Below, one piece after another: positions 1 to 64,000 of a DNA stretch of 64,000 bases. Position 1 is the stretch's first letter, and each line of letters opens with the position of its first letter. The DNA comes from an uncultured Pelagibacteraceae bacterium (GTDB lineage Bacteria; Pseudomonadota; Alphaproteobacteria; Pelagibacterales; Pelagibacteraceae): NCBI GenBank assembly GCA_902624885.1, contig CACNZU010000004.1:1-64000 (forward strand). The letters are read 5' to 3'. The position numbers and the translations under genes were made by a program. Under the pieces are notes generated by a model. The model searched no databases. It saw only the letters and a list, made by a program, of their open reading frames with translations, and had not been told where the DNA came from.

Positions 1-272
1 ATTGTATTAATAACATCAGTAGAATGAAGCATACCAATTTTTATGGCATCAGGTTTAATATCTTTACAAGTAATTATAATTTGTTTTTCTATTTCCTTTG
101 GTGAGACGGGTGTAACAGAATAAACACCTGTTGTATTTTGTGATGTGATAGCCGTAATAGCTGTCATAGCGTAGCCGCCTAGTGATGTGATCGTTTTTAT
201 ATCAGCTTGAATTCCTGCGCCACCAGATGAGTCTGATCCAGCTATGATTAATATTTTAGACTTTGGTTTCAA
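1..272 (-). CDS. thiD: ThiD, hydroxymethylpyrimidine (phosphate) kinase, 3' end cut by window edge
   Basis: Only the N-terminal ~90 residues are in the window. Read on the minus strand from a TTG start at 272-270, the product opens with KPKSKILIIAGSDSSGGAG, the typical ThiD opening with the GSDSSGGAGIQAD substrate and nucleotide motif, then ITSLGGYAMTAITAITSQN, also family-typical. The enzyme phosphorylates HMP and HMP-P in thiamine synthesis. It begins one base after the glmM stop, so it is probably translated from the ftsH-folP-glmM transcript. No ATG is available near the motif, so the TTG start is inferred. A ThiE homologue lies elsewhere in the window at 18152-18754. Confidence 0.88.
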   Translation of the reverse strand, partial: MKPKSKILIIAGSDSSGGAGIQADIKTITSLGGYAMTAITAITSQNTTGVYSVTPVSPKEIEKQIIITCKDIKPDAIKIGMLHSTDVINT

Positions 273-273
273 T

Positions 274-1605
274 TTATTTAATAGATCTCTTAATTAAATT
301 AATACACTTTAAAATTATTCCTTTGTTGTTTGACTCTGCCATAATTCTTATAATTGGCTCTGTGCCAGATTTTCTCACTAACACTCTCCCTTTACTACCC
401 ATTAATTTATGTGCATTTCTAATAGCAACTTTACATTTTAAACTATTAATAATATTTTTATCTTTTACTTTAACGTTTTCTAATATTTGAGGCAAAGGTT
501 TAAAGACATTTAACAATTCACTCGCTTTTTTTTGTTTCCTTAGTGAAAACAAAATTTCTAACGCAACCATAAGGCCATCACCAGTAGTTGCAAATTTTCC
601 TAAAATTATGTGTCCAGATTGTTCACCACCAAGATTAAAATTTAATTTTTTCATTTTTTCCTTAACGTATCTATCTCCAACTTTAGATCTATAAAAACTA
701 ATTTTTTCTTCCTTTAAGAATTTTTCTAAACCAAAATTTGACATTTGAGTTCCTATAACACCACCTTTGAGAATTTTTTTATATTTCCATCTTTTAGCAA
801 GCATCGCAATAATTTGATCTCCATCAATAATTTTTCCTTTCTCATCACACATTATAATTCTATCAGCATCGCCATCAAAAGAGATGCCCACATGTGCCTT
901 ATATTTTCTTACAGCAGACTTGATTTTTGATGGATAAGTTGAACCACATTTATCATTTATGTTAAGGCCGTTGGGTTTTATACCAATAGGAATGACTTTT
1001 GCACCAAGTTCTTTTAGTAGTTTAGGTGCTGCTTTATAAGAGGCGCCATTTGCGCAATCCAAAACTATTTTTAGATTTTTTAGATTGAAATTTTTTGGAA
1101 AATTACTTTTCAATATCTTAATATATTTATCATTTCCATCCTCTAATCGCTTTACTCTTCCGAGAAATTTAGGATTCGATAATTGTTGTGTAATTTTTGC
1201 GTCTATAAGTTTCTCAATTTTTTTTTCAATATTGTCAGAAAGTTTCATTCCATCTGGCCCAAATAGTTTTAAGCCATTATCGTAAAATGGATTATGAGAA
1301 GCAGTTATCATTATACCCATATTAGCTCTCATCGCTTTAGTGAGCATTGCTAGACCATTAGTGGGTAGCGGCCCCAAAGTAAAAACATGCATGCCTCCAG
1401 AAACTAAACCTGAAACAAGAGCTGGTTCGAGTGTATATCCGGATAATCTTGTATCTTTAGCTATGATTGCTATCTGTTTAGTTTTTTTTTGATTTTTAAA
1501 ATATGTTCCAGAAGCTAACCCAAATTTAAAAAATTTTTCACCAGTTATATTACCTTTATTGACAGTGCCTCTTATTCCATCTGTTCCAAAGTATTTATTT
1601 TTCAT
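274..1605 (-). CDS. glmM: Phosphoglucosamine mutase GlmM
   Basis: 443 residues, the normal family length. It interconverts glucosamine-6-phosphate and glucosamine-1-phosphate, feeding UDP-GlcNAc for peptidoglycan and for the amino-sugar pathways in the right half of the window. The N-terminus has FGTDGIRG; the phosphoserine loop TASHNP places the catalytic Ser at residue 103, close to Ser102 of E. coli; DGDADR is the metal-binding loop; RKSGTEP near the C-terminus is the phosphate-binding loop of domain 4. Its start overlaps the folP stop by 4 bases, so the two are translationally coupled. Confidence 0.97.
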   Translation of the reverse strand: MKNKYFGTDGIRGTVNKGNITGEKFFKFGLASGTYFKNQKKTKQIAIIAKDTRLSGYTLEPALVSGLVSGGMHVFTLGPLPTNGLAMLTKAMRANMGIMITASHNPFYDNGLKLFGPDGMKLSDNIEKKIEKLIDAKITQQLSNPKFLGRVKRLEDGNDKYIKILKSNFPKNFNLKNLKIVLDCANGASYKAAPKLLKELGAKVIPIGIKPNGLNINDKCGSTYPSKIKSAVRKYKAHVGISFDGDADRIIMCDEKGKIIDGDQIIAMLAKRWKYKKILKGGVIGTQMSNFGLEKFLKEEKISFYRSKVGDRYVKEKMKKLNFNLGGEQSGHIILGKFATTGDGLMVALEILFSLRKQKKASELLNVFKPLPQILENVKVKDKNIINSLKCKVAIRNAHKLMGSKGRVLVRKSGTEPIIRIMAESNNKGIILKCINLIKRSIK

Positions 1606-2666
1606 TTATCTGATAAAATTTTATTAAAAATCAAAATCCCTTGTTTAACCTCGTTTACGTCATGTACTCTAAAAATTTGGACTCCTTGTAATAATAAATA
1701 TATCACTGAAGCTAAAGTTCCGCCTATTCTATCTTTGCTGTCATATCTACCTGCAATCTGACTAATAAACCTTTTTCTTGAAGTCCCAACTAGTATTGGA
1801 AAACCTAAGCTATGAAACAGAGAAATTTTAGAAATTAAACTCAAATTATGTTTCAAATTTTTACCAAATCCTATTCCTGGATCCAAGATAATTTTTTTAC
1901 CTTTAATCTCTTTTTTTATTTTCTTTTCAAAAAAATCGTACACGTCTAATAAAACATTTTTATATTTAGGATTTTTTTGCATTATATCTGGTGTCCCCTG
2001 CATATGATGTAAAACTTTTGGTATTTTATGTTTGTCTAAAATCTTAAGTGATTTATTATCATATTCAAAACCAGAGACGTCATTTATCAAATTTACACCA
2101 TACTCGATACCTTTTGCCATCAATTCGGATTTTCTCGTATCGATCGATAAACATTTTTTTTTGTATTTTTTTTTAAAATATTTAATGATTTTTTGCACCC
2201 TTTGCCACTCTACTGATGGACGTATAGTCTTTGATCCTGGCCTAGTTGACTCTCCACCTACGTCAATTATATCTGCACCAGTTTTAATCATTTTTTCTAA
2301 TTGTTTTATTGATTTTTTTTTTGAATTGAATTTACCCCCATCAGAAAAGCTATCAGGTGTCAAATTCAAAATCCCCATAATAGATGGTTTTATAAAGTTG
2401 ATATTTTTAAGAAAATTTTTTCTTTTTTTGGTAATTTTTTTTAAATCTTCTTTTATGATTTTTTGCTCTTTTATTTTAAGAGATTTAATGTGTTGTAATT
2501 TTATTAATCTGTTATGAATCTTATTTTTTTTTCTAGTTATTAGTTCTAAGCTGTCAAAAACTATTTTTTTATTACCACACAAAGGTAAAGCAAGTTTTTT
2601 CTTTAATAAATATTTAGCTTGTGGACCATGAAAAAAATTACACGCTCTAGTGTAATATTTGATCAT
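1602..2666 (-). CDS. folP: Dihydropteroate synthase FolP with N-terminal extension
   Basis: 354 residues, longer than the usual ~280. The catalytic TIM barrel starts near residue 95 with MGILNLTPDSFSDGG, followed by DVGGESTRPG and SIDTRKSE, and ends with GTSRKRFI and RVHDV, all diagnostic of FolP, which condenses p-aminobenzoate with hydroxymethyl-dihydropterin pyrophosphate. The first ~93 residues form a Lys-rich extension I do not recognise. It lies between ftsH (7-base gap) and glmM (4-base overlap), the common ftsH-folP-glmM order of proteobacteria. An internal start at Met97 would remove the extension, but no ribosome binding site is obvious there and the frame is open throughout. Confidence 0.94.
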   Translation of the reverse strand: MIKYYTRACNFFHGPQAKYLLKKKLALPLCGNKKIVFDSLELITRKKNKIHNRLIKLQHIKSLKIKEQKIIKEDLKKITKKRKNFLKNINFIKPSIMGILNLTPDSFSDGGKFNSKKKSIKQLEKMIKTGADIIDVGGESTRPGSKTIRPSVEWQRVQKIIKYFKKKYKKKCLSIDTRKSELMAKGIEYGVNLINDVSGFEYDNKSLKILDKHKIPKVLHHMQGTPDIMQKNPKYKNVLLDVYDFFEKKIKKEIKGKKIILDPGIGFGKNLKHNLSLISKISLFHSLGFPILVGTSRKRFISQIAGRYDSKDRIGGTLASVIYLLLQGVQIFRVHDVNEVKQGILIFNKILSDK

Positions 2667-2673
2667 TTGTTTT

Positions 2674-4569
2674 TTAGATTGCAGGTTTTGGTTTTAACCC
2701 TAGTGATCCTAGTGCTGATGAAGATTTTCCCTCATCACTCTCATCCTCTTTAAAAGATCTAGTTGGCTTAATGTTTTTTAATATTAAATCTCTTATTTCA
2801 TCACCTGATAAAGTTTCATAAATTAGTAATGCTTTTGCAATCTTGTGAAGATCATCAATTTTTTCGGTAAGAACTTTTCTTGCTCTTTCATAGCCTTTAT
2901 CTACTATTTTCTTTACTTCTTCATCAATCTTTCTTGCAGTTTCCTCTGACATATTTTGTTGTTTTGTTACGGATCTACCTAAAAAAACTTCCTCTTCATT
3001 TTCCCCGTACGCAATAGTACCTAATTCAGACGTCATACCGTATTTAGTCACCATATTCTTTGCCATTTTAGTTACCATTTCAATGTCTGATGATGCGCCA
3101 GAAGTTACTTTATCGTGACCAAAAATTATTTCCTCTGCAATTCTACCTCCCATAGCTACAGCAATATCTGCATGCATTTTTTCTCTAGTGACAGATAATT
3201 GATCCCTCTCAGGTAATCTCATGACCATTCCTAATGCCCTACCTCTAGGTATAATTGTAGCTTTATGTATTGGATCAGAAGCTTGTTCATTAAGAGCAAC
3301 TATTGCATGGCCTCCCTCATGATAAGCAGTTAATTTTTTTTCATCCTCGGACATTACCATTGATCTTCTTTCTGCACCCATCATTACTTTATCCTTTGCC
3401 TCTTCTATATCTGACATTGTAACTACTCTTTTATTTTTTCTTGCAGCTAAAAGAGCTGACTCATTTATTAAGTTTGCAAGATCTGCTCCAGAAAATCCTG
3501 GAGTTCCTCTAGCAATAGTTCTTAATTTTACGTCTGGTCCTTTATTAATCTTTTTGATATGAACTTTTAAAATAGCTTCTCTACCAATAATATCAGGGTT
3601 CGCAACAACAACTTGTCTATCAAATCTACCAGGCCTTAATAAAGCTGGATCTAAAACATCAGGTCTGTTAGTAGCTGCTATTAAAATTATTCCTTCGTTT
3701 GTATCAAAACCATCCATCTCTACAAGAAGTTGGTTGAGAGTTTGCTCTCTCTCGTCATTACCTCCACCTAAACCTGCTCCCCTGCTTCTACCTACTGCGT
3801 CTATTTCATCGATAAATATTATACAAGGTGAGTGTTTTTTTCCTTGTTCAAACATATCTCTCACTCTTGAGGCACCAACTCCCACAAACATTTCAACGAA
3901 ATCTGAACCTGAAATTGAAAAAAAAGGCACATTAGCTTCTCCTGCTATTGCTTTAGCCAAAAGAGTTTTGCCAGTTCCTGGTGGTCCAATTAAAAGAGCA
4001 CCTTTTGGAATTTTACCTCCCAGTCTGCTGAATTTTTTTGGGTCTTTTAAAAATTCAACTATTTCTTCAACTTCCTCTTTTGCTTCTTCTACACCAGCAA
4101 CATCATTAAATGTTACTTTTCCTTGAGCCTCGTTTAAAAGTTTTGCTTTCGATCTTCCAAAACCCATTGCTCCACCTTTTCCTCCTTGCATCTGTCTCAT
4201 AAAAAATATCCAAACGCCGATTAACAGAAGCATTGGGAACCATGAGAGTAAAATCCCTAAAAGTGATGGCATTTTATCTTCTTGAGGTGAAGCTATAATG
4301 TTAACGCCATTGCTAGAAAGCTTATCAATTAATTCTGGGTAGTTTGGTGAATAAGTTGTAAAAGTATTACCATCAGCAAGAACGCCTGAAATATTGTTAC
4401 CTTGTATTTTGACCTCAACAACCCTTCCTGCGTCAACTTCGTTTAAAAAATTAGAAAAGGCTAATGAGTTGTTTCCAGATTTTATTCTTTCTGGATCTTG
4501 AAACATATTAAATAATCCCACAGATAACAGGATTATAATTACCCACATTATTAAGTTTTTGACGTTCAT
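2674..4569 (-). CDS. ftsH: ATP-dependent zinc metalloprotease FtsH
   Basis: 631 residues. Membrane-anchored AAA+ protease degrading misfolded membrane proteins and regulators. Two transmembrane helices (about 5-22 and 103-123) flank a short periplasmic domain. Walker A GPPGTGKT is at 195-202, Walker B IFIDEID at 251-257, the arginine-finger region RPGRFDR at 312-318 and the zinc site HEGGH at 417-421. The C-terminal tail is Ser/Glu-rich and probably disordered. It is the first gene of an ftsH-folP-glmM-thiD group, separated from tilS by 87 bases that contain a plausible promoter. Confidence 0.98.
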
Positions 4570-4602
4570 ATATTTTAGATAATCATTATTTTAATAAGTA
4601 CA

Positions 4603-4632
4603 AGTATATTTTAAGTTATAATAAGTTGTAAA
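4603..4632 (-). promoter_or_regulatory. Candidate sigma70-type promoter of ftsH
   Basis: On the minus strand, TTTACA (4632-4627) and TATACT (4608-4603) are separated by 18 bases. The likely start point would give a leader of roughly 27 bases before the ftsH ATG at 4569. In a genome this AT-rich chance matches are common, so the call rests on position in the only sizeable gap upstream of ftsH. Confidence 0.4.
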
Positions 4633-4656
4633 TAAGACAAATTTGATCAAAAAAAG

Positions 4657-5685
4657 TCAATTATTATTACTTTTTTCAATTTTTAAGTATAAAAGATCTT
4701 TTTTTTTATCAAATAAACAGCCTCCTAAAGTAGATCTTTTATAATTCCTGTTATTGAGATTATAAATCAAATTTAAAACTTTCTTTGATCTCGGTGGATA
4801 ATAGTTTTTCTTTAACATTTTTATAGACTTGTTAATCATTTGAATTTTAGTGTCTAAATTTAATTTTTTAAACTCATCAAATTGAATGACGATTTTATTT
4901 TTAGATTTTTTAATAATTTTTTGAAATATTTCCTTGAAATATAAATCAAGTGTTTCTTTGCTAGAGTTTAAATTATTAATTGATTTAATTATTTGTTCAT
5001 AATTAATACCGCTTTTCTTTAATGGATGTTTGAGTCTTCTAATTTTTGTTCTCAAATATTTTTCATTTTTATTTGAAGGATCATTAAAATATTTACCAAA
5101 TATACCGTTAGAAATATTCACCAAATATTTCTTATTAATATTAAGCAAAGGTCTTTTTAGCTTAATATTGCCGGACAAATCAGTTGAAAAATCCATACCT
5201 GAAAGGCCTTTAAGGCCGCTTCCTCTCGAAAGACGGATAAAAAAAGTTTCAACCTGATCCTCTAAATTATGTGCAGTGAGTAAAATTTTGACTTTATGCT
5301 TTTTGCAAAAATCTGTTAGTAGTTTATATCTTACCTCTCTAGCTTTGCTTTGAATGTTTCTTGTAATACGCTGATGATTAACAATTATTTTAAGAGCTAT
5401 TCCGTGCTGATTAAGCAAACCTCTAACAGCTTTAGCTTCTTTGGATGAATTCTTTCTTAGTCTATGATCAATCAGAATGAAAAAAAACTTCTTTTTATTT
5501 TCGTTTGAAAACTTTTTTGATAAAGCAACTAAAGCTAGGCTATCTGGACCACCAGAAACTGCTACTGCAAAAGATTTACTTTTTAAATTACTTAATTTTT
5601 TTTTAAAATCTAAATAAATTTTTGCAATTTCAGGGTTGCTCTTAAAAATATCTTTAAGAATTACATTTGAATTTTTTTTGCTCAT
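4657..5685 (-). CDS. tilS: tRNA(Ile)-lysidine synthase TilS
   Basis: 342 residues. It attaches lysine to C34 of tRNA-Ile(CAU) using ATP, an essential decoding step. The PP-loop SGGPDS is at residues 44-49, followed by LIDHRLR and the family motif TAHNLEDQ, and RLSRGSGLKGLSGM. It is shorter than E. coli TilS (about 430), lacking much of the C-terminal domain, as in many small alphaproteobacterial forms. Its annotated start lies 32 bases inside the upstream cpoB gene; a downstream start would shorten the N-terminus without touching the PP-loop. Confidence 0.95.
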   Translation of the reverse strand: MSKKNSNVILKDIFKSNPEIAKIYLDFKKKLSNLKSKSFAVAVSGGPDSLALVALSKKFSNENKKKFFFILIDHRLRKNSSKEAKAVRGLLNQHGIALKIIVNHQRITRNIQSKAREVRYKLLTDFCKKHKVKILLTAHNLEDQVETFFIRLSRGSGLKGLSGMDFSTDLSGNIKLKRPLLNINKKYLVNISNGIFGKYFNDPSNKNEKYLRTKIRRLKHPLKKSGINYEQIIKSINNLNSSKETLDLYFKEIFQKIIKKSKNKIVIQFDEFKKLNLDTKIQMINKSIKMLKKNYYPPRSKKVLNLIYNLNNRNYKRSTLGGCLFDKKKDLLYLKIEKSNNN

Positions 5686-6607
5686 ATTGAGCTTTTTGTA
5701 ACACAGACTTGTTAGCTTTTGGGTATTCTTTTTTCACTCCCAAAATCATTTTACACCCTTGGTCTTTTTCACCTAATTGAACCATAGTTATTCCTAATTT
5801 TAAAAGGTTATCAGCAGCTTTTCTACTTTTTGGATAATTTTGATATCCATCGAGATATGCTGTTGCTGCATCTGAATAAAGTTGACGGATTCTAAATGTT
5901 TCACCATACCAATATTGAGCGCTTCCGGCTAGATCATGGTCTTTATTTTTATCAATAAATTCTTTAAGCGCAAACTCTGCAGTTTCATAGTCACCAATTT
6001 TCATAAAACTTACTGCAAACTCGTACTGCTCTTTTGCAGGTTTATTAGGTAAAAGTGACTCTTTTTTTTCTGGTTCCTCAGTAATTACAGTTTGAGCGCT
6101 TTCAATAGATGTAATTTTTTGTTGGTTTGGTAAATTTGATGTTTGGTAACCTGGGTTAGCTCCAAAATCCTTCGGTTTGCTTGTTCCAGGTAAATTAGCT
6201 TTTTGATTTCTTAACTTTTCAGGAACTTCTTGTTCAAGATCTGAAAATCTTAATTGAGTGTCTGATTGTATCTTTGTCACTCGGGTTGAAAGTTTATCTA
6301 ATTTAAAATTAACTTCTTCAAATTTGTTAGTAAGTTCTCTGAATTGATTCTCAATCTCATTAAGTTTTAAAAGATGTTTTGTGAGTATATCTTCATTAAG
6401 ACCATCTGATTTAAAAGTATTTGATGAAAGAGTGATATCAGATTTTTGGTAAACAGCTTTCTCCAATGTCTTAAGATCCTTAATAAGAACTTGTATTTGA
6501 TCTGATAAAGACTTTAAATAAATTTCTTCTTCTTCTGCTTTCAAAATAGAGAAAAATATAATTGGTAAAATAACTATTATGTATTTCATTTTTTTACTGA
6601 TTTGCAT
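5654..6607 (-). CDS. cpoB: Tol-Pal accessory protein CpoB/YbgF
   Basis: 317 residues, periplasmic. It has a hydrophobic N-terminal signal segment (YIIVILPIIFFSILKAE), a coiled-coil stretch at about 60-125 rich in heptad Leu/Ile, a Pro/Asn linker, and C-terminal TPR-type repeats containing YEFAVSFMKIGDYETAE, the canonical YbgF repeat opening. In E. coli CpoB coordinates Tol constriction with peptidoglycan synthesis. It follows pal but is separated by a strong hairpin with a T-run, so it may receive only part of the Tol transcript. Met7 at 6589 is an alternative start. Confidence 0.92.
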   Translation of the reverse strand: MQISKKMKYIIVILPIIFFSILKAEEEEIYLKSLSDQIQVLIKDLKTLEKAVYQKSDITLSSNTFKSDGLNEDILTKHLLKLNEIENQFRELTNKFEEVNFKLDKLSTRVTKIQSDTQLRFSDLEQEVPEKLRNQKANLPGTSKPKDFGANPGYQTSNLPNQQKITSIESAQTVITEEPEKKESLLPNKPAKEQYEFAVSFMKIGDYETAEFALKEFIDKNKDHDLAGSAQYWYGETFRIRQLYSDAATAYLDGYQNYPKSRKAADNLLKLGITMVQLGEKDQGCKMILGVKKEYPKANKSVLQKAQYEQKKFKCNS

Positions 6608-6630
6608 AGTTGAAATTTATTTATATAAAA

Positions 6631-6672
6631 TGGCAAAAAAAAGACCCTTCAATTTTATATTGAAGGGTCTTT
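6631..6672 (-). terminator. Rho-independent terminator downstream of pal
   Basis: A perfect 14-bp inverted repeat, AAAGACCCTTCAAT (6640-6653) and its complement (6659-6672), with a 5-base loop. In the minus-strand transcript it is followed by a run of eight U before GCC. It lies between the pal stop (6690) and the cpoB start (6607), so it probably ends most tolQ-to-pal transcripts or attenuates cpoB. Confidence 0.85.
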
Positions 6673-6689
6673 AAATAATTAAATAAATA

Positions 6690-7166
6690 TTAATTTACTT
6701 TCACTGTAACTGATCTTCTATTTTGAGACCAAGATAGAGGTGAAGATTTTGGATTTACTGGTTTTTCTTTACCATAACTTATCACAGAAATTCTTTTTCC
6801 TGAGATGCCATAAGTCATCAAATAATCTCTAGCTGCATTAGCTCTTCTCTCACCCAAAGCTAAGTTGTACTCTCGCGTACCTCTTTCATCCGCGTGACCT
6901 TCTATTGTCACACTTAAATTTTTATTTTTTCTTAAGTAAGTAGCTTGTTTTCTCAATGTTGCTCTAGATGCAGTTGTTAATGATGATTTATTAGTTGCAA
7001 AAAATACTCTGTCCGGTACTCCAGCTGCTAAAAATTCAACTGTCTCTTTTCCAGTGTAAACATCACCTTCAATATCACCAGATTTTTTTGCTGTTGAACA
7101 AGCGCTTAATATTAAAGTCGTGAATATTACAAGTAATATGTTTTTTAAATTCGTATTTAGTGTCAT
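6690..7166 (-). CDS. pal: Peptidoglycan-associated lipoprotein Pal
   Basis: 158 residues. A hydrophobic signal ends in the lipobox LSAC, giving lipidated Cys23. The remainder is an OmpA-type peptidoglycan-binding domain with VFFATNKSSL, EGHADERGTREYNLALGERRA and the closing NRR. Pal anchors the outer membrane to peptidoglycan and binds TolB. A good ribosome binding site (AGGGG) precedes the ATG by a few bases. It is the last gene before the terminator. Confidence 0.97.
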   Translation of the reverse strand: MTLNTNLKNILLVIFTTLILSACSTAKKSGDIEGDVYTGKETVEFLAAGVPDRVFFATNKSSLTTASRATLRKQATYLRKNKNLSVTIEGHADERGTREYNLALGERRANAARDYLMTYGISGKRISVISYGKEKPVNPKSSPLSWSQNRRSVTVKVN

Positions 7167-7241
7167 TTTTTCCCCTAGTTTTATTTTGGTTATTTCAAAT
7201 TATTTGAAGTTATTCAAGTATATTTTACATTAATTTCAACC

Positions 7242-8579
7242 TCACTTAGATAATAATGAAGACCAAGATGGGTCTGAGGCATCAGTTTTAGTGGAAAGTC
7301 TTCTCTCATTATATCCTGTTATATCAATAGACCATAATTTTGCAGAAAAACCCTTCCCTTTTTCTCCTGCTTTAGTCTCTCTATAAAAAACTAAAACTCT
7401 TCCATTCGGAGACCATGAAGGGGCTTCCTGATAATAATTTTCTGTCAATAATCTTTCACCTGTTCCATCTGTTCTCATAACGCCTATAAAAAACTTTCCC
7501 TTATGCATTTTTGTGAAAGCTATTAAATCACCCCTCGGCGACCACACTGGTGTTCCATAAATACCTTTTCCAAATGTTATTCTTTTTACGTTACTGCCAT
7601 CACTTCTCATTACATAAATTTGTTGTAGTCCGCTCCTGTCAGAGTTAAATGCAATAAATTTACCATCGGGGGAAAAAGAAGGCGATGTGTCTATTGATGA
7701 ATGATCTGATATTCTCTCTACAATTCTTGACTCGAGATCCATTGTGTAAATATCTGAGTTTCCATCTTTAGCAAAACTCATTATAATTTTTTTTCCGTCA
7801 GGTGAAAATCTAGGTGCAAAAGTCATACCAGGAAAATTGCCAACTACTTCTTGAGTTCCTGTTTCAATATCTAACAAATAAACTCTGGGCATGTTTCTAA
7901 AATATGACATGTAAGTTACCATTTGATTTGTCGGATTAAATCTTGGTGTCAAAACAAGCTCATTTCCTAAAGTGAGATATTTTGTATTAAAACCATCTTG
8001 ATCCATAATAGCTAATTTTTTAATTCTTTGATTTTTTGGTCCACTTTCTGCGACATAAATTATTCTAGTATCAAAATATCCTTCTTCGCCAGTGAGTCTT
8101 TCATAGATTTTGTCAGAAATAATGTGTGCTACTCTTCTCCAATTTGAAGGAGTTGTTGTAAATGCAAGAGCAGTCATTTCTTGAGCAGCTGCTAAATCCC
8201 AAAGTCTAAATTCAACTTTAAGCTTTTCATCTTTAATCAAAAGTTTGCCAGTAACCAAAGCTTGTGCTTTTATTAAACGCCAATCTTCAAATCTTGGTTT
8301 TAAATGTGCAATGTCAGGTTTTTGAACAAAAGCATCTTTTTTTAATGGATTGAATAAACCAGTATTTCTAAAATTTTGCTCAATAATTTTAGATATATCT
8401 TCTCCAAGATTTTTAACTTTTAAATCTTTGAATTTTTCAGATTTTATATCTACGTGAAGTGGAGAAACAGCTATTGGAAGCGGGTCAAGATTACCACGAG
8501 TAATATCTATTTCTATAAGAGCGTTTGAACTGTTTAATAACAAGATATTAATAAAAATAAAATAAAAGAACTTTTTCAT
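7242..8579 (-). CDS. tolB: Tol-Pal system protein TolB
   Basis: 445 residues, periplasmic. There is a cleavable signal of about 20 residues, an N-terminal domain of roughly 150 residues (ALVTGKL and related motifs), then a six-bladed beta-propeller with repeated motifs such as FSPDGK, WSPRGD and WSPNGR. It interacts with Pal and TolA. The stop of tolA and this ATG are adjacent (8580/8579), and about 75 bases separate it from pal. Confidence 0.97.
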
Positions 8580-9386
8580 TTACCCCTTTAACATTTCTGT
8601 TGGGTTAAAATTTAATTGTAAATCTTTCCATTTGTCATACCCAGTTGGAGGAACCTTCAGAGGCTGGCAAAGTCTAACTGCTCTTAATGCACTCTCTGCT
8701 AAAACTTTATAAAATTTCTGTCCAGGCCTGTTCATTCTTTCGTGATCTATTATTTCAGATTTCATTATTGTTCCATCTTTTTTTAATTGAAGTTTTATTC
8801 TTACTAGTAAGTCTTGATCATAAGGTAAACCTAAAGGTACACTCCAACAACCAAATATTTGGGCTCTTAGTGCATCTTCCTCTGATAGAGTAAGTCCTGT
8901 TGCAAATGAGTTTTTTCTTGAGCTTTGAGTAATTTTGTTGCTATCTTTTTGTTTAACTGCTTCTACTTCTTTGGCTTTATCAATTAATGCTGCAATTTGA
9001 TTTGTATCAATTATCTCTTTTTTTTCAAATTCTGAAGATTGTCTTATTTGGGGTTTAACCTCTTCAGGGTTTTGTTTTTTTTTAATAATTTTTTTTTCTT
9101 TTTTATCATTTGGTAAAGGAATTCTATCGGGTTTTTCTTTTTCTTTAGCTGCTGGTGGCGCTTGCTCTGAAACTACTCTCTCTTCCTCTTTTTTCTTTGT
9201 TTCCTCAATAATTTTTCTTACCTTAGGCGCATAGGGTATGTTGGTCTTATCGGAAATTTGAATCAATTCTACTGATACTATCGGAGGTAAATCTATTGGA
9301 TCTCTAAGCATAAATGGCAAAGATAGTACAGTTAGCAGGATCATTATTGAATGAAAGGTTATTGAGTAAAATAAACTTTTTATCAT
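8580..9386 (-). CDS. tolA: TolA-type energy-transducing envelope protein
   Basis: 268 residues. An N-terminal inner-membrane helix (about 8-26) is followed by a long Lys/Glu/Pro-rich periplasmic stalk (about 55-150) and a C-terminal globular domain with two cysteines (FGCWSV and VRLCQPL). That is the TolA layout, with the C-terminal domain in the TonB/TolA fold class. It links TolQR in the inner membrane to TolB-Pal. Sequence conservation in TolA is poor, so the assignment rests on architecture and on position between tolR and tolB. Confidence 0.9.
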   Translation of the reverse strand: MIKSLFYSITFHSIMILLTVLSLPFMLRDPIDLPPIVSVELIQISDKTNIPYAPKVRKIIEETKKKEEERVVSEQAPPAAKEKEKPDRIPLPNDKKEKKIIKKKQNPEEVKPQIRQSSEFEKKEIIDTNQIAALIDKAKEVEAVKQKDSNKITQSSRKNSFATGLTLSEEDALRAQIFGCWSVPLGLPYDQDLLVRIKLQLKKDGTIMKSEIIDHERMNRPGQKFYKVLAESALRAVRLCQPLKVPPTGYDKWKDLQLNFNPTEMLKG

Positions 9387-9394
9387 ATTTCATC

Positions 9395-9808
9395 TTAATT
9401 TTTATATGGCTCAGAAATAAGAGCAACTTTTGAGAAGCCAGCGCCTGATAAAGTTCCCATTACTTCTAAAACTCTTCCATAATTAATGTTTTTATCTCCT
9501 CTTACATAAATTCTAGTATCAGTTCTATTTTTAGCTATAGCTAATAATTTTGGAACCATTTTTTGATAAGTTACCTTATGCTCTTGAATGTAAATTTCTC
9601 CCTTTGCGTTGATACTGATAGTAAGCGGTTCTTGGTCATCTGGAAGAGAGTCTGCTGATGACTCTGGAAGATCGACTTGAACTCCAACAGTTAATAACGG
9701 AGCGGTGACCATAAAAATAATAAGAAGAACAAGCATGACATCAACAAAAGGAGTAACATTTATTTCACTCATTGGTTCGTTTCTAGAGCGATTAAATTTA
9801 AATGCCAT
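9395..9808 (-). CDS. tolR: Biopolymer transport protein TolR
   Basis: 137 residues, ExbD/TolR family. After a short cytoplasmic tail, MSEINVTPFVDVMLVLLIIFM forms the single transmembrane helix; Asp23 matches the proton-path Asp23 of E. coli TolR. The periplasmic domain has RGDKNINYGRVLEVM, a conserved TolR/ExbD signature. It forms the proton channel complex with TolQ and lies 2 bases downstream of it. Confidence 0.97.
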   Translation of the reverse strand: MAFKFNRSRNEPMSEINVTPFVDVMLVLLIIFMVTAPLLTVGVQVDLPESSADSLPDDQEPLTISINAKGEIYIQEHKVTYQKMVPKLLAIAKNRTDTRIYVRGDKNINYGRVLEVMGTLSGAGFSKVALISEPYKN

Positions 9809-9810
9809 TA

Positions 9811-10491
9811 TTATATTATTGAAAGAAATCTTTTTGAAAAATTATCTATTTTTGAGAAATATCTTCTAGAGTCGCTATTAAATTTATTATATGCAACAAC
9901 TGCTGGAATTGCAGCAAGCAGTCCTAATGCTGTAGCAAATAAAGCCTCGGCTATTCCAGGGGCAACTATTGCAAGACTGGTATTTCTAGAAATGGCAATA
10001 GATTGAAATGAATTCATAATACCCCATACAGTTCCAAATAATCCAATAAATGGGGCAGTAGATCCAATAGTTGCAAGAAAAGTAAAATTTTTCTCTACTT
10101 TTTTTAATTCATTGTCTGTCGCAATTTCTAAGATTCTCTCAACTCTTGCAGATTGAATTGCAGAAGATTGTCGCTTAGTTTTAATTAATTCTGCCATTGC
10201 TGCTTTAAAAATAAGAGTTGCCGGATCACTAGAATTAACCGGAAGATTGTTATTAAAACTTTCTGCTGATTTAGCTTTCCAAAACTTTTTTTCAAAGTCT
10301 TCAGTGGATTTATTTATAGATTTAAATAGTTTAAATTTATCAAAAATTAAAGCCCATGAAAATATGGAGCTTGCGATCAAAAGTATAATTACAAATTTAA
10401 CAACAAAGTCTGCTCTCTTGAAAAGACTCCACAACGTAAAATCTGAAGAGCCACCTAAACCAACAATTTGTGAAGCTATTTCTTGTTCCAT
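9811..10491 (-). CDS. tolQ: Proton channel subunit TolQ
   Basis: 226 residues, MotA/TolQ/ExbB family. The first transmembrane helix is near residues 30-52. The C-terminal half contains FLATIGSTAPFIGLFGTVWGI and the channel-forming helices with GIAEALFATALGLLAAIPAVVAYN, both diagnostic. It starts the tolQRAB-pal gene run. The ybgC thioesterase gene that often precedes tolQ is absent; ruvC lies directly upstream instead. Confidence 0.97.
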   Translation of the reverse strand: MEQEIASQIVGLGGSSDFTLWSLFKRADFVVKFVIILLIASSIFSWALIFDKFKLFKSINKSTEDFEKKFWKAKSAESFNNNLPVNSSDPATLIFKAAMAELIKTKRQSSAIQSARVERILEIATDNELKKVEKNFTFLATIGSTAPFIGLFGTVWGIMNSFQSIAISRNTSLAIVAPGIAEALFATALGLLAAIPAVVAYNKFNSDSRRYFSKIDNFSKRFLSII

Positions 10492-10547
10492 TTAAGCTAA
10501 TTACTTTTAGAATGTGTCATGAATTTGGCGTTTTTTATTAAATAGTC

Positions 10548-11039
10548 CTAATTTTTATCTTTAAATCGTGTCTCATTAAAGAATCTTGCAATTAATATCG
10601 CGTCAGATTTATTTACATCTTTTTTTTTTGATAATTGGCTAGATAGAGAGGGGTACATTTCAATTACTTTTGTTCTACTTGAGTCTTTTGAAGAATTTAT
10701 AAGTTCAAAATGTTTTTTCCATTTTGATGGTCTCACAAAAAAAATTGATAAATTTAAAGCAGCACATACACCTTTTATAGCTCCAAAAGTTTGTCCAAAG
10801 TTAAACATACTAGTTACGCCTTGGCCCGGCATCGCATTAACCTGTTCAACAACAACAGCTATTTCATCGTCAGATCTAATATTATTTTTTATAATATTGA
10901 CTAGTTGGGCGCTATTAAGTTGTCTTTTGTTTTTTTTTCCTTCAGCCATCACTGGCATGTCATAAATACTAACCACTTTATTATCCTCCAAAATGGCTAT
11001 AGCGCCACTTAATCCAGGATCTATACCAATTACTTTCAT
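10548..11039 (-). CDS. ruvC: Holliday junction resolvase RuvC
   Basis: 163 residues. It cleaves Holliday junctions. The RNase H-like fold is seen in IGIDPGLSGAIAI with catalytic Asp7, VVVEQVNAMPGQG containing the second acidic residue, and KSDAILIARFF near the C-terminus with the last Asp. It follows yebC with a 3-base gap, the usual yebC-ruvC order; ruvA and ruvB, often next in line, are not here. Confidence 0.95.
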   Translation of the reverse strand: MKVIGIDPGLSGAIAILEDNKVVSIYDMPVMAEGKKNKRQLNSAQLVNIIKNNIRSDDEIAVVVEQVNAMPGQGVTSMFNFGQTFGAIKGVCAALNLSIFFVRPSKWKKHFELINSSKDSSRTKVIEMYPSLSSQLSKKKDVNKSDAILIARFFNETRFKDKN

Positions 11040-11042
11040 TGT

Positions 11043-11765
11043 TTAAAAATCTAAATTTGCGTTTGTGAAAATATTTTGAACATCATCTAAATCCTCTAAA
11101 GTTTTCAATACTTCTATCATTTTTTTACTTTGATCTTTGTTTAAATTTAAATAGTTATTAGCTCTCCACTCAATGGCTGAATACGTAAAACCATCTATCG
11201 ATTTTTCAAGCTCTGTTTTGATCTTATAAAAATCCTCTTTTTTTGTGATTATTTCATAAAAATTATTAATTGTGTGACAATCTTTAGCTCCAGAATTAAT
11301 TGCAATTTCGAAAACAGTGTCCTCGCTTATCTTTTTTTTTTCAATATGAATTACTCCACAATTATCAAACATGTGTGCAGTTGATCCATTCTCGCCTAGT
11401 CTGCCACCATTTTTTTGTAAGACCGTTCTTATGCTCGAAGCTGACCTATTTTTATTGTCAGTTAACGTTTCAATTATGAAAGCGGAATTGAATGGTCCAA
11501 AACCTTCATACCTTAAACTTTCATAGTTTCTATTACCTGAAATTTCTGATTTATTTATTGCTCTTGAAATATTATCCTTTGGCATATTAGCTTGCCTAGC
11601 TGATTGAATTGCAGTTCTTAACCTTGGATTCATGCTTGGATCTTTATCCCCTAGTTTAGCAGCAACAGTTATCTCCCTAGATAATTTTGAAAATATTTTT
11701 GACCTTTCTTTATCTGCTCTACCTTTTTTGTGTTTTATTCCTGCCCAATGTGAATGTCCTGCCAT
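11043..11765 (-). CDS. yebC: YebC/PmpR-family protein
   Basis: 240 residues. The N-terminus MAGHSHWAGIKHKKG is the family hallmark, followed by SKIFSKLSREI and QSARQANMPKDNISRAI, and YEGFGP. YebC proteins are DNA- or ribosome-associated; recent work on family members points to relief of ribosome stalling, older work to transcriptional regulation. The neighbours ruvC and the metallophosphoesterase gene are tightly packed on both sides. Confidence 0.95.
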   Translation of the reverse strand: MAGHSHWAGIKHKKGRADKERSKIFSKLSREITVAAKLGDKDPSMNPRLRTAIQSARQANMPKDNISRAINKSEISGNRNYESLRYEGFGPFNSAFIIETLTDNKNRSASSIRTVLQKNGGRLGENGSTAHMFDNCGVIHIEKKKISEDTVFEIAINSGAKDCHTINNFYEIITKKEDFYKIKTELEKSIDGFTYSAIEWRANNYLNLNKDQSKKMIEVLKTLEDLDDVQNIFTNANLDF

Positions 11766-11767
11766 AA

Positions 11768-12574
11768 TTAATTTTCTAATTTTCCTCCTTTGATTACTCT
11801 AAAAACTTTTTTGGCTAAACCTGTATCTTCATTTGCATCTATAATTAGTCCAGATATTGTTCCTTCACCCTCGGATGGGAAGTGTTTGATAGCTTTATTG
11901 TCTTTAAAAAATCTTTTAAGTGAGTTTTCCTTGTTCATGCCGATTACTGAGTCATAATCTCCACACATACCAATATCAGTTTGATAAGCAGTTCCCTTTT
12001 CTAAGATTCTTGTGTCAGCAGTTGGTACATGAGTGTGAGTACCCACTACGCAAGTCGATGAACCATCATAAAAATGTCCAATTGCCATTTTTTCACTAGT
12101 AATTTCTCCATGAAAATCTATTACAAGAAAATCAACATTTTTTTTTAAAATAATTTTTTTTGATAGTTCTTTTGCAACCTTGAAAACATCTTCTGTCTTT
12201 CTCATAAAAACGTTTCCCATTAAATTTATAACTCCAACTTTATATTTTTTATCTTTTGAAATAAAAATTCCAAAACCTTTACCTGGAGATCCCTCAGCTA
12301 AATTTGCTGGTCTAAGAAGTCTATTCTCTTTCTCAATGTATTTTAAGGTTTCTTCTTTATCCCAAATATGATTGCCAGATGTAATAACATCACAGCCTAA
12401 AGAAAAAAATTCACTTGCGATTTTCTCTGTTATTCCTTTTCCATCATCAGCGGCATTTTCACCATTTATGATTGTAAAATCAATTTTATTTTCCTTAATA
12501 ATTTCAGAGAGTTTTTGTTTTATTGCTTTTCTTCCAGATAAACCCATAACATCTCCAAGAACTAAAATTTTCAT
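11768..12574 (-). CDS. YmdB-type metallophosphoesterase (TIGR00282 family)
   Basis: 268 residues. MKILVLGDVMG, INGENAADDGKG, TSGNHIWD, DFHGE and VVGTHTHVPTAD are the metal-binding motifs of the YmdB family, which in Bacillus has 2',3'-cyclic nucleotide phosphodiesterase activity. It overlaps the 5-FCL gene by 1 base and precedes yebC by 2 bases. The physiological substrate in alphaproteobacteria is not established. Confidence 0.92.
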   Translation of the reverse strand: MKILVLGDVMGLSGRKAIKQKLSEIIKENKIDFTIINGENAADDGKGITEKIASEFFSLGCDVITSGNHIWDKEETLKYIEKENRLLRPANLAEGSPGKGFGIFISKDKKYKVGVINLMGNVFMRKTEDVFKVAKELSKKIILKKNVDFLVIDFHGEITSEKMAIGHFYDGSSTCVVGTHTHVPTADTRILEKGTAYQTDIGMCGDYDSVIGMNKENSLKRFFKDNKAIKHFPSEGEGTISGLIIDANEDTGLAKKVFRVIKGGKLEN

Positions 12575-13122
12575 TAAAAGATTCCTTTTTCAGTAATGAT
12601 ATAGTCTAATTTATAATCTTTATTATTAACTGGCAGGTTATGATATTTTTGAAAAGAAAAAGCAACTCCAACTGTTAAAATTCTCCTCTTTTTATTAAGA
12701 AATTTCATCAAATACTTATCGTAAAAACCTTTACCATAACCAATTCTATTTTTATTTTTATCATAAGCTAACAAAGGTACTAAAATCATGTCTGGAGTTG
12801 TTTTTATTGAATTTATTGGCTCCGGGACTCCATAACTACTTAAATTTAAAGAATTGTTTTTTTTCCATTTGAAAAAATCTAGAGAATTGTTTTTTTTTAT
12901 TTTTGGTAAAAGAAAATTTATCTTATTAAAAAATTTTAAATCCAATATTTTGAGCACATCTACTTCGTAAAAACTTGGATAATATATCGAAATATTTGAT
13001 ATTGTTTTCTTTTCTTTTTTTAGTAATCTAATTAGGGGATTAAAAAATTTTTCTTTAATTTGAAAATATCTTTTTTTTCTTTTTGCTAAAAATTTTTTTC
13101 TAATTAAACTTTTATGACTCAT
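12574..13122 (-). CDS. 5-formyltetrahydrofolate cyclo-ligase
   Basis: 182 residues. It converts 5-formyl-THF to 5,10-methenyl-THF with ATP. The N-terminus has KSLIRKKFLAKRK; the C-terminal half has the conserved GYGKGFYDKYL loop and a closing GVAFSFQ. The middle is Asn/Lys-rich and divergent. In many proteobacteria this gene follows zapA with 6S RNA between them; here the zapA stop and this start are adjacent, leaving no room for 6S RNA. Confidence 0.9.
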   Translation of the reverse strand: MSHKSLIRKKFLAKRKKRYFQIKEKFFNPLIRLLKKEKKTISNISIYYPSFYEVDVLKILDLKFFNKINFLLPKIKKNNSLDFFKWKKNNSLNLSSYGVPEPINSIKTTPDMILVPLLAYDKNKNRIGYGKGFYDKYLMKFLNKKRRILTVGVAFSFQKYHNLPVNNKDYKLDYIITEKGIF

Positions 13123-13569
13123 CTACTGTATTTTAGACAGTGATTCCGTATTTGAAATAATTTTTTCTAGCGATTGGGTTGTTTTATCCAACATTGACTC
13201 GTAAAGATTATTATTTTCCTCTATCGTCTTTTTAAAATTATCAAGTTCTTTATTTAAATCTTTAATTTCTATGTCTTTATCCCTCTTGTACTCGATAGCT
13301 AAAGATTTAATTTCCTTAAATTTATCAGAAATTTGATCTAATTTTGATTTTTGCTGTGCAACTTTTTGTTTTAAATCGAAATACTCATCGATTAATTTGA
13401 TAGTTGTAATTAATAGGAGTTTATTTTCTCCAATGTTGCCAAGTTTTTCTTTTAGTTCAGAATATTTATTGTCTAAAAATTTTGTTAATTTTTTAAGAGA
13501 CTCTTCTTGACCATCGTCACATGATAGCAAATAATCCTTATTATTGAATTTAATATTTACATTTGCCAT
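13123..13569 (-). CDS. zapA: Cell division protein ZapA
   Basis: 148 residues. The N-terminal domain (about 1-60, VNIKFNNKDYLLSCDDGQEE and LDNKYSELK) matches ZapA, which bundles FtsZ protofilaments. The remainder is a long predicted coiled coil (about 65-140), longer than in E. coli ZapA (109). It overlaps the upstream small coiled-coil gene by 13 bases. Confidence 0.87.
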   Translation of the reverse strand: MANVNIKFNNKDYLLSCDDGQEESLKKLTKFLDNKYSELKEKLGNIGENKLLLITTIKLIDEYFDLKQKVAQQKSKLDQISDKFKEIKSLAIEYKRDKDIEIKDLNKELDNFKKTIEENNNLYESMLDKTTQSLEKIISNTESLSKIQ

Positions 13570-13880
13570 TTTTCTATCTCCGATACAAGATTTTCAGTTT
13601 CTTGATTGAGCTCCTCAATTTCTTGATTGAAATTTTCTTCAAACTCTGAGCTCTTTTTTGCCTCTAATTGTAAAGTTTTTATTTTCTCTTTTAAATACTT
13701 GTGCTCTCTAAGAAGTTCTTGATTTTTGTTTTCAATTTCGATTTTTTGTCTCAATATTTCGTTCTTTTCAGTTCTAATTTTTTCTACTTCATAAGTTGGT
13801 TGTGAATAAGTTAAAGTAAGTGAGTTTAGTTTAGTTATTAATTGATTTAAATTTTTTTCTTTCTTTTCAATTATGCTCAT
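13557..13880 (-). CDS. Small coiled-coil protein of unknown function next to zapA
   Basis: 107 residues, almost entirely predicted coiled coil from about residue 25 (EIENKNQELLREHKYLKEKI and further Glu/Lys heptads). There is no signal peptide or membrane helix. It overlaps zapA by 13 bases, so translation is coupled and a role at the division ring is plausible. It may be a counterpart of the short coiled-coil protein ZapB or of alphaproteobacterial DUF4164-like proteins, but no sequence motif decides this. Confidence 0.7.
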   Translation of the reverse strand: MSIIEKKEKNLNQLITKLNSLTLTYSQPTYEVEKIRTEKNEILRQKIEIENKNQELLREHKYLKEKIKTLQLEAKKSSEFEENFNQEIEELNQETENLVSEIEKWQM

Positions 13881-13899
13881 AAAATATTATATCATAATA

Positions 13900-13928
13900 T
13901 TGATATACTTTGTTTAAGTCTATATAGG
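13900..13928 (+). promoter_or_regulatory. Candidate tkt promoter in the divergent gap
   Basis: TTGATA (13900-13905) is followed after 17 bases by TATAGG (13923-13928); an alternative -10, TATATA, starts 2 bases earlier. It lies in the 57-base gap between the divergent coiled-coil gene and tkt. The leader would be only a few bases long. Weak evidence given the base composition. Confidence 0.3.
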
Positions 13929-13937
13929 TTATTAAAA

Positions 13938-15920
13938 GTGAGCATAAATTTAAATCAATTAGCTAATGCAGTAAGATTTTTATCAATCGATGCTGTGCAA
14001 AAAGCAAATTCTGGCCATCCAGGTATGCCAATGGGAATGGCTGATGTTGCTACGGTTTTATTTAAATACCACCTGAGGTTTAATCCAAAAAATCCGGACT
14101 GGATTAACAGGGATAGATTTATTTTATCAGCAGGTCATGGTTCGATGTTACTTTATTCTTTACTATACTTAACGGGATACGAAAGTGTCTCTATTGAAGA
14201 TATCAAAAATTTTAGACAACTTAACTCAATATGTGCAGGCCACCCTGAGTATAAAAAAGGCTCTGGAATTGAAACTACAACAGGTCCTTTAGGTCAAGGC
14301 TTAGGAAATGCTGTTGGCATGGCTATTGCTGAAGAAATCTATAGAAAAAAATTTGGTTCCACAATAATTAATAACAAAACTTACGTAATAGCTAGCGATG
14401 GAGATCTTATGGAAGGTATCAGCCACGAAGTGATGAGTTTGGCTGGACATCTAAAATTAAAAAACTTAATAGTTTTTTTTGATAACAATAAAATATCAAT
14501 TGATGGTTCTACTTCACTAAGTGTCTCAGATAATTATAAGAAAAGATTTGAGTCTTACAATTGGAATTTTATTGAGATTAACGGGCACAATGAAAAACAA
14601 ATTTCTAAAGCAATATCTAAAGCTGGTAAATCTAAAAAACCTACTATTATTTCGTGTAAAACTGTGATCGGCTTTGGTTCTCCCAACAAATCAGGGAAAG
14701 CTTCCTCACATGGCTCTCCTCTAGGAGATGATGAAATATCATTAGTCAGAAAAAAACTTAAATGGCAAAATAAACCTTTTGAAATTCCTAAAACTATTTT
14801 AGATGAATGGAGAAAAATTGGTAAAAATGGTGAACAACAAGAAAAAAAATGGCAAGAAACTATCGAAGAGAAAGGCTCAAAGATAAAGGATGATTTATTA
14901 AAAAATAATATAAATTCTGAATTAAAAAAATTAGAGAGTTTGATTGAAAAAGAGAAAAGTAAATATTTTGACACAAAACCAAATCTAGCTACTCGACAGT
15001 GTTCAATGGCAACAATTGAGAGTATTTCTTCTTTATTTCCGCAACTTATTGGTGGATCAGCTGACTTAAGTGGTTCTAATAATACTAAAACCAATAATTC
15101 TAAGATTATTAATTCTAAAAATTTTAACGGAAATTACATACACTATGGAGTAAGAGAACATGGGATGTCGGCAGTAATGAATGGTTTGGCTCTTTATGGT
15201 GGTTTGATACCTTATGGTGGCACATTTTTAATTTTTTCAGACTACAGCAAACCTTCTATTAGATTATCTGCATTAATGGGTTTAAAAGTTATATACATTT
15301 TTTCACATGACTCTATTGGTTTAGGCGAAGATGGTCCAACTCATCAACCTATTGAACAGCTTGTAGGTCTTAGAGCAATCCCAAATTTAAATGTTTTTAG
15401 GCCGGCAGATATTAATGAAACTCTTGAATGTTGGGAAATAGCTTTAAAAAGTAATGGAACTCCAAGTGCGATCGCGTTATCAAGACAAAAAGTTCCTTAC
15501 ATAAATCCTCAAAATACAAAAGAAAACAAATGTGAAAAAGGGGCATATGTAGTAAATATTACTTCTCACGACAGCAATGTAACAATAGTTGCATCAGGCA
15601 CAGAAGTTGAATTAGCTTTAAAAGTTCAAAAAAAGCTTAAAGAGAATAATATTCATTCAAAAGTAGTTTCGATGCCATGTATGGAGCTTTTTGATAAACA
15701 GCCTGAAGACTTTCGTAATGATGTTATTGAAAAAAATTCATTAGTTGTAACATTGGAAGCCGGAAGCGTAGTATCGTGGCAAAAATTTATTAAAAATAGA
15801 GGGGCAAACATAGGCATAGATCAGTTTGGAGAAAGTGCACCTTATAAAGATGTATATAGTCATTTTGATCTATCAGAAGAGAAAGTAACTGATCTAATTC
15901 AAAAAAAATTAAGAGAATAA
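13938..15920 (+). CDS. tkt: Transketolase
   Basis: 660 residues with a GTG start. TPP-dependent transfer of two-carbon units in the pentose phosphate pathway. SGHPGMPMG and SAGHGSMLLYSLLY are the N-terminal motifs; SDGDLMEGISHE is the TPP/Mg loop; GLGEDGPTHQPIEQL and RPADINETLECW follow in the pyrimidine-binding domain. It is the first gene of a plus-strand sugar-phosphate cluster with pgk and fba. The gap gene usually found between tkt and pgk in alphaproteobacteria is missing. Confidence 0.97.
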   Translation: MSINLNQLANAVRFLSIDAVQKANSGHPGMPMGMADVATVLFKYHLRFNPKNPDWINRDRFILSAGHGSMLLYSLLYLTGYESVSIEDIKNFRQLNSICAGHPEYKKGSGIETTTGPLGQGLGNAVGMAIAEEIYRKKFGSTIINNKTYVIASDGDLMEGISHEVMSLAGHLKLKNLIVFFDNNKISIDGSTSLSVSDNYKKRFESYNWNFIEINGHNEKQISKAISKAGKSKKPTIISCKTVIGFGSPNKSGKASSHGSPLGDDEISLVRKKLKWQNKPFEIPKTILDEWRKIGKNGEQQEKKWQETIEEKGSKIKDDLLKNNINSELKKLESLIEKEKSKYFDTKPNLATRQCSMATIESISSLFPQLIGGSADLSGSNNTKTNNSKIINSKNFNGNYIHYGVREHGMSAVMNGLALYGGLIPYGGTFLIFSDYSKPSIRLSALMGLKVIYIFSHDSIGLGEDGPTHQPIEQLVGLRAIPNLNVFRPADINETLECWEIALKSNGTPSAIALSRQKVPYINPQNTKENKCEKGAYVVNITSHDSNVTIVASGTEVELALKVQKKLKENNIHSKVVSMPCMELFDKQPEDFRNDVIEKNSLVVTLEAGSVVSWQKFIKNRGANIGIDQFGESAPYKDVYSHFDLSEEKVTDLIQKKLRE

Positions 15921-15928
15921 TTCAAATA

Positions 15929-17119
15929 ATGGATAAAATAAATTTTTTTCCTGATAATTTGGATATCCAAAATCAGAAAATAATTCTTAGATTAGATTTG
16001 AATGTTCCTCTTAAAGACAAAATCATAATGGATGATACAAGGATAGTTATGTGCTTACCTTTTATAAAACAATTGATTGAAAAAAAAGCTAAAATAATAA
16101 TAATAAGTCATCTTGGTCGGCCAAAAGGAGTAAGGGACACTTCACTATCTTTGTTACCTGTATTTAAATATCTTAAAGATAAACTTCAAACAAATGTTTA
16201 TTTCTTTATGGGAAATTTTGATGAAGAGGTAAAGAATAAATTTTCACACTTAAAAGAGGGTGAAGTAATATTAGTTGAAAATATAAGATACTTTAAAGAG
16301 GAAACAGATAATGATGAGAATTTTTCGAAAAAATTAGCCTCTGTAGGAGATATTTATATCAACGATGCTTTTTCATGCTCACATCGAAAACAATCATCTA
16401 TTCATAAAATCACAAAATTTATAAACAAAAATTTTGCAGGCCCCCTTTTAAAGAAAGAAATTGAAGCAATAAATCTCGTAATCAATACTAAAAAAAAACC
16501 AGTTACATGTATTATTGGTGGCTCAAAAATATCAACGAAAATAAATGTCCTTACAACACTTATTAAGAAAGTAGATAATTTAATTATTGTTGGAGCAATG
16601 GCTAACAATTTTTTAATTTATAAAAATTTCGATGTAGGAAAATCTTTAATTGAAAGTAATACTAATAATATTATAAAAAAGATTTACGATGAAGCAAAAA
16701 AAAATAATTGTAAAATATTAATACCAGAAGATTGTGTAGTTGGAACTAGTTTCGAAGGGAAGGGAAAAAATAAAAATTTAGATCAAATTAAAAAAAATGA
16801 AATTATTTTAGATATTGGTCCTAGTTCAATAAAAAAAATTCAAAAAATAATAGATCAGTCAAATACTGTATTGTGGAATGGGCCCGCAGGTTATTTTGAG
16901 AATAAAAATTTTAGTAACGGAACAATATCAATTGCTGAGTCTATTTCAAAAAATACTTGTGAAAACACTTTGGTTTCGGTTCTTGGCGGAGGTGATACTT
17001 TAGCTGCAATTAAAAACAGTAAAAATAAACTTTCATTTTCTCACTTATCAACAGCAGGTGGTGCTTTTTTAGAATACTTGGAAGGAAAAGACTTGCCTGG
17101 CCTAAGTGTTTTAAAATAA
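15929..17119 (+). CDS. pgk: Phosphoglycerate kinase
   Basis: 396 residues. It transfers phosphate between 1,3-bisphosphoglycerate and ADP. RLDLNVPL, SHLGRPKG, ENIRYFKEE, NDAFSCSHR and the ATP-binding GGGDTLAA are all present. It starts 8 bases after tkt and ends 10 bases before fba, so the three are presumably one transcript. Confidence 0.97.
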   Translation: MDKINFFPDNLDIQNQKIILRLDLNVPLKDKIIMDDTRIVMCLPFIKQLIEKKAKIIIISHLGRPKGVRDTSLSLLPVFKYLKDKLQTNVYFFMGNFDEEVKNKFSHLKEGEVILVENIRYFKEETDNDENFSKKLASVGDIYINDAFSCSHRKQSSIHKITKFINKNFAGPLLKKEIEAINLVINTKKKPVTCIIGGSKISTKINVLTTLIKKVDNLIIVGAMANNFLIYKNFDVGKSLIESNTNNIIKKIYDEAKKNNCKILIPEDCVVGTSFEGKGKNKNLDQIKKNEIILDIGPSSIKKIQKIIDQSNTVLWNGPAGYFENKNFSNGTISIAESISKNTCENTLVSVLGGGDTLAAIKNSKNKLSFSHLSTAGGAFLEYLEGKDLPGLSVLK

Positions 17120-17129
17120 ATAATCTCTT

Positions 17130-18146
17130 ATGAACTTAAATGAAATAGCAAAAAAAATGTGTGCCAAAGGTAAGGGTATTTTAGCTGCTGATGAAAGCAC
17201 CGGTACGATCGCAAAAAGATTTAAAAGTATTAATGTTGAAAATTTAGAAAAAAATAGATTAAATTTCCGTCAAACATTGTTTAATGCAAGTGCAATGAAA
17301 AATTTTATCGGTGGTGTAATTTTATTTGATGAGACAATAAGACAAACAACAACTTTAGGGCCGACCATACCTGAGCTAATCTCAAAACATGGTGCTATCC
17401 CAGGTATAAAAGTGGATAAAGGAGCTAAACCTTTAGCAGGTTCTAATGATGAAACAGTAACTGAAGGTTTAGATGGTTTAAGAGAGAGATTAAAAGAGTA
17501 CTATAACTTAGGTGCAAGGTTTACTAAATGGAGAGCTGTGTACAAAATTACAGAAAAATTTCCATCATCTCAGTCAATTAAGTCTAATGCGCATGCTTTA
17601 GCAAGATACGCAGCATTAGTACAAGAGGCAAAAATGGTTCCAATAGTTGAGCCAGAGGTTCTGATGGATGGCTCACACAATATTGACAAATGCTATAGGG
17701 TCACAACAGATGTATTAAATGAATGTTATAATGAATTAGAGATACATAGAGTTGATTTGAAAGGAACTGTTTTAAAACCTAACATGATTATATCCGGCTC
17801 TGATTGTAGAGATAAATCAAGCTCTGACGAAATAGCAAAAAAAACTTTGGATTGTTTAAAAAAAAATGTACCTAGCGAAGTACCTGGAATTGCTTTTTTA
17901 TCAGGAGGACAAACAGAAATTGAGTCTAGCAAAAACTTAAATGCTATAAATAAAATCAATGATAGTGATTTCTTAATTACTTTTTCTTATGGCAGGGGAT
18001 TGCAAGCAAGTGCATTAAGAGAATTTGGTAAAAATCAAAATAACATAGAAAATATTCAAAAAGCTTTTAATCATAGAGCTAAAATGAATAGTTTATCTTC
18101 AAAGGGAGAGTGGTCTGCAGACTTAGAAAAAGATTCTGCGGCTTAA
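17130..18146 (+). CDS. Class I fructose-bisphosphate aldolase
   Basis: 338 residues. The N-terminal ILAADESTGTIAKRF and the EVLMDGSH and GTVLKPNMI motifs mark the eukaryote-like class I aldolase; the Lys of VLKPNMI is the Schiff-base residue. It cleaves fructose-1,6-bisphosphate in glycolysis or forms it in gluconeogenesis. The 10-base gap to pgk supports one operon. No metal-dependent class II aldolase is seen in the window. Confidence 0.95.
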   Translation: MNLNEIAKKMCAKGKGILAADESTGTIAKRFKSINVENLEKNRLNFRQTLFNASAMKNFIGGVILFDETIRQTTTLGPTIPELISKHGAIPGIKVDKGAKPLAGSNDETVTEGLDGLRERLKEYYNLGARFTKWRAVYKITEKFPSSQSIKSNAHALARYAALVQEAKMVPIVEPEVLMDGSHNIDKCYRVTTDVLNECYNELEIHRVDLKGTVLKPNMIISGSDCRDKSSSDEIAKKTLDCLKKNVPSEVPGIAFLSGGQTEIESSKNLNAINKINDSDFLITFSYGRGLQASALREFGKNQNNIENIQKAFNHRAKMNSLSSKGEWSADLEKDSAA

Positions 18147-18151
18147 AACCA

Positions 18152-18754
18152 TTGAGGAGATTAGTATATTTAATTTCACCACCTAAAATAAAAAAAAGCT
18201 TTTACAAAGATTTAGATAAGGTTTTATCAAACAAAAATGTAAAATTCTTCCAACTGAGGTTAAAAAATACAAAAATTAAACATATTGTAAAAATATCTAA
18301 CAAAGTCAAAAAAATTACTAAAAAACACAGCGTTAAATTCATTTTAAATGATAATTTTTTTTTAGCCAAAAAGATACGAGCAGATGGCTGTCATATGGGG
18401 CAACATGATGGATCATTTAGAAATGCAAGAAAAAAAATTAAAGGCAAAATTTTTGGAATTACCTGTCATAATTCTAAGCTTCTTATAAAAGATGCTGTTA
18501 GGCTTAAAGCAGATTATATTGCTCTCGGATCATTTTTTAAATCAAAACTAAAGCCAAATGCAAAAATAGCACGTCTTAATGTTTTAAAATGGACGAAAAA
18601 GAACATTAAAAAGCCAATTGTTGCTATTGGTGGAATTAATAATTTAAATTATAAAAAATTAATGAACTCCGGAGCAAATTATATTGCAATATCAAGTTTT
18701 ATTTGGGATAACCCAAGATTAAAACCAGAAGTGGCAATTAGAAAGTTCAAATGA
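18152..18754 (+). CDS. thiE: Thiamine-phosphate synthase-like protein (ThiE/TenI family)
   Basis: About 200 residues from the TTG at 18152; an in-frame GTG at 18110 would lengthen it but overlap fba by 37 bases. The TTG places LVYLISP at the N-terminus, where ThiE proteins begin their first strand. FQLRLKN, ILNDN, GCHMGQHDG, GITCHN, DYIALGSFF and AIGGINN trace the ThiE TIM barrel. ThiE joins HMP-PP and thiazole phosphate. The sequence is Lys-rich and divergent, so a TenI-like role is possible. It overlaps efp by 4 bases. Confidence 0.82.
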   Translation: MRRLVYLISPPKIKKSFYKDLDKVLSNKNVKFFQLRLKNTKIKHIVKISNKVKKITKKHSVKFILNDNFFLAKKIRADGCHMGQHDGSFRNARKKIKGKIFGITCHNSKLLIKDAVRLKADYIALGSFFKSKLKPNAKIARLNVLKWTKKNIKKPIVAIGGINNLNYKKLMNSGANYIAISSFIWDNPRLKPEVAIRKFK

Positions 18755-19314
18755 AAATAACAGCGAATGAAATCAAACCGGGTATGATTATTGAACATAA
18801 AAATGATTATTGGAACGTCTTAAAAACTCAGCATGTAAAACCAGGAAAAGGCGGCGCTTTTAATCAGGTAGAATTGAAAAGTGTTTTGAAGGGAACAAAA
18901 TTAAATGAAAGATTTAGATCAAGTGAAGCAGTAGAAAAAGCTGAAGTTGATGAAAAAAAATTCAATTTTTTATATATAGACGGGGAAAACTGTTATTTTA
19001 TGGATAATAAAACTTTTGAACAAGTTGAAATATCAAAAAAGATTACTGGAGAACATTACAAGTTATTGAAAGAGAATTTAGAAGTTACAATCTCTTTTAT
19101 GGAAGAAAAACCAATATCAATTGATTTGCCTAATAATATTGAATGCAAGGTCGAAACAACAGATGCGGCAATTAAGAATCAAACTGCTTCATCGTCATAC
19201 AAGCCCGCATTACTTGATTGTGGTATAAAAATTAATGTTCCTCCTTTCATTGAAAGTGGTGAAAAAATCATTATCGATACTCGAACATTAGAATATGTAA
19301 AAAGAGTAAATTGA
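18751..19314 (+). CDS. efp: Elongation factor P
   Basis: 187 residues, normal length. EF-P relieves ribosome stalling at polyproline. The conserved loop PGKGGAF (Lys33) is the position modified in many bacteria. KLNERFRSSEAVEKA and YIDGENCYFMDN, and the C-terminal OB domain with IKVETTDAA-like and GEKIIIDTRTLEYVKR motifs, follow family order. It overlaps thiE by 4 bases and suhB by 1. Confidence 0.97.
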   Translation: MKITANEIKPGMIIEHKNDYWNVLKTQHVKPGKGGAFNQVELKSVLKGTKLNERFRSSEAVEKAEVDEKKFNFLYIDGENCYFMDNKTFEQVEISKKITGEHYKLLKENLEVTISFMEEKPISIDLPNNIECKVETTDAAIKNQTASSSYKPALLDCGIKINVPPFIESGEKIIIDTRTLEYVKRVN

Positions 19315-20114
19315 TGAGATTAAATTCTCCTCAAATTAATTTAATTACAAATGCATGCGTTAAAGCATCTAGATCTTTAATAAGAGATTTTGGAGAAATA
19401 GAGAATTTACAAGTTTCTGCAAAAGGCCCAGGAGATTTTGTTAGTTCAGCTGATAAAAGAACCGAAAAAATATTAATTAATGAATTACAGAAAGCTCATC
19501 CAGAATATGGAATTGTAACGGAAGAGGCTGGTACAATAAATAAATCAAATAAAAAAAATAGATGGATAATAGACCCAATAGATGGAACGATGAATTTTTT
19601 GAATGGAGTGCCGCAATTTGCGATTTCAGTCGCTTATGAAGAGGATAATGAAATCATTTGTGGTGTCATTTTTAATCCTATAATGAACGAGATGTTTTGT
19701 GCAGAGAAAGGTAATGGAGCATACTTAAACAATACAAGAATTAGAGTTTCAAAAGAAAAAAAAATTGAAAATTCTCTCCTAGTTACAGGAGGTCCAAAGA
19801 AATCAAGTGCTATAAAAGAGAAAATTTATTCTGAATATATATGTTTATCAGACAAAGTTTCAAATATTCGAAAATTTGGTAGTGCAGCTTTAGATATGGC
19901 TTATGTAGCTTGTGGAAGATTTGATGGATACTGGCAAAGAGAATTAAATTACTGGGATATCGCAGCTGGAGTTATAATTGTTAAAGAGGCAGGTGGATTT
20001 GTAGATTTTTTTGAACAGGACAAAAAGCTACCTTTAAAAAAGAATATTCTAGCATCTAATGCAAATATTTACGAAGAATTAAAAGGATTAATAGCAAAAA
20101 AAGATATTGAGTAA
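19314..20114 (+). CDS. suhB: Inositol monophosphatase family protein (SuhB-like)
   Basis: 266 residues from the ATG at 19314, which overlaps the efp stop as [22 protein letters not shown] is the metal-binding motif; [16 protein letters not shown] is the second family signature. SuhB hydrolyses inositol phosphates and in E. coli also joins the ribosomal antitermination complex. Its placement between efp and ribosomal protein genes is consistent with either role. Confidence 0.92.
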
Positions 20115-20142
20115 AAACAATTATTCATATAAAACTCCGCAA

Positions 20143-20367
20143 ATGAAAAAAAATATACATCCAAACTACCACAAAATTAAAGTGGTAATGACTGATGGAA
20201 CAGAATTTGAAACAAGGTCTACTTGGGGCAAGGAGAACGATGTTCTTAAATTGGATATAGATCCGAAATCTCATTACGCTTGGACAGGTGGGGCACAAAA
20301 AATTTTGGATAAAGGTCGAGTAAGTAAATATAACAAAAAATTTAGCAACCTAAGATCAAAAAAATAA
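20143..20367 (+). CDS. rpmE: 50S ribosomal protein L31
   Basis: 74 residues from the ATG at 20143. [19 protein letters not shown] is the canonical L31 opening, and [25 protein letters not shown] its C-terminal body. A TTG at 20107 is in frame but would add 12 residues not seen in the family and overlap suhB. It lacks the CxxC zinc pairs, so it is the C-minus form. Confidence 0.94.
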
Positions 20368-20371
20368 AGAT

Positions 20372-20968
20372 ATGACAGATACACCATTTATGCCAAAAGC
20401 AACTGCGGTTTGGCTTGTGGAAAACACAACTTTAACTTTTAAACAGATAGCAGAGTTTTGTAATCTCCATGAGCTTGAAATAAAAGGTATTGCAGATGGT
20501 GATGTTGCTAGAGGAATTAAAGCTTATAATCCAATTTTAGCTGGTCAGCTGTCAAGGGAGGAGATAGAGACGTGTTCAAAAAACCCAGAAAAGAAACTCC
20601 AGTTAATAAAAAAAATTGATGATGTGGAGGTCAAAGAGAGAAAAAAACCAAAATATACGCCATTATCCAAACGGCAAGATCGTCCAGACGCAATACTTTG
20701 GTTGTGTAAAAATGCATCTGAATTAACTGACGGTCAAATCTCTAAACTTGTAGGAAGTACAAAGGGGACCGTTTCGCTTATTAGAAAAAGAAGTTATTGG
20801 AATTTTTCAAATTTGAAACCTAGGGACCCAGTAATTTTAGCTCTTTGTACACAGGACGCGTTTCAAAAAAGTTTAGAAAAAGCAAAGAGAAGAGTTGAAA
20901 GAGAAAAAAAAGCGAAAATTAGAGCAGAAAAAAAGGCTTCAGAAAGAAGCTTGAGTATAGACAAATAA
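20372..20968 (+). CDS. TrcR-type cell cycle transcriptional regulator (DUF1013)
   Basis: 198 residues. MPKATAVWLVENTTLTFKQIAEFC and GIADGDVARGIKAYNPI are hallmarks of the alphaproteobacterial DUF1013/TrcR family, with two helix-turn-helix-like segments (about 15-60 and 105-140: PDAILWLCKNASELTDGQISKLVGSTKGTV in part). The C-terminus is a Lys/Arg-rich helix. It starts 4 bases after rpmE. The family is nearly restricted to Alphaproteobacteria and so helps place the organism. Confidence 0.88.
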   Translation: MTDTPFMPKATAVWLVENTTLTFKQIAEFCNLHELEIKGIADGDVARGIKAYNPILAGQLSREEIETCSKNPEKKLQLIKKIDDVEVKERKKPKYTPLSKRQDRPDAILWLCKNASELTDGQISKLVGSTKGTVSLIRKRSYWNFSNLKPRDPVILALCTQDAFQKSLEKAKRRVEREKKAKIRAEKKASERSLSIDK

Positions 20969-21000
20969 AGTTGCAAATGTTAACAACCATGAAAATTAAC

Positions 21001-21006
21001 TGGAGG
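21001..21006 (+). promoter_or_regulatory. Strong ribosome binding site that defines the rpsU start
   Basis: TGGAGG lies 5 bases before the ATT codon at 21012. The same frame has a stop at 20997-20999 and no ATG, GTG or TTG between that stop and the conserved S21 sequence, so this site points to ATT as the initiation codon. Confidence 0.75.
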
Positions 21007-21011
21007 TTTTT

Positions 21012-21206
21012 ATTAAAATAGACGTTAAAGACAATAATGTAGAACAAGCCATTAGAGTTTTGAAAAGAAAACTTCAAAAAGAGGGTTTTTTTAAAGTTAT
21101 GAAAATGAAAAGTACATATGAAAAACCTTCAGAAAGAAAAAAAAGAGTTCAAACTGAAAATTTGAAAAGAATTAAAAAACTACAAAAACTAAGAAACAGG
21201 TACTAA
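21012..21206 (+). CDS. rpsU: 30S ribosomal protein S21, apparent ATT start
   Basis: 64 residues. The translation runs KIDVKDNNVEQAIRVLKRKL, then EGFFKVMKMKSTYEKPSERKKR, which is S21 from its usual first residues. The only in-frame codons between the upstream stop (20997) and the conserved start are CTG, GAG, GTT, TTT and ATT; ATT at 21012 sits 5 bases after TGGAGG. ATT initiation is rare and elsewhere known for infC, where it gives feedback control. It lies between trcR and csp on the plus strand. A sequencing error turning ATG into ATT is possible. Confidence 0.88.
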   Translation: MKIDVKDNNVEQAIRVLKRKLQKEGFFKVMKMKSTYEKPSERKKRVQTENLKRIKKLQKLRNRY

Positions 21207-21229
21207 ATTTTAAAATGAGAGGATTTATT

Positions 21230-21433
21230 ATGCCATCCGGTAAAGTGAAGTGGTTTAACGCCAAAAAAGGTTATGGCTTTATAACTGATGATGAAACAAA
21301 AAAAGATATTTTTCTTCATGTTTCGGCTTTAGAAAATTCTAAGCTAAGAGTGTTAAAAGAAGAACAAAGAATAGTTTACGATATAAAAGAAGAAAAAGAC
21401 AAGCTTCAAGCTATTAATATTAAAAAAAAATAA
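21230..21433 (+). CDS. Cold-shock domain protein (CspA family)
   Basis: 67 residues from the ATG at 21230, chosen because GAGAGG lies 7 bases upstream and because MPSGKVKWFNAKKGYGFI is the family N-terminus; an ATG at 21215 would add five residues. RNP1 (KGYGFI) and RNP2 (IFLHVSAL) are both present. Single-stranded nucleic acid-binding protein, likely an RNA chaperone. It ends 5 bases before the initiator tRNA. Confidence 0.94.
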   Translation: MPSGKVKWFNAKKGYGFITDDETKKDIFLHVSALENSKLRVLKEEQRIVYDIKEEKDKLQAINIKKK

Positions 21434-21438
21434 TTTAC

Positions 21439-21515
<77 letters not shown>

Positions 21516-21541
21516 AGAAGACAATTATAAGCGAAATATAG

Positions 21542-22240
21542 CTAGAGGTTAAACTTAGATTTTTTACTATCAGTTAAGAAACCTTTAACAGTATCAAGAG
21601 TCATTGATTTAAAGCTTTTACCAAATCCATTTATTTGATTTATTACTTTTGGCGGCATTGTAATAATATTACAATTTAATTGTTTGGCTTGTATATAATT
21701 GTACGCCTCTCTTGTACTGGCCCAAAGAATTTCGATATTTTTATATTTTTTAACTAAAGAAATACTCTTTTTAAAAATTGGAACAGGATCCTTTCCTTTA
21801 TCTGCCATTCTGCCTGCAAAAATTGAGATTATAGATTTTGTTTTTTTGTTCAACTTTTTATAAATTTTTTTAGTTTGCTCAAATGTATATACTGCGGTTA
21901 TATTGAGTTTAATTCCTTTATCGCTTAATTCTTTGATTACTGATCCTGTAAAAACCCCTTTAGAATTGACTACTGGAATTTTAACATAAACATTTTTTCC
22001 CCAAGAATTAATTTCATAAGCTTGTGCAAGCATTTCTTTAAAATTATCAGCAAAAACTTCAAAGGAAATTGGTTTTTTTTTACAAATCTTTAAAATTTTT
22101 AAAGAATAATCTTTATAATTTTTTGCACCAGCTAATCTCATTAAACTAGGGTTTGTAGTAAAACCATCAACTAAAGATTTATTATTAAAAAATTTTATTA
22201 TCTTATGGTCGGCAATATCACAAAATATTTTTGTTCTCAT
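21542..22240 (-). CDS. Transaldolase (small TalC/Fsa-like type)
   Basis: About 232 residues from the ATG at 22240, which overlaps the pntB stop as TGATG. KIFCDIADHKII, DGFTTNPSLM, VYVKIPV (Schiff-base Lys) and LNITAVYTFEQ trace the small transaldolase/fructose-6-phosphate aldolase family. FAGRMADKGKDP and LWASTREAYN favour transaldolase. It complements the transketolase at 13938. It lies at the end of the pnt gene run on the minus strand, facing the fMet tRNA. Confidence 0.9.
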   Translation of the reverse strand: MRTKIFCDIADHKIIKFFNNKSLVDGFTTNPSLMRLAGAKNYKDYSLKILKICKKKPISFEVFADNFKEMLAQAYEINSWGKNVYVKIPVVNSKGVFTGSVIKELSDKGIKLNITAVYTFEQTKKIYKKLNKKTKSIISIFAGRMADKGKDPVPIFKKSISLVKKYKNIEILWASTREAYNYIQAKQLNCNIITMPPKVINQINGFGKSFKSMTLDTVKGFLTDSKKSKFNL

Positions 22241-23643
22241 CAATCTAAATTTTTAACAATATCTTCTGTCATCTTTTTTGCATCTGCAAATAACATTAAA
22301 GTGTTATCTTTATAAAATAGTTCATTATCTATTCCAGCATAACCAGGTGATAAACTTCTTTTAACAAATAAAACAGATTTACATTTTTCCACATCAAGGA
22401 CTGGCATTCCAAATATCGGACTCTTAGGGTCTGTTTTGGCTACAGGATTTGTTACGTCATTTGCTCCAATTACAAATGCAACATCAGAATTAGCAAAATC
22501 ATTATTTATATCTTCTAACTCAAATACTTCATCATATGGAACATTTGCTTCGGCTAATAATACATTCATATGCCCAGGCATTCTTCCTGCAACTGGGTGT
22601 ATTGCATATGTGACTTTGATATCATTTTTTTTTAATTTATCTACCATCTCTCGAAGAGCATGTTGAGCCTGAGCTACGGCCATACCGTATCCGGGAACTA
22701 TAATCACCGATGAGGCGTTTTTCATTAGAAAAGCTGCATCCTCAGCATTACCACTCTTAACTGGCTTTTGATCTTTTTTTTCTTTTTTATCATCAGCAGA
22801 AATGTCAGCTCCAAAACCACCAAGAATTACACTTACAAAAGATCTGTTCATAGCTTTACACATTATATATGATAATATTGCTCCAGAGGATCCAACTAGC
22901 GCCCCTGTGATAATTAAAGCTGTATTTTCTAAAGTAAAACCTATTCCAGCTGCAGCCCAACCAGAGTAAGAATTTAGCATTGAAATTACGACAGGCATAT
23001 CTGCCCCGCCGATAGGTATAATTAATAAAATACCAATAAGAAATGAGATTACAATTACAGTCCAAAATACATTAGTAGATTGAGTTTTACATAGATAAAA
23101 AATTAAAATAAAAATAAATAACCCTAGTAATAAATTTAAGATGTGCTGACCGCTAAATGTAATTGGAGCACCAGACATTATTCCTCTTAGTTTTAGGAAA
23201 GCTATAATTGAGCCTGAAAAAGTTATCGCACCTACTGCTGCCCCGATCGACATTTCTATTAAACTTGCTAATTTGATATCGCCAACATTTCCGAGATTAA
23301 AAGCTGCGGGATTTAAAAAAGCTGCTATTGCAACAAAAACTGCTGCTAAGCCTACTAAACTATGAAAACCTGCAACTAATTCTGGCATTGCAGTCATTGG
23401 AATTTTAAAAGCTATAAAAGCACCGACTGCTCCTCCGATAACTAAAAATATTATTACATAAACTAATGATGTAGAAAAATTTCCGATTGATAAAAATGTC
23501 ACAACAATTGCAATTATCATTCCAGCAATTCCTAAGTAATTTCCTTGTCTAGAAGTGTCTGGTGATGATAATCCCCTTAGTGCAAGAATAAATAATATCC
23601 CAGATACTAAATAAAAAATTGCCGCTAAGTTTGCTGAAATCAT
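22240..23643 (-). CDS. pntB: NAD(P) transhydrogenase subunit beta
   Basis: 467 residues. The N-terminal ~270 residues carry many transmembrane helices (domain II); the C-terminal ~170 residues form the NADP(H)-binding domain III with IIVPGYGMAVAQAQH, HPVAGRMPGHMNVLLAEA, FVIGANDVTNP and VLFVKRS. The enzyme couples proton import to NADPH formation. It overlaps pntAB by 4 bases. Confidence 0.97.
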   Translation of the reverse strand: MISANLAAIFYLVSGILFILALRGLSSPDTSRQGNYLGIAGMIIAIVVTFLSIGNFSTSLVYVIIFLVIGGAVGAFIAFKIPMTAMPELVAGFHSLVGLAAVFVAIAAFLNPAAFNLGNVGDIKLASLIEMSIGAAVGAITFSGSIIAFLKLRGIMSGAPITFSGQHILNLLLGLFIFILIFYLCKTQSTNVFWTVIVISFLIGILLIIPIGGADMPVVISMLNSYSGWAAAGIGFTLENTALIITGALVGSSGAILSYIMCKAMNRSFVSVILGGFGADISADDKKEKKDQKPVKSGNAEDAAFLMKNASSVIIVPGYGMAVAQAQHALREMVDKLKKNDIKVTYAIHPVAGRMPGHMNVLLAEANVPYDEVFELEDINNDFANSDVAFVIGANDVTNPVAKTDPKSPIFGMPVLDVEKCKSVLFVKRSLSPGYAGIDNELFYKDNTLMLFADAKKMTEDIVKNLD

Positions 23644-23951
23644 TTCTTTTTATCTTTCTTTTTTTTGTACATTTGAAGCATTCTTTGAGTAACCAAAAAA
23701 CCACCAAATATATTTATCGCTGCTAAAACGATAGCGATAAACCCAAAAATACTTGAGGTATTAAAAATACTCTCTGAAGATCCTGCTAAAGCTGCAATGA
23801 TAGCACCAACTATAATTACTGATGAAATGGCATTAGTAACTGACATCAGTGGAGTATGAAGAGATGGAGTTACACTCCACACCACATAATAACCAATAAA
23901 AATTGATAGAATAAAAATACTTAATCTAAATATAAACGGATCTATTTCCAT
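23640..23951 (-). CDS. pntAB: NAD(P) transhydrogenase subunit alpha part 2
   Basis: 103 residues with three or four transmembrane helices; GYYVVWSVTPSLHTPLMSVTNAISSV is the conserved membrane motif. It is the membrane part of the alpha subunit, encoded separately as in many alphaproteobacteria. It ends in a Lys-rich tail and lies between pntAA (2-base gap) and pntB (4-base overlap). Confidence 0.95.
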   Translation of the reverse strand: MEIDPFIFRLSIFILSIFIGYYVVWSVTPSLHTPLMSVTNAISSVIIVGAIIAALAGSSESIFNTSSIFGFIAIVLAAINIFGGFLVTQRMLQMYKKKKDKKK

Positions 23952-23953
23952 AA

Positions 23954-25048
23954 TTAAACTTTTTTAATTAAAGATTTTTCTATTATTTCGTCCTCTAAAT
24001 TAATATTAAAATCTTTCTTATCTTTACTATACAAATTGCGTATAAAACTAAATAAGTTTTTAGCATATAAACTTGAAGCGGTAAGTGGTAAACTATTCAT
24101 CAAACTTTTAACACCAATTATCTTTATTCCATTAACTAAATTAATCTTACCCACTTCTGAAAATGCAGAGTTTCCTCCTTGTTCAGCTGCTAAATCGTAG
24201 ATAATTGACCCTGCTGACATCAGCTTAACCAATTCCTCTGTTAATATTCTTGGTGCAGGTTTTCCTGGAATTAATGCCGTACAAATTACTATGTCATTCT
24301 TTTTAAGAGCCTCTTTCATCATTTCAGCTTGCTTCCTTTTGTATTCATCTGATGTTTCTTTTGCGTATCCTCCTGCAGTTTCCATATCTTCATTTTGCTC
24401 AACTGTTAAAAATTTACCACCTAAACTTTCTACTTGTTCTTTTGATGCAGCTCTTACATCTGTTGCTGAAACGATTGCACCTAATCTTTTAGCTGTAGCT
24501 ATTGCTTGTAGGCCTGCTACGCCTGCTCCGATAACTAAAACTTTAGCCGCTGGCACAGTCCCTGCGGCTGTCATCATCATAGGTACAGCTTTTTCAAACT
24601 CTGCAACACAATCAACCACTGCTCTATATCCGGCCAAATTAGATTGGGAAGACAAGACGTCCATTGATTGAGCTCTTGTAATTCTAGGTAATAGTTCTAA
24701 AGAAAAAGGCTTGACGTTTTTATTAATAATTAGATCGATTTTTTTTTTATTTTTTGATGGATTAAGCATGCCCACTAAAATTGTATTTTCTTTCAAAATT
24801 ACAATTTCATCCTCCGAAGGACAATTTACTTTTATGATCAGATCACTCGAGTCTAGTATCTCTTTTGGGGATCCTTTTATCTCAACACCTATATCTTTAT
24901 ATTCATTATCGTTAATTCCCAGGTGGAGTGCATATCCTTTTTCAATACATACTTTTAATCCGAGGCCGATGATATTTTTCGCCGTTTCAGGAGTTAAAGA
25001 AACTCTTTTTTCTAATGTGGTATTTTCTTTGATTGATCCAACTATCAT
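23954..25048 (-). CDS. pntAA: NAD(P) transhydrogenase subunit alpha part 1
   Basis: 364 residues, soluble domain I binding NAD(H). KENTTLEKRVSLTPETAKN, PRITRAQSMDVLSSQ, the Rossmann motif VIGAGVAGLQAIATAKRLGA, VSATDVR, and ALIPGKPAPRILTEE are all family signatures. It forms the complex with PntAB and PntB. It lies 18 bases downstream of the small COX IV gene. Confidence 0.97.
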   Translation of the reverse strand: MIVGSIKENTTLEKRVSLTPETAKNIIGLGLKVCIEKGYALHLGINDNEYKDIGVEIKGSPKEILDSSDLIIKVNCPSEDEIVILKENTILVGMLNPSKNKKKIDLIINKNVKPFSLELLPRITRAQSMDVLSSQSNLAGYRAVVDCVAEFEKAVPMMMTAAGTVPAAKVLVIGAGVAGLQAIATAKRLGAIVSATDVRAASKEQVESLGGKFLTVEQNEDMETAGGYAKETSDEYKRKQAEMMKEALKKNDIVICTALIPGKPAPRILTEELVKLMSAGSIIYDLAAEQGGNSAFSEVGKINLVNGIKIIGVKSLMNSLPLTASSLYAKNLFSFIRNLYSKDKKDFNINLEDEIIEKSLIKKV

Positions 25049-25066
25049 TTTATAAATTCTAAAATT

Positions 25067-25177
25067 TTAGAGTAGTGTGATTGCGAGTATTACTAGCACT
25101 GCAATAACCGCTATTGTTCCCCAAAGCACCAATTTTGTGAAACCATCATATGTTTTTTTGAAATCATTTTCGCTCAT
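25067..25177 (-). CDS. Aa3-type cytochrome c oxidase subunit IV (tiny membrane protein)
   Basis: 36 residues: MSENDFKKTYDGFTKLVLWG followed by a single transmembrane helix of Ile/Val/Leu. The FKKTYDGF opening and one-helix layout match the bacterial aa3-type COX subunit IV family, known from alphaproteobacterial oxidases. It lies 2 bases downstream of rpmJ and just upstream of pntAA, away from the other oxidase genes, which are not in this window. Confidence 0.85.
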   Translation of the reverse strand: MSENDFKKTYDGFTKLVLWGTIAVIAVLVILAITLL

Positions 25178-25179
25178 TG

Positions 25180-25305
25180 TTAACCTTGACGAGCTTTAAA
25201 TTTTGGGTTTTTTTTATTAATTACGTAAAGCTTTCCTCTTCTTTTAACAATTTTAGAGTTTAAATCTCTTTTTTTTAGTGATTTTAAGGAACTTGCAACT
25301 TTCAT
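25180..25305 (-). CDS. rpmJ: 50S ribosomal protein L36
   Basis: 41 residues starting at the ATG at 25305 ([14 protein letters not shown]), the long alphaproteobacterial L36 form, ending [10 protein letters not shown]. The frame stays open upstream into the 5S gene but that part is not coding. The start is only about 9 bases after the 3' end of 5S rRNA on the same strand, so it may be expressed with the rRNA transcript. Confidence 0.93.
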
Positions 25306-25313
25306 AAATTTAA

Positions 25314-25431
25314 AGCCTGGCAATGTCCTACTCTTCCATATCTTAAGACAAAGTACCATCGGCGCTGAAGGACTTAACTTCCGAGTTCGGAATGGGATCG
25401 GGTGTAGCCCCTTCGCAATAATCACCAGGCA
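25314..25431 (-). rRNA. rrf: 5S ribosomal RNA
   Basis: About 118 bases on the minus strand. Terminal helix GCCTGG (25430-25425) pairs with CCAGGC (25320-25315). Internal conserved segments include CACCCGATCCCATTCCGAAC and GAAGTTAAG, GCGCCGATGGTA. It is separated from tRNA-Val by about 60 bases. No 23S or 16S gene is in the window; the next 38 kb upstream of it is surface-glycan genes. Confidence 0.96.
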
Positions 25432-25492
25432 TCGCTTTATAATATTTTTATATAAATAAGTAAATAGTTAAAAACTTCTTTATAAAAGGGCT

Positions 25493-25567
25493 TGGTGGGC
25501 GTGATAAGAATTGAACTTATGGCCTCTTCGATGTCAACGAAGCGTTCTACCACTGAACTACACGCCC
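25493..25567 (-). tRNA. tRNA-Val (GAC)
   Basis: A 75-base cloverleaf on the minus strand: GGGCGTG acceptor, D arm with GTTCAGTGGTAGAAC, anticodon stem CTTCG/CGAAG with loop TTGACAT (anticodon GAC at 25535-25533), T arm GTTCAATTC, and encoded CCA. It lies between the last surface-polysaccharide gene (stop 7 bases away) and 5S rRNA, marking the border between core and variable DNA. Confidence 0.95.
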
Positions 25568-25573
25568 TAATTG

Positions 25574-26356
25574 TTAAAATATTGAAAAATAAATATATTT
25601 CAATATTCTTTTAATGATTAAATAATATAAATAAATTCTTTCACTTAGAGACAGTTTAAAATTTTTTAGAGAATATAAGTTATTTTTCACCATTTCAATC
25701 TCTCTTACTAGCTTGAGACTTTTAGAATTAGTCATGTTGGTTTTTAAAACTCTTGATTTGGTCAATATGTTTGGCAAAATATAAATTTTACTTTTTGCTA
25801 AAAATTTCAATATTAAAGCGTAATCTTGAGCATATATAAAGTTTTTTGGATAAAAAGATCCAACTTTTTTTAAAAATTTTCTTCTAAACATAACTGATGA
25901 ATGTGGCAAATAATTATGAAAAATCATTCTTCTGTTTAATTCCTCGTTATTTTTTGGAATAAAAAAATTTCTTATCTTTTTACCATTTGAATCAATTAAA
26001 ATTGTTTGGGTTCCTATCATATTTGTATTTAAGTTTTTTTTTAAATAATTTATTTGCATCGAAAGTCTATTTCTCAAAGAAATATCATCAGAGTCTAAAA
26101 TTGCAATAAATTCACCTTTGCATTTTTTTAATCCAAAATTTAAAGCTGGCGTTCTACCAATATGTTTCTTTAAAAAAAATTTCTTAATTCTATTATTTTT
26201 AAATTTTTTGAGAATTTTTCCTGATTCATCAGTTGAAAAATCGTCTACAATAATTAATTCAAAGTTTTTAAATTTTTGGTTTAAAATTGAATTTATAGAT
26301 TTAGCTAAATATCTTTCTGTATTATAAACTGTCATTAAGACAGATACTCGTTTCAT
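25574..26356 (-). CDS. Family 2 glycosyltransferase
   Basis: About 260 residues from the ATG at 26356 (a TTG two codons upstream is also possible). VSVLMTVYNTERYLAKSINSI and ELIIVDDFSTDES are the nucleotide-sugar-binding N-terminus of GT-A family 2; AILDSDDIS carries the DxD-type metal site; NYLPHSSVMFRR follows. A likely inverting glycosyltransferase of the surface glycan. No membrane helix is evident. It is the last gene of the long leftward operon, ending 7 bases before tRNA-Val. Confidence 0.9.
   Translation of the reverse strand: MKRVSVLMTVYNTERYLAKSINSILNQKFKNFELIIVDDFSTDESGKILKKFKNNRIKKFFLKKHIGRTPALNFGLKKCKGEFIAILDSDDISLRNRLSMQINYLKKNLNTNMIGTQTILIDSNGKKIRNFFIPKNNEELNRRMIFHNYLPHSSVMFRRKFLKKVGSFYPKNFIYAQDYALILKFLAKSKIYILPNILTKSRVLKTNMTNSKSLKLVREIEMVKNNLYSLKNFKLSLSERIYLYYLIIKRILKYIYFSIF
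25578..25607 (-). terminator. AT-only hairpin at the end of the surface operon
   Basis: AATATTGAAA (25578-25587) and TTTCAATATT (25598-25607) form a 10-bp stem with a 10-base loop, overlapping the last codons of the glycosyltransferase gene. In the minus-strand transcript it is followed by only a short T-run (TTAAC), so termination would be weak. It could instead be a processing site, or contain part of a promoter (TTGAAA, 16 bases, TATTTT) for tRNA-Val and 5S. Confidence 0.3.
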
Positions 26357-26369
26357 TTTCAATTAATTG

Positions 26370-27104
26370 CTAATATAACTTTCTAATTTTATTTTTTGGC
26401 ATTTCGTTAATTGCTCTAAGCAGATCCTGTTTTACATTAACACCAAAACTTGAACTTTTTGCTTCAAAAGTTCCAATTGAAAGATCATTTTCTATAGCTC
26501 TTAACAATTCAATACCTTCTATCTTTTCCATTTTTCCTGGTTTAAGCTTTGAGAATTTTGTTAAAGCTTTAGGTTTGAATGAAATCACAGATAAATCTTT
26601 AAAATAGTTTAAGTTTTTTTGATTATAGTTAAAAGGAATTTTTGCACGACTGAAGTATAAAATTCTATTTTTTTCAGAACTCACAACCTTTATAAGCGAT
26701 TGGTCATCAGCATTAGAAGTTTTTTTTATGGGTAAAACAATATCAAAATTTTTATTTTTTTTGTGGAATTTAATTACGTGGTTTATATCATTTGGGTCTA
26801 CTAATGGTTCATCGCCTTGAACATCAATTATAAGTTCTGCTCTCTTAAATTTTTTTGAAACTTCGGCAATCCTTTCAGTTCCATTTCTGTGTTTTACAGA
26901 AGTTAAACAAGCTTCGCCGCCATGATCTTCAACAACTCTTTTTATTTCCCGACTATCAGTACAAACAATTACTTTATCGACTTTTTTACAGAGCTGAACT
27001 CTTTTTAATGTATGAATTATAATTGGCAAACCATCTATAACTAGAAGTGGTTTTTTATTTAATCTTTTTGAATTTAATCTTGATGGAATAAGTGCAATAA
27101 TCAT
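26370..27104 (-). CDS. KdsB-like CMP-sugar synthetase (3-deoxy-octulosonate cytidylyltransferase family)
   Basis: 244 residues from the ATG at 27104, overlapping the upstream stop as TGATG. ALIPSRLNSKRLNKKPL is the CTP-binding loop of KdsB, followed by KHRNGTERIAEV, IDVQGDEPLVDP and ILYFSRAKIPF, all in KdsB order. KdsB makes CMP-Kdo for lipid A-core. Location in a variable surface cluster rather than with other Kdo genes suggests a specialised copy, possibly for a modified Kdo such as the 8-amino form, given the KdnA-like gene at 42272. Confidence 0.85.
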   Translation of the reverse strand: MIIALIPSRLNSKRLNKKPLLVIDGLPIIIHTLKRVQLCKKVDKVIVCTDSREIKRVVEDHGGEACLTSVKHRNGTERIAEVSKKFKRAELIIDVQGDEPLVDPNDINHVIKFHKKNKNFDIVLPIKKTSNADDQSLIKVVSSEKNRILYFSRAKIPFNYNQKNLNYFKDLSVISFKPKALTKFSKLKPGKMEKIEGIELLRAIENDLSIGTFEAKSSSFGVNVKQDLLRAINEMPKNKIRKLY

Positions 27105-28780
27105 CAATTATAAAAATTTTTATTTAAGTTTTTTTCAAATTTTATGAAGTAACTATTTAATAACTTTTTATTCAAATGATTTTTCCTAGGTTTAGCTTTT
27201 AAGTATAATTGAATATTTTTGATTAAACTTGTGCTATCAAAACAGGTTTTAACAAATTTCTTATTTGAATTCATAAGTGGATTTAACATAATTTCTGAAT
27301 TATTTCCTACAAGAATAATATTTTTGTTTAATATTTGAGCCTCTATGGTTGCTGTGGTGCCTCCACCCACAACAATTGCTGCATTTAAAATTTCTTTATA
27401 AATAGATTGATCTGAAATGAAAATATTTTTTGCTTTTTTAATAAAAGGGCTAATTTTTGAATTAGGGTGAGCTTTAAGTCTTATTTCCAATTTTTTATGA
27501 TTAATTTTATAATAGATCTCTTGAATAATTTTATAAATAAATTCAGACTCTTCTTGATTAGCACTTAAAATAAAAAGAATTATATTTTTATTGATAAATT
27601 TTTTATTTATTTTTGGTCTTAAATTAAAAATTTGTTGATTTCTCGAAGAAGGAACAATTTTATAGTTAGTAAGTTTTTTATTTTTTTTAAATTTTTTCAA
27701 TATATTTTTATTTAATAGAAGAATTTCATCTGGAATACATTTTAACTTTTTTTCTAGTTCTGTGGGATAGTAATAATGAATATTCTCAAAATCATTTATA
27801 AATCCCATATGACCTTTAATTTTCGAACTTTCAAAAAATTGGTTTTTACCCATTGAGACTCCCTTGTCTATTATTTGATTCTCGTACCAGTCTAAAATAA
27901 AATTAACATTTGTTCTATTGTTTCTTAATCGTCTTAAGAAATTATAATTTAAATTAGAAAGAAAGGTTGAGTAATTGAAATATGAGTAAAAATTGTAAGA
28001 CTTAACAATACTTGTAATTTCATAATTTTTAAAATTAATCGGTTTATTCTTTATTTTTCCTAATGACGGAATTAAAAAAATTGACTCGATATAATCACTT
28101 AGTTCTAGAAAATCTAAAGGGTGTATAAATTTAATTTTCTCATTTTTAATATTTTCTAAATTACTTCTAATTTTTAAAATTGATAGATTAATTGGGAAAA
28201 AGTAACTATCTCTTTTGAGAGACTTGGGAAACTTAAGGTAAGCTTCTTTATTATATCTCTCAATAAAATTATTTTTAGATACAAGGTTTTTTGAAAAAAA
28301 TGTTTCAACAAGAATTATCTTTTTATCTTGAAAGTTTTTTTTTCTTTGATTACTTTTTGAAAAAAGCATCAAGCAAGAACAAATTATCAATTTAGAGAAG
28401 TTTAAAATTATTCCGAGGTATTGTAATAAATTTCTTTTGAAAGCAACTGATAATTTTAATTTAACAACTAAATTTGGAAACCTTTTTTTTATGATTTTTT
28501 TTAATAAAAAACTATTTACTATAATTTTTTGTATTTTTTTTTTTTTTACTAAATAATCAATTAAAGTTAAAAAGTTTATATCAGAAAATAACTTTGATTG
28601 AACAAAATCTCTACTAAATATTGGAGTCATGATCCATTTTTTATTCTCACTCGTTGATGAAAAAAATTTTTCTAATAACTTAACAAATTCTTTTTTATTT
28701 GCTTTGTTTAAGCGATTAAGTAATTTAGTTTGACTAGAACTAAGTTTATCCTGATTTAAGATTTTATGGTATTTCTCCAT
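27104..28780 (-). CDS. Putative surface-carbohydrate biosynthesis transferase (GT-B-like C-terminus)
   Basis: 558 residues, Lys/Asn/Phe-rich. The N-terminal half is unrecognised. In the C-terminal half WYENQIIDKG, ILFILSANQEES, RLKAHPNSK and VVGGGTTATIEAQILN recall the GT-B fold of capsule and O-antigen transferases related to CDP-glycerol glycerophosphotransferases and to the surface carbohydrate families first named in Leptospira. The exact family is not certain without a profile search. It overlaps kdsB by 3 bases and lies 12 bases from the HAD gene. Confidence 0.55.
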   Translation of the reverse strand: MEKYHKILNQDKLSSSQTKLLNRLNKANKKEFVKLLEKFFSSTSENKKWIMTPIFSRDFVQSKLFSDINFLTLIDYLVKKKKIQKIIVNSFLLKKIIKKRFPNLVVKLKLSVAFKRNLLQYLGIILNFSKLIICSCLMLFSKSNQRKKNFQDKKIILVETFFSKNLVSKNNFIERYNKEAYLKFPKSLKRDSYFFPINLSILKIRSNLENIKNEKIKFIHPLDFLELSDYIESIFLIPSLGKIKNKPINFKNYEITSIVKSYNFYSYFNYSTFLSNLNYNFLRRLRNNRTNVNFILDWYENQIIDKGVSMGKNQFFESSKIKGHMGFINDFENIHYYYPTELEKKLKCIPDEILLLNKNILKKFKKNKKLTNYKIVPSSRNQQIFNLRPKINKKFINKNIILFILSANQEESEFIYKIIQEIYYKINHKKLEIRLKAHPNSKISPFIKKAKNIFISDQSIYKEILNAAIVVGGGTTATIEAQILNKNIILVGNNSEIMLNPLMNSNKKFVKTCFDSTSLIKNIQLYLKAKPRKNHLNKKLLNSYFIKFEKNLNKNFYN

Positions 28781-28792
28781 CCTAATAGAGTA

Positions 28793-29407
28793 TTAAATGA
28801 AATTTAAGATTTTTTTAAAATTATCAACTTTGGTTACTTTTTTTTGATTAATTTTTCCATATCCATATTTGCAAAAAATAAATTTTATTTTACAATTTTT
28901 TGAAAAATTTAAATCAATTAATGTGTCACCGATGTAATAACAGCAGTCTTTTTTGTGATGAGTTTTTTTTAATAGATTATTAAGTAAAAAAGGATCAGGT
29001 TTCCCTTTTTTACCATTAATTGGACATTGGATATAATCAAATTTTAATTTCAACCTTCTTAAGATTCTAATAGTTCTTGACCTTTCTTTTGAGGTAAGCA
29101 CGGCCAATTTATAATTTTTATTTTTTTTAAGATAAAGAATTGTCTCTTTTACATTCGGATATGTTTTTATAAGATTAAAATTCTTAATTGACTCTTCTCT
29201 AAAAATTTTTTTAGCTTTTTTAAAATATTTTTCGTTAATTTGAAGTTTTTTTAAAATATTTTCAAAAGGCATACCAATCTTTTCGAAATATTTTTTAAAA
29301 CTTATCTTTATATTGAGATTTTTTTTTACAGCGTTCCAAGAAACTCTCATATTCTCTCTTGAATCTATAATGACTCCGTCTAAGTCAAAAATTACTAATC
29401 TTTTCAT
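28793..29407 (-). CDS. HAD-superfamily phosphatase
   Basis: 204 residues. VIFDLDGVIIDS supplies nucleophile Asp8 and Asp10 (motif I), AVLTSK the Ser/Thr of motif II, GKPDPFLL the Lys of motif III, and YYIGDTLIDL the acidic motif IV. A helical cap lies between motifs I and II, as in phosphoglycolate phosphatase-like subfamily IA. In this cluster it may dephosphorylate a sugar phosphate, for example a 9-phosphate nonulosonate or Kdo-8-phosphate intermediate; this is inference. Confidence 0.85.
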   Translation of the reverse strand: MKRLVIFDLDGVIIDSRENMRVSWNAVKKNLNIKISFKKYFEKIGMPFENILKKLQINEKYFKKAKKIFREESIKNFNLIKTYPNVKETILYLKKNKNYKLAVLTSKERSRTIRILRRLKLKFDYIQCPINGKKGKPDPFLLNNLLKKTHHKKDCCYYIGDTLIDLNFSKNCKIKFIFCKYGYGKINQKKVTKVDNFKKILNFI

Positions 29408-29412
29408 TTAGA

Positions 29413-30714
29413 TTAAAGATGGAAAAAGTTTAAGCTCTCGTTAAAATCTTTATTGAATTTATTAGGATATCTTTTCCAAGATAGTATGCAAGCGCCCCCA
29501 CAATTATTGATATGAAGCTTTCTTTGTAAAATACACCTAAATAAATTTTCCGATGTTTTTAAAATTAGTAAATTTTTTTTAGAAATATTTTCACCATTTA
29601 TTTTTTTTAATTCATTTTTTGAGGGATTTACTAAGTATTTTTCTTTAGACGATAAATTGATAAATAATTTCCAATTATCAAAATATTTAATTTTAAAATT
29701 ATATTTTTTTAATCTAAAAATATAATTTTTAAAACTTTGATCCATAAGGTCAGATAGTTTAGATTTAAAATCAGCTTTTGGTATAATTACTTTAACGTTT
29801 TGTCTTAATCTTGTTCTGCTTTTTTTGGATGAAGAAATTTGTTCATGAAAAATTTTTCCATCATAGTACAAAATATCATCTTCATATAAAGGAATACATC
29901 TTATTTTTGAGATTTTCTCGATTCTCTCAGAGTAAAGATCTTTTTCCATAAATTCACCAGAGTGTAAAATACTAAATTCTTTTTTTCTTACATTTAAAGA
30001 AAAGTCGGAAGAATGAGGTATTATAACTTCTGGCTTAATTTTTTTAAAAAATTTTAGTAAAGCTTTCTCCCTGTTTAAACATCTTTTTTTTGTTATAGTT
30101 TTTTTCTGTTTAATTGAAAGATTGTCATAACAAAGAGGATAATCATCAATACCGTTATAAGGAAAAAAACATGAGGTAATTTTTAAGTTACCAAAGTTTT
30201 TTTGGTAGATATTGTAATTATATGGAGTGTTGTCTGTTAAAATTAAATGATTTTTTTTGTCATTTTGAGTTTGTACTATCAAACTTGCATCGATACCAGG
30301 AGGATTGTCTTTTTTATAGTGTCTAATTTTTTCTTGACCGTCTTGATTAAGTGCAGGCACTACACCAAATTTATATTCACTTGAAACTTTGTAAAGTTTT
30401 CCAAATTTAAGATAATTAAAATTTTTAAAACCTTCTGCCCTTAATCGTTTTTCAATAATTCTATTATAAATTAAATCTGGTATAAAAAATTTAACATTTT
30501 TGTTAAAAACCTTTATCGTCTCTATATCCCAATGATCTGGGTGTATATGAGAAATAAAACAATACTTTATCTTTTTTAATTTTTTTCTAGAATATTTTGG
30601 GTCTGGATAAGGACTCCAGGCTGAGTAATAAACATCTCCATAAATCCATGGATCAATTATAAGATTGTCATTGATAATTGTTGTTGCATTAGTGATAACT
30701 TTAAAGTTATTCAT
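29413..30714 (-). CDS. Metallo-beta-lactamase-fold protein resembling the CMP-Neu5Ac hydroxylase (CMAH) catalytic half
   Basis: 433 residues. The N-terminus enters the MBL fold directly: IIDPWIYGDVYYSAW, then SHIHPDHWD with His56, His58, Asp60 and His61 as metal ligands, ILTDNTPYN and later IIPHSSDF. The order DPW, SHxHxDH and the Arg-rich helix before 'KIKPEVIIPHSSDF' resembles the MBL part of CMAH, but no N-terminal Rieske [2Fe-2S] domain precedes it. A Cys-Gly-Gly segment (NNCGGACILSWKRYP) lies at the C-terminus. Role unknown; a tailoring step on a CMP-activated sugar is possible. Confidence 0.6.
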   Translation of the reverse strand: MNNFKVITNATTIINDNLIIDPWIYGDVYYSAWSPYPDPKYSRKKLKKIKYCFISHIHPDHWDIETIKVFNKNVKFFIPDLIYNRIIEKRLRAEGFKNFNYLKFGKLYKVSSEYKFGVVPALNQDGQEKIRHYKKDNPPGIDASLIVQTQNDKKNHLILTDNTPYNYNIYQKNFGNLKITSCFFPYNGIDDYPLCYDNLSIKQKKTITKKRCLNREKALLKFFKKIKPEVIIPHSSDFSLNVRKKEFSILHSGEFMEKDLYSERIEKISKIRCIPLYEDDILYYDGKIFHEQISSSKKSRTRLRQNVKVIIPKADFKSKLSDLMDQSFKNYIFRLKKYNFKIKYFDNWKLFINLSSKEKYLVNPSKNELKKINGENISKKNLLILKTSENLFRCILQRKLHINNCGGACILSWKRYPNKFNKDFNESLNFFHL

Positions 30715-30719
30715 AATTT

Positions 30720-31418
30720 TTATAATTCAAAAATTTTTTTATAGTATTTATTTTTTTCTTTTTCAAAAAATTTTGTAAATTTTTTTGAAAATTTTTCAAT
30801 TCTAACAAGTTTTTTATATCTTCTAAACATTTTCTGATTCCCGTCCCATAGCTTTCCTCTTATTTTTTTTAAATGTCTATAGTCTTTTACGTGACATGCA
30901 ATAGATACAGAGTCGCTCTCATTATCATGCTTATAAAATCTTTTGCTATGCAGGCCCTCTAGCTTATATCCCGCTAATTCCATTTGGTTTTGCCATTTTT
31001 CAAGTTCTATGTGCTGGCCCGCTGATATAATCCTCATGTTCATATTTTCGAAAGCATGCTCAGTCATAAATGAGATTGATTCTAGTGAAGACAAGGGTGA
31101 AGAAGTTTTGCTTTTTTTTAGATCTCTTACTATGGCTAATTCACATGTTTTTTTTTTATTGTTAATGTTTGATAATGAAACAACGCCAACATAATTTTTT
31201 GATTTTTTATCCTGAATTATTAATACAATTCGATTTTTAATTGATAAGAAAAAATTTAATTGATCGTTTTGAGTATTAATTTTTTCTCCTTGATCAAGAT
31301 ATTTGGTATTTTTTGGGTCATTAAACCAATCAAACCAATCTGATTCTAAAGCAAATTTTTCATCGGGTTCACATAAGTTTATATTCTCCCCTGATATAAA
31401 GATTTTGAGATCAGTCAT
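30720..31418 (-). CDS. GNAT-family N-acetyltransferase
   Basis: About 232 residues from the ATG at 31418 (MTDLKIF); four upstream codons form an alternative start. The RimJ/RimL-like pattern is visible: WFNDPKNTKYLDQG, YVGVVSLSNIN, CELAIVRDLKK, then AFENMNMRIISAG and KLEGLHSKRFYK. The C-terminal ~50 residues are basic. It may acetylate an amino sugar of the glycan (compare PseH/LegH). It overlaps the upstream methyltransferase gene by 8 bases. Confidence 0.75.
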   Translation of the reverse strand: MTDLKIFISGENINLCEPDEKFALESDWFDWFNDPKNTKYLDQGEKINTQNDQLNFFLSIKNRIVLIIQDKKSKNYVGVVSLSNINNKKKTCELAIVRDLKKSKTSSPLSSLESISFMTEHAFENMNMRIISAGQHIELEKWQNQMELAGYKLEGLHSKRFYKHDNESDSVSIACHVKDYRHLKKIRGKLWDGNQKMFRRYKKLVRIEKFSKKFTKFFEKEKNKYYKKIFEL

Positions 31419-32511
31419 TTTTCTTTTCACCTATAAACTCATAAACAGGAGGATGAACTTTTTTTGAAAAAAAAATTGGTAAACCAAATAAATAAAATCT
31501 ATGGGTATAATCCCATTTATATAATTCAGAAATATTAAAATAAATTTTTTTAAAATTGCTAAGTTTCAGATCTAAAATATCAATTGGTTTTTCATTTTCA
31601 TCAACTGCTGGCCTGCTAAAACGATTCATTAGAAACAAAAATTTTGTAGTTTTGTAAACATCACTTTCAGTATATTTATTGAACCAAAATCTGTTCATTT
31701 CATTAAAAGATGCAATATTAATTGTTAAATCTACGATATTTTTTTCCAGTTTAGATACCCAGAAACAAGGCAGTAAAATAAAATCGTTTTTTTCTACAAA
31801 ATGTTTATCTATTTTTTTTAAATTTTTTAAATCTTCAAAAGTAGCAATTTTAGATGAAGGATATTCTTTCTTAAGAAAATAATTTGCTGTAGATAAAGCT
31901 TCAGGAAAATCGATTAATATAAATTTAAGTTTTTCATTATTCTTTTTTAGTAAATATGATAAAGCACCATAGTTGCTTCCAATATCCATTATTACTTTAA
32001 TTTTCTTTTCGTTTAAGAATTTTTTGTACAAACTCAAGAGCCAAATATGCCTTATCCATCTATGAGTAAATTTAACATTATTTTTTGAGTACAATTCTGG
32101 ATTCCCAGTTATGGGTGAAGAATTTGTTTTTAATAATTCTAAAAGGTCTTTAGATTTTAAGAAATCATAGAAATCTTCTAACATGCAAATCTTGGGATGA
32201 TATTTTCTAATCTTTTTTGGTAATAATAAAAAAAAATTGTAAAATATCTTTTTAAAACCATTCATATCTCCTGGGACATCAGTAATAAAGTAATTTTTTT
32301 TTCTAAAACTTTTTAATACGTCGAAATTATTATTCATATCTTTCAGGATATTTGTTGACCAAGTACTCCAAATTTCAGTTTTATTTATTACTCTAATAGA
32401 ACTAAACTTCGAATTTCTAATATCCTCCTGATAATCCTTGTGGTTATTAAAATAATCAGACTGATTATTAAGTTCTTTAATAATTTTTTTTTCTAATTCG
32501 TTCTGAATCAC
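31411..32511 (-). CDS. Putative sugar O-methyltransferase (NanM-type family)
   Basis: 366 residues. VIMDIGSNYGALSYLLKK is the SAM-binding motif I, followed by ILIDFPEALSTANYFL, LPCFWVSKLE and NIASFNEMNRFWFNKY, an order typical of the putative sugar O-methyltransferases found in surface glycan clusters (TIGR04371-like). RFSRP and RFYLFGLPIFF near the C-terminus also fit. Substrate unknown. It is packed with the GNAT gene and 13 bases from the CmoA-like gene. Confidence 0.65.
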   Translation of the reverse strand: MIQNELEKKIIKELNNQSDYFNNHKDYQEDIRNSKFSSIRVINKTEIWSTWSTNILKDMNNNFDVLKSFRKKNYFITDVPGDMNGFKKIFYNFFLLLPKKIRKYHPKICMLEDFYDFLKSKDLLELLKTNSSPITGNPELYSKNNVKFTHRWIRHIWLLSLYKKFLNEKKIKVIMDIGSNYGALSYLLKKNNEKLKFILIDFPEALSTANYFLKKEYPSSKIATFEDLKNLKKIDKHFVEKNDFILLPCFWVSKLEKNIVDLTINIASFNEMNRFWFNKYTESDVYKTTKFLFLMNRFSRPAVDENEKPIDILDLKLSNFKKIYFNISELYKWDYTHRFYLFGLPIFFSKKVHPPVYEFIGEKKND

Positions 32512-32524
32512 TTGATTTAATTAA

Positions 32525-33244
32525 TTATTTTATTGCCAAAAATCCTTCAAAGCATAGATGCTTCATAACTGTTAAAATATCTTTAAAACCAGCTCTTTTT
32601 AATAAATCAAGATTTCCTTTTGTTGAGAAAGGTTCTAGCACTCCTTTTAAGCTCCTTGACTTACTAATTATATCTTCAGGAGTATATAAATTTTTAAGTT
32701 TAAACTCATTGTACACAAGTGAGATAATGTCCTGAAATCTTGCATCTGGTGCACGAACTTTTTCAAATAATAGTAAAGCACCTCCCCAATTTAGAGAATT
32801 GTAAATTTTATTTATTAAAATTTGTCTAGACCTGGGATTAACAAATTGTACGGTGTAATAGGCAATAATTAAATCAGATTTTTTTAATTTTTGCTTTAAA
32901 AGATCATTGTTATAAATTTTACAATTTTTAATTTTTTTTGCTCTTGCTTTTTTTACCATTGGAGTTTCTACATCTACTCCAAAAAATTTAACATTTTTTT
33001 TAAATGAGTTTCTATTAGAAAGTTTTTTTAATAATGTTCCGGTTGAGCAGCCTAAATCATAACAATTGCTATTTTTTTTAAGAAAAAAATCACTTAATTC
33101 ACATATTATTTCGTGACCTTCATTATAAAAAGGGACTGATTTAGAAACATGCTTTTCGAAGTTTTTAGCTACTTTTTTGTCAAATACCCAACCTGCATTT
33201 GAAACCTTTATTCCATCCCCTGCTGATTTTTTTTTTATTTTCAT
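32525..33244 (-). CDS. CmoA-like SAM-dependent methyltransferase
   Basis: 239 residues. GWVFDKKVAKNFEKHVSKSVPFY, CYDLGCSTGTLLKKL, FGVDVETPMV, IIAYYTVQFVNPRSRQ and LLLFEKVR follow the layout of CmoA, which makes carboxy-SAM for tRNA wobble modification. No CmoB partner is nearby and the context is sugar modification, so the gene may be a paralogue working on a glycan. It starts 1 base after the upstream transferase gene. Confidence 0.75.
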   Translation of the reverse strand: MKIKKKSAGDGIKVSNAGWVFDKKVAKNFEKHVSKSVPFYNEGHEIICELSDFFLKKNSNCYDLGCSTGTLLKKLSNRNSFKKNVKFFGVDVETPMVKKARAKKIKNCKIYNNDLLKQKLKKSDLIIAYYTVQFVNPRSRQILINKIYNSLNWGGALLLFEKVRAPDARFQDIISLVYNEFKLKNLYTPEDIISKSRSLKGVLEPFSTKGNLDLLKRAGFKDILTVMKHLCFEGFLAIK

Positions 33245-33245
33245 A

Positions 33246-34925
33246 TTACTTTAAAAAAAATTTTAACCATGTACTAAACGTATTTTTACCACTTAAAGCA
33301 AATTCATCACAGAATAATTTAATAGCTTTTTGAGTTTTTTTGGAAAACCACCATTCTATAGAGTTATTATCAATTTTTTTGGCTGCTTCTAATGGGTCAT
33401 AAAAAACGACACCTGCTTTGTGTAGTTCATTAAATAATTTTTTTGCTTTATTGGTTGAGTCCCAACAATTCTTCTCACAAATTAAAATTGTTGGCAAATT
33501 CATAGATAGTGATTTAAAGAAGAAAGTTGAATAATTGTTCATTATTACCAATTTAATATCTTTAATATGTTTCTCAGGTTTTTTATTTATAAAATTAATC
33601 TCTTTAAATTTATTTTTAAAATATTCTTTTTCAGAAAAATGTCCGTAAGGAGAATCTTTATAAAATATGTTTCTACGAATATCTTTTCTCAGATTTTTTA
33701 ATAGTATAAAAGAATTGCAAATTCGTTTTCTGCTCTCATTAAATGATCTCATCTTTAAATATTTAGGTTGAACAAATAAGTTTGAAGTTGATACAAATAA
33801 GATCTTGTTTTTAAATTTCAATTCTTCACGCTTAACTTTGTATCTTAATTGAGGAGATGGAAGAGGTTGAAATTTTACATTATAATTTTGGTGTGAAGAT
33901 TGTCCCCAACTTATAAATTTATCATACAAGTATTCATGTCCATGATGAATTGATACACTAGCATCTCCGTAAGCACTACCATGCTGAACTGAAATGATTT
34001 TACCACCTAATTCCCTAAATAATAATAACCTAAATTTCTCTTTATCATCTAACAAAGAAGATCCTGATCCCAAAAAAACTTTATTTTTGCAGCTTGTAAG
34101 AAAAAAAAATTTTTTCTTATAAATATTTAAAAAGGACATAGGCATAAATTGTTTTACCATACCAAAAATTTCTTTATCTGATATAGGCGGTGTAATGTTG
34201 CTTGGTTTGATGAGTGTTTTAAATGTATTTAATTTATTATATTTAAGCTTTGGTCTAATAAAAACTAATATAAAAGATAAAAAGACCCTTTCAATTATAC
34301 TGAAACCATATACTAAACTTATTCTCGAAATAATAATTTTTGATAAAAAAGATTTTATTTTAGAAAAAAAATTATTTTTTTTGTTTATTAAGAAATTATC
34401 ATTAGCTGTTTTTTTTTTTAAAATTTTCCATTTATTTGGTTTATTTTTTAATATAAATAAAAAAACGAAGTTAGAAAAGAAATCAGAATTTTTATATGTT
34501 TTGGCCAGGTAATCTGCTGTGTCGTAAAAAGTAAAATCTTTTATTTGTTTGTTAATTACTAACTCAATTTTTTTATTTGCTAAATTATTAATATAGAGGT
34601 TACTTAATCTTTTAGAATAATGTACTAAATGAATAAAGTCTAAGAGCCAGTAACCAATATAATTTTCAAAAAAATTTATTGAAAACTTAGAATTATTCTT
34701 TTTTTTTAAAAATAAAGCAGTTTTCTTCAATATTCTTTGATATTGCTCTTCGCAACATTTAAAAGCTTTGATTTGATCAATTTTATCTTCAAAATAAAAT
34801 TTAGAAATTTTATTTTTAAGTAAGTCTTCAATAGAGATTTTATTTTTAAAACACCAAGGCCCTAATGCTATTTCATTTTTAGGGTCAAACCTTTTAGATA
34901 TTTGGTCAATTACTAATTTTTTCAC
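33246..34925 (-). CDS. Putative LIC12162-type surface polysaccharide transferase
   Basis: 559 residues. The N-terminus contains IALGPWCF, which resembles the LGEWC opening of the LIC12162 transferase family; later SVQHGSAYGD, FISWGQSS and an ILFVSTSN segment, and MNNYSTFFFKSLSMNLPTIL near the C-terminus give a GT-B-like donor domain. Such proteins occur in O-antigen loci of Leptospira and Campylobacter-type organisms. Reaction unknown. It lies between pseB (10-base gap) and the CmoA-like gene. Confidence 0.6.
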   Translation of the reverse strand: MKKLVIDQISKRFDPKNEIALGPWCFKNKISIEDLLKNKISKFYFEDKIDQIKAFKCCEEQYQRILKKTALFLKKKNNSKFSINFFENYIGYWLLDFIHLVHYSKRLSNLYINNLANKKIELVINKQIKDFTFYDTADYLAKTYKNSDFFSNFVFLFILKNKPNKWKILKKKTANDNFLINKKNNFFSKIKSFLSKIIISRISLVYGFSIIERVFLSFILVFIRPKLKYNKLNTFKTLIKPSNITPPISDKEIFGMVKQFMPMSFLNIYKKKFFFLTSCKNKVFLGSGSSLLDDKEKFRLLLFRELGGKIISVQHGSAYGDASVSIHHGHEYLYDKFISWGQSSHQNYNVKFQPLPSPQLRYKVKREELKFKNKILFVSTSNLFVQPKYLKMRSFNESRKRICNSFILLKNLRKDIRRNIFYKDSPYGHFSEKEYFKNKFKEINFINKKPEKHIKDIKLVIMNNYSTFFFKSLSMNLPTILICEKNCWDSTNKAKKLFNELHKAGVVFYDPLEAAKKIDNNSIEWWFSKKTQKAIKLFCDEFALSGKNTFSTWLKFFLK

Positions 34926-34935
34926 TTGACGAATT

Positions 34936-35937
34936 TTAAAAATTTTGTGAAAATTTTTTTATAATCTTCTTTAAATTATCAACTGATAAATATTGGTTGT
35001 TATCAAGACTATTATAATTAAAGTTATCCGGGCAGTACTTGCCGCCAGGGAATTTTTTAAAATATTTTTTTTTATCCCAATGTAAATAAGCTGAATTTGG
35101 TGCTACAACAAAATGGTTTTTAAAACTAATTGTATTCAATGACTCAGATTTAGATATCATTTCTTCATGTAGTTTTTCACCAGGTCTAATTCCAATAATC
35201 TTAAATTTTGGATTTTTCGATATTGCCTTTGCCAAATCGATAATTTTAAATGATGGAATTTTAGGAACAAACAATTCCCCTCCCAACATTTTATTTAGGC
35301 AAAATATGACAAAATTCACACTCTCTTCTAAAGTAATGTTAAATCTGGTCATTCTTTTATCGGTAATAGGAAATAAATTATTTTTTTTACATTTTAAAAA
35401 GAAAGGTAATATTGAACCTTCACTTCCCAAAACATTTCCGTATCTTACTACTGAGAACTTAATGTCTTTTTTTCCTTTATAATTATTTGCTGCTATGAAT
35501 AGCTTATCGGAAGTAAGCTTAGTTGCTCCATACAAGTTTACCGGTGATGATGCTTTATCAGTGCTTAATGCAATAACTTTTTTCACTTTATTAGAGAGAG
35601 CAGCTTCAATTACATTTTGTGCACCTAAAATATTTGTCTTTATTACTTCAAGAGGATTATACTCTCCTTGAGGAACATGTTTCATTGCAGCAGCATGTAT
35701 CACTATGTCAACATCTGTCATTGCAAAACTTAGTCTACTCAAATCTCTTACATCTCCAATTAAGAATCTTAAATTTTCGTGTTTTTCCCAGACTTTTTGT
35801 AATTTAAAATGTTTCTGCTCGTCTCTACTAAAAATTATTACTTTATTTGGATTATGTTTTTTCAATATAAAATTAACAAAATTTTTACCAAATGAACCTG
35901 TGCCGCCTGTAATTAATATATTTTTTTTATTAAGCAT
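34936..35937 (-). CDS. pseB: UDP-GlcNAc 4,6-dehydratase (inverting), PseB
   Basis: 333 residues. ILITGGTGSFGKNFV binds NADP; IFSRDEQKHF, VIHAAAMKHVP, ALSTDKASSPVNLYGATK (catalytic Asp, Lys and Tyr) and RYGNVLGSEGS are the PseB signature. It makes the 4-keto-6-deoxy-AltNAc precursor of pseudaminic acid by C5 inversion. The rest of the pathway is spread out: PseC at 51344, PseF at 54696, PseG at 55611 and PseI at 61097. Its C-terminus has PGEKLHEEMIS, also family-typical. Confidence 0.93.
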   Translation of the reverse strand: MLNKKNILITGGTGSFGKNFVNFILKKHNPNKVIIFSRDEQKHFKLQKVWEKHENLRFLIGDVRDLSRLSFAMTDVDIVIHAAAMKHVPQGEYNPLEVIKTNILGAQNVIEAALSNKVKKVIALSTDKASSPVNLYGATKLTSDKLFIAANNYKGKKDIKFSVVRYGNVLGSEGSILPFFLKCKKNNLFPITDKRMTRFNITLEESVNFVIFCLNKMLGGELFVPKIPSFKIIDLAKAISKNPKFKIIGIRPGEKLHEEMISKSESLNTISFKNHFVVAPNSAYLHWDKKKYFKKFPGGKYCPDNFNYNSLDNNQYLSVDNLKKIIKKFSQNF

Positions 35938-35957
35938 TATTATTTAGGTTTTGAATT

Positions 35958-37142
35958 TTATAAATTATTTATTTTTTTAATAAGTACATCAGAAATTTTT
36001 TTTGCCATCAATTCATATCCTTTATCATTAGTATGAACTAAAGTAAAAAAAATATTCTCATTAGTATCTTCAAACATATTTTCAAGATTGTAGCATTCAA
36101 TGTTGTCTAACTTTTTTATACCATCTTGAATTTGATTATATAAACTGTTATTTATTAGAAAATCACTAAATTCCATCCCGCCGTAAGCTGGACGAACATG
36201 ATCATATAGTTTTATAACTTTTTTTTCGTTTTCTGTGAGATTTTTTTTCTTGTAAATATGGGGTTGTAAAAATTGTATATACTCAAAATTATATCCCTTT
36301 GACATTAAATAAAACTTATTAACATGTTCCAAAAAAATGGTTGAGGATAAATTAATTTGGTCATTAAATTTTTTTTCTTCAAATAAGTTTTTATCAGAAC
36401 CTAATCGGGGACCCTGTTCTTCATCCTTTTTTAAAAATGATAAAATTCTAGAGTTATCTTTGACATATTTTTTTACTATTTTTAGAAATAATTCTTTTCT
36501 ATAGCTTGGTAGATTAATGGGCCCTAGGTCGCCAACTTCTTCCATTAAATAAGTTCTAAATTTTTTGATTTTTTCTTGATTTTGCAAATAAGAAGCTGCT
36601 ATTTCGTTCCATCCTGCAAAAGAAATTACAAAGTCTGGTTTTAACTTATAAAAGAAAGTATTCGCAATTAATAAATCCTGTGAAATAAAATTATTTATTT
36701 GAGATAAATTATAACATTCAACTGTAGATCCACTTTTATTTCTTTCATTGAGAATTTTTTCCAAATTTCCTGAAATAGTGTTTTCGTTGTCACTAGCCCC
36801 ACATCCGTACGCAACTGAACCTCCTAAAAGTACAACTCTTATGACATTTTCTTTTTTATTTGTAAATTCAGGACATCTAAAACCTAAAGAATTGTTCTTT
36901 ACACCAACGATTTTTTCGTCATCATTAAAAAATCTAATGCCTATTGGTAAGTACTTAAACAATGGTGTTTTGCTTTCAAATCGTTTTAAATAGTTATGAT
37001 ACTCAGGATCAAGAAAATGCTTTCTGGATTTTTCTTCAAAAAAAAGAAGACTCTTTAACTTTGGTACAAAATTTAATATTATTTCTATTAAGATAACAAT
37101 TAACACTAGATAAAAAATAATTTTTAAAAATTCTATGAACAT
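35958..37142 (-). CDS. Membrane-anchored SGNH/GDSL-type hydrolase
   Basis: 394 residues. One N-terminal transmembrane helix (about 5-27) is followed by a soluble domain. LLGGSVAYGCGA is block I with the nucleophile Ser; FAGWNE is block III with its Asn; HTNDKGYELMA at the C-terminus gives the Asp-His-like block V region. SGNH enzymes act as O-acyl esterases or acyltransferases; at this site a role in O-acetyl trimming or transfer on the glycan is plausible. It lies 55 bases from a small orphan reading frame and 20 bases from pseB. Confidence 0.72.
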   Translation of the reverse strand: MFIEFLKIIFYLVLIVILIEIILNFVPKLKSLLFFEEKSRKHFLDPEYHNYLKRFESKTPLFKYLPIGIRFFNDDEKIVGVKNNSLGFRCPEFTNKKENVIRVVLLGGSVAYGCGASDNENTISGNLEKILNERNKSGSTVECYNLSQINNFISQDLLIANTFFYKLKPDFVISFAGWNEIAASYLQNQEKIKKFRTYLMEEVGDLGPINLPSYRKELFLKIVKKYVKDNSRILSFLKKDEEQGPRLGSDKNLFEEKKFNDQINLSSTIFLEHVNKFYLMSKGYNFEYIQFLQPHIYKKKNLTENEKKVIKLYDHVRPAYGGMEFSDFLINNSLYNQIQDGIKKLDNIECYNLENMFEDTNENIFFTLVHTNDKGYELMAKKISDVLIKKINNL

Positions 37143-37180
37143 TGAAATATTTTTTTTACTGAAAAATAATCATCGTTTAA

Positions 37181-37285
37181 TCAATAAAGAGGATATATAT
37201 CGTCTTTATTAATTTTCACTTTTTCTTTTTTTTTAAACTTAAGCTTTGAAAACAAATATTTAAAAAATTTGATTATTTTTTTCAT
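37181..37285 (-). CDS. Small basic protein of 34 residues, unknown
   Basis: Start ATG at 37285, stop TGA at 37183-37181. The product opens MKKIIKFFKYLFSKLKFKKK and ends INKDDIYPLY. CAGGAAAG lies 5 bases upstream as a ribosome binding site, unusually good for this genome. The basic N-terminal half would form an amphipathic helix that could bind membranes. It fills most of the 197-base gap between the SGNH and carbohydrate-transferase genes. No family is recognised; chance cannot be excluded for so short a frame. Confidence 0.5.
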   Translation of the reverse strand: MKKIIKFFKYLFSKLKFKKKEKVKINKDDIYPLY

Positions 37286-37339
37286 GGTACTTTCCTGTTA
37301 AAATTTAAATCAATTATTGTCAAGTTTTATTGTTCAATT

Positions 37340-38473
37340 TTATTGTAAATAACCTGCAATTATTTTTTTTACTTTTTGTGTATATTTTTTATCTTGATAT
37401 GCAATTTTTTTTTTGTAGTTTTTTAATTTTTTTTGCCATTTACGATCTTTATATTCAAAAACTTGTGTAATCATTATTCTTAGTTTTTTTATTGAAAAAA
37501 ACCTTAACCAAAAAAACCCATCTTTTCTAAATTTTCCAGGCCATCCAAATTCATCATAATAATTTCCAAAACTAGGCCCACTTATTGGAAGAAAAACAGT
37601 TTTTTTTTTTAATGATAAACTTTCATAACCCATTGTAGAATTAAAAGTAGTAACTAATTTAGCATCCAAAATATTTTGATAGCTTTCGAAAGAATTTTTT
37701 GGAATTAGAAAGTTTTTATTATTAAAACCAATTCTTTTATAATATTTTTCCTCTTGAAGTGTATCTGAATAATTTCTACTTCTAAAATTTATTTGAAAAA
37801 TAATATTTTTTGATTGGCAATATTTTTTTAAAAAACTTAATATAAGCTTATCCCGAGGAAAAGTTCTTTTTTCCAAACTTTTTTTGTATTGAGATACATA
37901 AAGAATATTTTTAAGTTTTCGGTTTTTTTTTTTAAATTTAAATTTATCTAAGAAATCATTAAGTCTTAAAGATCCAAGAACATGGTATTTAGCTTTAACA
38001 TATTTTTGGTATTTAATTTTTATACAATCGTTAAAAACAATAAAATCATCAACTTTATATTCATTATATTTTAAAAAATTCTTAAAAATGTCAGTTTTGT
38101 GTCCCCTAGTTGCATTTTGAATTAACAAAATCTTAATAGATCTAATTTTCTTTTTTAAAGACAGTAAATAATAGTAATTATCTAAATCTGATATAATTAC
38201 TTTAATATTACCAAATCTTATTAAAAATTCTAAATAATTATGAATAAAAAACTTTTCTTTTGAAAAAATTGATTTTATTAGTGCCAATAAAAAAATGAAT
38301 AAGTTGTAGTCATTTACAAAGGAAAAAATAAATTTATGCCTAAAATTTTTTTTGATAAAGTCGAAGTTTACAGAATTTGTTTTGTAGGTATATATCAGTA
38401 TCCTTTTTTTATTAGATAAAAAATTAAAGTTTAAATTTAAATTAATGTCCAATATTTTTTTAAAAAGATTCAT
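37340..38473 (-). CDS. Putative surface-carbohydrate biosynthesis protein
   Basis: 377 residues, Lys/Phe/Asn-rich, soluble. LLIQNATRG, ILYVSQYKKS, FQINFRSRNYS and VTTFNSTMGYESLSLKKKTVFLP with GPSFGNYYDEFGW recall the second Rossmann domain of GT-B-like capsule and surface carbohydrate proteins described in Leptospira-type loci. No catalytic assignment is possible from sequence alone. It lies 53 bases downstream of hisH, with a small orphan reading frame after it. Confidence 0.5.
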   Translation of the reverse strand: MNLFKKILDINLNLNFNFLSNKKRILIYTYKTNSVNFDFIKKNFRHKFIFSFVNDYNLFIFLLALIKSIFSKEKFFIHNYLEFLIRFGNIKVIISDLDNYYYLLSLKKKIRSIKILLIQNATRGHKTDIFKNFLKYNEYKVDDFIVFNDCIKIKYQKYVKAKYHVLGSLRLNDFLDKFKFKKKNRKLKNILYVSQYKKSLEKRTFPRDKLILSFLKKYCQSKNIIFQINFRSRNYSDTLQEEKYYKRIGFNNKNFLIPKNSFESYQNILDAKLVTTFNSTMGYESLSLKKKTVFLPISGPSFGNYYDEFGWPGKFRKDGFFWLRFFSIKKLRIMITQVFEYKDRKWQKKLKNYKKKIAYQDKKYTQKVKKIIAGYLQ

Positions 38474-38526
38474 AATAAATTAGAATGAAATTTGTTGTGA
38501 TATAAAATTTATTTTATTTTAAATAT

Positions 38527-39165
38527 TTAATTTACTTTTAAAAAAGCTTTTATAAGCTTTATTCCATTCAATCCGCTTTTTTCAGGATGAAACTGTGTGC
38601 CTAATACATTGTCTTTACCAATTATAGCAGTTATCTTCTGATTGCCGTAATTATAATAAGCAAGTATTTCATTTTTATTTTTTGGTAAAGCATGAAATGA
38701 ATGAACAAAATAGAAGCCTTTATTATTAAAATTAGTCAAATATTTAATTTTATTCTTAAGATTTTTTTTTTTTGATACAATATTATGCCAGCCAATAACA
38801 GGTATCTTGCAATATGGTAATTTTTGTTTTTTTATACTTTTTATATCACCTCTAATTATTGATAATCCAAAATGTTTTCCAAATTCTTCGCTTTTTGATA
38901 ATAACATTTGCATTCCTAAACAAATTCCCAACAAAGGATTACCTTTCTTTACGTGTCTTAGTAAAATATCAAATATACCACTTTTCTTTAATTGGTAAGA
39001 AGCGTAACTAAACGATCCATCCCCAGGAAGAACTAAAAAGGATGCATCCTTAATTTTTTTTAAATCAGAAGATACCTCTACAACTGCGCCACTCTTCATA
39101 AATCCTCTTCTTGCACTTAAGATATTTCCAGCGCCATAATCTATTAATGTTATTTTTTTTTTCAC
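38527..39165 (-). CDS. HisH-like glutamine amidotransferase for sugar amidination
   Basis: 212 residues. Class I glutaminase: LVLPGDGSFSYA, GICLGMQ with nucleophile Cys82, and GTQFHPEKSG with the His and Glu of the triad. It releases ammonia from glutamine. It overlaps a HisF-like gene by 4 bases and shares the operon with an N-acetyl sugar amidotransferase at 44171, the same trio (WbpG-HisH2-HisF2 type) used to make acetamidino sugars in Pseudomonas and Legionella O-antigens. No histidine-biosynthesis genes are nearby, so the housekeeping role is unlikely. Confidence 0.85.
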   Translation of the reverse strand: MKKKITLIDYGAGNILSARRGFMKSGAVVEVSSDLKKIKDASFLVLPGDGSFSYASYQLKKSGIFDILLRHVKKGNPLLGICLGMQMLLSKSEEFGKHFGLSIIRGDIKSIKKQKLPYCKIPVIGWHNIVSKKKNLKNKIKYLTNFNNKGFYFVHSFHALPKNKNEILAYYNYGNQKITAIIGKDNVLGTQFHPEKSGLNGIKLIKAFLKVN

Positions 39166-39902
39166 TTAAATTTAAGATATTTTTTTATAATTTTAGGTTT
39201 TAACTTATTGTAATGCAAAACACTGGCTGCTGCTAAAGCATCAAAATGAGAGGACTTTATTAATTTATTTATGTGATCTGTTTTGCCAAGACCGCCAGAA
39301 ACGATTAATGGAACTGAACAAATTTGAGACACGTTTTTTATTAGGTCAAAATCAAAACCTTTTTCTGTTCCCTCTGAGTCAATTGAAGTAAGCAAAATTT
39401 CACCTACGCCGAGCTTAATAGCTTTTCTAATCCAATCTAAAACATCTAGTCCAGTTTTTTCTCTTCCATTGTGAGTAAAAACCTCCCATCTGTTATTCGA
39501 AATTTTTTTAGCCTCTACTGATAATACTATACATTGAGATCCAAATCTTTTTGCCAATTCTGTTATCAATTTAGGTCTATTAACAGCAGCAGTATTAATA
39601 CAAACTTTGTCTGCTCCACTATGCAATAGTTCTGATGCGTCACTTGCACTTCTGATTCCGCCTCCAACAGCAATCGGAATAAATATATCCTGTGCTGATT
39701 TTTTAATTACTTCTAATAAATTATTTCTTCCATAAAGACTTGCAACACAATCCATAAAAAGAAGTTCGTCTACACCTTGTTGATAATAATTTTTTGCATA
39801 CAAATTTGGGTTTCCAATTTTTCTCAAACCTTCAAGATGAATTCCTTTAATAAGATTTTCACCTTTGATGTCTAATCTTGCAATTAGCCTGGGTTTAAAC
39901 AT
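39162..39902 (-). CDS. HisF-like synthase subunit paralogue for sugar amidination
   Basis: 246 residues, (beta-alpha)8 barrel. LIARLDIKGENLIKGIHLEG retains Asp11, but the second catalytic position of HisF, Asp130, is Glu (LSVEAKK). PIAVGGGIRSASDASELLHSGADKVCINT and GGLGKTDH keep the phosphate-binding loops. This fits a paralogue that channels ammonia from the HisH-like subunit to the amidotransferase at 44171 rather than making imidazole glycerol phosphate. It overlaps the HisH-like gene by 4 bases. Confidence 0.85.
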   Translation of the reverse strand: MFKPRLIARLDIKGENLIKGIHLEGLRKIGNPNLYAKNYYQQGVDELLFMDCVASLYGRNNLLEVIKKSAQDIFIPIAVGGGIRSASDASELLHSGADKVCINTAAVNRPKLITELAKRFGSQCIVLSVEAKKISNNRWEVFTHNGREKTGLDVLDWIRKAIKLGVGEILLTSIDSEGTEKGFDFDLIKNVSQICSVPLIVSGGLGKTDHINKLIKSSHFDALAAASVLHYNKLKPKIIKKYLKFK

Positions 39903-39909
39903 TAAGCTT

Positions 39910-41703
39910 TTATTTAAGACGTCTTATAATTGTAAAGTTATTGATATTTAAAATATCTAAATCAGATTTTAAAAATGTATTTACAGCTTGTTCAGCAGTT
40001 TCAACAATTGAGTCTCCGTGTAAATTGAATGATGTATTAAGTAAAACCGGAAAACCAGAAATTTTTTGAAACTCCTTAATCAAATCATAATAATCTGGAT
40101 TATCCTCCTTTTTAAGCATTTGAGGTCTTGTCGATTTGTCCGAGGGATGTATTACACCGGGTAATTTTTCAACATATTCTTCTTTAAGATCAAATGCAGC
40201 AGTCATGAACGGCGAGTATATGTTTTTTGGATTTTTAAGAATTTTTTTAGCTCCCTCGATTGTCATACTTGGGGTAAATGGCATCCAAAAATCTCTATAT
40301 TTGATCTTAGAATTAATCTTTTCTACTGAAACTGTTAACCTTGGATCAGCTAAGATAGACCTATTGCCAAGTGCTCTTTGGCCAAATTCCATTCTTCCTT
40401 TGCATCTTGCTATCACAAGACCCCTTGATAACCACTCAGCAAATTTTTTATTATTTACATCTTTAAGCAATTTGAATTTTTTACATTTTTTGTAGATTAG
40501 TTTCTCTAAATTTTTGTTCGAGATACTTGATCCTAAATATATATTTTTTAATCCTTTAATAGGATTGTTTTTGTCAAATTTTTGTGCAGCTAACCAAACT
40601 GCTCCAAGGCTTAAAGAACCATCTCCGCTTATAGGGCCTGACCAGACACTATCAATTTTTTTATCATCTTGTAAAAATTTAATTGCTTTTATATTTTGTG
40701 CAACTCCGCCGGATAGAATAATATCTTTTATATTAAATTTTTTTATACAATTTAAAACCCATTTTTTCAGAAAGTTTTCAGTAAATGTTTGAAGGCCCCA
40801 TGCGATTCCATCAAATCTCTCACCGTGTAATGCATCTCTAGTTGAATAGTATACATCTTTAAAAGTATTTTTTTTTATAATTTTTGTACCCACTATTTTA
40901 TTAAATTTTTCAAAATGCATTAGTGATTTATTTCCATGATAAGGTAGTCCATAAGGTGCTAAGCCCATTACTTTATATTCATGCTGGCCAGGCTTCATCC
41001 CAAGAAGTAACGTAACATATCTATATAGTCTACCAACCATTGCATTATTTGTTCTATAAATTTCTTTTAATTTATTATTCTTAGCTATACTAATTGTTGC
41101 TGAGCTATCATCACCCATTCCCTCTAGGGTTAAAATTAATGATTTATTTTTTTTTTGTTGTTGAGAAAACAATCCATAATATTGATGGCATGTTTCATGG
41201 CGAAATACCTTAATTTTTGCTTCATCAATTTTTAAATGTTTACAAATTACTTTTTTTCTTACTTCATTAAATATTTTTGTATGGTGGCGAATATTTTTTT
41301 TTGTTGCGCGTTTAATTAATTCTTTATAGATGTTGTTTTTAATTTTGGGATATTTTTTTTTCCAAATCGAAAAGTCATCAATCTCACCAAGCTTTTTATT
41401 TTCATACAACTTTGGTTTCCAATATTTTTCATTTTGTTCTATCCAATCCTGAATTGTAAATAATGCACCAGGTTTATATATCGATTGGAACAAACCATTA
41501 TCATATCCAGCAATAGCGACTATATCAATTTGATGAGGCTTGATTTGACAAATTTCCAAAACTTTATCAATTGATTTTTTTGGGTAACCTGCGTCTGCTT
41601 TAATTCTTGTCAATCTCTCCTCTGATATTGCAGCTAGTAATTTGCCGTCCTTTAGTAAACAGGCGTGGCTCTCAACGCTATCACATAAACCTAATATTAT
41701 CAT
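39910..41703 (-). CDS. NodU/CmcH-type carbamoyltransferase
   Basis: 597 residues. ILGLCDSVESHACLLKDGKL and AISEERLTRIKADAGYP open the family; FRHETCHQYYGLF supplies the metal-binding histidines; LEGMGDDSSATI, RYVTLLLGMKPGQHEYKVMGLAPYG, ILSGGVAQNIK and the C-terminal GQRALGNRSILADPR and PVLLNTSFNLHGD complete it. It transfers carbamoyl from carbamoyl phosphate to a hydroxyl, here most likely of a surface sugar (compare NodU). It sits 7 bases upstream of the HisF-like gene. Confidence 0.92.
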   Translation of the reverse strand: MIILGLCDSVESHACLLKDGKLLAAISEERLTRIKADAGYPKKSIDKVLEICQIKPHQIDIVAIAGYDNGLFQSIYKPGALFTIQDWIEQNEKYWKPKLYENKKLGEIDDFSIWKKKYPKIKNNIYKELIKRATKKNIRHHTKIFNEVRKKVICKHLKIDEAKIKVFRHETCHQYYGLFSQQQKKNKSLILTLEGMGDDSSATISIAKNNKLKEIYRTNNAMVGRLYRYVTLLLGMKPGQHEYKVMGLAPYGLPYHGNKSLMHFEKFNKIVGTKIIKKNTFKDVYYSTRDALHGERFDGIAWGLQTFTENFLKKWVLNCIKKFNIKDIILSGGVAQNIKAIKFLQDDKKIDSVWSGPISGDGSLSLGAVWLAAQKFDKNNPIKGLKNIYLGSSISNKNLEKLIYKKCKKFKLLKDVNNKKFAEWLSRGLVIARCKGRMEFGQRALGNRSILADPRLTVSVEKINSKIKYRDFWMPFTPSMTIEGAKKILKNPKNIYSPFMTAAFDLKEEYVEKLPGVIHPSDKSTRPQMLKKEDNPDYYDLIKEFQKISGFPVLLNTSFNLHGDSIVETAEQAVNTFLKSDLDILNINNFTIIRRLK

Positions 41704-41744
41704 TTTTCTTTGAAACTAAAAAATTCAATTATTAATTAATTTTG

Positions 41745-42263
41745 TTATTTCATCAACCATGTTTTTTTATCTACAGAAAAATAAACTAATTTTTTTTTTC
41801 CATATTTTCTCTTTATCATTCTGGATTTAGTTTTTTTAAATCCATTTTTTTCTAAAACTTTTATTGAAGCAAGGTTTTTCTCCTCAGAGTTAGCTATGAC
41901 TTTTTTTAATTTTTGTTTTTTGAAACTGTAATTTAATATTTTATTAATCGCTTCACTCGCAAAACCTTTATTTTGAAATCTTTTAACACCTATAATATAT
42001 CCTATGTTTCCTGTTTTTTTTTTAAAGTTTATAGGGCCTAGTTTTATATTCCCGATGTGAGATTTTCTAAAATATATGCCGAACAAAAATTCATTTATTG
42101 AATTTTTTTTAACTAAAACATATCTCTGTAAATCTTTTTTTTTAATTTTTGTTTTTCCAGACTCCAAAAATTTTAAAATCTCTTTATTGTTCATCCACTT
42201 TAAATAGTTTTTGCCTACATCGGTAGGAGATAGTTCCTTAATTACAATCTTGTTTGATTTCAT
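41745..42263 (-). CDS. GNAT-family N-acetyltransferase
   Basis: 172 residues. IVIKELSPTDVGKNYLKWMNN, LFGIYFRKSHIGNIKLGPI, GNIGYIIGVKRFQNKGFASEAI (acetyl-CoA pyrophosphate loop) and VIANSEEKNLASIKVLEKNGF are the RimJ/RimL-type GNAT motifs. Its place 9 bases after an aminotransferase gene suggests it acylates the amine made by that enzyme, as PseH and LegH do in nonulosonate pathways. Confidence 0.85.
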   Translation of the reverse strand: MKSNKIVIKELSPTDVGKNYLKWMNNKEILKFLESGKTKIKKKDLQRYVLVKKNSINEFLFGIYFRKSHIGNIKLGPINFKKKTGNIGYIIGVKRFQNKGFASEAINKILNYSFKKQKLKKVIANSEEKNLASIKVLEKNGFKKTKSRMIKRKYGKKKLVYFSVDKKTWLMK

Positions 42264-42271
42264 TATTAATT

Positions 42272-43408
42272 TTATTTTACGTATAATTTAGAAATTTTTT
42301 TACCAATTTCTTTATATAAATTAATATTCTTTTTTATTAATATTGGTATGGCGATAGAGTTTTGAAGAATATCAAAAGTTTTTTTGCAATGATTTACCTC
42401 ATTAGCAGGTAATGCATGTCCCCAGTAGGAAGCGCAATGCCATTTGATAGCATCTGGCAAATTTTTAGTTCCAACACCTTTTTTATAAAGAAAATTAATA
42501 ATTTGTTTTTTTTGTTTTTTATTTTTTATAAAAAATATAAATGTATCATATACAGGTTCAGAGTGATCAGGGATTTTTCGGATCTCTATTTCTTTTGAAA
42601 GATTATTTTTTATGGCATTATATCTTTTTTTATTTTCAGAAAGAATACGATTTATTTTTGTCAATTGAACTTTTCCTACTATGCCTTGTAATTCGGTCAT
42701 TCTATAATTAAATCCATAAATTTTTCTAGTATCCATGCCCCTTGGATAGTTTGAGTTATTTTCATGCCCATGATCATGATATTCTCTACAAAACTTATCT
42801 ATTTTTTTTAAATTTGAAAAAATCATTCCACCCTCACCACATGTTATTGTTTTTGCATGGTCAAAGCTTGCGACACCTACTTCGCCAAAATTACAAAGAT
42901 ATTTCTTTTTATATTTTGCTCCAACAGACTCACAATTGTCTTCCAAAATTGGAACTTTATACTTATTTGCAATTTTACAAACTTTATTTAACTCTACAGG
43001 CACTCCTAACATATGAACAGGTATTACAGCTTTAATTTTAGAATTGATTTTTCTTTCCAAATCAATGGGACACATGTTTAAAGTTTTGTCTACATTCACC
43101 ATTATTGGTTTTGCATCAAGGTCTAATATTGCTTCTATTGTTGCTATAAAATTAAATGCTTGAGTAATTACCTTATCACCTTTTTTGACCCCTAAAGCTT
43201 TAAGGCCAATTTTTATAGCAGCAGTTCCACTTGTTACAGCAAGAGCATTTTTTGATTTAAAGAATTTTTTAGCCCTTTGCTCAAATTCTCTTACATGATA
43301 ATTTTTCCTATAATTATTAAAGCCATGTGCAAGTAGCACACCTCCGTCTTTAAAAAGTTTTTTTAAAGAATTACTTTCTTCTTTTCCAATTATTTCCCAT
43401 CCTGGCAT
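42272..43408 (-). CDS. DegT/DnrJ/EryC1-family aminotransferase, KdnA-like
   Basis: 378 residues. MPGWEIIG at the start, TSGTAAIKIGLKALG, FNFIATIEAI, ILEDNCESVGA, FDHAKTITCGEGGM with the PLP-binding Lys, YHDHGHENN and GFNYRMTELQ. The MPG(F/W)E start and DHGH motif match KdnA, the transaminase that makes 8-amino-Kdo in Shewanella, as I recall that family; general sugar aminotransferases are the alternative. With the KdsB-like gene at 26370 this could mean an amino-Kdo. It lies next to a GNAT gene and 1 base after the PhyH gene. Confidence 0.85.
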   Translation of the reverse strand: MPGWEIIGKEESNSLKKLFKDGGVLLAHGFNNYRKNYHVREFEQRAKKFFKSKNALAVTSGTAAIKIGLKALGVKKGDKVITQAFNFIATIEAILDLDAKPIMVNVDKTLNMCPIDLERKINSKIKAVIPVHMLGVPVELNKVCKIANKYKVPILEDNCESVGAKYKKKYLCNFGEVGVASFDHAKTITCGEGGMIFSNLKKIDKFCREYHDHGHENNSNYPRGMDTRKIYGFNYRMTELQGIVGKVQLTKINRILSENKKRYNAIKNNLSKEIEIRKIPDHSEPVYDTFIFFIKNKKQKKQIINFLYKKGVGTKNLPDAIKWHCASYWGHALPANEVNHCKKTFDILQNSIAIPILIKKNINLYKEIGKKISKLYVK

Positions 43409-43409
43409 A

Positions 43410-44201
43410 TTATTTTTCCCTTAAATCTATTTGATCTTGAAGTTTTTTTTCATATTTTTTAATTAAAGAAAGATTATATTTAGATTTTTTCGACTTAAAT
43501 TGAAAAGTTAAACCCTTTCGAGACATATTACTTTTGTTTTTATGGCTTCCATGGACCACAAGGCAACTATGAATAAGTGCATCGCCAACTTCAAGTTTAG
43601 GATAAACTTTTTTAAATTTTTTTAATTCGCCTAAATTTTTGATTGTTTGAGAGCTACCTTTTGCGTATGACGGTTTATGGGGATAAATGCCTTTTCTATG
43701 AGATTTATTAAAATAAAAAATCCCTCCATTTTTTCTTGAAGAGGGTGACAATGCAATCCACACTGTGAGTGCATTACCACCTATCACATTCCAATAATAA
43801 TTATCTTGATGAATTGGGACTTTAAGTCCGTAGTTTTTTGGTTTTGCAAAAAGCTCGCTAGCTCTAAGCTCAAGATTTTTTGTAGTGAGTAGTGATTGAA
43901 CGGTTTCTTTTATTTTGTTTTCTTTTGCTAAATTTTTAATCCATTTATAATCGTGTAATCTATGAAAAGTATTAATCCTGGAGAATTTTTTTTCGTCTCC
44001 GACAAAATTAATGTCTCTTCCTTTGTATTTTTTATAATTTTTTTTAAGGAAATTATTAATCTTTTTTTTAGCATCTCCAACTTCTTTTTTTGAAAAGAAA
44101 TTTTTAATTATTATCCAGCCATTTTTTTTATAATCCAATACAAATTTGTTTAACTTTAATTTGTCAATGATTAGTTCCATATTTTTTTTCTCAACTTCCA
44201 T
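43410..44201 (-). CDS. PhyH-family Fe(II)/2-oxoglutarate dioxygenase
   Basis: 263 residues. The HxD pair is in IHQDNYYW and the distal His in LIHSCLVVHGSHKN, with Arg further on for 2-oxoglutarate (MSRKGLTFQF). GWIIIKNFFSKKEV is the usual PhyH N-terminus. Such enzymes hydroxylate diverse small molecules; in this cluster a sugar or acyl group is likely. It overlaps the amidotransferase gene by up to 31 bases; starting at Met8 (44180) would cut this to 10. Confidence 0.82.
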   Translation of the reverse strand: MEVEKKNMELIIDKLKLNKFVLDYKKNGWIIIKNFFSKKEVGDAKKKINNFLKKNYKKYKGRDINFVGDEKKFSRINTFHRLHDYKWIKNLAKENKIKETVQSLLTTKNLELRASELFAKPKNYGLKVPIHQDNYYWNVIGGNALTVWIALSPSSRKNGGIFYFNKSHRKGIYPHKPSYAKGSSQTIKNLGELKKFKKVYPKLEVGDALIHSCLVVHGSHKNKSNMSRKGLTFQFKSKKSKYNLSLIKKYEKKLQDQIDLREK

Positions 44202-45475
44202 TTATTTTTTTCTAATTTCCAAATATGTGGTGACCTAAACTTATCTGTTAATAAATTAAAATATTTCAAATCTAAGATTGGTTTTTCAAAATTTTTGGAT
44301 GCTTGAGGAAATTTCTCTTTATCTAAACTTAAGTATTTTAAAATTTCCTTTAAAAACCTATTAGGAAATTCTCCGTCATATTTTTTAACCAATGCTATCC
44401 CTTCCTCTCTGTCGATCTCATTATTTCTAATCTCTTGTGCGCTATCGTATGTTGCTCTACCGATACCAAATTTAATATAGGTTGTATAATAATGAAAATC
44501 ATCTAATTTATCATCTATAGAATTATATTTAGAATATGTCCCTGCGGTACGTTCTGGAGATGCCTGAAATCCACCTTTATCAACCGCAAAATAATAACAT
44601 TCTTGCGGATGCCACTTTAAATAATATCCAAGATAATGAACATTTAATTGGCTTTTTTTTAGTTCTTCCTTATGTAACGGCATAAAAGGAAGTAAATCTT
44701 GCTCACTGATCTCAAATTTTGAAATCAATTCTTTTACCGGAGTACCTGCAATAATAATATCCGAATTTTTGTTAGTAGAAAAATACTTAGACTCTCTACT
44801 TGGATTTTCATAATCATCAGGGCTTCCAAACTCCGCGTTCATATCTCCGTAAAAAACTAAGGGAATTTTAAATAGTTGAACTGCTGCTCTTGGAGGAAAA
44901 TGTTGTTGACCTAACATAAAAGGCTGAAATGGATGAAATAATTTTTCTAGGGCCAGTCTAGTTAGAATCCTATGAGTTTTTCCATTTGGTGTTAATAAGT
45001 AATTTGCAAATCCTGCTTCAATCCAAGAATTAAAATTTTTCCAACCCCAATCTGTATATAAATGTGGGGACCATGTAACAGTTAACGGATTCATATTAAA
45101 TTCATATTTTAATTTGTACGCAGCATAAAAACTATCTTTTCCACCAGATCCTGGAACTAAACAATCATAGCTTCCATTTCTACTCCTGAATTTGTCACAA
45201 AGTTTTTTTAATTTATGTCTCCTCAAATCCCAATCTATTTTTTCTTTTTTCTCTAAAACTCTACAGGCAGAACAAATACCCTCATTATCAAAAAATATAG
45301 TATTTTTTTTGGTATCTTTCTTGTGTTTATATTCTTTTTCAGATGTAGGCTTTTGATTACTATAAGTACACCTCGAACAAAATTCAATTTTCGTATTCAA
45401 TCCATAAAGAGTTTTTGGATTTTTTAAATTTTTAACAAAAAGAGATTTATTAATTTTTTTGGGGTATTTTATCAT
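44171..45475 (-). CDS. N-acetyl sugar amidotransferase (WbpG/PseA type)
   Basis: 434 residues. FCSRCTYSNQKP and ICSACRV form a CxxC...CxxC zinc site; LVPGSGGKDSFYAAYKLK is the PP-loop ATP site. GAGPHLY-like elements, YGDMNAEFGSPD and YYLKWHPQECYYFAVDKGGFQASPERT in short pieces follow WbpG-type proteins, which turn an N-acetyl group into an acetamidino group using ammonia from HisH/HisF partners. Those partners are at 38527 and 39162. It overlaps the CMP-sugar synthetase gene by 4 bases. Confidence 0.9.
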   Translation of the reverse strand: MIKYPKKINKSLFVKNLKNPKTLYGLNTKIEFCSRCTYSNQKPTSEKEYKHKKDTKKNTIFFDNEGICSACRVLEKKEKIDWDLRRHKLKKLCDKFRSRNGSYDCLVPGSGGKDSFYAAYKLKYEFNMNPLTVTWSPHLYTDWGWKNFNSWIEAGFANYLLTPNGKTHRILTRLALEKLFHPFQPFMLGQQHFPPRAAVQLFKIPLVFYGDMNAEFGSPDDYENPSRESKYFSTNKNSDIIIAGTPVKELISKFEISEQDLLPFMPLHKEELKKSQLNVHYLGYYLKWHPQECYYFAVDKGGFQASPERTAGTYSKYNSIDDKLDDFHYYTTYIKFGIGRATYDSAQEIRNNEIDREEGIALVKKYDGEFPNRFLKEILKYLSLDKEKFPQASKNFEKPILDLKYFNLLTDKFRSPHIWKLEKNKWKLRKKIWN

Positions 45476-46176
45476 TTTTTATTTCTCAAAAGTGCAGATG
45501 CTACAGATAAATCTTCTAAATTATCAATGTCAACTGGCCAATTTCTTTTTAACTTAAATAATTTTGTAAAATTTTCTTTAAGAAACGTTTTTTTATTTTT
45601 CAAAAAATTTCTTCTAACAAGATAAAAATTTCCATCTACGAAATAAAAATCTTTACTAAATTCTTGCCTTCTAATCACTTTTTTTTTTGGTTTTTTTATA
45701 AACCTCCACTTATTATTTTTTTGTTCTTCTATTATCTCGAATGGATGCTCTTTTACAGGTGAGACACTTGCAAGAGATTCTATTCTATTTTTTTTAAAGT
45801 AATTAATTGCTTTAGTTATCTCGTCTACTTTTCTTATTGGACTTGTTGGTTGTAAAAGAAGTATAGCATCAACTTTATTACTGATTCTATTTTCATACCA
45901 TTCTAAACCATGTAAAACTGTATCTACAATATTACTCTTAGAGGTAGAAAGCTTTTTTGGTCGATTATAGTTAACTTTAAAACCTTTTGCTTTACAATAT
46001 CTTTTTATTTTTTCATCATTAGTAGAAATAAAAATGGATATTCTAGTTTTTTTTTTTAATTTTGTTAATACATCCAGTGTATACTTTATCAATGGATGCC
46101 CATTTAATTTTGTAAAGTTTTTGCCTGGAATACCTTTTGAACCTTTTCTAGCAGGGATAAATCCTAGGATATTCAT
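45472..46176 (-). CDS. CMP-nonulosonate cytidylyltransferase (NeuA/LegF type)
   Basis: 234 residues. GFIPARKGSKGIPGKNF binds CTP; ISTNDEKI, LLLQPTSPIR and the closing WPVDIDNLEDLSVA are the family motifs. It activates a sialic or legionaminic-type acid as its CMP ester. It lies in a NeuB-NeuC-CBS-NeuA run and overlaps the CBS gene by 4 bases. The pseudaminate-specific PseF is a separate gene at 54696, so two CMP-activating enzymes for different sugars are present. Confidence 0.9.
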   Translation of the reverse strand: MNILGFIPARKGSKGIPGKNFTKLNGHPLIKYTLDVLTKLKKKTRISIFISTNDEKIKRYCKAKGFKVNYNRPKKLSTSKSNIVDTVLHGLEWYENRISNKVDAILLLQPTSPIRKVDEITKAINYFKKNRIESLASVSPVKEHPFEIIEEQKNNKWRFIKKPKKKVIRRQEFSKDFYFVDGNFYLVRRNFLKNKKTFLKENFTKLFKLKRNWPVDIDNLEDLSVASALLRNKK

Positions 46177-46517
46177 TTCAAATTTAAAAGAAAATTTTCT
46201 AGTGTAATTAAATCTTTCAGAATCATATTGGAATTTACTACAGGTATAAGTGAAACTAGGTGGTTCTGGAAAATTTTTTTTACTTCATCTTTGTCTTTTG
46301 TTTTAAGAAATTTAAATGATTTATTCATTAATTTTCTTGCAGTTATATTTACATCTTTTTTATAAAGAAGAGCTTTCAAAATATCTCCTTCACTGATTGA
46401 TCCTAAAACTTTTTTTTTATCTACTACAATTACAGTTCGATGCCCGTTAAGGACTATCTTTTCAACTATGGATTTGAGTCTTTCCTCTTTATGTACTAAA
46501 AAATAACTTTTTATCAT
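46173..46517 (-). CDS. Stand-alone CBS-domain pair protein
   Basis: 114 residues containing two CBS repeats (about 1-55 and 60-112): TVIVVDKKKVLGSISEGDILKAL and a second LIPVVNSNMILKDLITLENFL. CBS pairs bind adenosyl or cytidyl nucleotides and regulate partners. In legionaminate clusters a CBS pair is fused to a nucleotidyltransferase (PtmE type); here it is a separate gene overlapping the cytidylyltransferase by 4 bases, so it probably regulates that enzyme. Confidence 0.85.
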   Translation of the reverse strand: MIKSYFLVHKEERLKSIVEKIVLNGHRTVIVVDKKKVLGSISEGDILKALLYKKDVNITARKLMNKSFKFLKTKDKDEVKKIFQNHLVSLIPVVNSNMILKDLITLENFLLNLK

Positions 46518-46518
46518 G

Positions 46519-47655
46519 TTAATAAGTAAGTTTTTTAAACATTAGTTTATCATCGATTTTTGTATTTAAAATAATTTTTAGGATTTTTTCTGCAGAGTTA
46601 CCGTCCCCATATGGATTTTTAATATTTTTTATTCTTTTTTTAAACGATTTTGACTGACTTAATCTGAAGGCTTTTTTTAATTTTTGTAAAGTAATTTTTT
46701 TAACATCAATAATATTTTTAGCTCTTAGTCTTCCGAATTGTCTATTTCCAATATTTATACAAGGAGTTTTAAAGGTAGGGCTCTCTAATATTCCTGAACT
46801 AGAATTTCCAATAATGCAATTGGTATTTTTTAGTAGAGTGAGATATTCCTCTCTAGGCAAATTATCAAATAAATAATCCTCTGATTGCCTTTTTTGAAAA
46901 AATTCATTTTTTATAATTGAAGATCCTGCATCATTGTTAGGTGATATCCAAATTTTCTTCATTTTAATTTGTTTTAAAAATCCAAAAATTGAGTCTAAAT
47001 CCTCTTTAATAGACTCTATTCTAGCTTGAGGAGGATGATAAATAACCAAAACATAACTTGAATTAAAATTTATGTTGTACTTTTTACGTAATTTCGACAA
47101 TTTATTAAATTTATTATTTTTTAAGTCGTCTAATTGAGGCGCTCCGACTAACTTAATTCTAAATTTTTCCTCTCCTAGTTTTTTTAGACGAAGTGCAGCA
47201 TCTCTGTTTGAAGCAAAATGCAAGTTTGAAAATTTTCCTATAGCATGTCTAGCTTGGCCATCTATTATTCCAGATAATTCTCCAGCTTGTATATGAGCAA
47301 TAGGAACATCTGTGTATGCCCCAACTATTGAAGCGACGAGCGTCTCACCTCTATCACCTGCGAGAATTATCCAATCCGGATTAATTCTATTAACAGTGTC
47401 TACAAATGACGACATAAGAATACCCATAGATTTTGTAACTGTATGATTATTATATCCATCTAAAGCCATATAAATTTTGTCATCAACTTTAAAACCGTCT
47501 TTTTCAATTTCTTTTAGGGAAAATCCAAAATTATCTAGCAAATGCATATTAGTAGCGCAAAGATTAAATTTAATTCTCATTTTTTTACATTTCTCTAAGA
47601 TTGGTCTTAAATACCCCCACTCACCTCTAGAACCTGTAAAAAATAATAATTTCAT
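46519..47655 (-). CDS. neuC: UDP-N-acetylglucosamine 2-epimerase, hydrolysing (NeuC/LegG type)
   Basis: 378 residues. FFTGSRGEWGYLRPIL, AGDRGETLVASIVGAY, HIQAGELSGIIDGQARHAIGK, HPPQAR and GNSSSGILESP are the hydrolysing epimerase motifs. It converts UDP-GlcNAc to ManNAc, or the 2,4-diacetamido analogue to its manno form in the legionaminate route. No LegB-type retaining dehydratase is in the window, so either a sialic-type product or an external LegB is required. It follows neuB by 1 base. Confidence 0.92.
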   Translation of the reverse strand: MKLLFFTGSRGEWGYLRPILEKCKKMRIKFNLCATNMHLLDNFGFSLKEIEKDGFKVDDKIYMALDGYNNHTVTKSMGILMSSFVDTVNRINPDWIILAGDRGETLVASIVGAYTDVPIAHIQAGELSGIIDGQARHAIGKFSNLHFASNRDAALRLKKLGEEKFRIKLVGAPQLDDLKNNKFNKLSKLRKKYNINFNSSYVLVIYHPPQARIESIKEDLDSIFGFLKQIKMKKIWISPNNDAGSSIIKNEFFQKRQSEDYLFDNLPREEYLTLLKNTNCIIGNSSSGILESPTFKTPCINIGNRQFGRLRAKNIIDVKKITLQKLKKAFRLSQSKSFKKRIKNIKNPYGDGNSAEKILKIILNTKIDDKLMFKKLTY

Positions 47656-47656
47656 A

Positions 47657-48670
47657 TTAAAAACTTATTTGTGATCTTTTTATTAAAGTGTTTTTCTTGA
47701 TAAATTTTTTGGCTCTTTTACCTATAACTTTACTCATAAATCTTGAAGGAATTCCTGTCCCAGGTCTTTTTGACCATATATCATCTGCACTAATTTTTTG
47801 GTTTTTATGTATATCTCTCAAACTCACAATACTTCTAGTAGCCCACCTCCTAATCTGTTTTTCTTTTTTATAAATTCTTTTTTTAGTGCCTAAAGATTTT
47901 TCTAACTTCCTTATGCCTTTAACCATTTCTGCAAATTTTTTAAATGAAATAGATACATGCCTATCTGGACCATAATTCTTATTATCAAGATTAACGTGTT
48001 TCTCTATGATTCTTGCACCTAAAGCAACTGCTGCAAGAGAAGATAAAATATCATTTGTATGATCTGAATGGCCAATTTTTATATTTGGGTATTTTCCTCG
48101 TAAAATTGGAATGAATCCTAAGTTTAAATCTTCTAATATTGGAGGATATTCACTAGTACAATTCATCAACGCAATTTTTCTATTTTTTTGTTTACTAATA
48201 ACATTTTGGACCATTTGAATTTCTTTCACAGTCGACATGCCTGTTGAAAAAATTACAGGTTTTTTAAATTTTAAAATTTTTTTTATAAAAGGCGTATCAG
48301 TAAATTCACCTGAACCAATTTTAAACCATTTTACTCCAATGCTATTCAATTCTTCTGCAGCCTTATAACTAAATGGAGTGCAAAGATATTCTATACCTAT
48401 CTTTTGGCAGAAAATTTTTAGTTTTTTGTGATCACTTAATTTAAGAGAATATTTCTTCAAAAAATCGTATAACGACATTTTAAAATTGCTCGACTTAGGA
48501 ACACTTTTAAGCATTTCTTCATCTGGTAGGTGATGTTGAAACTTAATAACATCTGCTCCAGCTTTTTTTGCAAGTCTTACCATTTTTTTCGCGTAATTAA
48601 GATTTCCAAAATGATTATCGCATGCTTCTGCAATTATTATTACTCTTTCGTTAAAGAAAATTTTAGACAT
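47657..48670 (-). CDS. neuB: NeuB-family nonulosonate synthase (sialic/legionaminic type)
   Basis: 337 residues. IIAEACDNHFGNLNYAKKM, DVIKFQHHLPDEEML, FKIGSGEFTDTPFI, STGMSTVKEIQ, GHSDHTNDI and IIEKHVNL trace the PEP-condensing TIM barrel; the C-terminal RPGTGIPSRFMSKVIGKRAK is the antifreeze-like SAF domain. It joins a mannosamine to phosphoenolpyruvate to make a nine-carbon acid. A second NeuB-family gene at 61097 resembles PseI, so two nonulosonates are probably made. Confidence 0.93.
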   Translation of the reverse strand: MSKIFFNERVIIIAEACDNHFGNLNYAKKMVRLAKKAGADVIKFQHHLPDEEMLKSVPKSSNFKMSLYDFLKKYSLKLSDHKKLKIFCQKIGIEYLCTPFSYKAAEELNSIGVKWFKIGSGEFTDTPFIKKILKFKKPVIFSTGMSTVKEIQMVQNVISKQKNRKIALMNCTSEYPPILEDLNLGFIPILRGKYPNIKIGHSDHTNDILSSLAAVALGARIIEKHVNLDNKNYGPDRHVSISFKKFAEMVKGIRKLEKSLGTKKRIYKKEKQIRRWATRSIVSLRDIHKNQKISADDIWSKRPGTGIPSRFMSKVIGKRAKKFIKKNTLIKRSQISF

Positions 48671-48677
48671 GTTATAT

Positions 48678-50405
48678 TTATATTAATGACTTTAGTTCTC
48701 GATAATTTGTCTCTTTAAATAAATTATTTTGTAAAAGAAATATATTGTCAGAATATTTGCAATGATCAATTTCATGCGTAACGTTAATTATAGTCATTTT
48801 TTTTGATATTTCTTTAAAATATTTGTTGATTATTTCAGAAGATCTTAAATCAATTGAACTCAGAGCTTCATCTAAAATTAATATATTTGGTTTTTTTGCT
48901 AATGCTCTGGCTAGTGCAATTTTTTGTCTTTGACCTCCAGACAGGTTAAGTCCTCTTTCTCCTACATTGGTCTCTAATCCGAGAGCAGAACTTTTGATAA
49001 AACTGTCAAGATCTAGCTTATTTAAAATCTCTAATATTTCACTATCTGATAATTGTGGATTTGCCCATTTAATATTATTCTTGATACTAGTGTTAAAAAG
49101 AAGAGGATCTTGCGGAACTAAACCAACTTTATCTCTTAACGTTTTTATATTAATTTCCTCTAGAGAATCTTTGTCATAATAAATTTTGCCAGAGACCGGT
49201 GATTGAAGTCCAAGTATTAAATCGATAATTGTTGATTTACCAGTGCCAGTCTTTCCAACAAAAGATGTGATCTTATTTTTTTTTATTTTGATATTACAGT
49301 CCTCTATTAGAACATTCCCATTAGGGTATTTAAAACTTACACTTTCCAATCTTATTTCGTCGTGAAAAGAATTAAATTTCTTACCTTTTTCAGACTCTTT
49401 ATTAATATTACTTTTAGTTATAACATCGTCGATTTGTTTAAAGCTTGGATAAAAATTACTTGTTAACACAATATTGTTTAAAATTGTAGAAACTAAAGGT
49501 ATAGCCCCATACATTCCCCAAAAGATTCCCACGAATTCAGGTATTTTAGAAATTGAGAAGCTTCCACCAAAAAAAATTAATATAACTACAATCGCTGCAG
49601 GTTTAAAGGTAAAAGGGATAACATATGAAAGCATTACTGCTTTTAATTCTAAATTTTCAAGAGCTTTAATTAATTTTAAATTATTTTTTTTTGTGGGGTC
49701 TGATAAATTGAATCCTAAAATTAATTTTATTGCATTGTACGTCTCACTTAATTTATCAATTGTATTATTCGCTTGCTCTGTTCTTTTTTGCCCAACCTTT
49801 TTAGCATAATTGCTCAAATACAAAAAAGGAATACCAATTAAAATAAAAGTAATTATAACTTGTAAAGTAAATTTAGTATTTATTAAAAAAGGTATATATA
49901 AATAAATGAATAGCTTAAAAATATTAGAAAAAATTTGAGCTGTGGCTCTTGTAGCACTACCCACATATTGAATTTCTTTAGTGAATATATTTAAAATTAG
50001 ACCCTGTTTAAGAGAATCTAAATGGCTCCACTTGGAATATAAAATTGATTTCAAAAGATCATCTGATAACGATACTTTTAGATCCATTACAATCCTATAA
50101 ATTTGAAATAATATTAACGCAGAAAATAAAGAGGTAAAAACAACAGTACTCACAAGAAGAATTGAAAAATTTAAATAATTCAAATCTAAGTCTAAAGAAT
50201 AAAAGATTGATACGATAAATTCTGTAAATTTGTTAACATTTTTTAATTCAGGATCTACTATAAAGTCAGCAAAAGGAACAATAGCTGCAAAAGAAGTCAT
50301 AACAAAAATTGACTCTACAATTACTAGAAAAATTAAAAAAATAAATTTTTTAGGATTTCTCTCAATATTCTTTTTAAGAAAAAAAATTAATGAATTTAGA
50401 AACAT
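48678..50405 (-). CDS. ABC exporter, fused membrane and ATPase domains (MsbA type)
   Basis: 575 residues. About six transmembrane helices lie in the first ~300 residues; the C-terminal ATPase has Walker A GKTGTGKST, LVPQDPLLFNTS (Q-loop), signature LSGGQRQ and Walker B ILILDEALSS. It resembles lipid A or lipid-linked oligosaccharide exporters (PglK/MsbA). It is the first structural gene after the regulatory pair and the only obvious export protein in the cluster; no Wzx flippase or Wzy polymerase is seen in the window. Confidence 0.93.
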   Translation of the reverse strand: MFLNSLIFFLKKNIERNPKKFIFLIFLVIVESIFVMTSFAAIVPFADFIVDPELKNVNKFTEFIVSIFYSLDLDLNYLNFSILLVSTVVFTSLFSALILFQIYRIVMDLKVSLSDDLLKSILYSKWSHLDSLKQGLILNIFTKEIQYVGSATRATAQIFSNIFKLFIYLYIPFLINTKFTLQVIITFILIGIPFLYLSNYAKKVGQKRTEQANNTIDKLSETYNAIKLILGFNLSDPTKKNNLKLIKALENLELKAVMLSYVIPFTFKPAAIVVILIFFGGSFSISKIPEFVGIFWGMYGAIPLVSTILNNIVLTSNFYPSFKQIDDVITKSNINKESEKGKKFNSFHDEIRLESVSFKYPNGNVLIEDCNIKIKKNKITSFVGKTGTGKSTIIDLILGLQSPVSGKIYYDKDSLEEINIKTLRDKVGLVPQDPLLFNTSIKNNIKWANPQLSDSEILEILNKLDLDSFIKSSALGLETNVGERGLNLSGGQRQKIALARALAKKPNILILDEALSSIDLRSSEIINKYFKEISKKMTIINVTHEIDHCKYSDNIFLLQNNLFKETNYRELKSLI

Positions 50406-50423
50406 TTTACGTTATTCCATAGC

Positions 50424-50451
50424 TCCGCACTTTGCCTTTTGGTGATACGGA
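50424..50451 (-). promoter_or_regulatory. Leader hairpin between the antiterminator gene and the exporter gene
   Basis: The 67-base gap is noticeably richer in G and C than its surroundings. On the minus strand TCCG-TAT-CAC pairs with GTG-CGGA around an 11-base loop: a 7-bp stem with a 3-base bulge (50451-50424). Immediately after comes GCTATGG; the stretch GCGGAGCTATG loosely resembles the RfaH ops element GCGGTAGCGTG with a one-base deletion. The hairpin is directly readable; a role in recruiting the NusG-like protein is inference. Confidence 0.35.
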
Positions 50452-50472
50452 AAGACATACATATTTATTTTA

Positions 50473-50973
50473 TTATAAAGGTCTAAATAAACAAACGCTA
50501 TTTTTTGGTATAACTGTAATTACTCTGTCTACTAGAACTTTTAGTTTATTCTTCTGCACTTCAAGAATTTCGAAAATCATATTAGTAAAAGGTCCATCAA
50601 TAAAAATACCTTTTCTCTCTTTAATTAAATTAAAGAAACTTTGATTTAAAAAACCATCTTTATCAGAATTTTTTTTGCACAAATCTATAAAATCAAGAAT
50701 ATTTTTTTGAGAACTTTCAGAATAATCAACCCAAGATTTTAACCCACGAAGATTTTTTATAGTGGAAAAAATTTTAGAAGATTTAAATTTGTCATGAAAA
50801 ATAATAAGATAATCACCAAGTATAAAACTTGTCTCTTGAATAATTCTTTTTCGAATTATTCTTTTTATTTTTAATTTAGGTATAAACATTTTTGGTTCAG
50901 ATCCTAGGTGATCCCGTAAATCATTCTTAAGTAAATTGAGTTTATTTTTTTTGAATCTTAATACTGCCCACAT
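50473..50973 (-). CDS. NusG paralogue of the RfaH/UpxY type (operon antiterminator)
   Basis: 166 residues. The N-terminal NGN domain (about 1-85) runs MWAVLRFKKNK, FIPKLKIKRI, ILGDYLIIFHDK and IKNLRGLKSWV in NusG order. A C-terminal KOW-like domain (about 120-162) has RKGIFIDGPFTNMIFEILEV and KLKVLVDRVITVIP in short pieces. Specialised NusG proteins help RNA polymerase read through long polysaccharide operons. It is 3 bases after the MarR-type gene and ahead of about 25 kb of same-strand surface genes, the usual position for such a factor. Confidence 0.82.
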   Translation of the reverse strand: MWAVLRFKKNKLNLLKNDLRDHLGSEPKMFIPKLKIKRIIRKRIIQETSFILGDYLIIFHDKFKSSKIFSTIKNLRGLKSWVDYSESSQKNILDFIDLCKKNSDKDGFLNQSFFNLIKERKGIFIDGPFTNMIFEILEVQKNKLKVLVDRVITVIPKNSVCLFRPL

Positions 50974-50976
50974 ATG

Positions 50977-51276
50977 TTAGCCTTCGACTTCCCTCTTTAA
51001 TTCGTCATATTCTCTCATTTTTCTTTTCATAAAATTAATTGTTAATTGGGTCTTTTTAGAAATTCCTTTTGGAGTAAGAACGTAAAAATAATTAATTTTA
51101 TTTGGATTTTTTTTAAAGTTATCAATCTTCACTAAGCCTTTATCTTTTAAGGCTTTTAAGCAATAATTTAGCTTTCCTAAGCTAAAACCCAAATTTTTAG
51201 CCATCTGTCTCTGTGAGAGCTTAGGCTTATTTTTTATTGCTCTCATTAAATTTAATAAATCTTGACTGTCTTTCAT
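50977..51276 (-). CDS. EPS-associated MarR-type transcriptional regulator
   Basis: 99 residues, a small winged helix: LLNLMRAIKNKPKLSQRQMAKNLGFSLGKLNYCLKALKDKGLVKI in short pieces, then YFYVLTPKG. This matches the short MarR-like regulators found at the head of exopolysaccharide operons (TIGR04176-like). The start codon is 2 bases from a perfect TGTTCA-N5-TGAACA palindrome, and a second copy lies inside the promoter spacer, so autoregulation is likely. It is the first gene of the long leftward unit. Confidence 0.85.
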   Translation of the reverse strand: MKDSQDLLNLMRAIKNKPKLSQRQMAKNLGFSLGKLNYCLKALKDKGLVKIDNFKKNPNKINYFYVLTPKGISKKTQLTINFMKRKMREYDELKREVEG

Positions 51277-51279
51277 AAT

Positions 51280-51296
51280 TGTTCAATAATTGAACA
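51280..51296. promoter_or_regulatory. Operator 1 (TGTTCA-N5-TGAACA)
   Basis: TGTTCA (51280-51285), ATAAT, TGAACA (51291-51296). With flanks it extends to a 21-base near-perfect palindrome (51278-51298). It lies between the -10 box and the ATG of the MarR-type gene, where a bound dimer would block transcription start. Confidence 0.75.
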
Positions 51297-51297
51297 A

Positions 51298-51326
51298 TAT
51301 TTAATGTTCATTTATTGAACAGTCAA
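51298..51326 (-). promoter_or_regulatory. Promoter of the leftward surface operon
   Basis: On the minus strand TTGACT (51326-51321) and TAAATA (51303-51298) are separated by exactly 17 bases. The predicted start point is near 51291, leaving a leader of about 15 bases. Operator 2 fills the spacer and operator 1 covers the start point. Confidence 0.65.
51305..51321. promoter_or_regulatory. Operator 2 (TGTTCA-N5-TGAACA)
   Basis: TGTTCA (51305-51310), TTTAT, TGAACA (51316-51321). Same half-sites and same 5-base spacing as operator 1, centre-to-centre distance 25 bases. It sits between the -35 and -10 boxes of the leftward promoter and about 23 bases before the start codon of the divergent pseC gene. 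Confidence 0.75.
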
Positions 51327-51343
51327 GTAAAATTGAAAAATTT

Positions 51344-52495
51344 ATGAAAAAAATTAGTTACAACAAGCAATTTATCGACTCAAACGATGTCAAAATAGTG
51401 GCTAGATCACTTAAAAATGATTTCATCACAAGCGGTAAAGAAGTTGAGAACTTTGAAAAAAAAATAAGTAAATATTTAAATGTTAAGTATTCAGTAAGCT
51501 GTATAAATGGAACTGCTGGTTTAGACCTTGCGTTTAAAGGTATAAAATTAAAAAAAAATGATGTGATTGTAATGCCAGTAATTAATTTTATAGCTTCTTA
51601 TAGTATGGCTGAAAATTTAGGAGCTAAAATTTTTTTAACTGATGTTGATCCCCTTACAGGCCAAATGACACCAAATCATTTAGAAAAATGTATTAAAGAA
51701 AATAATTTAAAAAATATTAAGGCTGTAGTTACAATGTATCTTGGAGGTTACCCAGAAAATGTTAAAGAATTTTATAAGTTGAAGAAAAAATATAATTTTT
51801 ATTTGATAGAGGATGCTTGTCATGCATTTGGTGCAAGTTATAAAGTTAACAATAAAATATACAAAATTGGTTCTTGCAAACATGCAGACATAAGTGTTTT
51901 TTCTTTTCATCCTGTTAAAACAATTACGACTGCAGAAGGTGGAGCTGTTACTACAAATATAGGAAATATAAATAGAAAGCTAAGGTTAATTAAAAATCAT
52001 AATATTTTAAGAAAGAAAAATTACTGGGAATATGACATTAAAGAATTATCTGGTAATTATAGATTAAGTGATATCAATTGTGCGCTTGGAATTAGTCAAT
52101 TGGCTAAAATAGAGAGATTTATCAAAGCGAGAAGAAAAGCATATCAATATTATAAAAAAAAAATTTCAAGTTACTCCAAGTCTATTTCTACTCCAAATTA
52201 TAAAACAGTAAACTATTCAAGTTTTCATTTATTCTTAATTAAATTAAATTTTAAAAGACTTGGCAGTAATAAAAATAAATTTTTTAAATATATGAATAAA
52301 AATAATATCTTTCCTCAGTTTCATTATAAACCAATTAATACTTTTTCATTTTATAAAAAGAGAAAAAAAAATTTTCTTGGTGCGAGACAATACTATACAG
52401 AGTGCCTATCTTTACCGCTCTTTTATGGTATTAAAAAGAGCCAACAAGATTTTGTTTTAAAAAAAATATTAAAGTTTATTCAAAAAAAAAAATAA
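51344..52495 (+). CDS. pseC: PseC-type aminotransferase (UDP-4-amino-4,6-dideoxy-AltNAc)
   Basis: 383 residues, DegT family. MKKISYNKQFIDSNDVKIVARSL and ITSGKEVENFEKKISKYL open as in PseC; SCINGTAGLDLAFKGI, PVINFIASYSMAENLGAKI, IEDACHAFGASY and FSFHPVKTITTAEGGAV with the PLP Lys follow; SGNYRLSDINCALG and the C-terminal FHYKPIN are also typical. It aminates the PseB product at C4. It is the first gene of the rightward unit and shares the regulatory gap with the MarR-type gene. Confidence 0.92.
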   Translation: MKKISYNKQFIDSNDVKIVARSLKNDFITSGKEVENFEKKISKYLNVKYSVSCINGTAGLDLAFKGIKLKKNDVIVMPVINFIASYSMAENLGAKIFLTDVDPLTGQMTPNHLEKCIKENNLKNIKAVVTMYLGGYPENVKEFYKLKKKYNFYLIEDACHAFGASYKVNNKIYKIGSCKHADISVFSFHPVKTITTAEGGAVTTNIGNINRKLRLIKNHNILRKKNYWEYDIKELSGNYRLSDINCALGISQLAKIERFIKARRKAYQYYKKKISSYSKSISTPNYKTVNYSSFHLFLIKLNFKRLGSNKNKFFKYMNKNNIFPQFHYKPINTFSFYKKRKKNFLGARQYYTECLSLPLFYGIKKSQQDFVLKKILKFIQKKK

Positions 52496-52496
52496 A

Positions 52497-53378
52497 TTGA
52501 AAAAAATAAGTAAAAGATTAATATTTGGTACAGCAAATTTAAGCCGTTACTACGGTATCAATTCCAGCAAAATTAAAGATAACATAACGACTAAAAGTAT
52601 TATAAAATTTCTAGTAAAAGAGAAAATAAATTATATTGATACCGCTTATAGTTATGGAAATGCAATTAAGGATTTAGGAAAAAATAATATTCAAAAATTC
52701 AATATAATATCTAAATTACCAGACCTAAAATCACCAGATATAAATTTATTAGAGAAGATTATTTACAAAATAACATTCAATACTTTAAAAAATCTTAAGA
52801 TTGAAAAATTGTATGGTTTGTTGATACATAATACGCAAAATCTTAAAGGAAGTAGAGGAAGTGCCATCTATAATACTATGAAAAAACTTAAAAATGAGGG
52901 GCTAGTGAATAAGATTGGGTATTCAATTTACTCAACCAAAGAACTAGAAAAATTTTATTTAAAATTTGCACCGGATATTGTTCAGGGTCCTTTAAACTTA
53001 TTTGATCAAAATATTGTAAATTCAGGATGGCTAAACAGATTAAATAAAGATAAAGTTGAATTTCATCCAAGATCAATATTTTTACAAGGCCTTCTTTTGA
53101 AGAAAGAGCACGAATTACCTAGGAAATTTAATCGTTTTAGGAGAATTTTTCAAAATTACTACTCTTTTTTGAAAAAATTTAATCTTGAGGCTTTTGATGC
53201 ATGTTTATTGTTTATTTGTTCTATAAAGTTAATTAATAAGATTGTGATAGGTATTGATAATCTTGATCAACTAAAAAAAATTGTGAATTTTAGAAATAAA
53301 AAAAAGAAATATTATTTTAAAAGTTTAATTTGTAAAAATGAGAGTTTAGTAAATCCAACTAAATGGAAAAATTTATGA
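52497..53378 (+). CDS. Aldo/keto reductase family protein
   Basis: 293 residues with a TTG start one base after the pseC stop. LIFGTANLSRYYG, INYIDTAYSYGNA (catalytic Asp and Tyr) and YGLLIHNTQNL, NKIGYSIYSTKELEKF and PLNLFDQNIVNSGWL follow the AKR barrel order; RSIFLQGLLL is typical of the reductases seen in surface-sugar loci. The substrate could be a keto-sugar or the aldehyde/keto precursor of the acyl group proposed for this cassette. Confidence 0.85.
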   Translation: MKKISKRLIFGTANLSRYYGINSSKIKDNITTKSIIKFLVKEKINYIDTAYSYGNAIKDLGKNNIQKFNIISKLPDLKSPDINLLEKIIYKITFNTLKNLKIEKLYGLLIHNTQNLKGSRGSAIYNTMKKLKNEGLVNKIGYSIYSTKELEKFYLKFAPDIVQGPLNLFDQNIVNSGWLNRLNKDKVEFHPRSIFLQGLLLKKEHELPRKFNRFRRIFQNYYSFLKKFNLEAFDACLLFICSIKLINKIVIGIDNLDQLKKIVNFRNKKKKYYFKSLICKNESLVNPTKWKNL

Positions 53379-54694
53379 AAATTCAAAGGAAGAGCAAAGG
53401 TCAAAAAATGTACTCTACAGCAAAAAGGATAATTCCTGGAGGAAATATGTTATTATCAAAAAGACCCGAATTTTTCTTACCAAATGGTTGGCCGTCTTAT
53501 TTTAAAAAAACCAAAGGTTGTGTAGTTTGGGATTTAGATGGAAAAAAATATTATGACTTAAGTTTAATGGGTGTTGGAACCAATATACTGGGATATTCGA
53601 ATAGCAAAATCGATCGAGCAGTTTCTAAAGTAATAAAAGCAGGAAACCTTAGTACTTTAAATTGTCCTGAGGAGGTCATGTTAGCTGAAAAATTAATAGA
53701 GATTCATCCTTGGGCTGATATGGTTAAGTTTGCAAGAACTGGTGGTGAGGCAAATTCTATTGCAATAAGAATAGCACGAGCTGCTGCAGGCAAAGACAAT
53801 GTAGCTTTTTGTGGTTATCACGGATGGCATGATTGGTATCTTGCGACCAACCTTTCTGGTAAAGGTAATTTAAATACTCATTTACTTAAGAATCTACCTA
53901 TAAAGGGTGTTCCAAAAAATTTATCTAATAGTATTTATCCATTTAATTATAATAATTACGAGCAACTTGAAAAGTTAGTTAATCAAAAAAATATTGGTGT
54001 AATTTGTATGGAGGTAATAAGAAATGAGGAGCCAAAAAATTCTTTTTTACAAAAAGTCAGGAAACTTGCTTCAAGAAAAGGAATAGTTTTGATATTTGAT
54101 GAATGCACTTCCGGTTTTAGAAAAAATCTTGGAGGTATACATAAGCTATACAATGTAACTCCGGATATGGCCTTATTCGGAAAAGCTTTAGGAAATGGAT
54201 ATGCTGTAACAGCTGTGATAGGAAAAAGAGATATTATGGAAAATGCACAAGCATCATTTATAAGTAGTACTTTTTGGACAGAAAGAATTGGACCTACAGC
54301 TGCTTTGGAAACGCTTAAAGAAATGAAGAGAATCAAATCTTGGAAAATTATAAATGAAAATGGAAAAAAGATAATTAATGGATGGAAAAAACTAGAAAGA
54401 AAATACGAGCTTAAAATTAAAATAGGTGGACTTCCATCAATTTGTAATTTCAGTTTCCTGAGTAAACAAAATCAACTTTATAAAACACTTATAACACAAG
54501 AGATGTTGAAAAAAGGATTTTTAGCTTCTAATTCCGTTTACTCTTGCATAGCACACACCCCTAAAATTATTAATAATTATCTTCAAGAATTAGATAAAGT
54601 ATTTTCTTTAATTCAAAAATGTGAGGAAGGTTATAGTATAAAAAAACTTTTAAAATATCCAGTAAGTATTAGTGGATTCCAAAGACTTAATTAA
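53375..54694 (+). CDS. Class III aminotransferase, glutamate-1-semialdehyde aminomutase-like
   Basis: About 439 residues from the ATG at 53375 (ATGA overlap with the upstream stop); an ATG at 53363 is also in frame. RIIPGGNMLLSKRPEFFLP, VVWDLDGKKYYDLSLMGVG, FARTGGEANSIAIRIARA, FCGYHGWHDWY, IFDECTSGFR and LFGKALGNGY with the PLP Lys are GSAM motifs. The housekeeping haem enzyme would not sit in a pseudaminate cassette, so this copy likely transaminates or isomerises another keto or aldehyde substrate. Confidence 0.88.
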   Translation: MKIQRKSKGQKMYSTAKRIIPGGNMLLSKRPEFFLPNGWPSYFKKTKGCVVWDLDGKKYYDLSLMGVGTNILGYSNSKIDRAVSKVIKAGNLSTLNCPEEVMLAEKLIEIHPWADMVKFARTGGEANSIAIRIARAAAGKDNVAFCGYHGWHDWYLATNLSGKGNLNTHLLKNLPIKGVPKNLSNSIYPFNYNNYEQLEKLVNQKNIGVICMEVIRNEEPKNSFLQKVRKLASRKGIVLIFDECTSGFRKNLGGIHKLYNVTPDMALFGKALGNGYAVTAVIGKRDIMENAQASFISSTFWTERIGPTAALETLKEMKRIKSWKIINENGKKIINGWKKLERKYELKIKIGGLPSICNFSFLSKQNQLYKTLITQEMLKKGFLASNSVYSCIAHTPKIINNYLQELDKVFSLIQKCEEGYSIKKLLKYPVSISGFQRLN

Positions 54695-54695
54695 A

Positions 54696-55385
54696 ATGAA
54701 ATTATTAAAACGTCTTTTAATTATTCCTGCGCGCGGCGGCTCGAAGAGAATTAAGAATAAAAATATTAAAAAATTCAAAAGCAAGCCAATAATTTATTAC
54801 ACAATTGAAAATGCAATTAAAAGTAAGCTATTTAATAAAATTCACGTTTCAACTGATAGCAAAAAAATTGAAAAAATTGTGAAAAAGAAAAACATAAAGA
54901 TAGAGTTTATGAGGCCAAAAAATCTTTCTGGAAGCAAAGTACCGCTATTTGAAGTTTATAAATTTGTTGTAAAAAAGTTTGAAAACTTAGGATTCAAATT
55001 TGAGGAAATATGGTCAATAATGCCTTGTAGCCCCAATTTAAATAGGCATGATTTAATTAAGATAAGCAAATTTTATAAAAAACTTAAAACTAAGGTACCA
55101 GTTTTATCTGTATCTCGATTTAGAGTACCCGTTCAATGGGCCTATAAAATGGAAAAGTCAAAAAAGCTAGTTCCTCACAATACGAATTTTCAATTAAAGA
55201 GATCTCAGGATGTTGATAATAGTTACTTTGATGCTGGTCAATTTTGTATTTACCCAGGATCAAAGTTTAAAAAATTAAATTTCATTTCAAAAAATTACTT
55301 TTACAAAGGATATGAACTGCCCATAAAGAAATCAATTGATATTGATGATATTGAGGATTGGAAGTTAGCAGAAAAACTAAATTAA
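54696..55385 (+). CDS. pseF: Pseudaminic acid cytidylyltransferase PseF
   Basis: 229 residues from the ATG at 54696 (MKLLKRLLIIPARGGSKRIKNKN); an upstream GTG at 54672 would overlap the aminotransferase. IIPARGGSKRIKNKNIKKF binds CTP; HVSTDSKKI, IMPCSPNLNRHDL, FDAGQFCIYPG and the closing SIDIDDIEDWKLAE match PseF. It makes CMP-pseudaminate from the PseI product. It precedes the ACP gene by 3 bases. Confidence 0.92.
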   Translation: MKLLKRLLIIPARGGSKRIKNKNIKKFKSKPIIYYTIENAIKSKLFNKIHVSTDSKKIEKIVKKKNIKIEFMRPKNLSGSKVPLFEVYKFVVKKFENLGFKFEEIWSIMPCSPNLNRHDLIKISKFYKKLKTKVPVLSVSRFRVPVQWAYKMEKSKKLVPHNTNFQLKRSQDVDNSYFDAGQFCIYPGSKFKKLNFISKNYFYKGYELPIKKSIDIDDIEDWKLAEKLN

Positions 55386-55388
55386 TCT

Positions 55389-55610
55389 ATGAAAAAAGAA
55401 ATTTTATATAATTTATTAAAAAAATACAAAATTAATAATAAAGACTTAAATTATAATATTTTTTCAAGTGGTGATCTGGATTCACTACAAATAATGAATT
55501 TTATTATTGATTTAGAAAAATTAACAAAAAAAAAGATTGATCCTAGTAAATTAAGTATTATTGCAAATCAAAATATTAAAGGATTAATAAAACTATTAAA
55601 GATAAAGTAA
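55389..55610 (+). CDS. Acyl carrier protein-like
   Basis: 73 residues, mostly helical. FSSGDLDSLQIMNFIIDLEK contains the DSL motif with Ser32, the phosphopantetheine site, followed by helices typical of ACPs. It is unusually basic for an ACP (many Lys). It lies between pseF and the PseG-GNAT fusion gene, with stop and start adjacent, so it likely works with that acyltransferase or with the AMP-dependent ligase at 59700. Confidence 0.85.
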   Translation: MKKEILYNLLKKYKINNKDLNYNIFSSGDLDSLQIMNFIIDLEKLTKKKIDPSKLSIIANQNIKGLIKLLKIK

Positions 55611-57149
55611 GTGAATATTTATTTTAGAACTAATTGTGATGATAAAATTGGATTAGGCCATTTATCCAGAACGATAAAAATAGCAAATTATTTTAAAAAA
55701 AAAGGTTTCAGCTGTATATTTTGTATTGATCGACTTGAAAACCTAAGAAATTTTAAATTGAAGTTTCCTATATTTGAAATTGAAAATAATTATAAGTTAA
55801 CAAATGAAACCGTAGATGCGCGAAAGTTCATAAAAAAAATTAATACATCAAAAGGATATGTTTTTTTAGATGATTACAGATTGGGGGATGCATGGAAAAA
55901 AATAGTAAAAAGAACTGGCCTCAAATTAATTTATTTAAGCGATAAAATCAAAAGAGAAAAAATAGCTGATTTTGTAATTAATTATAAAATTAACGCTTAT
56001 GAAATTAAGAAAAATATAAAATATAATGATAAAACTAGGTATCTTTTAGGAACAAAATATGCCTTGGTTGAAAATCAAAAAGCCAATTCTAACTCAAGGT
56101 TTAAAAAATTTAATATAATTCTTTATCTTGGCGGTTCAGGTGATTTTAAAATCTTAAAAAACCTTGCTGAAGCTATTGATGTCTTTTTTAATGAGAAAAA
56201 GGTAAAAAAAACTTTAATAAAAATAATAGTCGGACCCCTTTTAAAAAATTCTGATAATCTTAATTCAATTGCAAAAAAAAATAAAAATATAGAATTGATT
56301 AAAAATGAGCAAAATTTAATAAACATTTATAAAAAATCTCAACTTTTCATTGGATCATCTGGTACATCTATTTATGAAACAAATTATGCCAATATTCCAA
56401 CAATTTTATTTAAATATGTAAAAAATCAAGACGATAAAATTGAAAATTTAGAAAAGTTAGGTCATTTCATCCATTTAGAAAAAAATGAAATTAAGAAATT
56501 TAAAAAAGTTGCTCAATTAGCATATTTAATTTTTAAAAATTATAAGAGAATAAAGTTCTTAACTAATCAAAAAAAAATTAAAATTGATAATTTAGGTCCT
56601 AAAAGGATTTTTACTGAAATTTTTAATAAAAAGTTAAATCCAAAAAAACAAGTGGTTAAAAAAAATAGGGGGAATAAATTAAATTTTCGTAAAGCAATTG
56701 ACTCGGACTTAAATAAAATTCTTTATTTAAGAAATCAAAAACAAAACAGGTTCTCAAGTTTAAATAATAAAGTAATAGACAATTTAGATCATTATATTTG
56801 GTGGTTTAAATCGAAAAGAAATTATTACTTATTACTAGATCGAAATTTAATACTAATGTCATTTTGGAAAAAAGTCTGCGATATTGGTAAAAATAAAATA
56901 ATGTTAACTGGATGGAACTCCTCAAAAAATATTAGTTTCTTAAATGTTCTTAATGGTGTCATTAAATTTAATAGAACAATTGGTAAAAAATATAGCATCC
57001 TTTCAATAGTAAAAAAAAATAACAAGGTAAGTTTAAAAATCGATAAGTATTTAGGTTACAAAAGAATAAAAAAGCTTGATTTACCAACGGCTAATTTTCT
57101 AAAATCTTTAAAGGTAAATTTGAATAAATTTATAATTTCGGTTAGATGA
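55611..57149 (+). CDS. pseG: PseG hydrolase fused to a GNAT-type (PseH-like) acyltransferase
   Basis: 512 residues, GTG start. Residues 1 to about 340 are PseG: FRTNCDDKIGLGHLSRTIKIA with His17 at the catalytic position, DDYRLG, ILYLGGSGD and GSSGTSIYETNYANIP; it removes UDP from UDP-2,4-diacetamido-altrose. Residues about 350-512 (NFRKAIDSDLNKILYLRNQ, HYIWWFKSKRNYYLLL) look like a divergent PseH/GNAT domain, which normally acetylates the 4-amino group. No separate PseH exists nearby. Its 3' end overlaps the convergent radical SAM gene by 8 bases. Confidence 0.85.
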   Translation: MNIYFRTNCDDKIGLGHLSRTIKIANYFKKKGFSCIFCIDRLENLRNFKLKFPIFEIENNYKLTNETVDARKFIKKINTSKGYVFLDDYRLGDAWKKIVKRTGLKLIYLSDKIKREKIADFVINYKINAYEIKKNIKYNDKTRYLLGTKYALVENQKANSNSRFKKFNIILYLGGSGDFKILKNLAEAIDVFFNEKKVKKTLIKIIVGPLLKNSDNLNSIAKKNKNIELIKNEQNLINIYKKSQLFIGSSGTSIYETNYANIPTILFKYVKNQDDKIENLEKLGHFIHLEKNEIKKFKKVAQLAYLIFKNYKRIKFLTNQKKIKIDNLGPKRIFTEIFNKKLNPKKQVVKKNRGNKLNFRKAIDSDLNKILYLRNQKQNRFSSLNNKVIDNLDHYIWWFKSKRNYYLLLDRNLILMSFWKKVCDIGKNKIMLTGWNSSKNISFLNVLNGVIKFNRTIGKKYSILSIVKKNNKVSLKIDKYLGYKRIKKLDLPTANFLKSLKVNLNKFIISVR

Positions 57150-58248
57150 ACAAATCGAAATCTTCTAGAATTCTTTGCTCTTCTCCTTTTATCATTCTAT
57201 CTATCAATTGATTTGACTTGTGTCTTATACAATGAAATCTACAGTGGGTTTTCGGATCTAAAGAGTCAATTACTTGTTCTTTTCGTTCACTCGACCATAT
57301 TTTTGATAAACTATCTTTTGTTGCATCTCCTATTTTCATTTGATTATTTCCTCTATGGTAAGGGCAAACATATACACCACTTGGACTTACAACTGTCCTT
57401 ATTTTTGAAACGTTGCACGAATCGTAATTCTTTACTTGAACGTTGGTATTAGTTAAGGCATCACCTAATGTATATGGTGAAATAATTCTAAAGTTATTAT
57501 CTTCTAATCCTTTACATTTCTCTAATTGTTTCTCTACGGTATGGTTAATCTCATCTTGCTGTTTTTGTAGAAAATGCATTATGTCGAAAGCGGGCTTTAC
57601 CTCAAAATAATCACAACCAATATCTTTTGCAACTTCTGCAGCTCTCGCAATATCGCCAACATTAGTGCTTATTAGATTATGTTTTTTATCTTTAATTGAT
57701 AAGATTAAAAAAGAGTAACCGAGAAGCCCTTTCTTATTTTTACCAAATTCTCTCATGTTGTTAATAACTAAGTTAAATTGAGACTTTCCACTTTTGTGAG
57801 GCCTGAATTCCTGAAAAACTTCTTCGCTCCCTGCATCTACAGAAACTCTAAGCCATTTTGTTTTCAAAGAAGATTTCATATGTCGATTTAGAAGTGTTCC
57901 ATTAGTGGTTACACCTACGTGAATATTATTATCATCCAAGTAATCAATTAAACTTGAAAATTCTGGATGTGCCATCGGTTCTCCGCCACCAATTAATACG
58001 ACAGCTCTTACTCCTATATTTTTAAAATCTTCCGCAAGTTCTCTTAATCTACCTTTTACAAAACCACCTTGGTTAAGAAGATTGGCACTTATACAGTCGT
58101 GACATGCCAAATTACATGCTGTAGTAGGATCAAGTTCAACAACCATTGGTCCCTTAGAATTTTTTTCAATAAAAGTGGATATAATTTTTTCTCTCGAACT
58201 TTTTTGTAAGAGTTTTTCTTCTAGTTTTAAAGCGCGTGTCATTTTCAA
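57142..58248 (-). CDS. Radical SAM protein with SPASM-like C-terminus
   Basis: 368 residues. ACNLACHDC gives Cys45, Cys49 and Cys52 as CX3CX2C, binding the catalytic [4Fe-4S] cluster; VVLIGGGEPMAHPEFS is the GGE motif; TTNGTLLN and VSVDAGSEEVF follow. The C-terminal third has more cysteines (YDSCNVSKIRTVVSPSG, YVCPYHRG, HCRFHCIRH) like a SPASM domain. Function unknown; radical SAM enzymes in glycan loci can epimerise or dehydrate sugars. It is the last gene of unit C and 54 bases from the aldehyde dehydrogenase. Confidence 0.82.
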   Translation of the reverse strand: MKMTRALKLEEKLLQKSSREKIISTFIEKNSKGPMVVELDPTTACNLACHDCISANLLNQGGFVKGRLRELAEDFKNIGVRAVVLIGGGEPMAHPEFSSLIDYLDDNNIHVGVTTNGTLLNRHMKSSLKTKWLRVSVDAGSEEVFQEFRPHKSGKSQFNLVINNMREFGKNKKGLLGYSFLILSIKDKKHNLISTNVGDIARAAEVAKDIGCDYFEVKPAFDIMHFLQKQQDEINHTVEKQLEKCKGLEDNNFRIISPYTLGDALTNTNVQVKNYDSCNVSKIRTVVSPSGVYVCPYHRGNNQMKIGDATKDSLSKIWSSERKEQVIDSLDPKTHCRFHCIRHKSNQLIDRMIKGEEQRILEDFDLFI

Positions 58249-58302
58249 TAATTTGAATAGTTTATAATATAAAAAGATTTAAAATCAAACAATTTGTCCT
58301 TA

Positions 58303-59703
58303 TTAATTCATTGATATTGTTGATTTATTAACCAAATAATTTTTTAAACCCTGATTGCTGGTCTCTGATCCATATCCTGAGTTTCTAAATCCCCCAATAG
58401 TTAGGTTGGTATTCCAATATTTTAAAGAGCAATTAATCCAAACTCTTCCATATCTTATATTTTCCTCAAAAAATTTTATTTTACTCTTATTTTTTGAATA
58501 TAAGTAGACTGCCAATCCATATTTATTTTTATTTATCTCGTTTACAATATTCTTAAATGATTTAAAACTTTTAAGAATTAATACCGTACCAAATATTTCT
58601 TCTAAAAATAATTTTTCATGTTTTTTAACACCCTCAAGAATAAATGGTTCTAAAGCGTTATTAGATTTTAAACTTTTTTTATCTCCATAAACAATTTTAA
58701 CTCCATGTTTTAAAGAGCTTGAAATAAATTTTTTGACATTTTTGTTATGAAGTTTTGAAATTGGTTTCTGGAAAGTTTTAATTTTTTTTAATTTTTCAAT
58801 CAAAATATTTTTAACTTTATCATAAATTTTACTTTCTATGAATAGAATGCTCCCAGCAATGCATGCTTGACCAGCATTTTCTAAAAAATTATCAATTACA
58901 TATTTTAGACTTTTCTCTAAATTTGCATCAGACGTTATAATCATTGGATTTTTTCCGCCTAACTCCAAAGATAATTTTTTAATACTCGAACTTGAGTTTT
59001 TTATTATATCTTTTGCAACATTGGTAGAGCCAGTAAAACTTATCATATTAATTTTATTATTTGATACTAATAATTTGCCTATTCTTTTACCTTTACCATG
59101 TACTAAACTTATTAATTGTTTTGGAGCGGATGTGTTGCTAATAATTTTCACAATAATAGAAGCGCTTGCTGATGCGTACTCACTTGGTTTTAAAATAATT
59201 GGACAACCTGCAGCAATGATAAAAGGTAATCTTTCACAAGATACAATAAATGGATAATTCCAAGGAATAATTAAACCAACTAATCCAATAGGCTCTAAGG
59301 CGCTTATTAGACTGTGATTTTTTATTTTAGTTTTTTTTTTAAAATTGGTTTTTTTTAAAATTTGTATTGCAGATTTCCACAGTTCAATTCCACTATGAAT
59401 TTCTTTTGAGGCATCTTGATAAATTTTACCAGTTTCAGAAACTTCGGCATCAATAATTCTTTTGCTATTTTTTTTTAGTTTTAAATATATTTCCTTTAGA
59501 ACTTTTATTCTTTGGTTTTTATTTTTAAAAAAAGAATTTTTCTCAAAAACTAACGCTGTTGATTTTATCGCTCTGTCTAAATCTATTTTGTCTGAATCTG
59601 GATATTTTGAAATTAGTTGGCCATTAAAGTTTTTGACATAATAATATCTTTTTTTTTTACCGTCGATCCATTTGCCGTTTATGAAATTTTTTGATATTTT
59701 CAT
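58303..59703 (-). CDS. Aldehyde dehydrogenase family protein
   Basis: 466 residues. PIGLVGLIIPWNYPFIVSCE, ILKPSEYASASA, SFTGSTNVAKDI (NAD loop), LELGGKNPMI with the general-base Glu, and NAGQACIAGS with the nucleophile Cys. It oxidises an aldehyde to an acid, or to a CoA/ACP thioester. The ligase gene next to it overlaps by 4 bases, which suggests that the acid made here is then activated. Confidence 0.9.
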   Translation of the reverse strand: MKISKNFINGKWIDGKKKRYYYVKNFNGQLISKYPDSDKIDLDRAIKSTALVFEKNSFFKNKNQRIKVLKEIYLKLKKNSKRIIDAEVSETGKIYQDASKEIHSGIELWKSAIQILKKTNFKKKTKIKNHSLISALEPIGLVGLIIPWNYPFIVSCERLPFIIAAGCPIILKPSEYASASASIIVKIISNTSAPKQLISLVHGKGKRIGKLLVSNNKINMISFTGSTNVAKDIIKNSSSSIKKLSLELGGKNPMIITSDANLEKSLKYVIDNFLENAGQACIAGSILFIESKIYDKVKNILIEKLKKIKTFQKPISKLHNKNVKKFISSSLKHGVKIVYGDKKSLKSNNALEPFILEGVKKHEKLFLEEIFGTVLILKSFKSFKNIVNEINKNKYGLAVYLYSKNKSKIKFFEENIRYGRVWINCSLKYWNTNLTIGGFRNSGYGSETSNQGLKNYLVNKSTISMN

Positions 59704-61097
59704 TGGTATAAAAATTTAATGTTTTTACCTGTAGATGTCTTTATAATTTCATTTTTAAAAATAACTTCATCAGGTTCCTCATTTTTAGATAAAGATAAAT
59801 TAAAGACATTTTGTATTTTGTTTTTAATATCAAGTTTTGATTGTTTGTCGTTAATTTCTATAAAGAGTTTTATTTTAAAACCATAAATTTCATCTTTGTA
59901 AGGGACTGCCATTGCATTTTTAATTCCATCAATATCTATTACGAGATTCTCAATTTCAGATAATGATACAAATTCACCATTTTTTTTTACGTTGTCTCCA
60001 GTTCTGCCTAAAACAAAGAGCTTTCCTTTTTTTAAATATCCAATATCTCCAGTATCGTAAAGTTTATTTTTTTTAAGCTTTGCATTAATTAAATTAGACA
60101 TAAAAAATTTTGAATTTATATAAATTTTTCCTGGTGATTTTATTGATCCCTTACAAAAAACTTTCGTATTTTTTGAAAATTTTCCTACACTAAAGTCACC
60201 TTTTGAATTAGGTTTCAAATCGACAGTAAGGGACCCTCCTAATTCTGTTACTCCATAACATTTTAAAATATTTTTCTTAAATATCTTTTTAAATTTTAAA
60301 AAAGTGGATGGATACAAAATACTTGCAGTCGAAATTATTGAGATATTTTTTTTAAACTTAAAATTTTTAAGTAAATCTTTCCTAAAATTAATTGCCATAG
60401 AACACATTGTTGGAGACAAGTATAGTTTTGTAACGTTAAACTTATTCGTTTCGGTAAATAGTTTTCTTAAAAGAAAAATTTTAAATTCATCGGATAATAT
60501 TATTTTAGAAGATGTTATCAAAGGTACAAAAAACAAATTAAATATGCCAGTCATGTGATGTTGAGGCCAAAAAGCATGAAAGATATCAGTATTTTTAAAT
60601 TTTGATAGATTGCTAAAATTTTTTGCGCTTTCAAGTATATTACCCAAAGTATGAGTTATACCTTTAGGCTTTCCAGAAGTAGTACCGGATGAAAAAATAA
60701 TTAAAAAATCTTGATTGTAATTGGTTTTGGCATATATGTTTGGCAAAGAGTCTCTTGTACTTAAAAAAATTTCTCTTTCAGAAAAAATTATCAATTTAGG
60801 CTTAATTAAATTTTTTATTTCTCTAAATCTTTTAGATGTAATGGATTGTGCTATTGGACAAACAATAATTCCAGTTATTGCACAAGCAACAAGAAATTGA
60901 TAAAAAATTATATTATGATTTATTCTAATAATTACTTTATCACCTTTTCTTAAATTTTCTTTGTCTATTAAAAAATTAGCAATTCGTTTTGATCTTTCAA
61001 AAAACTCCTTAAATGAAATCTTTTTTTGATTTTTGACATCCTCAAAAAAAATAGCATTAGGGTTTTTGTTAAATATTTTTTCTAAATCATTTTTCAT
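59700..61097 (-). CDS. AMP-dependent acyl synthetase/ligase
   Basis: 465 residues, ANL superfamily. IIFSSGTTSGKPKGITHTLGN is the AMP-binding motif A3, CYGVTELGGSL motif A5, YDTGDIGYLKKGKLFVLGRTGDN motifs A7-A8, and KTSTGKNIKFLYQ at the end carries the A10 catalytic Lys. It adenylates a carboxylic acid and transfers it to CoA or to an ACP; the ACP at 55389 is a natural partner. The ligase stop overlaps the ALDH start by 4 bases and the pseI stop overlaps its start by 1. Confidence 0.9.
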   Translation of the reverse strand: MKNDLEKIFNKNPNAIFFEDVKNQKKISFKEFFERSKRIANFLIDKENLRKGDKVIIRINHNIIFYQFLVACAITGIIVCPIAQSITSKRFREIKNLIKPKLIIFSEREIFLSTRDSLPNIYAKTNYNQDFLIIFSSGTTSGKPKGITHTLGNILESAKNFSNLSKFKNTDIFHAFWPQHHMTGIFNLFFVPLITSSKIILSDEFKIFLLRKLFTETNKFNVTKLYLSPTMCSMAINFRKDLLKNFKFKKNISIISTASILYPSTFLKFKKIFKKNILKCYGVTELGGSLTVDLKPNSKGDFSVGKFSKNTKVFCKGSIKSPGKIYINSKFFMSNLINAKLKKNKLYDTGDIGYLKKGKLFVLGRTGDNVKKNGEFVSLSEIENLVIDIDGIKNAMAVPYKDEIYGFKIKLFIEINDKQSKLDIKNKIQNVFNLSLSKNEEPDEVIFKNEIIKTSTGKNIKFLYQ

Positions 61098-62146
61098 TAT
61101 TGAAAATTACTTAATTTAATTCTATCTCCTGGAAATAAATTTTTTTTCGCTTTTTTTCCCATAAGTGTCTTAAAAAATTTTGGATGTAGACTTTTTCCTG
61201 GTCGCACTACTTTTATATTCTCACGAGTGGCTTTATCTCCTTTTAAGATTTTTTTACTTACATAAATTGATCTTCTTCCCTTAAAGTTTTGTTTTGAACT
61301 CTTTGATAATATATATTTTTTCTTACCTTTAACTTTGTTTACACTCCTTATATCTGTTACCAAATTCTTAAAATTCTTTTCTGGGGTAGAAAAAAAAGAG
61401 TCTAAGGTTTTTTTGTTATCATTTAAGTTAATGTGTTTTTCAATAAGCACAGACCCTAAAGTTACTGCCACTATTGAAGAAACGCTTGAAGTAGTATGAT
61501 CGGAGTAACCAACATCTACTTTAAATTTATTTTTGAGATATTTTAAATTTAGTAAATTTCCTTCATCTATAGGTGACGGGTAAGCTGTGTTACATTTCAA
61601 TAGAATAATTTTTTGATTAAATTTTCTTACTGTTTTTAAGGCTAACAAAATATCTTTTTCCTCGGCTAGACCTGTTGAAATAATAATTGGTTTTTTTGTT
61701 TTCGCAACTTTTTCTAGAAGAGGAATATGAGTGATTTCTGGAGAAGCAATTTTGTATGCGGGGCAATTAATAGTTTCAAGAAAGTCAACCGCGCTTTCAT
61801 CAAATGGACTTGAAAAGATTTCAATACCAATTTTTTTTGCAAATAAAAATAATTTTTTGTGCCAATTCCAAGGTGTTGTTGCTTTTTTGTAAATGTTAAA
61901 AAAAGTATTAAATTTTCTCCATTTACTTTTCTTACTTAGGTGACTCATTATAAAGTCTTTATTTTTTGATTTAAGAGTAATTGTCTCAGGGGTGAATGTT
62001 TGTAATTTTACCGCATCTGCTCCACAATTTTTTGCAGCTAGTATAATTTTCTTTGCTCTACTAAAACTTCCATTATGATTTGCTGACATCTCAGCAACGA
62101 TGAATGTTCTACCTTCTCTAATTTTTTTTTTTCCTATTTTAATCAT
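61097..62146 (-). CDS. pseI: PseI-type pseudaminic acid synthase (NeuB family)
   Basis: 349 residues from the ATG at 62146 (MIKIGKKKIREGRTFIVAEM), which matches PseI N-termini; starts up to 62197 are in frame but overlap the upstream oxidoreductase by 59 bases. AEMSANHNGSFSRAK, DAVKLQTFTPETIT, SPFDESAVDFLE, YKIASPEI, STGLAEEKDI, GYSDHTTSS and IEKHINL are the barrel; VVRPGKSLHPKFF and LMGKKAK the SAF domain. It condenses the altrose sugar freed by PseG with phosphoenolpyruvate. Confidence 0.92.
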   Translation of the reverse strand: MIKIGKKKIREGRTFIVAEMSANHNGSFSRAKKIILAAKNCGADAVKLQTFTPETITLKSKNKDFIMSHLSKKSKWRKFNTFFNIYKKATTPWNWHKKLFLFAKKIGIEIFSSPFDESAVDFLETINCPAYKIASPEITHIPLLEKVAKTKKPIIISTGLAEEKDILLALKTVRKFNQKIILLKCNTAYPSPIDEGNLLNLKYLKNKFKVDVGYSDHTTSSVSSIVAVTLGSVLIEKHINLNDNKKTLDSFFSTPEKNFKNLVTDIRSVNKVKGKKKYILSKSSKQNFKGRRSIYVSKKILKGDKATRENIKVVRPGKSLHPKFFKTLMGKKAKKNLFPGDRIKLSNFQ

Positions 62147-63134
62147 TATGCGTTGCATCAATTTGTATATTTGCGACCTTAAATCCTTGGTCTTCAATAA
62201 TATAAGTTTTATTTAATTTACATTTTGTAAATTTTTTTATTGTATCCTCAATTAAATTTTTATGAAAAGGTTTGTCAAAAGGTATGTTTTTATTAAATTT
62301 TTTCTTTCCCTTGAGTATGGTTACATCATTACTAAAATTAAGAGAAAAAATAACTGATCCTTTTGTTCCAAAAATTTCAAACAAATCTTGGGTTTTGTTG
62401 ACCACAGATGACCATATAGCTTGTCCTATAATTTTATTTTTCAATTCTATGTTAGTTAATAATGTTTCTTCAACTTTGTAAAAATTTAATTGGTTATTTT
62501 TTATTGTTTGAATTTTTTTTATATCACAGATTAAATATGAGATCATGTCTATTGCATGAGCTCCCATATCTAAAAAATTTCCTCCGCCGCTAAATTTTTT
62601 TTGAAAGCGCCATGGTAAATTTTTCATATTTTTTTTTGGTTTAAATGGAGCGGTAGGATGAGTACTTGGAGAGTGGAAGAGTCTATAATTGAAGGTAATA
62701 ATTTTACCTAGCTTACCTTTATCTAATATTTTTTTTATAAATTTAAACCTTGTTAAATATCTTCTGTAGAATGATGTAATAAGAGAAATTTTTTTTCTTT
62801 TACAAATTTTCAAAATATAATTTAATTCTTTCTTTGAGAGTGCAAGAGGCTTTTCACATAATATAAATTTTTTTTTCTTGCTAAATATCTTAATATATCC
62901 AGCGTGTAAATAAGGCGGTGTAGCTATATAAACTGAGTTAACAGTATGATCATTGAGAATTTCAGATATTGATTTTGCAACTTTTCCATAGTTATACTTT
63001 TTGTTTAATTTTTGAGCCTCTTTTAAATTTTTTGAAAAAATATATTTAACTTTTGAAAATCCCCTTTTTTCAAAAGATTTTCCAACCAATCTATTCACTA
63101 CATCACCTGATCCAATTATAGCCCAATTTAACAT
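62139..63134 (-). CDS. Gfo/Idh/MocA-family sugar oxidoreductase
   Basis: 331 residues. NWAIIGSGDVVNRLVG is the NAD(P)-binding Rossmann N-terminus; VYIATPPYLHAGY, ILCEKPLALSKKEL with the catalytic Lys, and FLDMGAHAIDMISYL are family motifs. It oxidises or reduces a sugar nucleotide or inositol. It lies between an epimerase gene (1-base overlap) and pseI (8-base overlap), so it may alter a sugar in the same glycan. Confidence 0.9.
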   Translation of the reverse strand: MLNWAIIGSGDVVNRLVGKSFEKRGFSKVKYIFSKNLKEAQKLNKKYNYGKVAKSISEILNDHTVNSVYIATPPYLHAGYIKIFSKKKKFILCEKPLALSKKELNYILKICKRKKISLITSFYRRYLTRFKFIKKILDKGKLGKIITFNYRLFHSPSTHPTAPFKPKKNMKNLPWRFQKKFSGGGNFLDMGAHAIDMISYLICDIKKIQTIKNNQLNFYKVEETLLTNIELKNKIIGQAIWSSVVNKTQDLFEIFGTKGSVIFSLNFSNDVTILKGKKKFNKNIPFDKPFHKNLIEDTIKKFTKCKLNKTYIIEDQGFKVANIQIDATHND

Positions 63135-64000
63135 TATACCTTTTCTCTTTTTTTAAGCGAGTTAACAAAATTAATTATACCTTGTTCTAAACTAAATCTG
63201 GATTTCAAAAAAGAGTAATTGTAATTCGTTTTAAGCGGGCCCCTCACAGTGCTATCATTTGACCAGGGATGAATACCCTTTTTAAAAATGACTTTTTTAT
63301 TTTTAAAAATCTTATTGAAAATTTTACTTAAATAAAAATTATCATAATTTTTACCTGATCCAAAATGGAGTATGGGTTTTGGAAATTTTTTTAATTCAAT
63401 CATTCTTTCTAAAGACTCACATATATCATCTATGTAAGTGTAGGAGGCTGCAAAATTTCCTCCACTTTTAAATTTAATAAACTTTTTATTTTGAACAAAT
63501 AATTTGTAAATAATAAAAGGTATTGGTCCTCTTTGAGGAATAATTTTTTTTGTTATTAATGACGGCCCATAAACCCAAGATACTCTTAAAGCGCAAACTC
63601 TTTTTTTGCTTTTAATAAAAAAGGTCTCCAAAATTTTTTCACCTAGTCTCTTTGATAATGAATATATGGAATTTGGAGAAGCCCAATTTGTCTCAAAAAT
63701 TTTCAATTTTGAAGATTTTATATTTTGGAAAACTGAGCCAGTACTAATATAAATTAGTTTTTTGAAGAGACCATTCATTTGGGCTTCTAAAAAAAAATTT
63801 AAGCTAAGACAATTGATTTTAATAGTCTTATTTACATCTTTTTTTGCTAGAGAGTTGTGAGAAACACCTGCTGCAAATATACATTCTTGTATTTTGTATT
63901 TTTTTAATATTCTTTTAATTTGATCTTTGTTTTCTAAATTATTTTTTATTAAAGTTACCTTGTATGATCTAAGTTTTTTTATTTTTTGAATATTTTTATT
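63134..64000 (-). CDS. NAD-dependent epimerase/dehydratase, 5' part beyond the window
   Basis: The frame is open from the stop at 63134 to the window edge (at least 288 residues) with no stop upstream of the first ATG at 63778, so the gene continues past 64000. CIFAAGVSHNSLAKKD, LIYISTGSVFQN, SIYSLSKRLGEKI (Tyr-x3-Lys) and RVSWVYGPS are extended SDR motifs. LHFGSGKNYDNFYLS and the C-terminal FLKSRFSLEQGI follow. It probably makes a nucleotide sugar for the glycan. The N-terminal GxxGxxG motif must lie outside the window. Confidence 0.85.
   Translation of the reverse strand, partial: NKNIQKIKKLRSYKVTLIKNNLENKDQIKRILKKYKIQECIFAAGVSHNSLAKKDVNKTIKINCLSLNFFLEAQMNGLFKKLIYISTGSVFQNIKSSKLKIFETNWASPNSIYSLSKRLGEKILETFFIKSKKRVCALRVSWVYGPSLITKKIIPQRGPIPFIIYKLFVQNKKFIKFKSGGNFAASYTYIDDICESLERMIELKKFPKPILHFGSGKNYDNFYLSKIFNKIFKNKKVIFKKGIHPWSNDSTVRGPLKTNYNYSFLKSRFSLEQGIINFVNSLKKREKV

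Follow-up and report, generated by a model that had tools for sequence, protein, structure and literature searches.

The twin palindromes in front of the MarR-type regulator gene in this 64,000-nucleotide stretch of Pelagibacteraceae DNA (the window) are very probably the operators of that regulator, MarR_EPS, which, as far as the sequence can tell, would repress its own promoter and with it a surface-glycan operon that includes a gene for an elongation factor (Table 1). The left palindrome, TGTTCAATAATTGAACA at 51280–51296, reads TGTTCA-ATAAT-TGAACA and the right one, TGTTCATTTATTGAACA at 51305–51321, TGTTCA-TTTAT-TGAACA, with perfect six-base arms in both. A preliminary description of this DNA had placed TGTTCA-N5-TGAACA here twice, 25 nt apart from start to start, and both copies are indeed found. 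It also called them identical, which is true of the arms but not of the 5-nt centres (ATAAT vs TTTAT), and it put the regulator gene two bases away, whereas the start codon of marR, at 51276 on the minus strand, actually lies three bases from the nearer palindrome. Exactly two copies of the core GTTCA-N5-TGAAC are present in the 817-kb assembly, both in this intergenic region; the expectation from base composition is about 0.05 sites per 64 kb, or 0.7 per assembly. A chance origin is ruled out by these genome-wide counts together with the conservation of the sites in relatives.

Table 1. Features of the MarR_EPS locus in the window, with the basis of each assignment
Feature	Position	Strand	Basis or remark
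Operator 2	51280–51296		covers expected marR transcript start, centre near +4; sequence, conserved in relatives
Operator 1	51305–51321		fills −35/−10 spacer of marR promoter; sequence, relatives' promoters
−35 hexamer TTGACT, putative marR promoter	51321–51326	−	sequence; TT[TG]AC[ACT] here in 79/110 promoters
−10 hexamer TAAATA, putative marR promoter	51298–51303	−	sequence; between the operators, TA-rich element there in relatives
MarR_EPS transcriptional regulator, 99 aa	50977–51276	−	TIGR04176 profile; MarR fold
NusG/RfaH-like transcription elongation factor, 166 aa	50473–50973	−	3 bases after marR; AlphaFold model matches
ABC exporter, putative marR operon	48678–50405	−	surface-glycan gene downstream of marR
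NeuB-like synthase, putative marR operon	47657–48670	−	surface-glycan gene downstream of marR
NeuC epimerase, putative marR operon	46519–47655	−	surface-glycan gene downstream of marR
Divergent PseC/DegT-type aminotransferase, first gene of nonulosonate-type unit	51344–52495	+	TIGR03588 and PF01041 scores; possible second target
Candidate promoter of divergent unit, TTGACT-17-AATAAT	51262–51290	+	consensus scan only; −10 inside operator 2

The regulator matches the TIGR04176 (MarR_EPS) profile at 133.1 bits (cut-off 88) over residues 7–98 of 99; among Pfam families, HTH_24 passes with 38.3 and MarR_2 reaches 21.2 bits, under its gathering score of 27. Its AlphaFold model (pLDDT 87.6) consists of a winged helix and then one long C-terminal helix, and the best Foldseek matches are MarR proteins, for example HcaR, MepR and SlyA (E 1e-4). 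Those three are autoregulated repressors in which, as here, a winged-helix fold goes together with palindromic operators over the protein's own promoter, and an autoregulated MarR repressor is a mechanism of a known kind. The protein differs from a typical MarR protein in size, 99 residues against about 140, and in the single long helix that follows the wing. Other members of TIGR04176 share with the window gene both the polysaccharide-gene setting and the operator core, and the recognition helix, S-L-G-K-x-N-Y-C-L, is the best-conserved protein segment between the Pelagibacter and the distant proteins. One family (L070–L080) carries MarR_EPS-like domains, scoring near the TIGR04176 cut-off, in open reading frames of about 690–705 codons, which are possible fusions. 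A contig labelled Candidatus Woesearchaeota (L119) bears a Pelagibacter-type MarR_EPS locus with its operator and is probably misbinned. No close relatives were found in the viral contigs searched.

The link between site and regulator is tight within the genus. In a first set, comprising the same-genus loci whose upstream DNA was readable, each of the 46 MarR_EPS loci carries at least one exact core in the 160 nt ahead of the gene, and 28 of them carry two. Among 80 named Pelagibacter loci a site is found within 160 nt upstream of MarR_EPS in 77, with two or more in 59; these loci span 485 kb and hold 148 exact cores, of which 137 fall in that 160-nt zone. The three exceptions support the rule: the upstream zone of one (L108) is masked sequence, and in the other two (L102 and L106) a same-strand gene lies 1 nt before MarR and the operator pair, with spacings of 24 and 23 nt, stands 1.4 kb upstream, where it apparently marks the promoter of the operon. 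The two sets overlap partly; pooled, they give 113 distinct promoters, 75 with at least two sites and 35 with one, and as the loci are related by descent these counts are not independent. At the level of whole genomes, the 12-base motif occurs in 39 of 47 same-genus genomes that have MarR_EPS against 1 of 14 that lack it (Fisher p ~4e-7), some of the absences stemming from incomplete assemblies.

Conservation extends well beyond Pelagibacter. Of 46 distant TIGR04176 loci (other families and classes; GC 0.40–0.71; roughly 40–53% protein identity), 36 show the exact core in the 250 nt ahead of the gene, and in several of the other ten it lies slightly further upstream. When all 5-base dyads with spacers of 0–12 were scanned in these loci, GTTCA-N5-TGAAC came first with 36. 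The next in rank (10, 8 and 7) were the same dyad in a shifted or overlapping register, the top score of an unrelated dyad was 5, and the maximum for any dyad in random windows of the same loci was 3. In a search of 37 genomes, six had newly read upstream DNA (G685, G724, G640, G626, G623 and G594), and in five of these a site lies no more than about 300 nt from the gene; YGTTCA-N5-TGAACR is present in 33 of the 37, in one to three copies each, with a total of 49 vs 15 for the reversed control. Two operators, one in the spacer and one at +1, are the usual Pelagibacter arrangement. A lone operator is almost universal among distant members; its centre mostly falls near +1 to +11 relative to the best promoter match, and a few families have it in the promoter spacer instead. 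Pelagibacter combines both of the operator positions known from distant loci. In some distant loci (L058, L059 and L068) the MarR start codon lies inside the operator, as in GTTCATATGATGAACGC, so that there the operator dictates how the gene begins, down to its first codons.

The geometry of the sites suggests what they do. As the preliminary description had proposed, the right copy fills the 17-base spacer between TTGACT and TAAATA on the minus strand and the left copy spans the expected start near 51291, the promoter elements being consensus matches. The arrangement recurs: of 110 Pelagibacter promoters, 79 have a TT[TG]AC[ACT] hexamer directly next to the first operator's GTTCA, a TA-rich −10-like element sits between paired operators, and in most of these relatives the two sites cover the −35/−10 spacer and the start point. 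Start-to-start distances of operator pairs are 22–24 in 60 of 75 Pelagibacter promoters and 25 in the window. Since 25 nt is not an integral number of helical turns, pairing on the same face of the helix is the poorer explanation, and the spacing is better explained if it is set by fitting operator 1 between the −35 and −10 elements and placing operator 2 over the start point.

We therefore favour a scheme in which a MarR_EPS homodimer would occupy each GTTCA-N5-TGAAC and so block the promoter spacer at one operator and the start point at its twin, such that the regulator would repress its own gene; the palindromic form of the sites would fit a dimer. The marR promoter would also drive the NusG/RfaH-like factor and then the ABC-exporter, neuB and neuC genes, and that factor would allow RNA polymerase to traverse the whole of this long operon. 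As the elongation factor would be driven from the same promoter, repression would hold back both initiation and the read-through factor. In this scheme we infer binding, the dimer, repression, an inducing signal and antitermination. The repression layout, and the assignment of the sites to the neighbouring MarR-type protein, had been put forward in the preliminary description together with half-site conservation as a check; half-sites are kept in 77/80 Pelagibacter and 36/46 distant loci that have the regulator, and this linkage, with the spacer and start-point geometry, supports both proposals.

Repression is the sign of regulation that the position of the sites would predict. It is unlikely that MarR_EPS is instead an activator or a dual regulator at the twin sites: repression is deduced from position alone, and action from a site in the spacer has precedent, as some regulators, those of the MerR family, work in this way, but here the sites overlap both the spacer and the start point, the spacer has a normal 16–17 nt, and in most distant loci the single site is centred near +1 to +11, where activators seldom act. 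Quite unlikely, too, is the idea that the sites mainly control the divergent pseC-like operon, with autoregulation secondary. The units on the two sides both consist of nonulosonate or surface genes, the operators are 23–64 nt from the pseC-like start, a promoter-like match for that unit on the plus strand has its −10 inside operator 2, and other genomes have such sites ahead of neuB or cytidylyltransferase genes without a MarR gene alongside. However, the sites hold their position relative to MarR across relatives while the upstream neighbour varies—in the 80 relatives it is divergent in 26, in the same direction in 35, the 23S rRNA in 16 and undetermined in 3—and the −35 box joined to operator 1 is oriented towards MarR.

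Two further explanations concern the agent that would use the palindromes. The alphaproteobacterial LexA box is a direct repeat, GTTC-N7-GTTC, which the half-site GTTC and the 7-base gap resemble; the twin sites are nevertheless inverted repeats, GTTC-N7-GAAC, and the LexA box was rejected as a match. With the motif almost confined to genomes that have MarR_EPS (1 of 14 without it) and no other copy in the window genome, it is highly improbable that LexA or some other regulator uses the sites. The least probable explanation, to which we give almost no credence, has the palindromes acting as RNA, in an attenuator or terminator. Six-base arms and a five-base loop could fold into short hairpins, but operator 1 is upstream of the expected start, the sequence scan found no terminator-like site, and the recurrent dyads include no unrelated one with a 5-base spacer. 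The arm letters are, moreover, fixed from GC 40% to 71% with no compensatory change, and an RNA hairpin was rejected on that ground.

Further sites suggest that MarR_EPS reaches beyond its own gene. In Pelagibacter genomes 17 occurrences of the 12-base motif away from MarR were read, and every one falls between genes or at a start codon; they mostly adjoin genes for NeuB/NeuC, cytidylyltransferase, PEP mutase, sugar epimerase, radical SAM proteins or ABC exporters, and many are on the same contig as MarR, 4–16 kb away. One of them (L093) shows the complete pair of operators together with a −35 box of its own. No extra site beyond the twin operators was found in the window genome (817-kb assembly). 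It is probable, judging from the placing of this same site before other surface-glycan operons, that MarR_EPS has a small regulon within the surface island. Operator-like sites also stand ahead of PEP mutase genes in L094 (1598–2899) and L096 (213–1523), which suggests that phosphonate-type surface decoration shares the regulon.

The gene behind marR encodes a 166-residue protein with no Pfam match, and Pfam and PDB sequence searches with it were almost empty; PF02357 matches weakly in 3 of 12 relatives. Its AlphaFold model (pLDDT 87) returned NusG and RfaH from Foldseek (E 1e-7 to 1e-4, probability 1.0), and we call it NusG-like because of this structure search alone. A homologue directly follows marR in 31/46 and 50/78 Pelagibacter loci, and in about a third of loci the factor is missing right after MarR. 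Specialised NusG paralogues such as UpxY, TaA and LoaP are encoded in the operons that they activate (PMC7593976; PMC7819879), and an association of RfaH cluster CL4 with an HTH regulator has been reported (PMC7593976). As with these paralogues (RfaH clusters, UpxY, LoaP, TaA), the gene of the 166-residue protein lies close to the start of a surface-glycan operon; it differs from theirs in that the MarR_EPS gene and its putative operators stand ahead of it.

The surroundings of MarR_EPS are rich in surface-glycan genes, encoding the ABC exporter, NeuB, NeuC, PseC-like and PseG-like proteins; the PseC-like protein scores 368 bits with TIGR03588, below the cut-off of 423.5, and 277 bits with PF01041. 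Named relatives place the genome of the window in Pelagibacter (SAR11). The window also contains a 5S rRNA gene at 25315–25429 on the minus strand. In HTCC1062 the hypervariable region HVR2 was placed between the 23S and 5S rRNA genes (PMC2217521), and the 5S rRNA gene and the surface-gene content of the window fit an HVR2-like island. The MarR module lies directly behind the 23S rRNA end in 16 of the 80 relatives (L104, L110, L111, L125, L126, L132 and L135 among them).

In conclusion, no published operator for TIGR04176 was found in the literature searched, and within that literature the operator, its twin form in SAR11 and the likely regulon appear to be new. A large and little-studied family of regulators gains a concrete putative DNA target with which proteobacterial genomes can be screened to predict surface-glycan regulons, and the presence of the same dyad before relatives across the Proteobacteria suggests that cell-surface sugar genes are under a common switch. 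We tentatively consider, as a possibility that is on balance doubtful, that MarR_EPS and the NusG-like factor form a two-level switch, acting through a single operator sequence shared across the Proteobacteria on initiation at several surface-glycan promoters and on the gene for the elongation factor that these need, and that this is the main switch of the SAR11 surface island. If so, the outer glycans of SAR11 cells, which are likely phage receptors, would be turned on and off together. For these abundant ocean bacteria with streamlined genomes, the twin operators offer a candidate switch for a hypervariable surface island, and whether and when SAR11 cells change their surface becomes testable.
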